From: Dasypus novemcinctus
Taxonomy: Eukaryota > Chordata > Mammalia > Cingulata > Dasypodidae
Direction: 5' to 3'
Length of the DNA: 64,000 bases
Assembly: GCF_030445035.2 (NCBI RefSeq)
Contig: NC_080694.1
Location: forward strand, 68,773,147 to 68,837,146
Below the pieces are notes generated by a model, which did not search any database, had not been told where the DNA came from, and saw only the letters and a list, made by a program, of their open reading frames with translations. Both the position numbers and the translations under genes were made by a program. Of the stretch, positions 1-64,000 are shown piece by piece. Each line of letters opens with the position of its first letter. Position 1 is the first letter of the stretch.

Positions 1-2160
1 ACTCAGTCAGGCCCAGGTACAGATCAGATTATAAACCTAATCCAATATCTATTTTTGGAATTCATAACCATATCAAACTTCTACACTCCACCCTCTGAAT
101 TCCAAAAAGACATTACAATATTCAAAAAAACCCTTAAATCAGATTTGTAAAATGCAAGTACTAAATCATATCACAATCAATTTAAAGAAATATAGTTTGT
201 CTTGGGGCAACGGCCTGCCTGCTATAGATGTCTGAAACTTAGGAAACAATTTATCTGTTTCCAAAACACAAATGGACAGACAAAGGATAAAATTTTCATT
301 ACAATAAGGAGAAACTGGGAGGGAAACATGAGTCCCGGGTCCTCTACACTTCAGTAAACCTGCAGGGCATCCTCCATTTGATATCAGTCTGAGAGTCATT
401 CTTAAGATGATGGTCCCTTATGGGAACCCACCCTTTCCACAGGCTTGGCCAATGGCCACATTCTTGGTTCTACCCACATCAAACATCTGGGTGTCAACCA
501 AGCTCCAGACCTCTCCCTCCAAGAGTGTTGGGGTGATTGCCACACCTTACCCAATCTTTGGGTTAGAGTCTTGACCCCCCTAATACAGTGACATGAAGAC
601 AACATTTCCCCTAAACTTTGGCAAACAGGCTCAACCCTCTCAGAGCAACGGGTTGACCACCTGGCCTTCCCTAACCTTTGGGGGGCCTGTCAGACATGTG
701 GGGTGCTGACCTTAACCAACCTAATCCTTGGGGAATGTGCTCCACCCTCTCAGTACACTGGTGCAGCAAAACTCTCCCAGAACATCAAGTGGGAACATCC
801 ATCCTCTTCAAATGCTGGTGCAAACTCACCCTCTACGTACACATGGGTGGGGGTCCTTTCTTGGCTCAAGGTGATGTCTTAATTCCACATCTCAGCTTCC
901 GTGGTTTTCCTCTTAAAGCTGTTTCTCCTTCAATCTCTCCTTTCCATGTACCTTTTATTCCAGGCTGACTGTTTTTTTTCATACAGCTCACTCAAAAACC
1001 TTGTTGGTTTAGCATGCAAGGAGCATGAATCCAAGCCATCAGACAGTAAGACTTTCCACAAGTCTTTCTGAGATAACTGCATCTTCCATCCTGATTTACA
1101 AGTTCCAAGTTTAGTTAAGTCCTCAATGGGACACTTTCATCTGGGAGCTTGATTTCCAAAGGCTTGGACTTCCCAGAATTTGTTTCTGTTTTCTTGGTGC
1201 CCAACAGTTCAGTCTTCAGTATATCTCTTTCATCTAGCATTTTGCTATAAACTGCAAGCAGAAGCCAAACCACATTCTCCATGTTTACTTTCGAAATTTC
1301 TTTTAGGCTAAATGCTCAGGCTTACCATTTTTCAATTCTGCCTTCCATAAAACAGCAGGAGTTACTCTTGCTAAGTTCTCTGCAACTTTAGAATATGGAT
1401 CACCTTTCCTCCAGTTTCCAAAAATAGTTTCATCATTTACTTCTAAGGCATCATAAAAAGTCTCTTTAGCATCCATATTGCTATCAACAGTCTTTTCAAA
1501 GTGATCTGGGCCGTTTCCATCAAGCAGCTCACAATTCCTCCAAAAAATACCCCTTACCCATTTATAAAACCATTCCAGCATTTCAGTAAATGCAAAAGTA
1601 TTACCCCACTCCTGGTACCAAATTCTGTATTTTTCAGCCAAGGGGTTGCTGATGCAAAATACCAGAAATTGGTTGGTTTTTATAATGGGTATTTATTTGG
1701 GGTAGGAGCTTACAGATACAGGCCATAAAGCAAAAGTTACTTCCCTCACCAAAGTCTGTTTTCACATGTTCTAGCAAGATGGCTGCCAGTGGCTGCAAGG
1801 GTTCAGGCTTCCTAGGTCCCTCCTATCCAGGGTCTTGCTTCTCTCTGGGTTCAAAGTTCTTTTCTTCCCGGGGGGGGCTTGCTTCTCTTTCTTCTGTGTG
1901 CTTACATCCCAGAGCTCCAGCTTAACACTTCAGCATCAAACTCCAACATCAAATCTCCAACATTAAGAACACCCAACTCTGTCCTTTGCCATGCCTTTTA
2001 TCTGTGAGTCCCCACCCACCAAGGGTAGGGGACTCAATGCCCTAATGAAGTGGCCCAATTAAAGCCCTAATCATAACTCAATTAGGCCCAGGTACAGATC
2101 AGATTATAAACATAATCCAATATCTATTTTTGGAATTCATAACCATATCAAACTGCTACA
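1..2160 (-). mobile_element. ERVL/MaLR-type LTR element, antisense, cut by the window edge
   Basis: Read on the minus strand, a complete LTR (1626-2160) is followed after 5 bases by a tRNA-Leu primer-binding site (1604-1620). Then comes about 1.54 kb of internal sequence (86-1625), a purine-rich tract, and the start of a second LTR (1-85) that leaves the window. Order, PBS type and short internal length fit MaLR/ERVL elements. The internal part keeps some open stretches with no host-gene resemblance I can name. It is a fossil, broken, and probably tens of millions of years old. Confidence 0.75.
1626..2160 (-). repeat. 5' LTR of the antisense MaLR/ERVL element
   Basis: On the minus strand it runs from TGTAGCAG to TACA. 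It carries AAATAAATACCC near its 3' end, consistent with an LTR polyadenylation signal. Related LTR copies lie at 18698-18983, 21451-22099 and 46491-47112, all in the same antisense orientation. Confidence 0.72.
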
Positions 2161-2639
2161 TGGTCTTTTTGGTTAAAAGACCAAAAGGAGAGTCTCTTTT
2201 AATCCCAGGTGGGCCTTTTTAGGCATTCGCCCTGAAGAATGGTTATGCACTAGAACCTTCTTCCTTCATTGTCCCAGAGACCAAGGCAGTCACTTCACCT
2301 GGAACTGGGTTTTGTGCCACTTTGGTGCACTTGTTAGCCTTGACAATATTCCCTCCGTGCTGTTGGTAGGACATGGTTCTCTTTCCTGGTAAGGAGGGCA
2401 TACTTAGTGTTTTTCTCTAAGGAAAACTTGTCATTAAACACAGTCTGAAAGGGAGGATGAGGGAAATCTGAAGCCAAGAAAAAATTTCCTCTGATTCATT
2501 ACTCTTTTTATTCTATCAAGAGACAGATCGTGTATGAGCAAAAATATGTAAAAGTGGAAATTCTGAGAATCCTATTAGGATTTCCACTAGAGGGGACTCT
2601 TAGCCATGCCGACTGCCAAGATTTTTGGAGCCAAAAGAC

Positions 2640-4482
2640 CTGGTGAGGGAAATGGATGTGGCTCAAGCATTATGGCACCTGCCTACCACATGAGAGGTCC
2701 TGGGTTTTGTTCCCAGTGTCCTAAAAAAGCGAAAGATGAGTACACAATGAATAGACAACAAGTGAAAACAATGGGGGGGGAGTTCTCCAGGGCATGTATA
2801 TAGGGGACATAAATATGTTATGATATATGTTGGGTATTTTTATAGTAGTTACAGTTACAAACGTCAACTGAGGGAGTGTTGAGTTCCCACCAAGGGGAGC
2901 TCTGTCACATTCTCCAATAGAACAACAATAATCCCCCAAGTGCAACGGCAAAGATCTACAAGGAAGGATGGTCCAATAATGAGCCTTTGATAGTGATGTT
3001 ATGCTTAGGAGTCTCTGTGTCTGAAATATCAACTAGGTCTAGAGCTGCAGGGTGCCTAAGAGTTACCTCCAGAGAGCCTCCATGTTACTCAAATGTGGCC
3101 ACTCTCTAAGCCAAACTCAGTATGTAAATGCATTACCTTCCCTCCAACATGAGACATGACTCCTGGGGATGAGCCTCCCTGGTACTGAGGGATTACTACC
3201 AATCACTAACTGGAGAAGCAACTAGAAAAAGACCTCGAATAAAAGGGTCAACTCAAACCAGCAGAATATCTCAGTCTACATGTTGGATCAAGTATTAAAA
3301 ACTGCTTTTTGACCTTGAATAAAAGGGGGAAATGGCAAAGACAAATGAGTTTATATGGCTAAGAATCTTCAAAAAAGAGTCGGGAGGTCATCAGAGGGTT
3401 TGCACTTACACATGCCTAAGCAGAACCCCAGAAAAAGCCAAAGTAGATACAACCCTACGTACTGGTTCTCCTGAAGGCTACAGAGACCCACAGAGTATAT
3501 GGTCATGGCAGGTGGATTTGGAGTTCTGTGCCATGTTAGAGGGTCCTACTTTGGAATTTGTGCTCCTGAGGGTGATGGAGCTGGACTCAGATGTGACTTT
3601 TCTACACATGCCTCTTCTGTCACTTTTGCTGAACCTGTGGTTGGCACTAGGGATGGTCCATACTCAGGAGATTTGAATCTCTGGACTGCCCATGTGCCAG
3701 CTGGGCCCTGAGCCTCAGCAGCATAGAGACTCCTACTCTCTGATTTGTTGGTTTTACCCAGGTCAGTTAACAGGGAGGTGAAGATGGTCAACCACCACAC
3801 CAGGGATTCAAGAGTGCCTACAACTGCAAGCAGAAGAATTGCATCCATTATCTATGTGAATCTAAGCCCTCTCTTGATCTAGAGGTGGAGAGGACATAAC
3901 CATCCCAGGGTCCACAGAATGGAGGAATAAAATATGGACTAGAGTGGACTTACTGATATTCTACTATAAAACTACTGTGATGAGTAATAAAATAAATTTT
4001 AGCATCAAGGTAGAGAAAACTGGCCACAGTAGTTGCTGAGGGCAGGGAGAGGGAAGAAGAGATGTGATGTGGGGGCATTTTTGGGATTTTGAGTTGTCCT
4101 AAATGATACTGCAGGATCAGATGCTGGACTTTATATATCCCGCCATAACCCACTGAATGTCCTGGGGGAGAGTGCAAACTACAGGGTAAACTATTACCTA
4201 TGTAGTGCTGCAGTGCCCCAAAATGTGTTCACGAAGTGCGAAGAGTGTGCCACAATGATGGGGGAGGTTGTTGGTGTGGGAGGAGTGGGGTGGGAGTTTG
4301 GGGGGTATACAGGAACCTCTTATATTTTTTAATGTAACATTTTTTATGTGATATATATATCTTCAAAAAAATACAGTTTACAAAAATGATGTGGTCGGGG
4401 GTGAGGAGTGGGTCATGTGGGAAAAAATAAAGAAAGAAAAAGAAAACAATGGGGGGGGCGGAGAAATTTTTAAAAAAGACAT
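2640..4482 (+). repeat. DAS-type tRNA-derived SINE, split by an L1 3' fragment
   Basis: The head at 2640-2780 reads like a tRNA-derived SINE (GGATGTGGCTCAAGC, then CTACCACATGAGAGGTCC). Its tail resumes at 4459-4482. The intervening 1.66 kb is an L1 3' end flanked by copies of GAAAACAATGGGGGGGG, so the SINE is the older of the two. Confidence 0.75.
2781..4441 (+). mobile_element. 5'-truncated L1 3' UTR insertion with 17-bp target-site duplication
   Basis: The sequence is collinear with the 3' UTR of the full-length L1 at 26.1-35.9 kb (for example the block around GGGGATGAGCCTCCCTGG). It ends with TAATGTAACATTTTTTATG and an A-rich tail. Direct repeats GAAAACAATGGGGGGGG occur at 2764-2780 and 4442-4458. 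No ORF2 coding sequence is included. It runs about 180 bases past the point where the young L1 is polyadenylated, so it shows the ancestral 3' end. Confidence 0.8.
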
Positions 4483-5107
4483 GGTGAAATCAAGTGTGAG
4501 ATGATCCATGGACAACAGCAGGCTGGCATTTAGAAATTAGTGAAGAAGACTGAGATGACCAAAATTATCTATTGCTATATTAACTGGCATACTATGTTAT
4601 CAAATAGAGAAAGGAAGAAGATATCCTGGCTGCCATTTACTGACTGATATTGCCATAAACAACCATGATTTGTTGATAGTTCATATTTTTAAAATTCAAG
4701 ATATACTTTGGGCTGGATATACTATAATTTTAACATTCTGTAATGGAAACTAATCTTTTTCCAACATTGTCTCGGATGACTAGACATGGCACCTTGCCAG
4801 AAGTTTGAGTTAACAGCTAAACTGTGAGTACATATGACTTCAGGTTGTTTGTGTTCTGGTAATACTATGTTATAGAAAGAAATTTCTAACTTCATTGGGC
4901 AACTTAATCAAAAGTGAATAAATATTAATAATGTTAGAAGAAAGTCAATTCTAAAAAACAGCTCAGTTATGAATATTGAAGCCCACACTTAAGTTAGAGT
5001 TTTTGAAGGTAAAGAAAATGTCCTAGACTACTATTATTGGCATTATAAAAAGTTTCCCAGTAGGATTCCAAGAATTCAGAAGGACATACACAAAAACAAT
5101 CTACCAC

Positions 5108-5339
5108 AAGGGTTCTTAACCAGGGGTCCACAGAACCTTGGGAATCTGTGGAAAGATTTCAAGGGTCCTTGCACTTGAACTGAAAAAAATCAACTTATTA
5201 TCTTTATTTTCTCTGACCTTTAACTGAACCCTAGCATTTCTTTCACTTATGAATGTATGCAATAAATGAATTACAGTGGTGTTCATTTTACCTCACTGGC
5301 AAATGGGTCCGTGGAACAAAAAAGGTTAAGAACCCCTTC
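5108..5339. mobile_element. Short non-autonomous hAT-like DNA transposon
   Basis: The ends are inverted: AAGGGTTCTTAACC on the left and GGTTAAGAACCCCTT on the right. The inner subterminal parts (GGGGTCCACAG, GGGTCCGTGGAAC) are also complementary. The flanks carry 8-bp near-identical direct repeats, TCTACCAC (5100-5107) and TCTACCAT (5340-5347), as expected for hAT insertions. No transposase is present. Confidence 0.65.
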
Positions 5340-5735
5340 TCTACCATCACAGCAAAGACTTTAGTGTCTGCAGGATGGCCATCTGATTGCCACTCTCCAG
5401 ATCTCTCATGCTTCCATTACATGAAAGCACCTAATGATCCAAACTCTTCAAAAGTATTGTTACGAAAATTTTACCCCAGAAGCTCTTGGGTGGCTGAATC
5501 TTTTATCTGTATTTATCACAACTCACCCTCCACCACCACCACACACAAACACGAAAACCATGGCAATTCCTGAAACCTCTACCTCAATAACCATTTGGAC
5601 ATTTGCAAATGGATTTCAATCTGTTGCCCAATTTTTAAAAAATTAAAGTTTCAGTAATATTTGTCAAAATAAAATTACATCATTTTTGGTTGGATTGAAG
5701 TTTTCTCTTCCAAAAGACTAATGCTCTAACCTAGC

Positions 5736-5848
5736 ATTGTCCAATAGAATTTTTTTTGCCATAATTGAGAAGTTCTATAACTGTGCTGTCCAAACAGTAG
5801 CTGTTAGCCACATGTGGCCAGAGAACATGAAATGTGACTAGTGGGACA
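5736..5848. mobile_element. MER-type DNA transposon relic
   Basis: The segment contains ATTGTCCAATAGAA and GCTGTCCAAACAGTAGC followed by AGCCACATGTGGCC. This combination is typical of ancient eutherian hAT MER elements. No coding sequence is present and the exact family is uncertain. Confidence 0.45.
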
Positions 5849-5867
5849 GCTCTGTTAGCAAAAAGAG

Positions 5868-6115
5868 AGGGAGTGGATGTGGCTCAAGCAGTTGAGTGCT
5901 GGAAAGAACAGCTCAGAGGAGCTGATATGGCTCAGTGGTTGAGTGCCAGCTTCCCACATAGGAGGTCCCAGGTTCAATCCCTGACCCCCAGCACCTCAAA
6001 AAAAAAGAAAAGTGATAATAGGGAGCGGGTGGGGCTGAGGGTCTACTGTGCATGTGTGAGGTCCCAGATTCAATCCTTGGTACCTCCCCACCCCCCAAAA
6101 AAAGAGTAATAATAA
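5868..6115 (+). repeat. Three consecutive tRNA-derived SINE monomers
   Basis: Three A-box/B-box-like units lie in a row: GTGGATGTGGCTCAAGC (truncated, 5875), GCTGATATGGCTCAGTGG (5917) and GAGCGGGTGGGGCTGAGGG (6022). The last two have their own GGTTCAATCC/GATTCAATCC box and A-rich linker. They are either a composite SINE or repeated insertion into A-rich tails. Confidence 0.7.
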
Positions 6116-6861
6116 TAAATATTTTTAGAGCTTACAAATTTTATTTTTCTACATAGGAAATACCTTCAGTATTCTCTAGTGACAAAGAAAACCACATTAG
6201 AGGTGAAATTCATATGCTTCTCCCACTAAAACATACATCTCAGTGTCTTTATCATGCCCCCAAACTCTAAGAAAATAGTACGAATTCAAGTTTTTTAATG
6301 AACATTTTCAAATGTTCAGGAGAGTCTATCTCTAGTCCTAATGATAACATGATCTATACCACAAAGTCTTCAAAAAACCATTCCCCATCTACCATTGTAT
6401 CAGGGAACTCATCCTTTATCAAATCTACCTTGCTATATTCTTCTTTTGCAGGTATTGCTAAAATCTAATGTCAGGAATATAGTACCACCTCCAAGAGATA
6501 CAAATTGCGTGTCCAAAAAAAGTACTGAGACCCAACATACATGAGTCAGGACACTGGGTAATTTGATAAAGAAAGCACGGAAGATTAACCTTAGAATTAA
6601 AGGACCATTTCAGGTATTGTTAAATGGAAATATGCCATATACTCAGTGCCATTCTTAATGCTGGACAAGAAATGCCCTCTGCCCTGGTCCTTCTTCTGAC
6701 CATGCAGCTCCCCGTGAGCCTGGAGTCCACTCTCTAGATATGTGGCCTCCTGGAATTCTTTGCCCAAACAGTCCTCAACCTCTTTCCAGAACCTGCATGG
6801 TTCTGCCTCTTTCCTCTGTCCATCCTTCTGAGGGCAGACCATGGCACTAATGTGCATGCTG

Positions 6862-7052
6862 CTGGGCTGGAGAGGTGGCCTCTAGGCTGGGGAGAGGTGG
6901 CCTTAGGCTGGAGAGGTAGCCTTTAGGTTGAAGTGGTGGTCGCTAGGCTAGAGAGGTGGCCTTAGGCTGGAGAGGTAGCCTCTAGGCTGGCTGGAGGGCT
7001 GGTCGTTAGGCTGGAGAGCTGGCCACTAGGCTGGAGGGGTGGCCAGCAGTGG
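6862..7052. repeat. Degenerate ~20-bp minisatellite
   Basis: About nine imperfect units of the type GGCTGGAGAGGTGGCCTCTA are repeated in tandem, with small length changes between units. No coding potential was seen. Confidence 0.75.
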
Positions 7053-7190
7053 CTCTCTGCCAAGGAGGTGTGTGTTGACATGTTCAAACACACATATGAG
7101 GTCTTCAAGATGTGAGAAGGAACCAGGGGAGGGAAGAGAAGGAGGTAGGGGTATGCATCTCTATTTTGCGATTACCCTCCTTTGATAATG

Positions 7191-7545
7191 GTTTTTTTTT
7201 TTAATTTATTTATTTAATTCCTCTCCCCTCCCCCGGTTGTCTGTTTTCTGCGTCTTGTTTCTTTGTCCGCTTCTGTTGTCGTCAGCGGCACGGGAAGTGT
7301 GGGCGGCGCCATTCCTCGGCAGGCTGCTCCCTCCTTTGCGCTGGGCGGCTCTCCTTATGGGCGCACTCCTTGCGCGTGGGGCTCCCCTACGCGGGGGACA
7401 GCCCTGTGTAGCAGGGCACTCCTTGCGCGCATCAGCACTACGCATGGGCCAGCTCCACACGGGTCAAGGAGGCCCGGGGCTTGAACCACGGACCTCCCAT
7501 GTGGTAGACGGACGCCCTAACCACTGGGCCAAAGTCCGTTTCCCA
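7191..7545 (-). repeat. DAS SINE, antisense
   Basis: It starts with a T run (the reversed A tail) and ends with the reversed tRNA-Ala-like head (GGACCTCCCATGTGGTAGAC, GGGCCAAAGTCCGTTTCCC). Direct repeats TGATAATG occur at 7183-7190 and 7546-7553. The GC-rich body is well preserved, suggesting a relatively recent insertion. Confidence 0.88.
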
Positions 7546-8139
7546 TGATAATGTTTTAAAATGAGCCAGTCAGTGCTGTACAAGTCAGTCAGATAAGAGA
7601 GCTTGGACTTATTTAACACAAAAAGAACTATCACATTCCAAAGCTCACATCAGACTTAACCTAAAAGTTAATCTAATTAATGTCAGGAACAATAACGGTG
7701 AGTCTAAGAAAAGCATACGAAGCATAAATACTGAGGTAGGGGACAGGGAAACAGCCTGGGGAGAGCAGGAAGGGGAGGCTGTGACTGGAGAGCATGATGG
7801 GGTACCTGGTGAAGTGTTTATGTCCTCCATCCTAGCATTGTTGTTTGTTTCCATGTTTCTTGCTCTTCGATAACATGCGAAATGTATCCAGATGGGATCA
7901 AGCTTGTTTAAGTGTTGAGGTCCTGGACTCCTGAGCTGTTCAGTGCTCACCTAGTGCTATCTTCTTGTCTTTACCTGTTGATGCAGCTACTCAGGCATCA
8001 GTGTTAGAAATGCGTCAACATTAGAGGCTAAACATTTAGTTTGCTTTCCATCTGAATTTAAGGCTGAAAGAGAAAAGGCAACATGTTTCTGTAAATGAAA
8101 ACACGACCAGGAGAGTAAAGAGCAAAAATATTCCCTGAT

Positions 8140-9620
8140 ACCCAAAACCATCCTGAAAAAGAACAAATTTGGAGGATGCACGCTTCCTGATTTCAAAACT
8201 TGTTACAAAGCTACAATCATCAGCAGTGTGGGTCTGGCACAAGGACAGACACATAGACCAATGGACTAGAATTGAGATCGCAGAACTAAACTTACACAGC
8301 TATGGCCAATTGATTTTTGACAAAGGTGCCAAGTCCAATCAATGGGGAAAGAATAGTCTCCTCAATGCATTTTTCATTACACATTGCTGGGAAAACTGGA
8401 TATTTACATGCAAAAGAAAGAAAGTGGACATCTACCCCACCCCACAGATGAAAATTAACTCAAAATGGATCAATGATCAAAATATAAGAATGAGACTATA
8501 AAACTAGAAAAAAACACAAGGAACTACCTTCAGGACCTTGTGTTAGGCAATGGATTTTTAGGCTTTACACCAAAAGCACAAGGAACAAAAGAAAAAAAGA
8601 AAAAAAAAAAGAACCTCATCAAAATTGAAAACTTTTGTGGATCAAAGGACTTTAGCAAGAAAATTAAAAGACAACCTACAGAATGGGAGAAAATATTTGG
8701 ACACCGTATATCATCTGATAAGGGTTTAATACCCAGAATGTATTAATAGAACGAACTCTTACAATTCAATAATTAAAAGACCAACAACCCAAATTAAAAA
8801 ACGGGCAAAGAACTTAAATATCTTCTTCTCCCAAGAATATATAAAAATGGCCCACAAGCACATGAAAAGATGCTCAATAGCATTAGCCATCAGGGAAATA
8901 CCAATTAAGACCACAATAGGATACCATTTCAACCTACTAGAATGGCCACAATTGAAAAAAAAAATTACAAGTGTTAAAGAGGAACACGCACACATTGTTG
9001 GTGGAAAGTAAAATGGTACAGCTGCTTGCTGTCAAAAACAATTTGGTTTTCCTCAAAAAGTTAAGCAAAGAACTACCATATTACCAGGCAATCCCACTTT
9101 TAGATATATACTCCAAAGAACTGAAAGCAGGCCCCACAGATACTTGTTCAACAATGTTCATAGCAGCATTATTCACACTAGCCCAAAAGGTGGAAACTAC
9201 CCAAGTGTCCATCAATGGATGAAGATAAACAAAATGGGCTTTATCCACACAATGGAATAGTATTCAGTCATAAACATGTTCTGATACATGCGACAACATG
9301 GATGAACATCCAAGCCATCATGTTGAGTAAAATGTCAGACGCAAATGGACAGATATTATAGACACCACCTATATGACATAACTATAATATGCAAATTTTA
9401 GAGACAGAGTGGGTACAAGTTACCTAGGGGGTGGGAGCTGGGAATGGGGAGTTAATGCATGATGGGTGCAGGGCTTCTGTTTGGGTGATGGGAAAGTTCT
9501 GGTAATGGGTGGTGGAATTAATAATAGAACAACATTGTGACTGCAATTAATCTTACTGAATTGTACGTCTGGGAGTAGTTAAGATGAGAAATTTTATGTT
9601 GCATGCAATAAAGAGACAAT
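8140..9620 (+). mobile_element. Old L1: ORF2 C-terminal part plus 3' UTR
   Basis: Six-frame reading gives decayed L1 ORF2p C-terminal text, including [22 protein letters not shown] and a fragment of the post-RT region, in shifting frames. It is followed by a 3' UTR-like GGGGGTGGGAGCTGGG segment and a terminal AATAAAGAGACAATG. It is 5'-truncated, frameshifted and belongs to an older L1 subfamily than the 26-kb element. Confidence 0.85.
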
Positions 9621-9844
9621 GAAAATTAAACGCAATACATGATCCTGGACTGGATCTAATAATGGAGGAGAAAATGCGCAAATAAAATGATACAGCCAAT
9701 GTGGCAAAATATAAGTTGGTAGATAGGGGTATACCTCTGTGAGAGGTATGCTGGAGATCTCTATTTGAGTTTGGTATTATTTTTGGAACTGTCCTGTAAA
9801 CTGGAAATTTCGAAGCAAGAAGCCGAAAAAAAAAGGAAAAGAAA

Positions 9845-9916
9845 TGGAGGTGCCGGGGATTGAACCCGGGGCCTCGTGCATGCTAAGCACGCGCTCTACC
9901 ACTGAGCTACACCCCC
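9845..9916 (-). tRNA. tRNA-Ala-AGC: tRNA-Ala (anticodon AGC)
   Basis: The 72-nt minus-strand sequence folds as a canonical tRNA. The acceptor stem is GGGGGTG/CACCTCC with one G-T pair, the D arm is TAGCTCAGTGG, and the anticodon stem-loop is CGTGC-TTAGCAT-GCACG. The B box is GGTTCAATCC and the discriminator base is A. No intron is present. A pol III terminator-like T run follows within 25 bases downstream on the minus strand. All stems are intact, so it is likely functional. It is not part of a SINE, because the DAS SINEs in this window have degenerated clover leaves and long bodies. Confidence 0.96.
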
Positions 9917-10879
9917 TCGCCCAGCGCTTTCACCAAAAATATCTCTATGACTATTATCACGATTTTTAGTGCCAGCAAAAGTATCTTCCAAAATGTGGTT
10001 TTTGAACCTTCTATACTGGATCCTGTCTCGCTGCTCCCAGGAAAGAAGGAAAACTGAATGTTAGGCCGGAAGTCCCGGCTCCGGGACCTCCGCAAGGAAG
10101 GGGGCGGCCTGAGGCCCGGTGCCCGGTCTCCCGCTCCTTAGGGCGGCTCTCTCCTTGGCATAAGAAAGGCCGCCGGGAAGCCGCGAGGGAAGAGCAGGGG
10201 CATCAGATGGGGCCGCGAGGATTCAGTTCCCCGGGGAGACCCGAGGGCCACGCAGGGAGCGGCTCGGGGCGCGCGCGGCGGAGCGCGCGGGAACGCACCG
10301 GAGTGGGAGCATCTCGGACCCGCGAGATCCGGTGGGGAAGGCTTGGCGCCGAGCGGATTAGCCCTCACCCCCCGCGTCCCCGCGCCCCCGCGCCCCCAGC
10401 GAGCCCCGCCGCGCGCCAGCGCTTCCCGCCCACCCACACGCGAGTCCTGGAGCAAACCCTACAGCCACTCCCCACTGGGCTTTCCTCTCTTTCTCACTCA
10501 CCCCAGCGGGCCCGGGTCTTCCAGGAGACCCGAAAACACCATCGCCCCTGACTCCTCCCTGGCTGGGGCCGGGGCCCTGTCTGGACCCTCGGAGCTGCCG
10601 ACACACACCCGGAAACGCTGCATACAAGAAGGGGCCACAGGCGACCCTCCGGGCCGTGACTAGAGGGGCGCAGGTGTCCTTCCCACGCGTGCATTTTAGA
10701 CATCGCTGCAGGGGTCCCCAAACGGGGCGAGTCCCTTGCGGAGCGCGATGAAAATACGGACTCCGGGGCCCTGCGCATCCGCGGACTGTTTTCGGAGTCC
10801 CTGGGAGCCGAGTCCGGCCAGTTGATCAAAACCAGCCAGGACGGAAACTGGAACGAACCAGGACCTAGGGTCACCTAGC

Positions 10880-11150
10880 ACCCGAGGAGGAAAAGGGGCC
10901 TGGGAGCAGGGGCGGAAGAAGGGGGACCAGAAAGAGGGCTGGGGTACGAGAAGAGAAAGAGGGCCGGAGGATGGGGAGAGGGGCCTGGGGGACCGGGACA
11001 GACAAAGAGGGCTGGGGGGCAGGAAAGAGGGCTGGGGGGAGCGGGGGAAGAGAGAGGGCTCGGGGTTGGGGAAAGAGCTGGGGGCGGGGACAGTGGAGAG
11101 AAGGATGGGGAAAGGAGCGGGGGACGGGGACGAGGGCGGGGGCGCGTCCC
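10880..11150. repeat. G/A-rich imperfect minisatellite, G-quadruplex prone
   Basis: Irregular repeats of the form GGAAAGAGGGCTGGGGG fill about 270 bases with strong strand asymmetry (purines on plus). Runs of three or more G recur every few bases. The Pro/Ser-rich minus-strand open frames over it are products of this composition. Confidence 0.7.
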
Positions 11151-11217
11151 ACTCTCCCATCGCTCTCCTGCTTCCTCCAGAAAGAAGGCGCCTTTCTCTA
11201 GTAGGGGTGCAGCTGCC

Positions 11218-11345
11218 GGTCCTTGTAGCCCAACGGTTCTCCCATTTCGGTGCTTCGGAATCATCTGGAAGCCCGGTTGAAACGCAAATTGGTAACATCA
11301 TCCCCAGAAGGACGCAGTAGGCCAGGGGCAAAGCCTGAGAATTTG
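11218..11345 (+). mobile_element. MER5-like hAT relic
   Basis: The text GGTTCTCCCATTTCGG...GGAATCATCTGGAAGC...GAAACGCAAATTGG...GAGAATTTGCACTGCTCAC follows the MER5/Charlie-derived pattern common in eutherians. It is old and lies within the GC-rich block. Confidence 0.5.
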
Positions 11346-12779
11346 CACTGCTCACCGGCCCCCGCTGGTTCCCGGGCGGGGAGCTGCGGGAGGCCCGCCC
11401 GTGGGCCCGAGGCTCTCCCGGCGCGCCCCTGGAGAGTTTGCGGTTCTTGAACTTTCCCTAAGAGCCTGTCCAAGGGAGCGCAAAGTCACCTGTCCGGAGC
11501 AGCTTTAGGTGAGGACGGTGAAGGCTGCCGCCTGAGGCTGGAGCCGCCGGCGCAGCCACGGAAACCCCTGATTGTCTGTTTTTAGCGTGTCTAGCTGGAA
11601 ATCCAAGGAAAATTACGAGAAAGCACAGACTGTGGATGATGCATATGCTTTACAAGATTCTCAGGAAAAAAGGGTCTTAGGTATCCACGCGGGCTCTTAC
11701 TTCCAGGGCCTGAGGGCCAAGTGCCCCTACGTGGGCGCGCGCGCGCGGGTCGCGGGTTCTCCCCGGGGAAAGCTGCCGGATCCTGCGTGGTCCTGCTCGC
11801 CCCAGCTGGCTTTCTGCTGCTCACCTACTGCTTTTGGCTGAAGAGTCTGGAGAGCGGACTGCGGGTGGGGAAGCGAAATCTGCCATACAAGCGCAGAGGC
11901 CCTTTGTTCGGCATTTTGAGGATAACGACCCCGTTCTCTGTCCCACTTCAGGAAGGCTTGTGGGGTGGCTCTCGCAGCCGTTCAGTGACCCCGGGCTTGA
12001 GGCCTGAGTCAGCTGGGGCGTCAGGCATGAAGGGGACGATTTAAGACCGCGGAGGGGGTCGAGACACCTGCTGGACCTGGAGGATTAGAAGGACGGAGGT
12101 GCGCTCAGAAACGCGCGTGGCGTGGCTGGCGGGGCTCAGCCGGCGAGCAGAGAAGAGCGAAGTTTCTGCTGGCGTATTTCTCTTTTTTTGCGGTAAGCAG
12201 GATGGGATCCAGAAGGGATGAAGTCACGGATTTCGGAGGCCGTCGGAACAGCCTTCTGAGACTGTCTCGTAAACGCTACCATCCATGGATCTGAAACTCT
12301 GCAGAGAACTCTGACCAAGAGATTTTTTTTAATGTGTCCATGGAAGAGAATGCCCTAGAAGAATGGCTAGAGTGAGGATTGAAAAGTGACTTCTGGCCTT
12401 TGGGGTTGAGGACTCACTCATGAAAATCCTGGAAAAGAAAGGAATGAAGGTGCCTCTGGGTTCCTCTTGTAGCCGAGGATTGGAAATCTCAAAGAGAAGC
12501 ACCCTTTCCTAACAATCCTAGTCCTTGTCACTTTCCCGTCTCCCTCTGCGCTGCTCACAGGAAGACCGTGGAGTCCTTGAATTGTAGAGCACCGCCATTG
12601 CTCTGGAAGAACTTCTCAGGCTCCAGAAGTGGTCCAGAAAGGAGCCTAAGCCTAAGGCAGTGAGTTCTGGGGAACAGAGAAGTGGCAGGTCCCACGGAGG
12701 GAGAGCGCCGGGCAGGGGTCACAACCAACGTAGACAGCCCTGTGTGTGGACGGTGGGAACCCTGTGGAAGGAGTTCCTA

Positions 12780-13299
12780 AGTGACAATGATGGAGATTTG
12801 GGCCGGAAGGGTATGGGGAATGAAACAGAGAGAGAAAGAGAGAGAGTTGGGATCAGGGTCTGTGAGTAAAGACTCACCAGACAAATTTATTGCCTCAGAG
12901 GGGCTTCTATATATACCCCAGCATACGTGCGAACAAGCAGCTACATACAGTTAATCATTAATATTACCTATCACCTACTGAATTCAATCAACTTATTTCA
13001 AGTTACCCATCCATCCTAAGGAACTAAAAGATCTTATCTTGGAGTACAAACTCTAGATGTTCTATATAATTACTAAGTAAATATGTTCATTATTCTTGTA
13101 GCCCATGACAGCTTCGTCCTGCTTGCCCAACACTCCCAACTGCCCAACTTCTTACATTGTAAGCGTTACCAGGGAAACAGCTTGTCTTTCCATAAGAGAT
13201 CATTATGTCTTTGTTTCCAACAGATAGAATTCTGAGGACTGAGACATTTAATTCAGGACGGAGAACACACATGCCCAATAGACTGAGAAAACTCCAACA
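12780..13299 (-). repeat. Class II (ERVK-like) LTR, antisense, probably solo
   Basis: On the minus strand the order is TGTTGGAG start, TATATATA box, GAGGCAATAAATTTGTC polyadenylation signal, then a CT-rich end. This is the normal U3-R-U5 order. No internal coding sequence is attached. The left boundary is approximate. Confidence 0.5.
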
Positions 13300-13437
13300 T
13301 ACATGACGTGTGTAATTTTACCCACCTGGATCCTCTCCGAAGAAGGTGTTGTGTCAGAAATGTAATTTGGATATGAATGGGTTAATATGTTCTGAAGATT
13401 GTGAAGGCATTTTCATGCATAAACTCCTTTTCCTTTT

Positions 13438-16340
13438 AACTTTTTATTTTGAAATGTGTTCAAACTTACAGGATAGTCACAAAAATAATGCAAACCCCAT
13501 AGAGAGAATCCAACATATCCCTACACCCTCAGATACCCAATCCTCCAGTTTTAACTTTTTGCCACATCTGTCATATCCTTCTATCTATCTATCCATGTAG
13601 CCACTTATCAATCCATTTTCGGGACACATGAGTGTAGGTTGTATATATTATGCCCCCTGAACCCTTAATACTGCCAACAAGAATATTCACTTATGTAAAC
13701 CATCTTAAGTACAGTTATCAAGTTCAAGAAATTTAACATTGATATAAAGCTTACAGACTAGATTTCATTTTTTCATTTGTCCTAATAACGTCCCCTTGAG
13801 CCTCCTCTTCTTCCTTGCTAGATCCCAGCCAGGGGCACTTATTGCATTTCATTGTCCTTGTCTCTTCAGTTACCTTCTTTCTTTTAATTGTGAAAACATA
13901 TATAGAACATATATATGTTCAACCACTCCCAAGCAGGCCATTCAGGGGGATTAATCACATTCATAATATTGCAATACCTTCACCACTTCCATTCCAAAAA
14001 CTTTTCCATATCTCCAAACAAAACCTAGATACATTATGCAGCAGCTTCCCATTCCCTGCCCCACACCACTGGCAACTTGTACTCTAATTTCTGTCTCTGA
14101 GCTTACATAGTCTCCAATATTTTCTTTGTGGTCATGCCCTGGGACTTAAATTTAACCTCTAAAACCTATGACAATCTAATTTGCTTTGATACCAACCTCA
14201 CTTAGATAGTAAACACAAACTATCTTCCTACACCCACCATCTCCCCATCTTTAGTAGTTCTTGTCACAGATTACATGTTTGTACATTATGAGTCCAAAAC
14301 CATTGATTTGTCATTATACTTCATGAATTTTCTTTTTCAGATCCTGTAGGAAGTAAAAAGTGAAGTTACAAATTAAAAATACACTAATACTGGCATTTAC
14401 ATTTACCCCTGTCATTACCCTCAGCAGAGATCTTTGTTTATTCATGTGGTTTATATCTGTTTATTATCCTCTCGTTTAACCTGCAGAACTCTCTTTGGCA
14501 CCTGTAGGACTGGGCTAGTGGTGATAAACCCCCTCAGCTTTCATTTATCTGGGTATGTTTTAACCTCTCTTCATTTTTGAAAGACACTTTTGCCAGGTAA
14601 AGAATTCTTGGTTGCCAGTTTCTTGCTTTCAGCCGTTTAAGTATTTCATCCTACTCCCTCTTGTCTCCGTGGTTTGGGTTGAGAAACCTTACTGAGACAA
14701 TACTATTGAGGCTCCCTGGTGTATGACACTGTTCTTGTGACTTTCATAATGATCTCTTTATCTTTGGCATTTGGTAGTCTGATTATAAGATGCCTTGACC
14801 TGGGTCTTTTGGGATTTATCCTGTTTGGAGTTTGTTGAAAGTCTTAGATGTATGCATTCATGCCTTTCACTAAATTTGGGAACTTTTCACCATTATTTCT
14901 TTGAATATTCTTTCTACTCCTTTTTGTCTTTCTTCTCCTTCTGGGACTCCCACAAGGAGTATATTGGTGAGCTTGATGGTGTCCCACAGGTTCCTCACCT
15001 TCTGTTTACTTTTCTCCTTTCTTTCTTCTTTCTGTTCCTCAGACTGGATGATTTCAGTTGTCTTATGCTTTAGCAAATACCATGCAATGGATTGGCTTTA
15101 ACAATGGGAGTTTATTGGCTCATGGTTTTAAGGGTTAGGAGAAGGCCAAATCAAGGCATCATCAGGTGATTCTTTCTTCCCGCGGGCTGGCCTTCTGGGC
15201 TGGATGCTTTCTTCCCGCGGGCTGGCCTTCTGGGGCTGGTTGCCTATGACCCTTGTTTCTGGGCTCCTCTATCACTGGGCAATGCACATGGCATCCCCTC
15301 CTGGCTCTCCCTTCTCTCCTGGGTTCCACTGACCTTCACTTCTGGCTGCTCCCTCTGTGTCTTTTTTCTCTATCTGCCTGAATTTCATTCTACTTGTAAA
15401 GAATAAAGTAATAGGATTAAGACTCATCCCGACTGACAAAACTTCATCAAAAGTTCCTATTTACAATGGGTTCATACCACTAGGAATGGATTAAGTTTAA
15501 GGACGTGTTTTTCTGGGGTACCTAGCTCTAAACCACCATATCTTATCTTCAAGTTCTCTGATTCTTTCTTCTGTCAACTCCAATCTGCTACTGAACTGCT
15601 TTGGGGAATTTTCAATTTCTGTTACTGTGATTTTCTGCTCTTGTTGGTTCCTTTTCATAAATTTCCATCTCTGTCGATAGTCTCTTTATGTTCATCTGAT
15701 GTTTTCCTGATTGCCTTCAGTTCTTTGTCCATGTTTTCTTATATTTCTATGAGCATATTTAGGTCCATTTTTTAAAGTTTTTGTCTGGCATGTCCCAGGT
15801 CTGGTCCTTCTCATTGATGATTTGTTAATGCTTCAATCATTTCATTTTCCATCATTTCTTGTTTCCTTGTATGTTGTTGTAACCTTTTTGTTGAAATCTG
15901 GACATTTTTACATTTCGGTATGTTATTGCTGAAAATTAGACTCTGGGCATCTGTTCCTTAAAACTGTATCCAGCTAGTGCTATGAGTGAATTTTCCTTGA
16001 ATGCCAGAAGCTAAAGGAAAAAAGGAGGAAAAAAGAAAACATCTTTCCCTGACTTTGTAAGTAGACTGTGCTAGCACTCCTGTTCAAGGCTCATTCATAT
16101 AAAGGGTTGTACAAGAACAGCTTCAGGCTAAGGTATAAGGACCTCCATGATCCTTTCTGCACTTGCATTTTGTCTGGGGCATTCTTGTGTGACCCTAGGA
16201 ATCTCCTTCCTCACTAGGAAACAGTTTTCTCACTGTCCCAGACACTGCACTGTATGTCCTACAGCCAACAATCCCTTGCTCCAAGTAGTGTATCATGACC
16301 AGCCTGTGAGTCCTGAAGTACTGCAGCCTTAATAAAGGTC
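13438..16340 (-). mobile_element. HAL1/L1M-type element, antisense, with an LTR inserted
   Basis: Minus-strand reading gives a decayed ORF1-like stretch around 14870-15076 (GVPEGEERQKGVERIFKEI, similar to L1 ORF1p) followed directly by an old L1 3' UTR (reverse of TTTATTTTGAAATGTGTTC). ORF2 is absent, which is the hallmark of HAL1. A related copy in the same orientation lies at 42370-44685. It is interrupted by the LTR at 15067-15540. Confidence 0.65.
15067..15540 (-). repeat. ERVL/MaLR-type solo LTR inserted in the HAL1
   Basis: Minus-strand text GGTGGTTTAGAGCTAGGTAC at one end and an AATAAA-containing end (reverse of GGGAGTTTATTGG) match the LTRs at 17440-17935 and 23857-24302. The short repeat TCTTAT flanks it at 15061 and 15541. 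It contains a local duplication of TTCTTCCCGCGGGCTGGCC. Confidence 0.65.
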
Positions 16341-16499
16341 CCGTCCATTTCTAGCATCAATAAGTAGCCCATAGGGTCCCATAGGGCTACTTATTCACAC
16401 AGTTAAAGAAATAATATGCTACGGTTTTTCCTATACAAAAAGGACCTAACTCTCAACATGCCTTAGCTACGTCCTTTTTTAAAAAAATATTTTTTAATT

Positions 16500-17170
16500 T
16501 ATTTTTAAAAGATACTCAGACTAGATAAAATGCTACACACACACACAGACACACACACACACACACGGGATTCCCACATGCCCCATTCCCCACACACCCC
16601 ACTTTTCCCATATTAACAACTTCTTTCATTAGTGTGGTACATTCGTTGCAATTAATGAACACATTTTGGAGCATTGCCACACAGCATGGATTATAGTTCA
16701 CACTGTAGTTCACACTCTCTCCCACTTCAGTCTGCAGGTTATGGCAGGATATATAATGTTCTGTATCTGCCTTTGCAATATCATTCAGGACAAGTCCAAT
16801 TCCCAAAAATGCCCCCATACTACACGTCTTTTTCTCTCTTCCTGCCTTCAGTAACTCCAGTGGTCACTGTCTCCACATCAATGACATAATTTCGTCCATT
16901 GCTAGAATCACAATAAGTCTATAGTAGAATACCAGTAAGTCCACTCTAGTCCATATTTTATTTCCCAGTCCCGCGGATTCTGGGATGGTGATGCCCACTC
17001 GACCTCTAATTGGAAGGGGGCTTCAATCCCATGTGGTGATGGATGGGACTCTCTTGCTGGCAGTTGTAGATTCTCTTGGTTCCTTGGTGTGGTGGTTGTC
17101 CATCCTTACCTACTTGTTAGTTGTCCTGGGTGAGTCTAATGAACTGGAGAGCACTTCCTTTTTCTCTCTC
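16500..17170 (-). mobile_element. L1 3' UTR fragment, antisense, with (CA)n
   Basis: It is collinear with the reverse complement of the L1 3' ends at 3.8-4.4 kb and 38.5-39.4 kb (blocks around GGTTATGGCAGGATATATAATG and ACACATTTTGGAGCATTGCC). A (CA)n stretch lies at 16542-16566. No coding sequence. Confidence 0.8.
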
Positions 17171-17439
17171 TCTCTCCCTTTTGTATGCTAAATATACAGT
17201 CCCTGTATATCGGTAGTCAAGCAGTAAAAATATTGTGGAAGATTTTCATGCTTTGAAATTTTATAATGATATGTCTTGTTATGGATCTTTTTCATTTATT
17301 TATTTTTTTGCCATCCGTTGTGTCCTCTCATGGCAGAGATTGGCTAGCTGTTCACCAAACTGGTTCCTCCTCTTCTTGGGCACACAAATAGACTACCTTT
17401 CCCTACCTTTCCAATACTCACTTGGAATTAAGTGTAGTA

Positions 17440-17935
17440 TGGTTTTAGTTTGCTAGGCTGCTGAGAGCAGATATTAATGTGTTGACTTTAATAATGGAAA
17501 TTTATTCTGTACTGGAAGCTGTACAAGCTTACAGTTCTGAAGCTGGGAAAAATAAAATCAAGGCATCATCCTGTGATGCTTTCTTCCTGAAGACTGTGAC
17601 TGTCAGTGACCCTTGGGTCCTCTGCCACATGGCAAGACACATGGCAGCACCTGCTGGTCTCTCCCTTCTCTTCCAGGTTTTGTTGCTTTAAGCTTCTTGC
17701 TTCCAGGCCTTATTCCCCTCTCTCTCTCTCTCTCTCTCTCTCTCCCCCCCCCCCCCCAAATTTATCCCATTAATAAAGGAAGCCAGTCAGAGGATTAAGA
17801 CCCACCCCAGGCCATGCCTTAAGTGAAGTAACATCATCAAAAGGTCCTGCTAGCAGCAGGTTACACCCACAGGAACAGATTAGCTTTAAAACCATGCTTC
17901 TCTGGGGTTGATGCAGTTTCAAACCACCACACTAT
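17440..17935 (-). repeat. ERVL/MaLR-type solo LTR, antisense, with (CT)n/(C)n
   Basis: It is similar to the LTRs at 15067 and 23857: GTTTGCTAGGCTGCTG start, AATGGAAATTTATT, and GTTTCAAACCACCA end. An expanded CT run followed by a C run lies at about 17717-17756. Confidence 0.65.
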
Positions 17936-17989
17936 GTGACTGAATTCTAGGCCATGAAATGTGAGCAGAAGTGATTTGCGCCTTTTTCA

Positions 17990-18305
17990 GGGCTGACTCA
18001 TAAAACACGTACATGGCCAGTCCTCCAAGTTCTTTCCCCATCTACATCTAAAGGTAGGTGAGCAAGCAAACTTGGAAACCACCCGTGTTGAAGATGGTGA
18101 GTCATAAATTCAGAGAACCAGGTCCCACTGACTCCTACCACTCATCAGGAGCCCTCAATCTCCTTTTCTGTGCCTAAGTCATTACATATTTGGGGAGGAG
18201 TTTGTTTTTAACAACAGTTAGCCCTACCTTCAGTTACAGCTCCAGGCCAAAGTATAAGGGCCTCTGTAATCCTTTCTGCACTTGCATTTTGTCTGGGGTG
18301 TTCAT
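17990..18305 (-). mobile_element. HAL1 5'-region fragment
   Basis: The block CCTTTCTGCACTTGCATTTTG (18272-18292) and its surroundings repeat the text at 16152-16186 and 44152-44175, which belongs to the HAL1-like elements. No coding capacity. Confidence 0.45.
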
Positions 18306-18697
18306 TAACTAATTCTTTTCATCTGTGATTTATGGTCCTTAATTCTAAGAGTTTTTAAAAATTATTTCTTTGGTAAATTTCCCCTCTTTCTTATTCTCCT
18401 CCTTATAAGTTTACACCTTATTTGTTTTCTTCTCCTTTCTCTTTGAACTCCTACTAGTTGTGTTGTTGAATTGCCTGGAACTGTTGATAGTGTAATAAAT
18501 GGCATATGATTGAGGGGTGTTGTGGATAAAAATAGAAGGCAGAATGAGAATGAGGAAAATGAAGGTGAAATGACAGAAGTGGAAGTAGAAAATGATGCTT
18601 AAGCATCTGGTCTCTTACTTGGCCTAACACTTTCCATAAGCCTAACAATGTGCGCACATGGTCACGTGTCTCTGTAATGTTTTCCAGAGTAAGATAT

Positions 18698-18983
18698 ATA
18701 TATTTTTTAATAAAGGGTATTTATTTGGGGTAGGAGCTTTCAGATACCAGGCCATAAAGCATAAGTTACTTCCCTCACCAAAGTCTATTTTCAGGTGTTG
18801 GAGCAAGATGGCTGCTGACATCTGCGAGGGTTCAGGCTCGCTGGGTTCCTCCCTTCCTCAAGCTTCTTGTTCCTGGGCTCAGGGTTTCTCTCTTCCTGGG
18901 GTTCACTTCTGTTTCCTCTGTGAGCTTACCTACCGGGGCTCCAGCTTAAGGCTTCAGCATCAAACTCCAACATCAAAAACCCG
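18698..18983 (-). repeat. Retroposed MaLR-type LTR transcript fragment
   Basis: This is part of the same LTR family as 1626-2160, but it ends on the minus strand about ten bases after AAATAAATACCC in a short A run. It is bounded by 11-bp direct repeats GAGTAAGATAT at 18687-18697 and 18984-18994. That structure is an L1-style insertion of a polyadenylated LTR transcript rather than a normal solo LTR. Confidence 0.6.
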
Positions 18984-19329
18984 GAGTAAGATATTTTAAT
19001 AGCCATGTGCTAATACTACTCATTCTCCACTTCAACTTCCCCACATCACATGTCCTCTTATATCCAGTGGCACTGATGAGGGTTTAGTTTAGGCCTTTTA
19101 GGGATCAAGCTAAAAAATATATTTAATTTCCAATTAAAGGGATATAATTATGTACTCTGAGATCTCTTCCATGCATAGTTACATAATTATTAGCCTGAAC
19201 AATTTGATGTGGTCCCCAATTATACTCCCACCTCCCACTGTACTAACTTACCTTCCCTACTTGACCTTGTAAGCATTGTGAGTAATGAGGGAAAATGAGG
19301 TAAAAATGCATGGAACCTGAAATCTTACC

Positions 19330-19700
19330 GGTCGTAATGTTTAATTTCATGTGTTAGCTTGGCTAGGTTATGGTCCAGTTGTTTGGACAGGCGAGCCCCG
19401 ACCTGATTGTTAATGTGAAGGTGTTTGGTAGATGGGTTTACATCATCAAGTCAGCTGATTGCATCTCAGCTGATGAGAGGTGATCAAAGCCAATGCAGTC
19501 AATGCAGGAGAAAAGTATTATAGAGGCATCAAGTTGTTTTTCCAATTGTGGTTTTGGTTGTGTCTGTAGTGTTTGTCAGACTGCTTTTCTCATTCTAAGT
19601 AAACATTCACTTTCATCTAATTTTGTATTCATACTTGTGTGTATTTCCTTCATAAAGATGACCACCAATTCTGTATAAGCTTTAGGTCCACAAGCCCTGA
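19330..19700. repeat. Ancient LTR-like repeat, family uncertain
   Basis: The text TTTAATTTCATGTGTTAGC...GGCTAGGTTATGGTCCAG...GTGAAGGTGTTTGGTAGATG matches a common eutherian repeat pattern that I associate with LTR relics. I cannot name the subfamily. No open frame. Confidence 0.35.
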
Positions 19701-20472
19701 ATCTGCCCCTGCCACTTAAAAAAAAAAAAAAAAAAATCACACCTCTTTGTCCATGGCATTGAGATCCTTGAATTGGGTGAATTACTGATAAACAAAACAA
19801 AAGTAACTTTTCTCTTGTGCCCAATATCCACTTTCCCCGACGGGGAAGTCATTTTTTCAGCACTCCACCTCATCCTTTCCTCCCAGGTCTCTCTCTGAAG
19901 TGTTTTCTCTGGGGTTAGGAAAAATAACATAAGAAATAATGTTAGTTCATGTTTTGTATGGTGTGTTTGAGTACACGGTAACTAACGTTATTTTTTGAGA
20001 TTGAGAACTTAAAATACCTCCAAGAACTATAGAGTCCTCACTCCTTTAAAATGCATAAAGCCCCCAGGTTTCACGCATCAGGGTTCGGGAGTGTTCGCCC
20101 CCTTCGCCCAGGAAAAAGGCTGGTCCGCAGACCGCGGCTGGCGGCTCAGAACCAGTTTCCCCACGCTTCTGGAGCGGTCAGGCGGGACGCTGAGGGCGCG
20201 GGTCCCTGCAGCGCGAGTCCAGGGATGGACATCCGGTTCTGTCTGTCTGGACCTGGCAGAGAAAAGCAAGAGGCTGTAGCTCTGCGGCTTTATAATGATG
20301 CTTTTTCCTTACTCCATCCCAGGATACTGTGGTTTTGTCAAGGTTTTCTGTTTTTCAGATCCTGTAGCCTCTTAATTTTAAACTTGATGAAAAACTGAAA
20401 ACATTGAGATCATGAACCAAAACTTTAGGATTGATGTAGGTGCTATAGTATAAAAACACAGCGGAAGAGGGT

Positions 20473-20554
20473 GCTGTGATGGCCGAGTGGTTAAGGCGTT
20501 GGACTTGAAATCCAATGGGGTTTTCCTGCGCAGGTTCGAATCCTGCTCACAGCG
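20473..20554 (+). tRNA. tRNA-Ser-TGA: tRNA-Ser (anticodon TGA)
   Basis: This is an 82-nt class II tRNA. The acceptor stem is GCTGTGA/TCACAGC, the D arm is GGCCGAGTGGTTAAGGC, and the anticodon loop is ACTTGAAAT with TGA. A long variable arm is present, and the B box is GGTTCGAATCC. The variable arm reads GGGGTTTTCCTGCG, slightly weakened relative to the usual GGGGT...CCCCGC. A TTTT terminator follows within 10 bases. It is probably functional. Confidence 0.95.
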
Positions 20555-20859
20555 GCTTTGTTTTCCAACTAATCTCTTCTGGCCAACGTGTTACTAATTG
20601 AAGTTAAAACACAATTTGACTTCGACTTTCCTGTTCCTGAAAGAGTCTCTAAATCGTCTCTTTCATTTGGTAAATCTTGGTCTAACTTGTTTCAGGGAAC
20701 TTACCTCCCAATTGCCACCTTCTGGTACAGTCAACAATTTTGGAGTGCCTCATACTATAAGAACATTTCCAGAAATCCGAGTGGCTGGTGAAGGACAGCA
20801 TCATGGTGGCTTGAAATGAAGACTTTAGAATAACATATGCACAGGTCTTAGTTTATTCC

Positions 20860-21450
20860 AATACCATTTAAACTGTTGTGCAGCCTAGAAAAAGATACAG
20901 GTTTCCCCAATTCATTTTTAAAAAGCTGGCGTAAACTTGACTCCAAAGCCAGCCAAGGCTGAATAAAAAAGAACCCAAAACCAATCTCACTCTTGTATAT
21001 TGTTGCAAAAATTATTAATAAAATGTTGGCATATTAAATTGACTCCAAAGCCAGCCAAGGCTGAATAAAAAAGAACCCAAAACCAATCTCACTCTTGTAT
21101 ATTGTTGCAAAAATTATTAATAAAATGTTGGCATATTAAATTGACTCCAAAGCCAGCCAAGGCTGAATAAAAAAGAACCCAAAACCAATCTCACTCTTGT
21201 ATATTGTTGCAAAAATTATTAATAAAATGTTGGCATATTAAATTGAAACCATATTGATATTACAAACAGGATTTTTCCAGGAAAATAGAATGATTTATAT
21301 CAGGAATATATATATATATAATTAAAATTACTTAAAAGATTAATGGCGAAAACTAAATGGTCTCAATAGATGTCAAAAGGGATTTGGAAAAATTCAAAAT
21401 CCAATCCAGATTTCTAATTGTGTGCTACAAGAATCTGTGGTATAACCCAC
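20860..21450 (+). mobile_element. L1 ORF2 RT-region fragment with internal triplication
   Basis: Text such as GCAAAAATTATTAATAAAATG (L1 'KILNKM') and GTCTCAATAGATGTCAAAAG marks a decayed reverse-transcriptase region. A 102-bp segment inside it is present three times in tandem (20937-21242). The right end abuts the LTR at 21451. Confidence 0.7.
20937..21242 (+). repeat. Perfect 3 x 102-bp tandem repeat
   Basis: Units start at 20937, 21039 and 21141 (each TTGACTCCAAAGCC...). By eye the three copies are identical. They lie in a decayed L1 whose flanks are diverged, so the triplication is much younger than the L1 or is an assembly or collapse artefact. Confidence 0.95.
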
Positions 21451-22099
21451 TGTATTAGTCAGCCAAAGGGGTTGCTGATGCAAAGTACCAGAACTCTATT
21501 GGCTTTTATAAAGGGTATTTGCTTGGGGTAGAAGCTTAGAGTCACAAGGCCCTAAAGAGTCCAACTTAAGCTACCATAAGAGGTACTTTCTCATCCAAAG
21601 TCTGTTGCCATGTGTTGACGCGAGATGGCGGGTGACATCTGCGGGGTTCAGCCTTCCTCCTTCCTCTTAAGGCTCCGTGGTCCCAGCTTCTTCCCATCTC
21701 AGCCCTAGGCTGGCATAAGGCTCAAGGCTCGTCACTCTTTCTGGGTCTCATTTCTTCCCAGGCTCAACTGCTCTTTTCTCTCCACAAGGTCAGCTGTAGA
21801 CAATCAGGTTCATCTCTCTTCTCTGGCCGTGTCTATGGAGCACTCTCTCTTCCTGCGTATCTGTGTGTATTTACTTCTGTTTGAGAGTCTGTTTTATCAA
21901 CCCAAGGAGGCTGGGACTTGATGCTGAGTTGCACTCTAATGATGTGGTTGGATCAGAGCCCTAATCTTAGCATAATTTAATCAAACAGCTCCGCTAAATC
22001 TAATACAATCAACAGGTTACTGTACAAGAGGAACAGACCAGTTTACAAACATAGTCCACAGTTCTTTTGGAAATTCATAAATATTATCAAACTGCTACA
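21451..22099 (-). repeat. MaLR/ERVL-type solo LTR, antisense
   Basis: On the minus strand it runs TGTAGCAGTTTGATAATATT... to ...GGCTGACTAATACA, 649 bp, with TG/CA ends. CCCAAGCAAATACCC stands at the expected polyadenylation-signal position. No internal sequence. It separates two L1 pieces (20860-21450 and 22140-22990). Confidence 0.72.
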
Positions 22100-22139
22100 T
22101 ACACCTTTGACTGAATGGCTGGATAACACCACCCCCTCC

Positions 22140-22990
22140 ATTCCCTCACTAAAATGTCTGAAAAGATTATAGTCAGTATAGCTAATACTGCTGATTTATA
22201 AAAGAGGTTGTGGCTGAAAGGGATAGTCTGTAGAAGTAAATGTCAATTGAAAGGAAACTAGAGAATAATCTAGGGAATTTATAACAGTGATTTTGGTGGT
22301 AGATGAAGATTGTGGCTAATAATATAAATAATACTCTACTTTTACAACATGTTAAGAAATGATGATACCCGGGAAAATTATAACTAATGTAACTTATGGA
22401 AGATAGATAACAATGATATTGCAATATTTTACAGCAATGGCAAGAAGATATTATTTCAATACTAAGGGATAACGATGGGGAGTATAAGCGATATGGGGGT
22501 TTTCCTTGTGGAGTAATGAAAACATTCTAAAATGGTTGAGGTGCTGACATCACAACTCTGTGATGAAAATGAGAGCCACTGGTGCACACTTGGAAGGGAT
22601 TGTACAAGGCTTGGGACTGTGTAGCACAGGGAATCCAGCGGTGGGAGACTCTGGTTAACAGAATAAATACAAGAACATTTTCTCCTGAATGACAACAAAG
22701 ATATAATACTATTATAGGGTGTTAATAAGTGGGTGGATTAGGAGAAAAATACACCAAATGCAAGATATGGGCTGTCGTTAGTAGTAATATTTTGAAGATG
22801 CTCTTTCGTAGTTTGCAACAAATGCTTTACAGCATAGCAAGGTGGTGGTGGTGGGGAGATGTTTGGGAGCCTTGTATGATGATGTGCATGTTTGTTTTGT
22901 ACGTTCATAAATTTTAACCATACACTTATTGTTTATGTATGTTCATGTACTAATGATATACTTCAGTACAATTTTATATTTTTTAAAAAG
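22140..22990 (+). mobile_element. L1 3' UTR fragment
   Basis: It is collinear with the L1 3' region at 51.9-52.9 kb (shared blocks GTAAATGTCAATTGAAA, GAGAGCCACTGG, GTACAAGGCTTGGGACTG and TAGTAGTAATATTTTGA). It ends in an A/T-rich tail. Noncoding. Confidence 0.75.
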
Positions 22991-23354
22991 GAGTGTTAAT
23001 AAAGTTGCTGACTATTGCAGAATCTTTGCCTTGCAATTTCATATTAAATTATTTTCTTTCTACTGTTTGAGGCCCCACTTCTTTCGACTGAACACTCTGT
23101 AGTGGGGTGGAGGGAGTGGAACCACCTCAGCCCTGAAACACGATGTACCTGGCTGGCGGAAACAGAAGGCGCATATTCCACCCTCAGATAAGCCCTACCC
23201 ACGAGCCCTTTGCGGGGCTGGTCAGAGATTTAAATGATTTCCCTGATTATCGCCTATTAATCCTTTTGGGCAAAAATTCAACTGCTCCCTGTTTGCCTGC
23301 CCATGTAGGAGAAGTAGATTCTCCAGAGTGGTGGTGAAATGAGGAATCTTTGTC

Positions 23355-23760
23355 TTGTTTCTGATCTTAGAGGGAAGCTTTCAGTCTTCCACTGTTGTGT
23401 ATGATGTTAGCGGTCAATTTCCATCTATGTCCTATATCATGTTGAGGAAGTTCCCTTCTATTCTTAGTTTCCTGAGTGTTTTTATCAAGAAGTTGGGCTG
23501 GACTTTGTCAAATGCCTTTTCTGCATCGATTGAAATGATCATGTGTATTATTTCCTTCATTCTATTGATGTGGTATATAACATTAATTGATTTCCTTATG
23601 TTGAACCACCCCTGCATTCCTAGGATGCATCTCACTTGGTCTGGGTATATAATCCTTTTAATGTCCCGATGGATTTAGTTTACTAGTGTTTTGTTGAGGA
23701 TTTTTTCATCTGTATTTATAATGGTCTGTGATTTTCTTTTCTTGTGATAACTTGTCTGGA
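23355..23760 (-). mobile_element. L1 ORF2 RT-domain fragment, antisense
   Basis: The minus strand encodes [20 protein letters not shown] and [14 protein letters not shown], the canonical L1 RT motif around the first catalytic Asp, in an open stretch of about 67 codons (23432-23635). Both ends are truncated. Confidence 0.9.
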
Positions 23761-23856
23761 GCTAGGAAGATTTCTGCATGACAATTATATAGCTAGCCTT
23801 GGAAAAGGTGGTTACAGCTCAGAGGAGATAACATTAGACCTTTGAAGTTTCATCTG

Positions 23857-24302
23857 TTTTAGTTTCCCCGCTTCTGAGGCAAATATCATGCGATGGGTTG
23901 GCTTAGCCAATGGGAATTTATTGGTTAGTGGTTCTGAAGCTAGGAAAAGCCCAAAATCAAGGTGTCACCAAGGTGATGCTTTCTCCCAGAAGGCTGTGGT
24001 TTCTGGGGCTGGCTACTGGCATTCCTAGCCCTTGGCCTTCCTGTCACGCAGCAGTGTATGTGGCGGCCTCTCCAGCTTCTCAGTTCCATGAGATTCTGGC
24101 TGCTCCCTCTGGCTTCTGTCTGAGTTTCATTCTGCTTATTTGGGTCTCCAGTCATAGGATTGAGACCCATCCTGACTGAGTTGGGTCACACCTCGACTGA
24201 AGTAACCTCAACAAAAGGTCCAATATAGGAGTTTATACCCACAGAAATGGAACCAGATTAAGAACATGCTTTTCTGGGTACACAGCTCCAAGCCACCATA
24301 AG
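23857..24302 (-). repeat. ERVL/MaLR-type solo LTR, antisense
   Basis: It is the same family as 15067-15540 and 17440-17935. The minus strand begins TATGGTGGCTTGGAGCTGTG and ends ...AACCAATAAATTCCCATTGG...ACTAAAACA, with AATAAA placed as in an LTR R region. Confidence 0.65.
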
Positions 24303-24639
24303 CTCTTTAGTGGACCTCTTGGATTTTCATGGAAGACATTCCTACCATTTGCCCAATTTTTGTGCCTTTTACTTCTTTCTACCTTTCACTGTTATATTTG
24401 ATTAGACTAGATTTACCTCAGATGTATTCCTTAAATAGAGGTTGACTTTGGAGTCAGTCGACAATCTTTACTCTATTAAGGAAACATTTCTTTTTAATCT
24501 AAGGATGTATGTTTCCTGCAAAAACACACTGAGAATGTGTCTTGTAGAGATTCCAGTATCCATTATTTATTTCTCCCCATCCCTTCATTGTTTGCATTTG
24601 CTGTGTCACTTTGTTATATGTTGGTCTTCTTTTTAGGAG

Positions 24640-24710
24640 GCACTGGGAACAAAACTTGGGATCTTCTACATACTAGATGGGGGCTCAGTCGCTTGAGCCA
24701 CATCCACTTT
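24640..24710 (-). repeat. Short tRNA-derived SINE head, antisense
   Basis: The reverse complement shows GTGGATGTGGCTCAAGCG and a decayed B box. It is a truncated monomer directly next to the younger SINE at 24724. Confidence 0.6.
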
Positions 24711-24723
24711 GTTCCATTTTCTT

Positions 24724-25171
24724 TTTTTTTTTCTTTTTTTTAAAGATTTATTTATTTTATTTCTCTCCCTTTCTCCACCCCCGCCCCAGTTGTCTGTTCT
24801 CTGTGTCTATTTGATGTGTCTTCTTTCTTTGTCCGCTTCTGTTGTCAGCGGCACGGGAATCTGTGTTTCTTTTTGTTGCGTCATCTTGTTGAGTCAGTTC
24901 TCCGTGTGTGTGGCGCCATTCCTGGGCAGGCTGCACTTTCTTTCCCACTGGGTGGCTCTCCTTACGGGAGTGCACTCCTTGCGTGTGGGGCTCCCCTCTG
25001 CGGGGGACACCCCTGATGGAGGGGACACCCCTGATGGCAGGGCACTCCTTGTGCGTATCAGCACTGTGCATGGGCCAGCTCCACACGGGTCAAGGAGGCC
25101 CGGGGTTTGAACCGTGGACCTCCCATGTGGTAACCGGACGCCCTAACTGCTGGGCCAAGTCCGTTTCCCAT
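24724..25171 (-). repeat. Full-length DAS SINE, antisense, with 13-bp duplication
   Basis: A T-rich start (reversed tail) is followed by the full GC-rich body and reversed tRNA-Ala-like head ending AAGTCCGTTTCCC. The perfect direct repeats GTTCCATTTTCTT at 24711-24723 and 25172-25184 indicate a recent insertion. The body contains a small tandem duplication of GGGGACACCCCTGATGG. Confidence 0.92.
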
Positions 25172-25902
25172 GTTCCATTTTCTTAAAGGGAATGAGAACT
25201 TCAAGATATTTTGAATCTGAGTGAGTAATCTTAGATTTTTACATTTCCCCTTTATTAGTTCACGGTGATATTGTTTTATTAATATCTGCATCTAAACTCC
25301 TTGCAGCTCTTAGAATCAAGGTTAAGCTACCTTCCTAAAGTGAAATGGGACATTTTTGTCCTTTTTGTTCTCTGCAAAATTTTTTATAGTTCTCTGTTGG
25401 AAGAAAAGGGAAGCACACTAGTTATTTCCAAATTGTTGGCTCATTCTGAGAATCCCTTGTAGTCTCTTCCTTGTCCAGCCTCTGGGTTCCAGCCACAGCA
25501 GGCACTCCCAAAATGCTGACTGTGATTTCATGATATTGGAGTGTTGTCCTAATACAGAGTGAAAATATCACTGAAGAGAACACTGGGAGAAGTGGGAGAG
25601 GTCTGAGGGAAACACTTATCCTTGAAAGCAGGTATGGGGTGCAAAAAAAAAAAAAAGATATATTGCTGTGTTTTTTTGTTGTTTCAAATAACGTGCCATT
25701 TTCAAGCATCCAAAGCCATCGCATGAGCTGACAGACGGTTGTTATTGCTTTACTTCTAGTGTTCTCTCCTGTCCCACCTAGACTTCTGATGACCTCAGAG
25801 TTCTAGCAAAGGACCCTTCTATGGCTTTGTGAATTAACTTACAAGCAAGCTAGGGGGAAAATCTTCCTGCCAAAACGCATGGGATGGGGAAGGAGACGTG
25901 GT

Positions 25903-27471
25903 TCAAGTGATTGGGCTCCTGTCTACCACATGGGAGGTCCAGAGTTCAATCCCCTGGGCCTCCTGGTGAAGGCAAGGTGGCCCGAGTGGAGAGCTGGCCC
26001 ATGCAGAGAGCTGGCCTATGCAGGAGTGCTGGCCCGGGCAGACAGCTGGTGCAGCAAGATGATGCAACAAAAAGAGACACAGAGGAGAGACAATAAGAGA
26101 TGCAGCAGACCAGGGAGCTGAGGTGGTGCAAGAGACTAACCTCGGGGGGCAAGATGGCGGCTGAGTGAACATCCCTGTTAGGGTCTTCTGCAGGGAATCG
26201 GCTGGGCGGCGTTGGAGACTCTTTGGGACCGGATTGTTTCGGGATTTTTGCTGGTCCGGAGGTGTCTGGACATCGATTTGGAGGGAAGGTAACAGAGAGG
26301 ATTCGTCTGTGAAATATACACGGAGATCCCAGCTACCTGCAGAGGATTCCCTTCTTGGGTAGGCGGAGACGAGGCATCTAGCCCCGCTCGGTGGGGCTGA
26401 GCCAGGCCGGGCCGGGCCGCGGTAGCGTTTGGAGCCGGGCGGGGCCGGTGCAGGCCCCCGCTGCGGGCCGCGGTAGCGCTTGGAGCCGGGCGGGGCCGGT
26501 GCAGGCCCCGGCTGCGGGCCGAGGTAGCGCTTGGAGCCGGGCGGGGCCGGTGCAGGCCCCGGCTGCGGGCCGCGGTAGCGCTTGGAGCCGGGCGGGGACG
26601 GTGCAGGCCCCGGCTGCGGGCCGCGGTAGCGCTTGGAGCCGGGCGGGGCCGGTGCAGGCCCCGGCTGCGGGCCGCGGTAGCGCTTGGAGCCGGGCGGGGC
26701 CGGTGCAGGCCCCCGCTGCCGGCCGCGGTAGCGCTTGGAGCCGGGCGGGGCCGGTGCAGGCCCCGGCTGCGGGCCGCGGTAGCGCTTGGAGCCGGGCGGG
26801 GCCGGTGCAGGCCCCCGCTGCGGGCCGCGGTAGCGCTTGGAGCCGGGCGGGGCCGGTGCAGGCCCCGGCTGCGGGCCGCGGTAGCGCTTGGAGCCGGGCG
26901 GGGCCGGTGCAGGCCCCGGCTGCGGGCCGCGGTAGCGCTTGGAGCCGGGCGGGGCCGGTGCAGGCCCCGGCTGCGGGCCGCGGTAGCGCTTGGAGCCGGG
27001 CGGGGCCGCTGCAGGCCCCGGCTGCGGGCCGCGGTAGCGCTTGGAGCCGGGCGGGGCCGGTTCAGGCCCCGGCTGCGGGCCGCGGTAGCGTTTGGAGCCG
27101 GGCGGGCCCGGGTCAGGCCGCGGCGGGTACGGAGCCGGGCAGGGCCGGTCCAGGCCGCGGTGGCGGGAGGTGGATGCCGGAGCCGGCTGGGCCGCTGTAG
27201 CGAGCGGAGCTGGGCGGAGCCAGGCCAGGCCAAGGCGGCGTGAGGAGCCGGGCAGAGCCGGTCCAAGCCTCCGCGGCGGGCGGAGCCGGGCCTGCGGAGG
27301 GGTTTCTGTTTTTTTTTGTTTTTTTTTTTTTTTGTTTGTTTGTTTGTTTTTTTTAATTTTACTTAAATTTTTTTTTTTTTTTTTTTTTTGAGCATCTGCA
27401 GTACTGGGGAGTTCGTGGGCCCTGGGCGGCCTATTGGGGGTTTGTGGGAAGGGAGGTGCTTGCAGACCCAT
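25903..27471 (-). other. Antisense 522-codon open frame crossing the L1 5' boundary (ORF0-like)
   Basis: An uninterrupted minus-strand frame begins with ATG at 27471 inside the L1 5' UTR. It traverses the monomer array as 17-residue repeats of the type GSKRYRGPQPGPAPAPP, crosses the L1 start at 26144 and ends in the flanking SINE at 25903. Primate L1 carries a short antisense ORF0 in the same place, also able to read into the flank. Here the openness may follow simply from the 51-bp period. The repeats are rich in Pro, Gly and Arg, and no domain is recognisable. A shorter 362-codon frame (26178-27266) overlaps it. Confidence 0.35.
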
Positions 27472-28397
27472 TTGGGCAGACAGACGGGGGGGTTTTAGGG
27501 CAAAGCGGGGGGAAGTTGTTGTTTTAGATAGTGTTGCAATTGTGACACGTGTGTACCTGTATCTCTCTTCTCCCTATCCGTTCCCCACCGTTTGCCCATC
27601 CTCTTTTTTTTTTCTTCCTTTCTTCTTGCCTTTCTTTTTTCTCTATTATAATTAGTTTGTTTTTTTTTTTTGTTTTGTTTTTTTTTCGGTTTTCTCTTTC
27701 CCTCTTGTCCCTCATCTTCCACTTATTTTTACCTTAATTCAAGTATACAATAGGTGCTACAGGGAACACCTCACATTTGCTGGGTTTTCCCATCCTCCAC
27801 TGCCTCATTTCTGTGTGAACTGATTTAGGCTACCTACACTATCCCCCTTCCCCTGCATCTTGATATCCACTATCATCTACTGTCTCTCCTATATTCCACC
27901 CCCCACCTCCCGTTCTTTGATCCACAAAGTGTCTAACTCTTAATTTCTAATACCTTTGTTCTGTTTTCTGTCTATTATCCACTCTTGAAACTATTACCTT
28001 TCTTTTCTTTTTCCCTCTCTCATGAAAACAATAGCTGTGTAGTTCACACCATATTCCTCCCAAATTCAGTCATCAACTTCATAAAAGGTACTCTACCTAC
28101 AGCTATAACTCTATACAATCTACATGAATCTAACCTCCATCCTTCCAGATCTCATATTCCTGCTTTATTAACATACATCACCAATACAACTTTACACTTT
28201 TCCCTTGCTTACACAATTGCCTTTCCCCAACACTAATACTTTCCTCTAAAGTGAACTTAACCAACAACAAGTAACTAGAATAAGAAGAAAAAAGTGACAA
28301 AGAGAAGATATAACACCTGTGCAAAAATAACAACTAATTAACCTCCAAGAGCAGACAAAGAAGCTAAGGAACTGATTAAATTCGTCAAAATAAAGAG
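26144..28397 (+). promoter_or_regulatory. L1 5' UTR / internal promoter
   Basis: It opens with a YY1-like CAAGATGGCGG (26150-26160), followed by about 260 bases of unique sequence. The 51-bp monomer array and diverged GC-rich monomers reach about 27298. Next come T-rich tracts (27303-27391, 27600-27690) and about 700 bases of C/T-rich leader before the ORF1 ATG. The GC boxes and YY1 motif suggest a bidirectional pol II promoter; that is inferred from other mammalian L1s. Confidence 0.85.
26421..27134 (+). repeat. 51-bp GC-box monomer array (14 copies) in the L1 5' UTR
   Basis: Units start with GGTAGCG at 26421, 26472, 26523 and so on every 51 bases to 27084. Each holds the Sp1-type GC box GGGCGGGGCC. 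Copies differ by only a few substitutions, and the last is diverged and grades into looser GC-rich repeats up to about 27298. Because 51 is a multiple of three, open frames pass through on both strands (17-residue repeats such as GSAWSRAGPVQAPAAGR on plus). Confidence 0.97.
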
Positions 28398-29366
28398 ATG
28401 ACCAGAAAGCAACAAAAATCTACGAACCAAACCAATAATCAGGAAAACATGGCTGAATCCAATCAACAAACCAATAATCACGAAGGGGAGCAAAACTTGG
28501 CACAAGCAATGAAAGATCTCAGAACATTTATCACTGACAAATTTGATGCAGTAATGAAAGAGGTTAACAACATGAAGACATCACTTGGAGGGGAAATTGC
28601 AGACATACGCAAAAACATAACAGATATGATGGGAATGAACACCACAGTTCAAGAAATCAAAAATACACTTGCAGCAAATATCAGCAGACTAGAAGAGACA
28701 GAGCAGAGAATTAGTGATGTGGAAGACAGTACATCAGAAATCAAACAGATAGTAGAAGGGGTCAATAAGAAGATAGAAAAAATCCAATTAGGATTTAGGG
28801 ACCTGAATGACAATGCAAAACGCTCAAACATACGTATTATAGGCATTCCAGAAGGTGAAGAGAAGGGAAAGGGGTCAGAAAGAGTGTTGCAGGAAATAAT
28901 GACTGAAAACTTCCCAAATCTACTGAAAGAGACAGATGTACATATCCAAGAAGCACAGCGCACTCCACAAGTCATAAACCCCAACAGGCCCACCCCAAGA
29001 CATATACTTGTCAAATTATCCAATGCTCAAGACAAAGAGAAGATCCTAAAAGCAGCAAGAGAAAAGAAAACCATCACATACAAGGGAAGCTCAATTAGAT
29101 TAAGTGCTGATTTCTCTTCTGAAACCATGGAGGCAAGAAGACAGTGGTATGATATAGTCAAGGTACTAAAGGAAAAAAATTTCCAACCAAGAATACTCTA
29201 CCCAGCTAAACTAGCATTCAAACATGATGGAGAGTTCAAAATATTCGCAGACAAACAGAAACTGAAAGAGTATACCAACAAGAAACCTCCCCTTCAAGAA
29301 ATTCTAAAGGGAGTTCTGCAGGAAGAAAGGAAAAAACAGGAAAGGCAAAGTTGGAGGAGAGTATAA
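28398..29366 (+). CDS. ORF1: L1 ORF1p, RNA-binding chaperone (322 aa)
   Basis: ORF1p trimerises, coats L1 RNA in the cytoplasmic RNP and acts as a nucleic-acid chaperone for target-primed reverse transcription. The N-terminal ~50 residues are polar (Gln/Asn-rich). A heptad-like coiled-coil follows (about 50-145, with [20 protein letters not shown]). The RRM begins near [18 protein letters not shown], and the C-terminal domain contains [20 protein letters not shown] and [18 protein letters not shown]. At 322 aa it is close to human ORF1p (338 aa). No stop or frameshift is seen. The ATG at 28398 is the first in frame, with AGAG just before it. It ends 74 bases before the ORF2 start. Confidence 0.97.
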
Positions 29367-29440
29367 GACCAACAACAACAACAAAAAAGACAAAAAAAAA
29401 TATACAAACAAAATATGACAAACACAAATCCAATCAAAAT

Positions 29441-32400
29441 ATGGCTAACACAAATAATTCCTTGATAGTAATAACACTGAATGTCAATGGATTAAACTCA
29501 CCTATCAAAAGATTCAGACTGGGACACTGGATAAGGAAATATGACCCATCCATATGCTGTCTACAAGAGACACATCTTAGACCCAGAGACGCATGGAGAT
29601 TGAAAGTGAAAGGCTGGAAAACAATCATACAAGCTAACAATAACCAAAAAAAGGCAGGAGTAGCTATATTAATATCAGACAAAATAGACTTTAAATGTGA
29701 AACAATTGTGAGAGACAAAGAAGGATACTACATTTTAGTCAAAGGGAAAATCTGTCAAGAAGATCGAACAATCATAAATATCTATGCCCCTAACAAGGGT
29801 GCCTCTAAATACGTCAGGCAAACGCTGGAAAAACTAAGTGAAAGAATAGATACATCTACAATTATAGTGGGGGATTTTAATACACCACTATCAATTCTGG
29901 ACAGAACATCTCAAAAGAGAATCACCAAAGACACAAAACATCTGAATAGTATATTAGAGGAGCTCGATCTAATAGACATATATAGATCGCTACACCCAAA
30001 CACAGCAGGATATACATTTTTCTCAAGCGCACATGGATCATTCTCCAAGATAGATCATATGCTAGGCCACAAAGAAAGGCTGAACGAATTCAGAAAGATT
30101 GAAATCATACAAAACATTATCTCTGACCACAGTGGAGTCAAGCTGGAGATTTGCAAGGGAAAGAAGCCCAGATTTCACACCACGATTTGGAAATTAAACA
30201 ACACACTCTTAGAAAAACAGTGGGTCAAAGAGGAAATCTCAAAAGAAATCAATGACTACCTTGAAACAAATGATAATGATAACACAACATACCAAAATTT
30301 ATGGGATGCAGCAAAAGCAGTACTGAGAGGGAAGTTTATAGCCATAAATTCATATATCAAAAAAGAAGAAAGAGCAAAAATTGAAGAACTAACTGCACAT
30401 TTGAAGGAATTAGAAAAACAACAACAAAGTAACCCAACAGGAAGAAGAAGGAAGGAAATAACAAAGATAAGAGCAGAACTAAATGAAATAGAAAATAAGA
30501 AAGCACTTGAACAGATAAACAAGACCAAGAGCTGGTTTTTTGAGAAGATTAACAAAATTGACAAACCTTTAGCAACACTAACAAAGAAAAAAAGAGAGAA
30601 GATGCAAATACACAAAATAAGAAATGAGAAAGGCGATATCACCACTGACCCCACAGAAATAAAGACTATCATAAGAGGATATTTTGAAAAACTATATTCC
30701 AACAAAAATGACAATCTAGAGGAAATGGACAAATTCCTAGAAACACATAAACAGCCCATATTGACAAAAGAAGAAATTGATGATCTTAACAAACCAATCA
30801 CAAGCAGAGAGATAGAATCAGTTATTAAAAATCTCCCAACTAAGAAGAGCCCAGGGCCAGATGGCTTCACAGGTGAATTCTATAAAACATTCCGGAAAGA
30901 ACTGACACCAATCCTGCTGAAACTATTCCAAACCATCGAAACAGAAAGAACATTACCCAACTCCTTCTATGATGCCAACATTACCCTAGTACCAAAGCCA
31001 AACAAAGACATCACAAGAAAGGAAAATTACAGACCAATTTCTCTAATGAACCTAGACGCAAAAATACTTAACAAAATACTTGCTAATCGTATTCAACAAC
31101 ACATTAAACGAATTATACACCACGACCAAGTGGGATTCATCCCAGGTATGCAAGGATGGTTCAACATAAGAAAATCAATCAACGTAATACACCATATAAA
31201 CAGATTGAAGGAAAAAAATCACATGATTATATCTATTGATGCAGAAAAAGCATTTGACAAAATACAGCACCCTTTCTTGATAAAAACATTCCAAATGATT
31301 GGAATACAAGGAAATTTTTTGAACATGATAAAGAGTATATATGAAAAACCTAAAGCCAATATTGTTTACAATGGAGAAATCCTAGACTCCTTCCCTCTAA
31401 ACTCAGGAACAAGACAAGGATGCCCACTGTCGCCGCTCCTATTTAACATTGTCTTAGAAGTACTTGCTCGAGCACTGAGGCAAGAACCAGAAATAAAAGG
31501 CATTCAAATTGGAAAGGAAGAAGTCAAAATTTCATTATTTGCAGATGACATGATCCTATACATAGAAAACCCTGAGAGATCTACAACGAAGATTCTAGAA
31601 CTCATAAATGAGTTTAGTAAAGTCGCAGGTTATAAGATCAATGCGCAAAAATCAGTAGCATTTCTGTACACCAATAATGAGCAAGATCAGGAGGAAATCA
31701 AGAAACAAATACCATTCACAATAGTAAATAAAAAAATCAAATACTTAGGAATAAATTTAACTAAAGAGGTAAAGAACTTATACACTGAGAACTATACAAG
31801 ATTGTTCAAGGAAATCAAAGAAGACCTAAATAAATGGAAGACTATTCCTTGTTCATGGATAGGAAGACTGAACATTATTAAGATGTCTATCCTACCAAAA
31901 TTGATCTACACATTCAATGCAATCCCAATAAAAATCAATGCAGCCTTCTTTAAGGAATTAGAAAAACTAACTATGAAATTTATTTGGAAAGGAAAGAGAC
32001 CCCGAATAGCCAAAGACATACTGAAAAAGAAAAACGAAATTGGAGGAATCACACTACCTGACTTCAAAACATACTATAAAGCTACGGTGGTGAAAACAGC
32101 ATGGTATTGGCATAAGGAGAGACATATAGACCAATGGAATCGAATTGAAAGCTCTGATATAGAACCTCACATATACAACCACATAATATTCGATAAAGCC
32201 ACCAAACCCTCTCAACTGGGAGAGAGTGGCCTATTCAACAAATGGTGTCTGGAGAACTGGATAGCCATATGTAGAAGAATGAAAGAGGATTACCATCTCA
32301 CACCTTATACAAAGATCAACTCAAGATGGATCAAAGACCTAAATATAAAAGCCAAGACCATAAAAACCTTAGAAAGCAGTGTAGGGAAACATCTACAGGA

Positions 32401-33259
32401 CCTTGTAATAGGTAATGGATTTATGAATATCTCACCAAAAGCACGAGCAGCAAAAGAACTAATAGATAAATGGGACTTCCTCAAAATTAAAGCCTTCTGC
32501 ACCTCAAAGGAGTTTGTCAAGAAAGTAAAAAGGGAGCCCACACAGTGGGAGAAAATATTTGGCAATCATATATCTGATAAGAAACTTATAACTTGCATAT
32601 ATAAAGAACTCCTACATCTTGAAAATAAAAAGATAAACAATCCATTTAAAAAATGGGAAAAAGACTTAAACAGACACTTCTCCGAAGAAGAAATACAAAT
32701 GGCAAGAAAGCACATGAAAAAATGTTCCAAATCTCTAGCTATCAGGGAAATGCAAATCAAAACCACAATGAGATACCATCTTACACCCATAAGATTGGCA
32801 GCTATGAAAAAAACAGAAGAATACAAGTGCTGGAGAGGATGTGAAGGAAGGGGAACACTCATCCACTGCTGGTGGGAATGCAGAAGGATCCAACCATTCT
32901 GGAGAACAGTATGGCGGTTTCTCAAAAAACTAGCCATAGATTTGCCATATGACCCAGCAATACCACTGCTGGGAATATACCCAGCAGAACTGAAAACAAG
33001 AACACAAACCAATATATGTACACCAATGTTCATAGCAGCATTGTTCACTATTGCCAAAAGTTGGAATCAACCCAAATGCCCATCAACAGACGAGTGGATC
33101 AATAAAATGTGGTATATACACACAATGGAATACTACTCGGCTGTAAGAACAAACACACTACAAACACATGTGATAACATGGATGAATCTTGAGAACCTTA
33201 TGTTGAGTGAAGCAACCCAGACATTGAAGGACAAATACTACATGACCTCAATGATATGA
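29441..33259 (+). CDS. ORF2: L1 ORF2p, endonuclease and reverse transcriptase (1272 aa)
   Basis: ORF2p nicks genomic DNA and reverse transcribes L1 RNA at the nick. I place the start at 29441 ([19 protein letters not shown]) because that aligns with the usual ORF2 start. The frame is open further upstream to 29351, overlapping the end of ORF1. The apurinic-type endonuclease keeps N14, E43, D145, N147, D205, D229 and H230. The RT keeps D600 ([10 protein letters not shown]) and the FADD box with D702/D703. The Cys-rich C-terminus keeps C1130, C1134, H1142 and C1147 ([18 protein letters not shown]). Length and numbering match human ORF2p (1275 aa) almost exactly, with no disruption. Translation presumably follows termination-reinitiation after ORF1, as known for L1. 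Confidence 0.97.
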
Positions 33260-35916
33260 AATAAACAAGCTGCCCTAGATAGCAAGAGACTGAACGATAG
33301 GCTTGCAGGAAATCGGAGGGTGGAGGAAGGATATGAGCCGATGTCTGCAGGGGTGGAATTTAAGACGAGATGGTGGTAAGTATGAACACAAAGAAGAGAT
33401 AAAAGGGGGGCAAGGGGTTGCCTTTGCTTGGGGCTTTGCGGGTTTGAGGGTGGCTGGGGAGGGACGGGTGGGTAACGTTGCCCAAAAGTGGGGGGAGGGA
33501 GGGGTAGCATACGAACCAGGAGAGGGTCAGGTGTTGGTGGAGAGTAAAATGCCGAGAAAATCATATCAAAATATAATAAAGAGGGTTACCTGTTTAGAAT
33601 GCTCGGAGGGGAGGGTCTGATGCAGGACGGGCTCCTGGGTAATGTCTAAATGCTCATTCTGCCAGAGTGGGTGACACCATGGGGTAGAAACCCAAGTAGT
33701 GAGAGTGGGGGTGGACCCACATCCTGGGGAGGACTAATGCCATCCAATAGAGGGAAATGTATCCCTCGAGAGAAAGGGTGGCTCCCAGGGCATTGGGGCA
33801 GTTGAGCAAGTTAGGCCCTGAACACTATTCCATCTATCTCTGGAAGTGGCTCCTCAGGAAACGGAGGTTGGCTATCACTGAGGGCACTAAGGTGGAAGGG
33901 AAAATGGACGTTAAATGTGTGGAACCAAAGTAAATGGGGGGTAAGAGAGGAGTTTCTTGAGAGTACACAAGGATGGATATAAAACATGTAATATTACACC
34001 ATAACATATAGGAGATGACAGACTGATAATGTAAACCATAATGTAAAACATAGGATAACTAAAAATGTAAAGAACTGTGTATCCTAAAGTATGCACCATA
34101 ATGTAAATACAGATGTCACCTTGTTAGAAAGCTAATGTCTCAGACTCTGTACATCACTTTAAGTAAATATGATATGAATAGGGCGTAAGAGTATCACTGT
34201 GGAAGGGAAAAGGTTTTCTGGTGGATGTGTGGGAGTGCTGTATATTATATATATACATTGCTGTGGTCTAGGACTCCTGTGAAGAAAAGCTGAATAATTA
34301 GGGGGGGGGGGAAAAAAAATAGGATGTGGAAATTTTTTCAAGTCAACATTCTTTATCTAAGTTCTTTATCTAACTTTATCCAAGTTCTTTATCTATCCTT
34401 TAAACTCATCGCTATATGCCATTCCCTAGTAAGGGACCATGACATTATATTGGGCTTCAAATTTCAGGGAGTTCTGGATCACAGAGTGTTTCAACAATGG
34501 CAATGGAGGGATACTGGTATGGGATACCAATGACAGATGATATATGACTGACAGGGAGCTGTACAGAACATATGTCCAGGGTGCATGGTAATGTTTGGAT
34601 ATACTCATAGTGGCAACAATTAAAAACCACAGTAGGGGGGGTACTGGGTTCCCGGCCAGTGGTGCTCTGTCGTGGTCCCTAGGGGAGCAGCGACAGTCTC
34701 CCAGGTACAGTGGTGGGGACCGGGAGGGAGTGAGGGTTCAACAGTGAGCCCCTGATACTAATGACTATGCTTGTGAGCTGATAAACCCAAAATAATAACA
34801 AGGCCTAGAGCAACTTTGTGCCTGGGAATTTCCTTCTGTCAGCCTTCATGTTATTCAAATGTGGCCAGTCTCGAAGCCAAACTCAGCATGTAAATGCAAT
34901 GCCTTCCCCCCAGCGTGGGACATGACACCCGGGGATGAGCCTCCCTGGCAACGAGGGACCACTATCAACTACCAACTGATGATGCAACTGGAAAATGACC
35001 TTATACGGAAGGTTCAATGCGGATCAGCAGAATATCCATGTCTACATAAAATACCATGACTTTAAAATGCTGTTTGACCTAAAGTAAGGGGGAAATGGAA
35101 AGGAGAAATGAGTTTATATGGCTACGAGTTTCTAAAAAAGAGTCTGGAGGCTGGCAGAAGGTTTGCCCTCATGCACAACTGAGCAGAGTCAGAGAGACAG
35201 ATAAAGCAGATACAACCCCCAGATATTGGTTCCTTTGAGGGCTAAAGAGACCCATGGGAGTTATGGTCATGGCCGATGGGGTTAACTACCAGGGCAGATG
35301 GCCCCTCTTTGGAAATGGTGTTTATGTGTGATGAATCTGGACTCAGATGGGATCTCCCTTCATAAGACTTTCATGCTAATGTGCTGGAGGTGCAGTTAAT
35401 GTTGGGGTTTAAGATATATTTAGGGGATTTGAATCTCTGGACTGACAATGTGATAGCCAGATCCTGAGCCTCAACAGACTCCAGCACCTACAATCTGATT
35501 TATTGGACTTACCACACTCAGCTAAGATGGAGGTGAAGGACAACCACCACACCATGGAGCCTAGAGTGATTACAACTGAAAATGGGAGGATTGCATCCAG
35601 CATCCAGGTGGAATCTGAGCCTCCTCTTGACATAAAGGTGCAATGGACACAACCAATCCAGTGTCCACATAGAAGAGGTGGCATTGGATTGGGAAAAGTG
35701 GACATAATGGACAAAGGGTATGGGGAAAGGCAGGAAGAGATGAGAGGTGGAGGCGTCTTCGGGACATGGAGCTGCCCTGGATGGTGCTTCAGAGGTAATC
35801 ACCGGACATTGTAAATCCTCACAGGGCCTACATGATAAATAGAGGAGAGTATGGGCCATGATGTGAACCAATGTATATGAGGTGCAGAGGTGCCCAAAGA
35901 TGTACTTACCAAATCC
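33260..35916 (+). other. Unusually long L1 3' UTR (2.66 kb)
   Basis: It holds G-rich tracts at 33400-33500 and a polypurine run at about 34300-34318 (poly-G followed by poly-A). The distal 1.3 kb matches the older L1 3' ends at 2781-4441 and 38456-39432. It stops at ACCAAATCC followed by poly(A), about 180 bases before the ancestral end seen in those copies, and without a nearby AATAAA. No open frame of note. Confidence 0.85.
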
Positions 35917-36774
35917 AAAAAAAAAAAAAAAAAAAAAGAGACTAACCTCCTCTCTCCCACTCTGGAAGGTCCCACGATCGGTTCCTGGTGCCACCTAAAG
36001 GGAAGACAAGTAGACACAGAAGAATACATAGGGAATGGACACAGAGAGCAAACAGCGAGCACAAAAACAGCAAGGGGTGGGAGGGGAGATAAATAAATCT
36101 TTTTTAAAAACACACACGGGAGGCCTAGATCTTCAACCCAACAACCTATCTCCTTAGCTGTTTAGGCCTACAGGGCTATCAGCACCAAATCACAGGGCTA
36201 TCGGCACCAGGTCTCCAAGTCAACACGGCCCTGGACCGCACCCGTTTACTCACTTTTTGTCAACACTAGAGTATAAATGAATTGAATAACCTACCTTATT
36301 TCCGGTCTTAAGGCAACCTTGCCCTTTCTGCAGCGCGTTCTTTGATGCTTCCAAACCTTTACTGCCTCCCTCCTGCATCCACTGTCCAGCCTCCTGTCCA
36401 GCCTCCTTTTCTGAGCCCCTCTCGGAATGCACCATCTGCACATGCTCTCTCCACCTTGCTGTTATCCATATGGGATGCGGCATCAGCTTCCAGCTTAAAG
36501 CCTTCCTCCCCATCACATTCCTCAAAGTCATTGATGAAAGACTTCACATGAATGAGCCATCTAACTGCCCATCCTCTAACTCTTCCTGACACCCAGGTAT
36601 TAGTTTTTGCAATTTTCAGAGAGTGCTGTAAATAATTGTCAAGTGTTAATGAATCTTAATCTCAAACGAAGAACTCTTCGTTTAACTGGATCTTTGGGAC
36701 TAGTGATAGAAGACCCACGAACCCTCCTTGTTAGATTGCTTTTGTATTTCATGTGGCTACCCACAGGCCCTCAG

Positions 36775-36848
36775 CCAGTCACGTGGCCTCCTGGATAAAG
36801 TATCTGACGCTGGGCCAGGAGATTGAGGGTTTGGGTCCCTTTGTGGTC
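36775..36848 (+). pseudogene. tRNA-Arg pseudogene
   Basis: ACGTGGCCTCCTGGATAAAG, then TATCTGACGCTGGGCCAGG, then GATTGAGGGTTTGGGTCCCT, then TTGTGGTC follows nuclear tRNA-Arg (TCG/CCG type) along its whole length. The anticodon loop now reads CGCTGGG, the B box has GGTTTGGGTCC instead of GGTTCGAGTCC, and the acceptor stem mispairs. It is not an active tRNA gene. It has no SINE body attached. Confidence 0.75.
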
Positions 36849-37724
36849 ATTGTTTTCCTGTTCTGGTCCTCTGCCTGTCTATCTTAGTTTGGAAAAGGTG
36901 TTAAGTATGATAGCTGGCATTTTCCTTCTTGTTCTTATCAGTGTCTGGTTGCCCTTTTATACATAAAGATAAATTTGTCTTTAAAAGATACACCTAGGGT
37001 GCATGCTGCATGACAAGAACTATACAAATACATTGCAGAACGCGCACCTGTACTCAAGGAGCTTACCTTCTGCTGGATGAGGCAGTTAAAATCAATTAAA
37101 CACAGACACAAAATGGCTAAAATTTGTTTCAACTCCTAGGAAAGAATAAGAAGCAGGCAGAGATAAAGAATAAGGAATGGCCCTTTTGAAGGGATATTCA
37201 AACTGAAGTGAAGGATGAGCTTATTCCAGGCAGCTAACTTGCTGAGAACCTGAAAGCACCTGGATTTCTCAAAGTTCAGATCCTGAACGTTGGGGGTAGG
37301 TAGGGCGTCACTACAACTAAAAGAACAAGGTGTCTGCCTAGGATTCTCCATGACTAAGACTGAACATGGTTGGAAATTGGTGTCCTATGGGCTTTCACTG
37401 CCTCCCAGTGATCTCAGAGAGAAGCCTAAAGGCTGAAACCACCAAGGGCTTTTATCCCAAATGGAACAGTCCTGAGTTAATTTTATAAGTATCTTCATGG
37501 TAGGTTCAGTTTTAGCAAAAGGGCAAATACCACAAATGAATCTGAAGATTGCTGTAGAGAAATAGTGAAAGCTGGATGAAGTCCTGATCCTTTAAAATTA
37601 AGCTCCAGATTTCTCAAGGAAAAAGAAGCTCAAATTAACTCTTGAGAATGATTGAAATTATATGGTGATTGAATAACATTACTTAAGAAAAATGCAACAC
37701 CTAGATTTAACACAGCAGCAGCAA

Positions 37725-37900
37725 ACATTTACTGAATGCATGCACTATGCCTGCACTATTCCAACTATGAGTTATTATCATTCCTATTTTATGGATATAA
37801 AAACTGAGGTCCAAAGAAGGGGGTGATTTCTTGCCCAGAAGTGTACAACTCATAAGGGGTAAAGTTGGAAACTGTGTCAAAACATGCTAATTCTGGAACT
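37725..37900 (-). repeat. MIR SINE
   Basis: The reverse of the MIR core is visible: ATTATCATTCCTATTTTATGG, AACTGAGGTCCAAAGAAGG and CTTGCCCAGAAGTGTACAAC. It is an ancient, mammal-wide SINE. Confidence 0.65.
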
Positions 37901-38455
37901 CAGGCTCAATGTTAAAACAACTTTTTTCATTTTTGTTGCTGTTTATTGGCATGATGCAGTTTTAAATGATGCACAGCCTCTTCCCTGGCTTCCCAAGAAT
38001 GAGATATCCATGACCAAAAAAAAAAAAAAGGATGAAAATGGGGTTAAAATAATGTATTGTGTCATTTCGATAGAATGCTGCCTCTCTACATAATATTTAT
38101 GAATACGTTGTTTCAGACTGAAATCAGATTTGGAGACTCATCCTGTGGTATCCCTGCAAGCCTTCTGCCTCATTTACACCCACTCTCAATGGCAAGAGAG
38201 GGGGAGGCTGTAGCTTGGCTGCCCAAAGAACCTGCTGTTCTATGCTGGGTATTCTGCACCATTTAACACACACTTCAGAAGCTTAACAGGTCAAGTGTTC
38301 CTCTATTACCTTCCCCAGAGTTTTTAGCTAGGACCAATCACGTAACCTGGGCTGCAGCCATCAGATCCACTTACAAGCAAGTTGTCATGGTCCCTGCTTC
38401 AATCCCAGTTACCTTCCAGAACACAAAATAAAAAATATAAGGAAGGCATCCATCA

Positions 38456-39432
38456 GCCATGTGGGATCTATGCCCCCTCTCGATATAGAGGTGGAGTGGA
38501 CATCACGATCCCAGGGTCCACAGGATGAAGGAATAAAATATGAATTAGAGTAGACTTACTGGTATTGTACTGTAGAACTATTGTGACTAGCAATGAAAGA
38601 AATTGTAGCATTGATGTGGAGAAAGTGGCCATGGTAGTTGTTGAGGGCAGGGAAAGGGAAGAAGAGATATGGTGTGGGGACATCTTTGGGAACTTGGAGT
38701 TGTCCTGGGTGGGTCTGCAGGGACAGATGCTGGACATTATATATCCTGCCATGGCCTACTGGGTGGACTGGGGAGAGTGTAAATTACAATGTAAACCATT
38801 ATCCATGTGGTGCAGCAGTGCTCCAAAATGTATTCACCAAATGCAATGAATGTGCCACACTGATGAAAGAGGTTGTTGATGTGGGAGGAGTGGGGGTGGG
38901 GTAGTGTGTGGAGTATATGGGTATCTCTTATATTTTTATTTATTTATTTATTTATTTTTAATTTCTCTGCCCTTGCCCCCCCGCCCCAGTTGTCTGATCT
39001 CTGTGTCCATTTGCTGCATGTTCTTTCTTTGTCCGCTTCTGTTGTTATCAGCGGCACGGGAATCTGTGTTTCTTTTTGTTGTGTCATCTTTTACTTGCTG
39101 TGTCAGCTCTCCGTGTGTGCAGGGTGCCATTCCTGGGCAGGCTGCACTTTCTTTTGTGCCGGGCGGCTCTCCTTACAAGGCACACTCCTTGCGCGTGGGG
39201 CTCCCCTACGTGGGGGACACCCCTGCGTGGCAGGGCACTCCTTGCGCACATCAGCCCTGCACATGGGCCAGCTCCCCACGGGTCAAGGAGGCCCAGGGTT
39301 TGAACCTCAGACCTCCCATGTGTGATAGACGGCCCTCACCACTGGGCCAAGTCCGCTTCCCATATTTTTTTAATGTAACATTTTTCATGATCTATGTATC
39401 TTCAAAAAAATACAATTAAAAAATTGATGCAA
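38456..39432 (+). mobile_element. L1 3' UTR fragment, interrupted by a DAS SINE
   Basis: It matches the terminal ~550 bases of the old L1 3' UTR (GATATAGAGGTGGAGTGGAC to ATGTAACATTTTTCATG plus A-rich tail) on both sides of the SINE at 38938-39361. Noncoding. Confidence 0.85.
38938..39361 (-). repeat. DAS SINE, antisense, nested in an L1 3' end
   Basis: A TTTA-rich reversed tail is followed by the GC-rich body and reversed tRNA-like head (CCACTGGGCCAAGTCCGC). Direct repeats ATATTTTT lie at 38930-38937 and 39362-39369. Confidence 0.88.
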
Positions 39433-40151
39433 AAAAAAATCTAAGGAAGGGAACTGAAAGCTGAGGGCACTGAAAAATCGACTTACAGAGGGGACTGTGG
39501 CTGTTTCTTTTACAATCCATGGGTTACAGTCAATCTTGCCTACTTGCTTTCTGTCTAAAGCCTTAATCTGCCAAGAGCTCTATCCTCCTAAATGATGAAA
39601 AAGAAGTGAGAAGGAGAGAGGGGTGAAAAGTACACTCCATCCGTGGGTGGCCACTGGTTCATAAATGCAGATTCCAGCAATGCATGTGGTGAAGTTGTCA
39701 CTTAACTGTAATGAAAGTATAAAAATGCAGACCATGTAATGAGTTTTTCACAAAATTAGATATACTTAAAGAAGGGTCCTTAATTCTTCGATCACCTCTT
39801 TAGGTTTCTGATATTAGAAATAATATTTTTCTCAATACAGTAGAGCATAAGATTACTAATAAAAGTTGTAGTTTCAGAACAAAAGCTTTAGATTTAAGTA
39901 AAGCACATCAAACACCATCAAAGTAAGTGGCTGCCACCTGCGGCGTGCTGCGTGTGCTACTGTGAGGAAATGGTTGGTACCTGCGAAGCCAAGAGCTCCT
40001 GCCTTCATCACTAGACCCACAGCCCTTCTGCCGCTTCCTGCCACCCTCCCTGCACCCTTGGCTCATGCAGGAAAATGGGCCTCTGGCCAAAGACGATCAA
40101 GGAGTCCCGGCCTTGCCTGCTCTTCACTCTTCACCTTCCTTAATTCCCTTT

Positions 40152-40262
40152 GCTGTAGGAGGTGTGTGTAGCTTAGTGGTTGAACACCCGCCTTCCATTT
40201 ACAAGGTCACAGTTTCAACACCCCTCTCTGCCTCCCAAAAACAAAGTAGACAGTAGTGAGTA
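40152..40262 (+). repeat. tRNA-derived SINE monomer
   Basis: GGTGTGTGTAGCTTAGTGG (A box), AGTTTCAACACCCC (decayed B box) and an A-rich tail with AGTAGTGAGTAGT. It is short and old. Confidence 0.6.
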
Positions 40263-42369
40263 GTAATATATTAATAATTTTCCATTAAGGTGGAAAAAAA
40301 GAGAAGGAAGTATAGTAGGACATGAAAGAAACTAGACAAAAGGTACTATTGTTTGACTTCACCTATACAAACTATAAATACAAATAAATTAGAAACACGA
40401 AAACAAAACAGCACCTTTGTACTGCCGGGGCAACTTAGAGAGATTGAGAGGTGATTATTAAGGGGTAGAGCTTTTCTGTTTGCTTTTTATTATTTTTATT
40501 ACTGGAATAATGAAAATGCTGTAATAATGACTGAAGTGATGAATGCATATTTCAATCATTATTGATTATATCAAATACTATTGATTGTACATTTTTGATG
40601 GATTGTATGTATCAATAAAATTGATTTTTCAAAAACCTAGCACTTTGTAAACACGATGAATAACCTTCTGGAGTATTTTTAGCTTTATAAAAACTGAAAT
40701 TTTTTATTGTAAAATATAATTGTCATTAGAAAACGCACAAGGCATATCTTTGTCAAAGTATATTCTTCCTTGTTTCACAGAATTACATTTTCAAAAAGTT
40801 TTCATAATGAAGTTGTTTATTAAAAACTTCTGAATGATGTGTTTGGGGGGGGGGGGGAGTGGATGCAAAATAAGTCCATACCAGATTTTACTGAACGTTA
40901 AGGACCCAAAGGTCATTGGAGAGGAAAATAAGAATCCGACTTTCCTCCTTTTGGGGAACACGTGCCCAGATACAGTGTAATACAGTTCACCTCTTCACTG
41001 CCCAATATCCATATGCAGTATTTTACATGGAATGTTACATGTTACATGTAACTGCATTTTAGTGTTTACTCAGCCTTGGGTCTACAATGAGATCATTTCT
41101 TTTTGGCAGGGAAAATTATTTGTAATCACAGATGCTTTCTCATCTCAACCACTTCCAATTTGCATAAAATTCAAGTTGAGCTGGGTATGGGTCAGATTTC
41201 AAATGAACAAGTTAGAATATATTTTCAAAAACTTAGCAATTGAGAGGTTGCTAAAGGGAGGACATCCTCACAACGTGCCAGCTCTGCGAGGCCTGGAATA
41301 AGGGGCAGGTGTTGAGAGAAGACACTGTAAACCAAAGCTCAAGTGGGATATAGTGACTCTATTGCAACCCCAAAAAGCAGGGAGAGAGAATTTTAAAAAG
41401 TAAGGGCTGAGCTTCAGGACTACAGTTAGATGCAGAGCTTTCATATTCACAAAACAGCTTTTATTGGTACTATTTTCCAGGTACCATGCGAGGCTCTGAT
41501 CATTTGAAACTAAATAAAAGACACAATTCCTCCTTCAAGGAGATTAGCCTAGATAGGAAGAATGTCAAATATACAACAGCACACTGTAGGGCAACTAAAA
41601 TTACGACAGCGGCCCCCGCAGCGCAGGATGGGGACGTACTAGATGATCTGAAACAGTCTTGAGGGTCAGTTACACACGCATGTAAAATGCCGCTGTTTTC
41701 CTTAACAACACTAGCTAGAAAACGAAGAAAGAAAGCAAAAAAGCTGGCACCCTCCCCCGCCTGGTCCTTGTTCACCGAGGTTTCTGTGAAGCGGGTAGGG
41801 GAGAGGAGTAAGGGGTAAGTATTTTCACAGGTGTCCTCACTGAGAACTGGCAGGTGATTACAAGCTAGCAGGCCAGGGGGTCAGGGGACGCGGGGATGGG
41901 GAGTGTTCTCTCTACTATTTATGGACCCCCTGAAGCATCACCCTGTCCACTCACCAAGGAATAGGTACAACCTGGGTCCTTGGACGGTAAGGGAGACCAA
42001 GGGAGGGTCAGAGGTATGACAGGAGGATAAAGTGCAAGCAAAGCTCTGCTTTGTGGTAAGTTTTGAGTCTGTTTAATGCATTTTTATTTTTACCACAGAA
42101 GAGGGAGGAATGCAGCTGAATCAGAAATTACACTGTCTGAAAATGATGATAAAACAACAAATATTTAGCTTTCACCTGGAAAACAATTTAATTCCTTTTA
42201 AGGAGTTCACTATAAATGATAAAGAGTAATAATAATTAACGATAATCAAAAGATTAACAAAGCCTTGCTTTAACTCTGCACAATTATAAATCTCGACATC
42301 TATATTTCAGATAGACAAAACAAGCAATAACTATCTCTTTACACTGCATGATAGTAAAATAAAGAAATG

Positions 42370-44685
42370 TGTCATTTTGAAACATTTTATTTTGAAATAC
42401 TTTCAAACATACAGGACAGTTAACAAAAATAATACAAACCCTATACAGAGAACTCTGACATACCCCTACCTTTGCAGATACCCAGATCCACCAGTTTTAA
42501 CATTTTGCCACATTTGTTCTATCTAGCTATCTAGCTATCTATCTGTTGTCGATTTATCAGTCCATTTTCTGAACACAGGTGTGAGTTGTACACATCATGC
42601 TCCTTGAATACTTAATATGCCATATACATTTCTAAGAACAAGGATATCGACTTAATGTAATCACCTTAAGTGCAGATATTAAATTCAAGAAATTTAACAC
42701 TGATATAAAATTTACACTTTACATTCCAATTTTTTCATATGTCCCTTTAAACCTTTGCTTCTTCTTTCTTAGATACCATCCAGAATCATGTATTGCATTT
42801 AATTGTCCTTGTCTCTTCATTCTTTTTTTTTTTAATTATTTGGGAACATATGCACACCATAAGCCTTCCCATTTCAACCACTCCCAAGCATACCATTCAA
42901 TTGGATCAATCACAGTTATAATATTGTAGAACCCTTACCACCTTCCATTACTAAAATTTTCCTACCCCCTAAAACAAAAAACCCTATATCCATTACACAC
43001 TAAATTCTCATTTCCCATGGCCCTCGCCTCTGGCAACCTGTACTCTAATTTCTGTGTCTGTGAGCTTACATATTCTCTGATATTTTCTTAGTAATTACCA
43101 GGGGGCTTCAATTTAACTCTCTTAAATCTGTAATAATCTTGTTTGCTTTAATACCAACTTCACTTCAGTAGTAAACATAAGCTATGTTCCAATACCCCTC
43201 CACCCCCCACTTTTATGTCACAATTTACATTTATACATTATGAATCCAAAATCATTGATTTATCATTATTTTGTATATTTGCTTTTTAGATCACGTAGGA
43301 GGTAAAAAGTGGAGTTACAAATAAAAAAATAAAGGGAAGCGAATGTGGCTCAAGTGATAGAGCTTCCCCCTACCATATGCAAGGACCTGGGTTCTATCCC
43401 TGAGGCCTCCTGGTGAAAAAGAAAAAGCGTGCCCTTGCGGCGAGTGAGTGCCCGCATGCTGAGCCAGTGCCCTGCGCAAGTGAGTCACATAGCAAGATGA
43501 TGACGCATCAAAAGAGAGACAAGGGGAGAGTCAAGGTGAAGCGCAGCAGAAACCAGGAACTGAGGTGGCACAACTGACAGGTAACCTCTCTCCCCATCAG
43601 AGGTCTCCAGGATAAAATCCCAGTGAATCCTAGAAGAGAGTAAATGAGAAAAGAAGACAAATTCTTCAAATTTTGTTTATCTGAGAATGTCTTAATCTCT
43701 CCCTCATAGTGTATTGGATATACAATTCTGGTTGGCAGTTTTTTGCATTTCAGCTTTTTAAATATCTTATCCTACTGTCTTCTTGTTTCCATGGTTTCTG
43801 CTGAGAAATTGGCACTTAATTTTATTGAGGCTCTCTCGTACATGACATGTTGCTTCTCTCTTGTGAATTCTACCTTCTGCATTTGACAACCTGATTGTAA
43901 TATGGACTTATCCTGCCTGGAATTCAGTGAACCTACATCATTGGATATAGGTATTAATTAGGTCTTTCATTAAATTGGGGGAGTTTTCAGTCATTATTTC
44001 TTTCTCTGCCCCTTTCTCTTTTTCTCCTCCTTCTGGAACTCCTGCAATGTGTATCAACTTGCAGGCTGTGTTTTTGCAGATTGTCCTGTAAAGGTACTCC
44101 CCTTCAGAGCTAATCCTTATATGAGAATAGTTTCAGGCCAAAGAATCCCTGATCCTTTCTGCACTTGCACTCTGTCTTGGGGTGGCCCTAGGAATTCCCA
44201 TTATAGGGTTTTACGTCCTCTCTTCCCTAGAAGGGTCTCCTCACAGTCCTGGCACTGTACTGCTATTCTACAGTCAGCAATCTCTTGCCTCAGGCAGCCA
44301 CTCGACTCCTCTCCTAAACAATCCTGTAAGCGAGCTCAGGAACTTCCTTCTACCTGTAGGGCAAGTTCTGGGGAGATGAGTCCAACAGATTGGGCCAGAC
44401 ATACAAGCTCCCAGCATGTGCACAAGGGCCACTCTGCTCCCTCTGGAAAAGGAAAATAATCTGCAGGGGCTGGCACTTCACTGAGCGGGGCGCAGTTATG
44501 GCACCATAGGATCCTACAGCTTTTTAAGTAGGCTTTTTCATGATTTCATGCTCACCCTGTTAACTGCAGTCCTTTAAGTGTATCCTGCAGCACTGAAAAA
44601 GATGTTTCAGTTCTTGCTGGTTGTTGAAAGCTTCTGTGGGACAGAGCCCTGAAGCATCTCACTCTACCATCTTGACCCAAGAAAT
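42370..44685 (-). mobile_element. HAL1/L1M-type element, antisense, near full length
   Basis: The minus strand starts near GGGTCAAGATGGTAGAGTG (44680), a typical L1-like 5' end. It passes through ORF1-like decayed sequence and ends in the same old 3' UTR as the copy at 13438 (TTTTATTTTGAAATACTTTC reversed, 42388). ORF2 is missing. It is interrupted by a SINE at 43332. Confidence 0.65.
43332..43600 (+). repeat. DAS SINE inserted in the HAL1
   Basis: GGGAAGCGAATGTGGCTCAA head, GGGTTCTATCCC B box, and a body ending GGCACAACTGACAGGTAACC. It lies between two halves of the HAL1 3' and ORF1 regions. Confidence 0.75.
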
Positions 44686-44884
44686 ATGTGACTTTTGATA
44701 GAGACTACAAGTACAATCTTACTTCCAACTTTAGTTATTTCATTAATAAACATATTTGATCACCTCTCTGGGTTGTAAATATTTCATCTTTTTTAGTTCA
44801 ATGTTTCCCAAAAAGAGGTAATACTGCCACTTTGGATGAAACAATTCTTTCTTTATATTAAAGAATATATATATACATTTTCTT

Positions 44885-44967
44885 ATTTTAGGAGGTACTA
44901 GGGATTGAACCTGGGACCCTACACATAGGAAAGAGGTGTTCAAACCATTGAGCTATACCCACTCCCT
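44885..44967 (-). repeat. tRNA-derived SINE monomer, antisense
   Basis: The reverse complement reads GGGAGTGGGTATAGCTCAAT...GGTTCAATCCCTAGTACCTCC, a near tRNA-like unit with an A-rich tail at its 3' side. Confidence 0.65.
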
Positions 44968-45225
44968 CATTTTATGATGTATAATTACAATATACATTAT
45001 ATTACAATATACCATAATTCTGTCCACAGTATATACTATTATATATATACAATAATGTTTATAATTTCTGGATTCCAAACACAAAATTAAAGTGGCACAC
45101 CCCAGTCATTGTAATAACCAAAATGCCCTCAAACATAATACATTTCCAAATGCATAATAGAAGGTCGCAATGGCCTGGCTTGTGACCCACTGCGTATTAG
45201 CACAGGTGAAGAATTATACCAGGAA

Positions 45226-45315
45226 ATTGATGTGGCTCAGTGGTTAATGCCAGCTTCCCATATACAAGGTCCTGGGTTCAATCCCTGGTCCCATTACCTC
45301 ATAGAAAAAAAATTA
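45226..45315 (+). repeat. tRNA-derived SINE monomer
   Basis: ATTGATGTGGCTCAGTGG and GGGTTCAATCCCTGGTCCC, followed by an A-rich tail. Confidence 0.65.
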
Positions 45316-45397
45316 CAACACAGTCCCTGAATAAACAAATTATTTAAAGGCTCAAGTAAATTGCTTCATACTTTCCTTTTAATTAAAAGCTGATTCC

Positions 45398-45818
45398 TTG
45401 GGAAGTGGACTTGGCCCAATGGATAGGGCATCCGCCTACCACATGGGATGTCCACAGTTCAAACCCCGGGCCTCCTTGACCCGCGTGGAGCTGGTGCATG
45501 TGCAGTGCTGGCGTGCATAAGGAGTGCCCTGCCATGCAGGGGTGTCCCCCACCTAGGAGAGCCCCACATGCAAGGAGTGTGCCCCGTAAGGAGAGCCACC
45601 CAGCGCAAAAGTGCAGCCTGCCCAGGAATGGCGCCGCACACACGGAGAGCTGACAGAACAAGATGACGCAACAAAAAGAAACACAGATTCCCATGCCACT
45701 GACAAGGATAGAAGTGGTCACAGAAGAACACACAGAGAATGGACACAGAGAGCAGACAACTGGGGGGGGCGGGGAAGGGGAGAGAAATAAGTTTAAAAAA
45801 ATAAATCTTAAAAAAAAT
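45398..45818 (+). repeat. Full-length DAS SINE
   Basis: The tRNA-like head GGACTTGGCCCAATGG and CAGTTCAAACCCCGGGCC leads into the long GC-rich body and the tail AGAGAAATAAGTTTAAAA. Direct repeats GCTGATTCC occur at 45389-45397 and 45819-45827. Confidence 0.88.
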
Positions 45819-46490
45819 GCTGATTCCCTCTTTTAAAGGGAGATTCCTATACTGATTACAGAGTTTCCAAGCTCAGAATAATACATTCGACTATATCACA
45901 AACACAAAAAAACCCTGGAGAAGATTAACATGGTTATGGTTTTATATAGAATAGAATAACTACATTAGCAAGTTCATTGTATGTAAGGAAATTTTTTCTT
46001 TTCCTTTACGAGCATAACCTAAAAACAGTCACATTTGTTCAAGTCCACGTTCCTTCCAGCCTAGTTCTATATAAATCCTAAAACTGTGGGAGGAAAGACT
46101 GCCCTCCCAGCCATCACTCATGAGTTACACACATACCTTCAAAAGATTGAAGATTTCCACTTTAATTATCCCACCAATATATCTAAATATGTGCAAAATA
46201 TTTTTATTTTCACTTTATGCCATTTCAATAAGTACACTATATTGAATTTCAGTAAGTACACTATATTTTAACTCATTTCAATAAACATTTACAGAACTCA
46301 AGTACCAGACACTACACCAGGTACAAACTTATAAAGATGAGGAAGAACAGTGGAGTTGTCTTTCTCTGGATCTGCTCCAACATCACTAGATCTTTGTGGC
46401 AGTTTGGGAAAAGGACTAAACATAGTGGTTGAGGTTTTGAACAAGGAAGGAAAATATTTCACTTCTCAATACCTTTCAACTGATACATAG

Positions 46491-47112
46491 TGTATTAGTC
46501 AGCCAAAGTGATGGTGATGCAAAATACCAGCAATCTGTCGGGCTTTTATAAAGGGTATTTACTTGGGGTAGAAGCTTACAGTTCCCAGGCCATAAAGCAT
46601 TAAGCTACTGCCCTCACCAAAGTCTGTTGCCACATTTTGGAGCAAGATGGCTGCCCAAGTCTGCAAGGGTTCAGACTTCCTCTTCTTCTTAAGGCTCCAT
46701 GGTCCCAGCTTATTCCAATATTAGCTATAGCCTGGGATAAGTCTCATTTCTGTCCTGGGGCTCATTTCTCTCCAGGCTCAGCTGTTCTGTTTGCTCTATC
46801 AGGCTAATGGCTCATCTCTCTTCCGGGTCCTCTTCCTTGTCTAATGGAGACTTCTCTCCTTTCTCATGTATCTGCTTTTCTGTGTGTTTACTTCCTGGGA
46901 CTCCAATATCAAAAACTCCAACTAACTCCTTTGCCATGTAGTTTTCTACATCCTACTGTTATGGCCCAATCAAAGTCTTAATCAATATCATAATTTAATC
47001 AAGCAAAAGTGAAACCTCTGAATCCAATACAATCTAATACACCCAGAGGAACAAATCAGTTTACAAACATAATCCAATATCTATTTTTGGAATTCATAAA
47101 ATATACCAAACA
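46491..47112 (-). repeat. MaLR/ERVL-type solo LTR, antisense
   Basis: It is the same family as 1626-2160 and 21451-22099: TGTATTAGTCAGCCAAAG at one end, AATCCAATATCTATTTTTGG near the other, and the CCCCAAGTAAATACCC region between. No internal sequence. Confidence 0.7.
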
Positions 47113-47619
47113 CCCAGTATAAGCCTCTTTGGATGTAACAAATGTCTTTTTTTCCTGTAACAGAGAGCAGGGGATCATGAATATCACAAAGCATTGTCTT
47201 TACAAGGGAACTTTCAAGAGTGGATGAAACTTTTAATATTTCACCTGTCTTCAAAATACTGAAGTTTTCAAATATCTACAAACTCAAATTAAATACTCTT
47301 CATTTCTACCTAAGAGTCAGGTTGGAGCTTGGAACTGATCACTAAGAATGACACCTTCCTGAGGTACAATAATGACTGAAAACTTATGTATATCTCTATT
47401 AAAGCAAGTTCTAGCCAATCCACTCCTGGGCATACCCTTGATGGATATTCTAATGTAAGTAAGGCAAGAAGCTACCATTGAAACACTTTACAATTATTAT
47501 TCAAGGTATTTTCCTCCAATATTTACTTTATAAAGGTCAATTATGAGTGAAATGTAGACTTTTACACACATTCATCAGAGTTGTCTTTTCCTGTTTAATG
47601 TCTGTGTGTGTTTGTTTTT

Positions 47620-48616
<997 letters not shown>

Positions 48617-48769
48617 CTGAAACAAAAGAAAAATTATTCAAATTTCACGGCCGAGGGAGAAACATGATTATCAAATGAGAGTAATAAACTATTTTATTCT
48701 ATAGATTTGTAAGACCATCTGTAAATGAAGGATGAGAAATCATACAAATTCACACTAAATTCTTATTTC

Positions 48770-48930
48770 CTTTCTTTCTGTCTTATTAGCTCTGTAACCT
48801 TGGGCAAGTCATATAATTTCTCTGTACTTCTGTTTCTTCATCTACAAAATGTGGGCAAGAGTTCATGCTTCATCAGATTTTAAGCACATAAAACTGTGCC
48901 TGACATACTGTATTATGTAATAGTTTTAAA
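48770..48930 (+). repeat. MIR SINE
   Basis: TAGCTCTGTAACCTTGGGCAAG, TTCTTCATCTACAAAATG and ACTGTGCCTGACATA follow the MIR consensus order. It lies upstream of the pseudogene finger exon, in its intron. Confidence 0.7.
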
Positions 48931-50257
48931 GCCAGAGACATTCTGCTACTGTTATCATTGTTGTTATATCTTAGTATCCCAGCACTATTGCTTATCTTAC
49001 ATTGGAAAAGATAGAGAAATGTTACTCGTTTTCTGTTTCTAGAAATTCCTCCTTGGTTTTTCAAATGCCACTCTCAGATAATTCATGTCAAATGCTGAAT
49101 GCCAGCTGTGGGTCAAGTTCCTTGCTATATACTTGATATTAACATAAATACCTTGCCCTCTTGGAGGCTGCACTCTAGAGATGAGACATATAAGTAAGTA
49201 TACCACACAATCCAAGGTGTTAAATGCTATAACAAAGGGGAATATACAAGCTGTGGGAGCTCAGAGAAGGATACATCTAACTCTGCCAGAAAGGATCACA
49301 CAGAAAGGTTAGCAGAGAAGAGGTTAATCTATCATAAATATGAGTACTAATGGTCAGGAGAGGGGAAGGGGAGATAGGTGAGAACTTCCCAGATGGAAAG
49401 AATATATGTACAAAATCACTGAAGCATTTTCTTAAAAATGTTTTGGACAATTGAAAATAATTTGGTCTGACTGGAAAGTCTGAATATGAAGGGGGAAAGA
49501 CAGGAAAGGTGGGCTAAATCATAAGAATCTTGTTGCCATCCTAAAGATTTGAACCATTAGCAGATGCTAAGCAGGTGAGAAATACTAGGTTTGGGTTTTA
49601 TGAAAGTCACTGTAGTGATAGTGTAGAATGTGGACTTATAGGAGAAAATGGACATCTGCTAGAAGCAAAGAAACTAATTCAGTGGCCACATAAATAGTCT
49701 ATGGAAGGATAAAGGAAGAACAATGAGAAATGAAAGAAGAGATAAGAGTAAAATGTAAGAAAGCAGATAGAACTTGGTGGCTGATGGGCTGTAGGAACTG
49801 ATAGAGAGGAAGAAGTTCCCTTGAATGACTCTCATGTTCTGACCAAGGTGATTGATTTTCCTAGAGAAGAATTTTAGCTCCATGAGGATAGAGAACTTTG
49901 TTATGATCATCCTCTCTCAGAACACACAATATTGTGTATTATATATCCCACAAATTTCAATAGACAGATTTCGAACTGAGTTGAGCTAAGGAAAATTCCT
50001 AGGTTACAAGCCTTGAGGACCAGGAAAATGGTCTTGACACTGACAGAAACAGAAACTGGAAAAAGGAAGCTGGTTTGAACTAAAAGAGAGCTACTACCAG
50101 AGTTATGGAAAAATTTTAAGAGGTTTACTTTCAAAGACCCCCCCTGGAAGCTTGTGCTTGGTGGTAAGTCATATTGGAAAAGAGCAAAGGAAATACTGAT
50201 GGCAACACACAGCTGAATGAAAGAGAGTAGATGACTACACTGTCAATAAGAAGAGCT

Positions 50258-50296
50258 AAGGGAAGCGGATGTAGCTCAGTGACTGAGCAACTACTT

Positions 50297-50337
<41 letters not shown>
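50258..50337 (+). repeat. Truncated SINE ending in (TA)n
   Basis: GGGAAGCGGATGTAGCTCAGTG begins a tRNA-like head that stops after about 40 bases at an (AT)n microsatellite (50299-50337). Confidence 0.65.
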
Positions 50338-50339
<2 letters not shown>

Positions 50340-51010
50340 CTTGTGACAAGATTACTGCTCATGTTTTCATTGGGAATTTTAAACAGACAACCTAACCAGT
50401 TAAACTCTGAACTGTATGTCTGTGGCTCTACTGGAACAAAGATGGAAAAACAGACTATTGAAAATGGTCAGCATACTACACCTGACACTTAGACTTTTAA
50501 AGCCAGAGACATTCTACTGCCTCCACTTGCCTCCTCAGGGGACATTGATCTTCTCACCTCCATCCAGTGAAGAGGCACTTTTGGGCTGGCCCTCACTTGT
50601 TTGGAGCTCAATGTTCAGTGACTACTCTAGACTCCTCCTGGGTGCACCACCTCATAAATGAGCTCCTTCTGCTTTTTTATATGGGCTGGGGCCTGGAGGA
50701 AATTAGGTTCAATTGGGCCCCAAAAAGAATCTGTGGCTAAAACTCAGATAAAAGAGAAAATAAATTCCCAGGGCAGGAAGCACCAGAAGCCCAATCCAAT
50801 CCCAGGAGGCAAAGGGGAATTCACAAAGTGAATCAGAGATGATGTAAAACAAGGGTTTAACAACACTAGTAAGCACAGGGGCAATAAAAGTTACCCATCC
50901 ACATACGACAACATGGATGAAACTTGAGGAAATTACGTGGAGTGAAAAAAAGCCAGACTTGAAAGTACAAATATTATATGGGCTCACTAACATGAACTAA
51001 ACATGAATAA

Positions 51011-51823
51011 TAGGAAGCAGATGTGGCTCAAGCAATCGGGCTCCTGTCTACAATATGGGAGGTCCAGGGTTCGATGCCCAGGGCCTCCTGGTGAAGGGAA
51101 GCTGGCCGATGAGGAGAGTTGGCCCACATGAAGTGCTGGCCTTTGCAGAGTGCTGGCCTGCACAGGAGTGCTGGTCCACATGGAGAGCTAGCACAGCATG
51201 TGCAACAAAAAGAGACACAGAAGAGAGACAATAAGAGACATACCAGATCAGGGAGCTGAGGTGGCGCAAGAGAACGATCACCTCTCTCCCACTCCAGAAG
51301 GTCCCAGGATGGGTTCCTGGAGCTGCCTAATGAGAATACAAGCAGACACAGAAGAACACACAGCAAACGGACACAGAAAGCAGACAATGGGGGGGGGGGT
51401 GTGATAAATAAAATAAATTGTGGGAAAGAGTTTAAAGTATATTTGAACTTTGTATGACCTGTTCCTTATTGTAGATGTTGCAGTTGTTCCCTATTATTGT
51501 AGATGATGTTGCAGTTCTCATAGCAAAGAGCTGCTCAGTAGTTTCCAATAAATACAATATGGAAACTAGGGGCAAGACTCTCAGTTCCAGAAGCCGTGAG
51601 TCCCCTGGTCCCATCTTTATCTCTTCTCTGATGTCTTTCTCTCTGTCCTTTTATTTCGTAAAGCTCTGTGTTGCCTTCCCTTTGAGCCAACCCATCGCTG
51701 AACTGATCTCAGCAACTGGCACCCAACTTGGGGCCCGAAGGGAAGCTCAGCAACTAGCGCCAGAACACGGACTCAAAGGGAAGAAGGCTCCCAGCAATAA
51801 ATCTTTTAAATAAATAAATAAAT
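51011..51823 (+). repeat. DAS SINE, itself split by an LTR
   Basis: The head is GGAAGCAGATGTGGCTCAAG and the B-box region GGGTTCGATGCCC. The body is collinear with the SINE at 25886/35950. The tail is split at 51418/51797 by the LTR. Target repeats ATGAATAA occur at 51003-51010 and 51824-51831. Confidence 0.85.
51419..51796 (+). repeat. Class II (ERVK-like) LTR-containing insertion in the SINE tail
   Basis: The insertion has TG...CA ends and a perfect 6-bp duplication ATAAAT (51413-51418, 51797-51802), typical of class II elements. CAATAAATAC (51549) fits the polyadenylation signal. A tRNA-Lys-like primer site, TGGCACCCAACTTGGGGC, lies at about 51717. The piece therefore reaches slightly beyond a normal LTR but has no genes. 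It is a fossil, younger than the SINE it sits in. Confidence 0.65.
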
Positions 51824-52419
51824 ATGAATAAACACATGGAGTTAAAACCTAGAGTATAGGTTACTATGAGATAGGATGAGAGCTGAGAAAGAGTACTGAT
51901 GCTTAATATATGTAGAATTTGTAACTTAACAGTAAAAGTGGGGAAATGGATAGAGTTGATGGTAACACATTACATGGAGTATAACTAACACAGCTGGTCT
52001 ATAAACAGGACTGTGGCTGAAATGGGGTAGACTAAGGATGTAAATGTCAATTGAAATAATACTAGAGAGTAAATCTAGGAGTTTTATAACATAGTGATCC
52101 CAGTGGTGGATGAGGAGTGTGGTTAATAGTGCAAATACAAGAATGACACACAAGTATGTCACTATTATAGCGTGTTAAGAATATGGTGACGCATGGGAAA
52201 ATGCAATTAATGTAACTTGCATTAATGTAACTTGCAGGACTACAGTTAACAGCAATATTATAATATTCTTGCATCGGTGTCAAAGAATGTATTATACCAA
52301 AGCTAAGGGTCAATAATAGGGGGGTATGGGATTTTTCCTTTTGGACTAAGGAAAATGTTGAAAAATTTACTGAGGTGAGACTGCACACTCTAAGATAAGC
52401 TGAGAGCCACTGAATGTAC

Positions 52420-52640
52420 AGTTTTTTTTTAAAGAGCTTTATTTCATTTTTTACTTACTCTCCACCCCACCCCCCACCCCCATTTACTCTCGCTGTCTGG
52501 GGTCAGCTCTCCACAGTGGCATGGGCTGTCAACTTTCCGTCGAGGCCCTGGGCCAGCTTGCCTTCACCAGGAGGACTCGGGTTCAGTGGTAGGTGGGAGC
52601 CCAGTCACCACATCCGCCTCCCTGAGTGTACACTTTGGAT
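52420..52640 (-). repeat. tRNA-derived SINE, antisense, in L1 3' UTR
   Basis: A T run, then the reversed body (GGCCCTGGGCCAGCTTGCC) and reversed head (ACTCGGGTTCAGTGGTAGG, CACCACATCCGCCTCCC). The surrounding L1 3' UTR is collinear with 22.1-23.0 kb on either side. Confidence 0.7.
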
Positions 52641-53045
52641 GAAGTGTACCAGGCAGGAGACTGTATAGCACAGTGAACCATGCAGTGGATGATGGAAAGT
52701 GGTTAACAGTACAAATAAGAGAGCATTCTCTCATGAGGTGTAACAAAGGTACAATACCAATCAATGTATGGTGTTGACAATGGGGGGTATGGAAAAAATA
52801 AACCAAATGTACACTATGGACCAGAGTTAGTAGTAATATTTTGATGACGTTCTTTCATAATCTGTAACAATGAACATCCAGTTGGTGAAGAGGTGATGTA
52901 TGGGAATCCTGCACATTAAGCATAATTGTTCTGTATTTACTCACTTCTCTAATAAACACACACACATATATATTTAAAGTTACCCACCCACCCTCCTACA
53001 GCTGTGGTAAAGCTCCCCAGCTCAAGCCTTATGCTGCTTTTCATT

Positions 53046-53335
53046 TCAGAAAACACTTCCCCTTCCCACCTCCTGTCTGGGTTCCTCAAGCTCTTTCTCC
53101 AAATCCTCTAGTAAGGTCACAACAGCTGCTCCACTCTCTGGATGCTGCTCTGCACCCAGGTCTGGTGCTCCTTGGGCAGGATGGTCAGGAACTGCTCCAG
53201 CATCAGCAAGCAGCTCCTTGGTGTGTATCGCAAGCCAGCCGCAGCCACTGTCGGCAGAGCTATCAGCCCAGCACTTCACAGGGCCCAAGGGAATCCTGGT
53301 AACAAAACTAACTGAAAAGTTGGCGTAAGATTTCT
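53046..53335 (-). pseudogene. Broken SCAN-domain exon of the upstream paralogue
   Basis: Minus-strand translation passes through SCAN text in several frames: a decayed 'RQ-F--FCYQ' start, CRQWLR, HTKELL, then a shifted segment corresponding to LVLEQFLTILP, and finally AEQHPESGAAVVTLLEDLEKELEEPRQE, which ends at a donor-like CAGGAGGTGGG. Frameshifts and missing bases are inside the domain core (compare residues 46-130 of the intact gene). With the finger exon at 47620-48616 it forms one dead SCAN-ZNF gene. Confidence 0.88.
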
Positions 53336-53599
53336 TGATCAAAAAATTTAAAAATTAAAACAAAAAAATTTTCTCCATCAGGCTGGTCATTTACTTGCAG
53401 TTCCTTCTTTGCCACATGCCTCTTCTGTCCCTCACAGATTGAGAAGCCAGGGCTGAAACCTTCCTCAGTCCTTCAGTCGCATGACTTAAAAAAGTAATGA
53501 CGGTTCTCGAGTCTGTTCTGGAGAAACTTCCCAAAGTTCTGAAAAGAACAAGTAACTGTTTGCATTGATAAGTAAAAAATACCCATAAGATAAACCTGC

Positions 53600-54400
53600 G
53601 AATTTTTCAGAAGGGTAGCCTCGGGTGCGCACAGCTTGCGGGGTCCTGCCACAAAGCCCCGACCCTCCCCACAGCACCCTGCGGCAGGGAGGCGGAGCTT
53701 CCGGGGAGCGAAGGGGCAGAGGCGGCTCCTCACCCAGCTCCTACCGCGCGCGCACCTCCTCTGTGAGGGGGAGAACAAGTCTCACTCAGGAGAGAGGGAG
53801 GCGCAATTCCACAGCTCAGACACAAACAACCGAAGGACTACGAAGAGGAAATGGGTCTGCAGGTTTCCTTCAGGTTCTCCTCGGAATAAGGAGGCACCCT
53901 AAGCTCAGGCGAGAGGCCGACCCCCCACCCTGCGCGCGCTCAAAGCCAAACGCGGCTCAGAATTTCCTCCCACTTCCCTCCCCCTCCCCGGACGCCTCCG
54001 GCCCTGACGGAGCCCCCGCCTCCCTCAGCGGCCCGGGGGCCTGGGCAGCTCCAGCTCGGAACCCGGGTCAGGCAGGAGTTTCCCGCAAAGGGGAGGACTC
54101 CGAACTAAGCTGGGGGTCGCAGGCCTTCTCCTCAGGCGGCTCACACGGGGCGCCGAGAGCTGGCTCCTCTGCGCACTCGCAGTCGCGCCGCACCTACCGA
54201 CCCCGCCCACCTCACGCAGCGCCGTGGGCGCAGGCGCGGGTGACGTCAGCGCGCCGTTTCTCCGGCTCCCGGGAGGGGCTTCCAGCCCGAGGCCCTGACG
54301 CCCTCCGGCTAACGACCCCGGGCGCCTCGTGGGACTAGCCCTCCCGCCTTTCTCGCAGCCACCGTGTTGCGGGTGCCCAGCGCCTTCTCACGCTCGGCCT
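53600..54400 (-). promoter_or_regulatory. CpG island, presumed promoter of the SCAN-ZNF pseudogene
   Basis: It is dense in CpG and GC. It lies just upstream (minus-strand sense) of the broken SCAN exon, the same arrangement as the intact gene. A palindromic CRE, TGACGTCA, lies at 54241-54248. The long plus-strand open frame (53625-54338) looks like a composition artefact. CpG density suggests the island is still unmethylated in the germline, so a transcript may survive. Confidence 0.65.
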
Positions 54401-54408
54401 AGATATTG

Positions 54409-54411
<3 letters not shown>

Positions 54412-54486
<75 letters not shown>
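54412..54486. repeat. (TA)n microsatellite
   Basis: About 36 uninterrupted TA dinucleotides directly at the edge of the CpG island. Confidence 0.98.
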
Positions 54487-54490
<4 letters not shown>

Positions 54491-55237
54491 TCTCTTGGAA
54501 ACTGGAAGTCCCACCATGGGGAAAAAAATCAGTGTTGACATCTCTACAAGTCCTAATTGAAATTCAACAGGGGTAGTAGTCACTTTGCATAGTAGTGTGA
54601 CACTATAAAAATAACCGTACAAGCTGAAACCATGGAACGCAGCATCAATGAGAAAAATTAGGGTTGTTGCATAATCTTTAAACAAAATTCTCATTAAAGA
54701 ATTCAGAACTGTCAGTTATTAATGTACAGGGAAATGATAAGAGTAAAATGAAAACTAGTACACCAACTTATAACATTAGAAACATTGAAAATTGAAGGTT
54801 TAATTTCTTTGTAAATAACATCAACACTAGTTTAAACGGTGTTTGCCTTCTAGTTGTACAAATTACAACACAAAGCACCTTTCCTCTCTGCCTTGGCTTA
54901 CCATACTCCTGTCTAAGTTTGGATCAGTTTCCAACAGTTTATCCTTTGCAGTGTCAAAGTGTCAAGTATCTCTGACAGGTCCTTTTATGTGAAGCTTTAT
55001 GTTGACATCACTTTCTCCCAGGCATCTTCATCCTTTTCATCACAACCATTTTCCTCACTTATTGTTAAGTTCACCTTCGCTAAGCTTCTCTGGCTGTATA
55101 TGTAGTTTCTCAAACAGCTGTAGTGTCTGCATTCCCAGCCAGCCATTTCTTCTAGAATTCCATTTACATGCAATTTGAATTTCCCTTCCAGTTTTATTAT
55201 TTTTAATTTCTTCTTTCAGTTTTGTTGGCTGAATGGA

Positions 55238-55905
55238 TTTTTTTTTTTTAGGCCAGTAAAAAATTTATTTGGGAAATGGGGAAAAGAATAGAGCTTGCTG
55301 AGAAATGGAAAGATGGAAATACATACTAGGATTTGGTGTGGGCCTCTGTAGGCAGAGGGAGCACTGGATAATCTTTAATTATACATTTTTATAAAATGGC
55401 ATGAGTGTTTATCACAGGGAGTCAAGGAGGCAGGCAACACAAACTACAAACTCTGCTGTCTGTGCATGACCTGACCTGAATAACAGATACGGTCATCAAT
55501 CACCTGCAGACTTGGAAACGAGTGGGCATGCTCATGATGCACATCTCTTATTTACAGTGATGTGTGGCCTGAAGAGGTAGCCTCTTAAGGTTGTGTGCAC
55601 TTACTCAGTTAATATGCTGTGTTAACTGAAATTTGAACTGTGTTGTTGGAGGACTGGTAAGTAAACTGCTTAGGGAACTTCATCCATATTGGTCCAAACT
55701 GGGAAAAGTGAGAACTATCTGTTTTCCCAAAAAATGGGGGGAAGGTTTTAATTGGGAGATGCTTGTGGGTAGGTTGGCAAAATGTGCTTCTCATACTACT
55801 AAAACCCAGATTATAACATTTGCCTTCTTTTACATTGTTTCCAGTGTCTACACTGTCTGAGACCCTGCTAAATGACCTCAGACTATTTTACCTTATTCAC
55901 CACAT
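55238..55905 (-). other. 3' UTR of the SCAN-ZNF gene, with a candidate poly(A) site
   Basis: Downstream of the stop codon the minus strand has AATAAA (55269-55264), then ATTTTTTACTGGCCT and a 12-A run (55249-55238). This may be the gene's polyadenylation site. The encoded A run so close to AATAAA could instead mark the end of a retroposed copy of another transcript. No other gene is recognisable here. Confidence 0.4.
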
Positions 55906-60668
<4,763 letters not shown>

Positions 60669-61148
60669 GGTGCGCTGAGTTTAAATAACTCAAAGGAAAA
60701 AACGATTAAACTCCGCGTTGAGAGTTACTTCCCTGAGGTTCTTTATAGCGCGGAAAGGAAACAGGCAACTCTTCTATGATGAGCAGAAGCACCTAGATGC
60801 CAGCTACATTCTGGCCAAATAAACGGAATGAAAAATCACTATTAGTTTAAAAAATAAGCCAAAATTCGTTACATTCGATCAGAAGGCAAATTCCAGAATA
60901 GCCCACAACCAAAGAAAAATTGTGAGAGACAACAGATCACAAACTAAAAGGTAAAGATTCTTCCTTTTCCTGGTTCTTAAACTATTAGCTGCCGCCTCCT
61001 CTGGGATTCCACAGCGTCTGCTCATCTCCACGGCACTTGGCAGGTGCTGGAGCCGATTCCCCGTTTTTATATAACACAGTCACATACAACGCTCTCACGC
61101 TCATAAAGTACTAGACAGTTTACGAAGTGCTTTCCCAAACACTTTTCT

Positions 61149-61560
61149 TGACGTCACATTAAAACTGGATGAGCGCTTAAAAAGCACCAAATACAGGGAA
61201 CAAACAGGAGGCTCTTCTCTCTTTTAAGCCAGCCGTGAGAGCCGGGCCGGTCTGCGGACCACCCTGGGGGCTCCAGCCGGAAGTGCCCGGTGGCGCCAAC
61301 TGGGAGCGGGAGCCCTCGGCCCGGGCCCAGGCAGCCCGCACGGCAGCTCCCGCGGGAGCCCAGGGACCACCGAGCCTCCTCACTCGCTGGGGCCGCGCCT
61401 CGACCCTCGGGCTAGCAAATTCGAATTCCAGGGGGACAGCCGGGAAGTCAGAGTAACTTAACTGACCGTAGAGAGGCAGAGCCTAGAGTCGTCCCAGCCT
61501 GCAAAAGCCAAGCTACTTCCGGGCCCTCTCTAGGACACGAGGAGGACTCACCTCTCGGAG
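61149..61560 (-). promoter_or_regulatory. CpG-rich promoter region of the SCAN-ZNF gene
   Basis: A GC/CpG-dense segment (61235-61420) lies about 0.6 kb upstream of the start ATG. A palindromic CRE, TGACGTCA, lies at 61149-61156 and an ETS-type site (CCGGAAGT on the minus strand) at about 61513. The paralogous island at 53.6-54.4 kb also holds a CRE. The transcription start is not visible directly. Confidence 0.7.
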
Positions 61561-61639
61561 GCTCCCAGGCATCAGGTCCCTACCCCAGGAGGGTGGGAAA
61601 GCCGCCCAAACTCACCCAGTCATGCATAACACATAAAAT

Positions 61640-61800
61640 ACCGAGTTGCTTGTCCGGCCAACACTACACAGCATTTACAGGCTCCATACTTCGTGCTGGT
61701 ACAGTTATGCTCTTTTGAACACGTGATCTCACTGATCCTGAAAACCAGGCACGAGGCAGATGGACTTCTGATAGTCAGGCTTTGAAACGCAAAGCCTTTT
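61640..61800 (-). repeat. MIR-like SINE relic
   Basis: AACACGTGATCTCACTGATCC...AAACCAGGCACGAGGCAGATG resembles the reversed MIR 3' half. It is weak and old. Confidence 0.4.
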
Positions 61801-62559
61801 GACCCCGACCTACACAATTTATTCCGGCGCAGTGTCTCCGGCCAGCCCTCTTCACAGAATTCTGCACCTTGCGGACACATTGTACAACCTCTCTAGACTA
61901 ACTTGGGCTCTAAAATCTGCGGTAAATGTGAATCGCTTTCCCTAACTTTCCATATCTCCATAACCAAGTTTCCCTTTAGTTTTGCTCTTCTACTCCTTTT
62001 ATGGGTGAAGCGATGGATGAGACTCTCAGAAAGGCTTGTAGAATTTTAAAACGCATGCCTTTTTCTGATTCCCTTTCCTTTTCTCTTGATTTGTGACCAA
62101 ATTTCGGATATAAGGACATCTTCCAATCTCTGAGTTGCCCAGATCAAACTCCCCTCCTGCAAGGCTTCTCCAGGTCTAGTCTCTCAGTCTTGGATTCTTT
62201 CAGTTAACTAAGGCTATAGGTTTAGAGGACCTCACCCACCCCAGGGATAGACATCGAGCCTCAATATAGATTAGAAGGTCAAGTCTTTAGTGATTTGACC
62301 CGTTACTCTCTCCAGCTTTTTCTGCTACCACCTCCTCCCATCGAAATTTTCACCAATGCCATTTTGAAGTACTTTCGTTTCCCTCTGCTTTAATCAGTCT
62401 TCCTCCCCACTTCCATTCTTTTCCTGGCTTTCTCTTCCTTAGCCTGAGACCTTAGTTTATAGCACTTCTTCCGGTGCCTGTTTTAACACTCGTCATGAAG
62501 TGGGCTATGGGTGGAAGGCTCTTTGTCTCTTCAGAGATAACTAAGTTGTTTGACTTGTG

Positions 62560-62972
62560 GGTGTGGAACGGTAAGAGGCTGCAGTCCTGCCCTTAGAGAC
62601 AGTGGCAGCGGCTCCAGTCCCAGGAAATGTTTAACAATGCAAGGGCTATAAACTTTAAGTATTTAGGGGAAATGCAAAAAGTAAATATGCTAAAAGCTTA
62701 TCTAGAATATCTGGAGTCCATGCTAAAAGCTTACCTAAGATGTGGAAGAGATATATGCTAATTGAAGCCTATTGAGAACTGAAACAAAGGGACCATTTGG
62801 CCTTTCCTCTCAGTATAAAAGACGTTTGAAAATCTTGTTCCGGGCTCGGGATTCAAACAGAAGTTCCCGAGTCCGGCCGGCTGTCAATAAACCATTTTTC
62901 CTTCTCAAAATCATTCTTGAGTCCTGGCCTCTCTATACTCAAATAATTGAACTTCTCTTAAATTCTACAACA
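62560..62972 (+). repeat. Solo LTR, class I (ERV1-like)
   Basis: The order is a TGTGGAACGG start, TATA-type AGTATAAAAG (62812), GTTCCGGGCTCGGG, CAATAAACC polyadenylation signal (62886-62891), CT-rich U5 and a CAACA end. That is the layout of a gammaretrovirus-type LTR. No internal region or second LTR is in the window. Boundaries are approximate. Confidence 0.65.
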
Positions 62973-63304
62973 GTCACAGCATTACAATTGCCAGCTGGCT
63001 GGTCTGCCCCCAGCCGGGTCCCTGTGTCCCCAAGGGCTGTTTCCCCGGTTCCCTATTACAACCCCAGGGCAAACCCAGTACACTGGGATATATTACATAC
63101 AGCAAGATTTCTCAATGAATATATTTTAAAAACCAGCCTCATGGGGAAATTCAGTCTCACTGAAAAGATCAGCTTTTATCGTAAAGGGTATGAATGATGG
63201 ACATTTGTGAGTGTATGTGGGGGAAAGCTCTGGCAGGGGGCCAAAAAAGATAAAAAGAAAATTGAGTCAGCAAAGGAAATCAAACCCATTCACGCCCCCA
63301 GGGC

Positions 63305-63400
63305 AGTGATTCTCCAACTGCAGCTGCACAATAAAATAATCACTCTTGGTGCTTTCACAAAACCAGGGCCTTCAGGGAAAAATTTAGCGGGGTGCTAAAA
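63305..63400 (+). mobile_element. MER5-like hAT relic
   Basis: CAGTGATTCTCCAACTGCAGCTGCACAATAAAAT... GGTGCTTTCACAAAACCAGGG follows the MER5A pattern. Confidence 0.5.
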
Positions 63401-63544
63401 TGTCAGTGAGCCTCTAGATCTCTTGACCAGATAGTAAAAACAAGTTGAATACTATGATATGACTTATACGATTTTCTAATTTTTCCTCATTTCTGCCATC
63501 TTTTCCCACAGATATAAACACATGTAGCTCCTTTACTCACATCT

Positions 63545-63625
63545 GCAGTTCTTAAAACTAGATGCACATTGGAATCACCTGAAGTTTGTAAAACTTGCTT
63601 ATGACTGAGCTAAGTACCTCCAGTT
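63545..63625 (+). mobile_element. MER5-like hAT relic
   Basis: CAGTTCTTAAAACTAGATGCACATTGG and AATCACCTGAAGTTTG resemble the start of MER5-type elements. This is a second copy near the previous one. Confidence 0.45.
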
Positions 63626-63896
63626 AGACAAATTGGGAAGATAAGGACACAGTCCTCCAGACTGCCAAAGCCACCTAAGGTTTGATCACTTGCTAGAAAC
63701 ACTGATAGAAGTCATTGATGCCTACAATACACACAGTCACAGGACTAGGATACAAATTAACATCAGCCAAGAACCGTGTTGTGCACATCTGGTTCCAAAT
63801 GCAAAGCTTCCTTTGTCCTTAAGGGCACAGAGTACAACACACACTGAGTATTACTAAGTTGGCTCACCGGAGTGTCTCCGTGTCCAGAGTTTTCAC

Positions 63897-64000
63897 TGAG
63901 GCTTCTTCATGTAGTCGAGGTTGAGGGATTCTTTGCCCTTGTGGTTGATCTCGGGTTCCAAGGACGCCCACCCTTGAGGAAGGACTAATGACCTGTGGCC
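63897..64000 (-). other. Open frame at the right edge, possible gene or retrocopy end
   Basis: A minus-strand frame is open from the window edge to a TGA at 63897 and reads ...SLEPEINHKGKESLNLDYMK before KPQ and the stop. Codon use looks gene-like (CTCAACCTCGACTACATG), but I do not recognise the protein and only about 34 codons are visible. Confidence 0.25.

Follow-up and report, generated by a model that had tools for sequence, protein, structure and literature searches.

Human L1 (L1HS type) has two ORFs and a YY1-type core at its 5' tip, and the L1 described here has both. The human 5'UTR is given as about 910 bp (PMC2894050). In the mouse, the A, Tf and Gf L1s are described as carrying a variable number of tandem 5' units and, after them, a tether that is not repeated (PMC9022269). 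The longest mouse arrays are given as 12, 15 and 17 units by subfamily (PMC2894050), and the mouse is said to hold the most L1 units among vertebrates (PMC9022269). Further monomer-bearing L1s are listed from rat, hyrax, horse, elephant and opossum (PMC9022269, after Boissinot and Sookdeo 2016), a list on which Xenarthra do not appear. In xenarthrans, full-length and young L1s are reported in their thousands, most of them species-specific (PMC13251070), and an intact young L1 is thus to be expected in them; the term "UTR" is not found in the main text of that source. L1 activity in the sloth was predicted from U6 copies to be very low or lost (PMC4476161), using an assembly that PMC13251070 calls poor, and this prediction has no bearing on the armadillo. 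Among the literature matches listed, we found no description of a xenarthran L1 5'UTR array at the level of titles and abstract starts.

The first-pass annotation of a 64-kb stretch of DNA (hereafter, the window) had placed an intact L1 at 26144-35935, with a perfect 14-bp duplication, a clean poly(A), open ORF1 and ORF2, and the endonuclease, reverse transcriptase and Cys-rich residues in place. Examination of the target-site duplication (TSD), ORFs, domains and residues confirmed that this is a genuine L1 insertion, with all features on the plus strand unless noted. The TSD, AAGAGACTAACCTC, has two exact occurrences in the window, one at each end of the element (26130-26143 and 35936-35949), and was absent from 100 shuffles; together with 19 A at 35917-35935, it gives the copy the end structure of the L1 clade. 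ORF1 (28398-29366, 322 aa) is open and has the RRM-like and C-terminal domains of L1 (Pfam PF02994, E 7e-28; PF17490, E 1.3e-22), with residues 94-314 aligning to human ORF1p (2yko). ORF2 (29441-33259, 1272 aa) is also open, is colinear over residues 2-1272 with residues 2-1272 of human ORF2p (8uw3), and contains the AP-type endonuclease (PF03372), reverse transcriptase (PF00078) and C-terminal Cys-rich motif typical of the clade; 14 of 14 residues lie at the positions that had been proposed for them. Among the best 120 protein matches of each search, none was near; the closest full-length ones were 55% identical for ORF1 and 66% for ORF2 (donkey), and a partial ORF2 match reached 75% over 69%.

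The L1 sits inside an older tRNA-derived SINE. Joining the flanks at the TSD gives a 494-bp empty site, of which bases 38-398 aligned across the junction (base 293) to a SINE at 51013-51386 with 79% identity. Taken together, the data show a recent target-primed insertion into an older SINE. The flanking SINE is one that we take to be DAS-type, and the label "xenarthran" rests on it. An Rfam search of the window returned only two tRNAs, both well-formed at 69 bits, namely tRNA Ala (AGC) at 9845-9916 on the minus strand and tRNA Ser (TGA) at 20473-20554 on the plus strand, with no match in the L1. Two features absent from the first-pass annotation alter its reading of the element: a 14-unit tandem array (51 bp per unit) at 26413-27124, and the loss of a 3' terminal segment.

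The 5'UTR opens with a unique tip (26144-26412, the first 269 nt), and the proposed 5' end with a YY1-type core is indeed kept, with AAGATGGCGGC beginning at 26151. The array follows, its units 97% alike and 84% GC, and accounts for roughly one third of this long 5'UTR. Directly 3' of it lies a tether of 1.27 kb (27125-28397; i.e., the non-repeated remainder of the 5'UTR), which has a T-rich stretch at 27309-27389 and is 95-99.6% identical in ten sibling copies. The units show GC-box-like motifs and CpG content. All 14 units have GGGCGG and 12 of them have GGGCGGGGCC; this 10-mer, which was picked after the unit had been seen, occurred in 1.6% of shuffled units. The 51-bp unit does not match the strict Sp1 pattern KGGGCGGRRY. 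Across 189 units from 11 copies, 9 of 1512 CpG sites had turned into TpG or CpA, which fits youth, low methylation or array homogenisation. The YY1-type start at the tip and the GC-rich array are a putative promoter that probably drives the family. On the minus strand, a frame of 522 aa with 17-aa repeats (25903-27471) spans the array. We rejected an antisense protein resembling primate ORF0, with 5 of 6 unit frames open compared with 5.45 of 6 in shuffles; the frame stays open because of base composition and because the 51-bp unit is a multiple of three.

A monomer query against the genome that holds the window (3.61 Gb in 546 contigs) yielded 204 matches (40 of 222 candidates scored) and at least 38 distinct monomer-array places, window included, among the matches listed. 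Contig C47 holds 6 of the 38 listed places on about 5% of the genome. Ten of the other 37 listed places were taken as siblings, and because they were chosen as the top monomer matches, this sample leans young. All ten share the element plan. Their identity to the window copy is 99.76-99.97% in ORF2 and 99.0-99.7% in the 3'UTR, and such near-identical copies support its membership of a recently active family. Sibling arrays contain 7.0, 12.9, 17.0, 18.0, 18.0, 19.0, 19.9, 20.0, 25.0 and 28.5 units, compared with 14.0 in the window copy. Because the ten siblings hold this range of units, the 5'UTR is monomer-type (i.e., tandem 5' units in a number that differs among copies, followed by a tether). 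Units at the two ends of the array are usually alike among copies and those in the middle differ, even relative to the nearest sibling (C47_26.9, with 17 units and 3 ORF differences in 4788 sites). Seven siblings match the 5' tip from nt 2 and one from nt 8, and the remaining two start only at its nt 98 and 192. A script detected TSDs in the window copy and in nine siblings, and visual inspection supplied that of the tenth. The null for this script, which made no demand for position beside element ends, was not clean, with matches of at least 10 nt in 25 of 300 random pairs. Six of the ten siblings have both ORFs open, and the other four have stops or frame shifts. The siblings measure 9.4-10.5 kb to the equivalent 3' point and then continue, so the description of the window copy as unusually large is not supported within its own family. 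Similarly, its UTRs, which had been called long, exceed those of human L1 and are ordinary for the family; human L1 also lacks the tandem 51-bp units.

The monomer-plus-tether plan is shared with mouse L1 as described, with units of 51 bp in place of about 200 bp, and the family's arrays of up to 28.5 units exceed the reported mouse maximum of 17 in number but not in length. In contrast to mouse L1, the YY1-type core lies in the unique tip and not in the units. The tandem 5' units of rat, hyrax, horse, elephant and opossum L1s are likened to these by description, not by unit sequence. By these accounts, a monomer-type 5'UTR was already known in several mammals, and the window family is a further case with much shorter units. 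DasNov-3.204, TT_rnd-1_family-88 and ChoHof-6.463 are described as young and species-specific with thousands of full-length copies (PMC13251070), much like the window family, which, compared by description only, is possibly one of them.

Comparison with the ten siblings over 8687 sites left the window copy with 4 private substitutions, in agreement with its being called very young. At an assumed 2.2e-9 substitutions per site and year, this corresponds to about 0.2 My, with an upper 95% limit of about 0.5 My; open ORFs alone permit an age of up to about 2.4 My. Mean pairwise differences among the 11 copies are 0.18% in the ORFs, 0.40% in the 3'UTR and 0.64% in the tether. ORF variants shared among these copies comprise 5 synonymous and 0 nonsynonymous changes, and on this basis copies that leave offspring look selected for working proteins; private variants comprise 14 synonymous and 18 nonsynonymous changes and 3 stops (neutral expectation 2.67 nonsynonymous to 1, gapped codons excluded). 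Purifying selection and youth would be indirect signs of retrotransposition activity.

The 3'UTR (33260-35916) lacks the end of its siblings. In the window copy, CCAAATCC runs directly into A19 and then the TSD, whereas 10 of 10 fetched siblings go on with (A)ATGGATGTGTC, a long G-tract, AATAAA at +119 to +122 and then poly(A). The window copy is therefore not a complete copy of its own family, and because it ends about 120 nt early it lacks the family's usual end signal. None of 13 poly(A) hexamers searched for lies within 60 nt upstream of its short end. An older L1 at 2830-3916 matches 34595-35669 over 1.1 kb at 70%, and 10 of 10 siblings have this sequence, so a chimaeric or recently inserted 3'UTR was rejected.

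Exact matches to the short junction (18 nt plus A12) number 37 in the genome, window included, compared with 17,805 for the continuing 30-mer. One control junction 9 nt upstream gave 0 exact places, and reversed-pattern controls for the junction counts gave 0 in each case. Inspection of all 36 other short-junction loci revealed 27 distinct flanks, or 28 with the window. Nine loci have one 3' flank in common, which indicates one insertion duplicated with its surroundings (L049, L057, L058, L059 and L063-L067, on contigs C32, C46, C60, C62 and C545), and L039 and L040 share another, with 21 nt of L1 before the A run. That pair excepted, a comparison of up to 500 nt at the 3' end places the short-ended copies at 90-99% identity to the window copy. 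In a tree of tails (n = 34; 15 of 36 loci were dropped, namely eight of the nine duplicates, L039, L040 and five whose matches were short), the short-ended copies are scattered from one end of the ladder to the other, the young ones among full-ended siblings; L053 is an artefact in this tree because its stretch includes non-L1 flank. These data demonstrate that the short end is a rare but recurrent alternative end common to several copies. A second copy that combines the L1 5' tip with the short 3' end is L060, with L069; its ORF2 is shortened. L039 and L040 (about 1290-1760) have ~190 nt of flank in common after the L1 poly(A), including a 21-nt piece of L1 end that has an A run of its own, and L039 has a new A run where L040 continues. 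L039 thus looks like a 3' transduction offspring of L040, a possible precedent in the same genome.

We consider it probable that the window copy is a recent insertion of an active tandem-unit L1 family, made from an RNA that was polyadenylated early, at a proximal site used rarely but repeatedly. The L1 RNA would have received its poly(A) tail directly behind CCAAATCC(A), after being cut some 120 nt short of AATAAA. Cleavage would follow CA and be helped by the GU-rich stretch that lies just downstream in continuing copies, and the early-polyadenylated RNA would then enter the tRNA-derived SINE by the target-primed route. We infer premature polyadenylation, like promoter function, from sequence features. 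No AATAAA lies close upstream of the proximal site, and an end whose final 60 nt hold none of the 13 hexamers is unusual and counts against polyadenylation there. The same lack of AATAAA near the short end speaks for internal priming (i.e., reverse transcription started inside the 3'UTR, with the A run made by slippage), and continuing copies do have two A at this point. Slippage would, however, have to make A19 from two templated A, and in 28 flanks it would have had to do so at one and the same base, with no cases for the junction 9 nt upstream; we regard internal priming as quite improbable. The identical end nucleotide in 28 distinct flanks could instead reflect one sublineage whose master lost the terminal segment and transmits the short end, and L060, one of three short-ended loci read further upstream, does keep its L1 5' end. 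Short-ended copies do not form one clade, however. At 90-99% identity to the window copy they are dispersed along the tree, the young ones among full-ended siblings in a tree whose full-ended copies were young, and a single sublineage is thus unlikely. An assembly artefact at the 3' end is scarcely credible: young repeats are difficult to assemble, but the second TSD directly follows the poly(A) and the same end is present elsewhere in the genome.

The short 3' end bears on whether the window copy is, as the first-pass annotation suggested, a source L1 that may still move. Intact ORFs, youth and membership of an active family stand in favour of that suggestion, and its source role is weakened because the G-tract and AATAAA of 10 of 10 fetched siblings are absent. 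The missing segment might nonetheless be immaterial and the copy a fully competent source, with open ORFs, an intact 5' tip and array, and a flanking signal that L1 transcripts could use, much as L039 appears to be an offspring of L040 that carries flank. The start of the terminal segment is, however, kept in all ten fetched siblings and in 17,805 exact copies, and we view full competence as rather unlikely. The copy is coding-intact and as a source would need a poly(A) signal from the flank, the candidate being AATAAA in the flanking SINE (36092-36097), the sole AATAAA or ATTAAA within 400 nt past the 3'UTR. Its transcript would probably end in that SINE and carry the SINE along. The interpretation of the first-pass annotation thus stands for the intact ORFs, the youth and the recently active family, and not for the unusual size.

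More tentatively, these observations may describe a xenarthran L1 lineage with its own short-unit tandem promoter, which would change in length in nearly every burst, and with two 3' ends, a main one that has the G-tract and AATAAA, and a proximal one that is rare and free of AATAAA. Copies with the proximal end would borrow poly(A) signals where they land and, since they must do so, would be prone to carry flanking DNA. If the host is xenarthran, it would represent a fourth placental superorder among mammals with a tandem-unit L1 5'UTR. Because the copies are nearly identical save for unit number, the effect of unit number on activity is directly testable, and the recurrent short end would provide a natural test of L1 3'UTR requirements.
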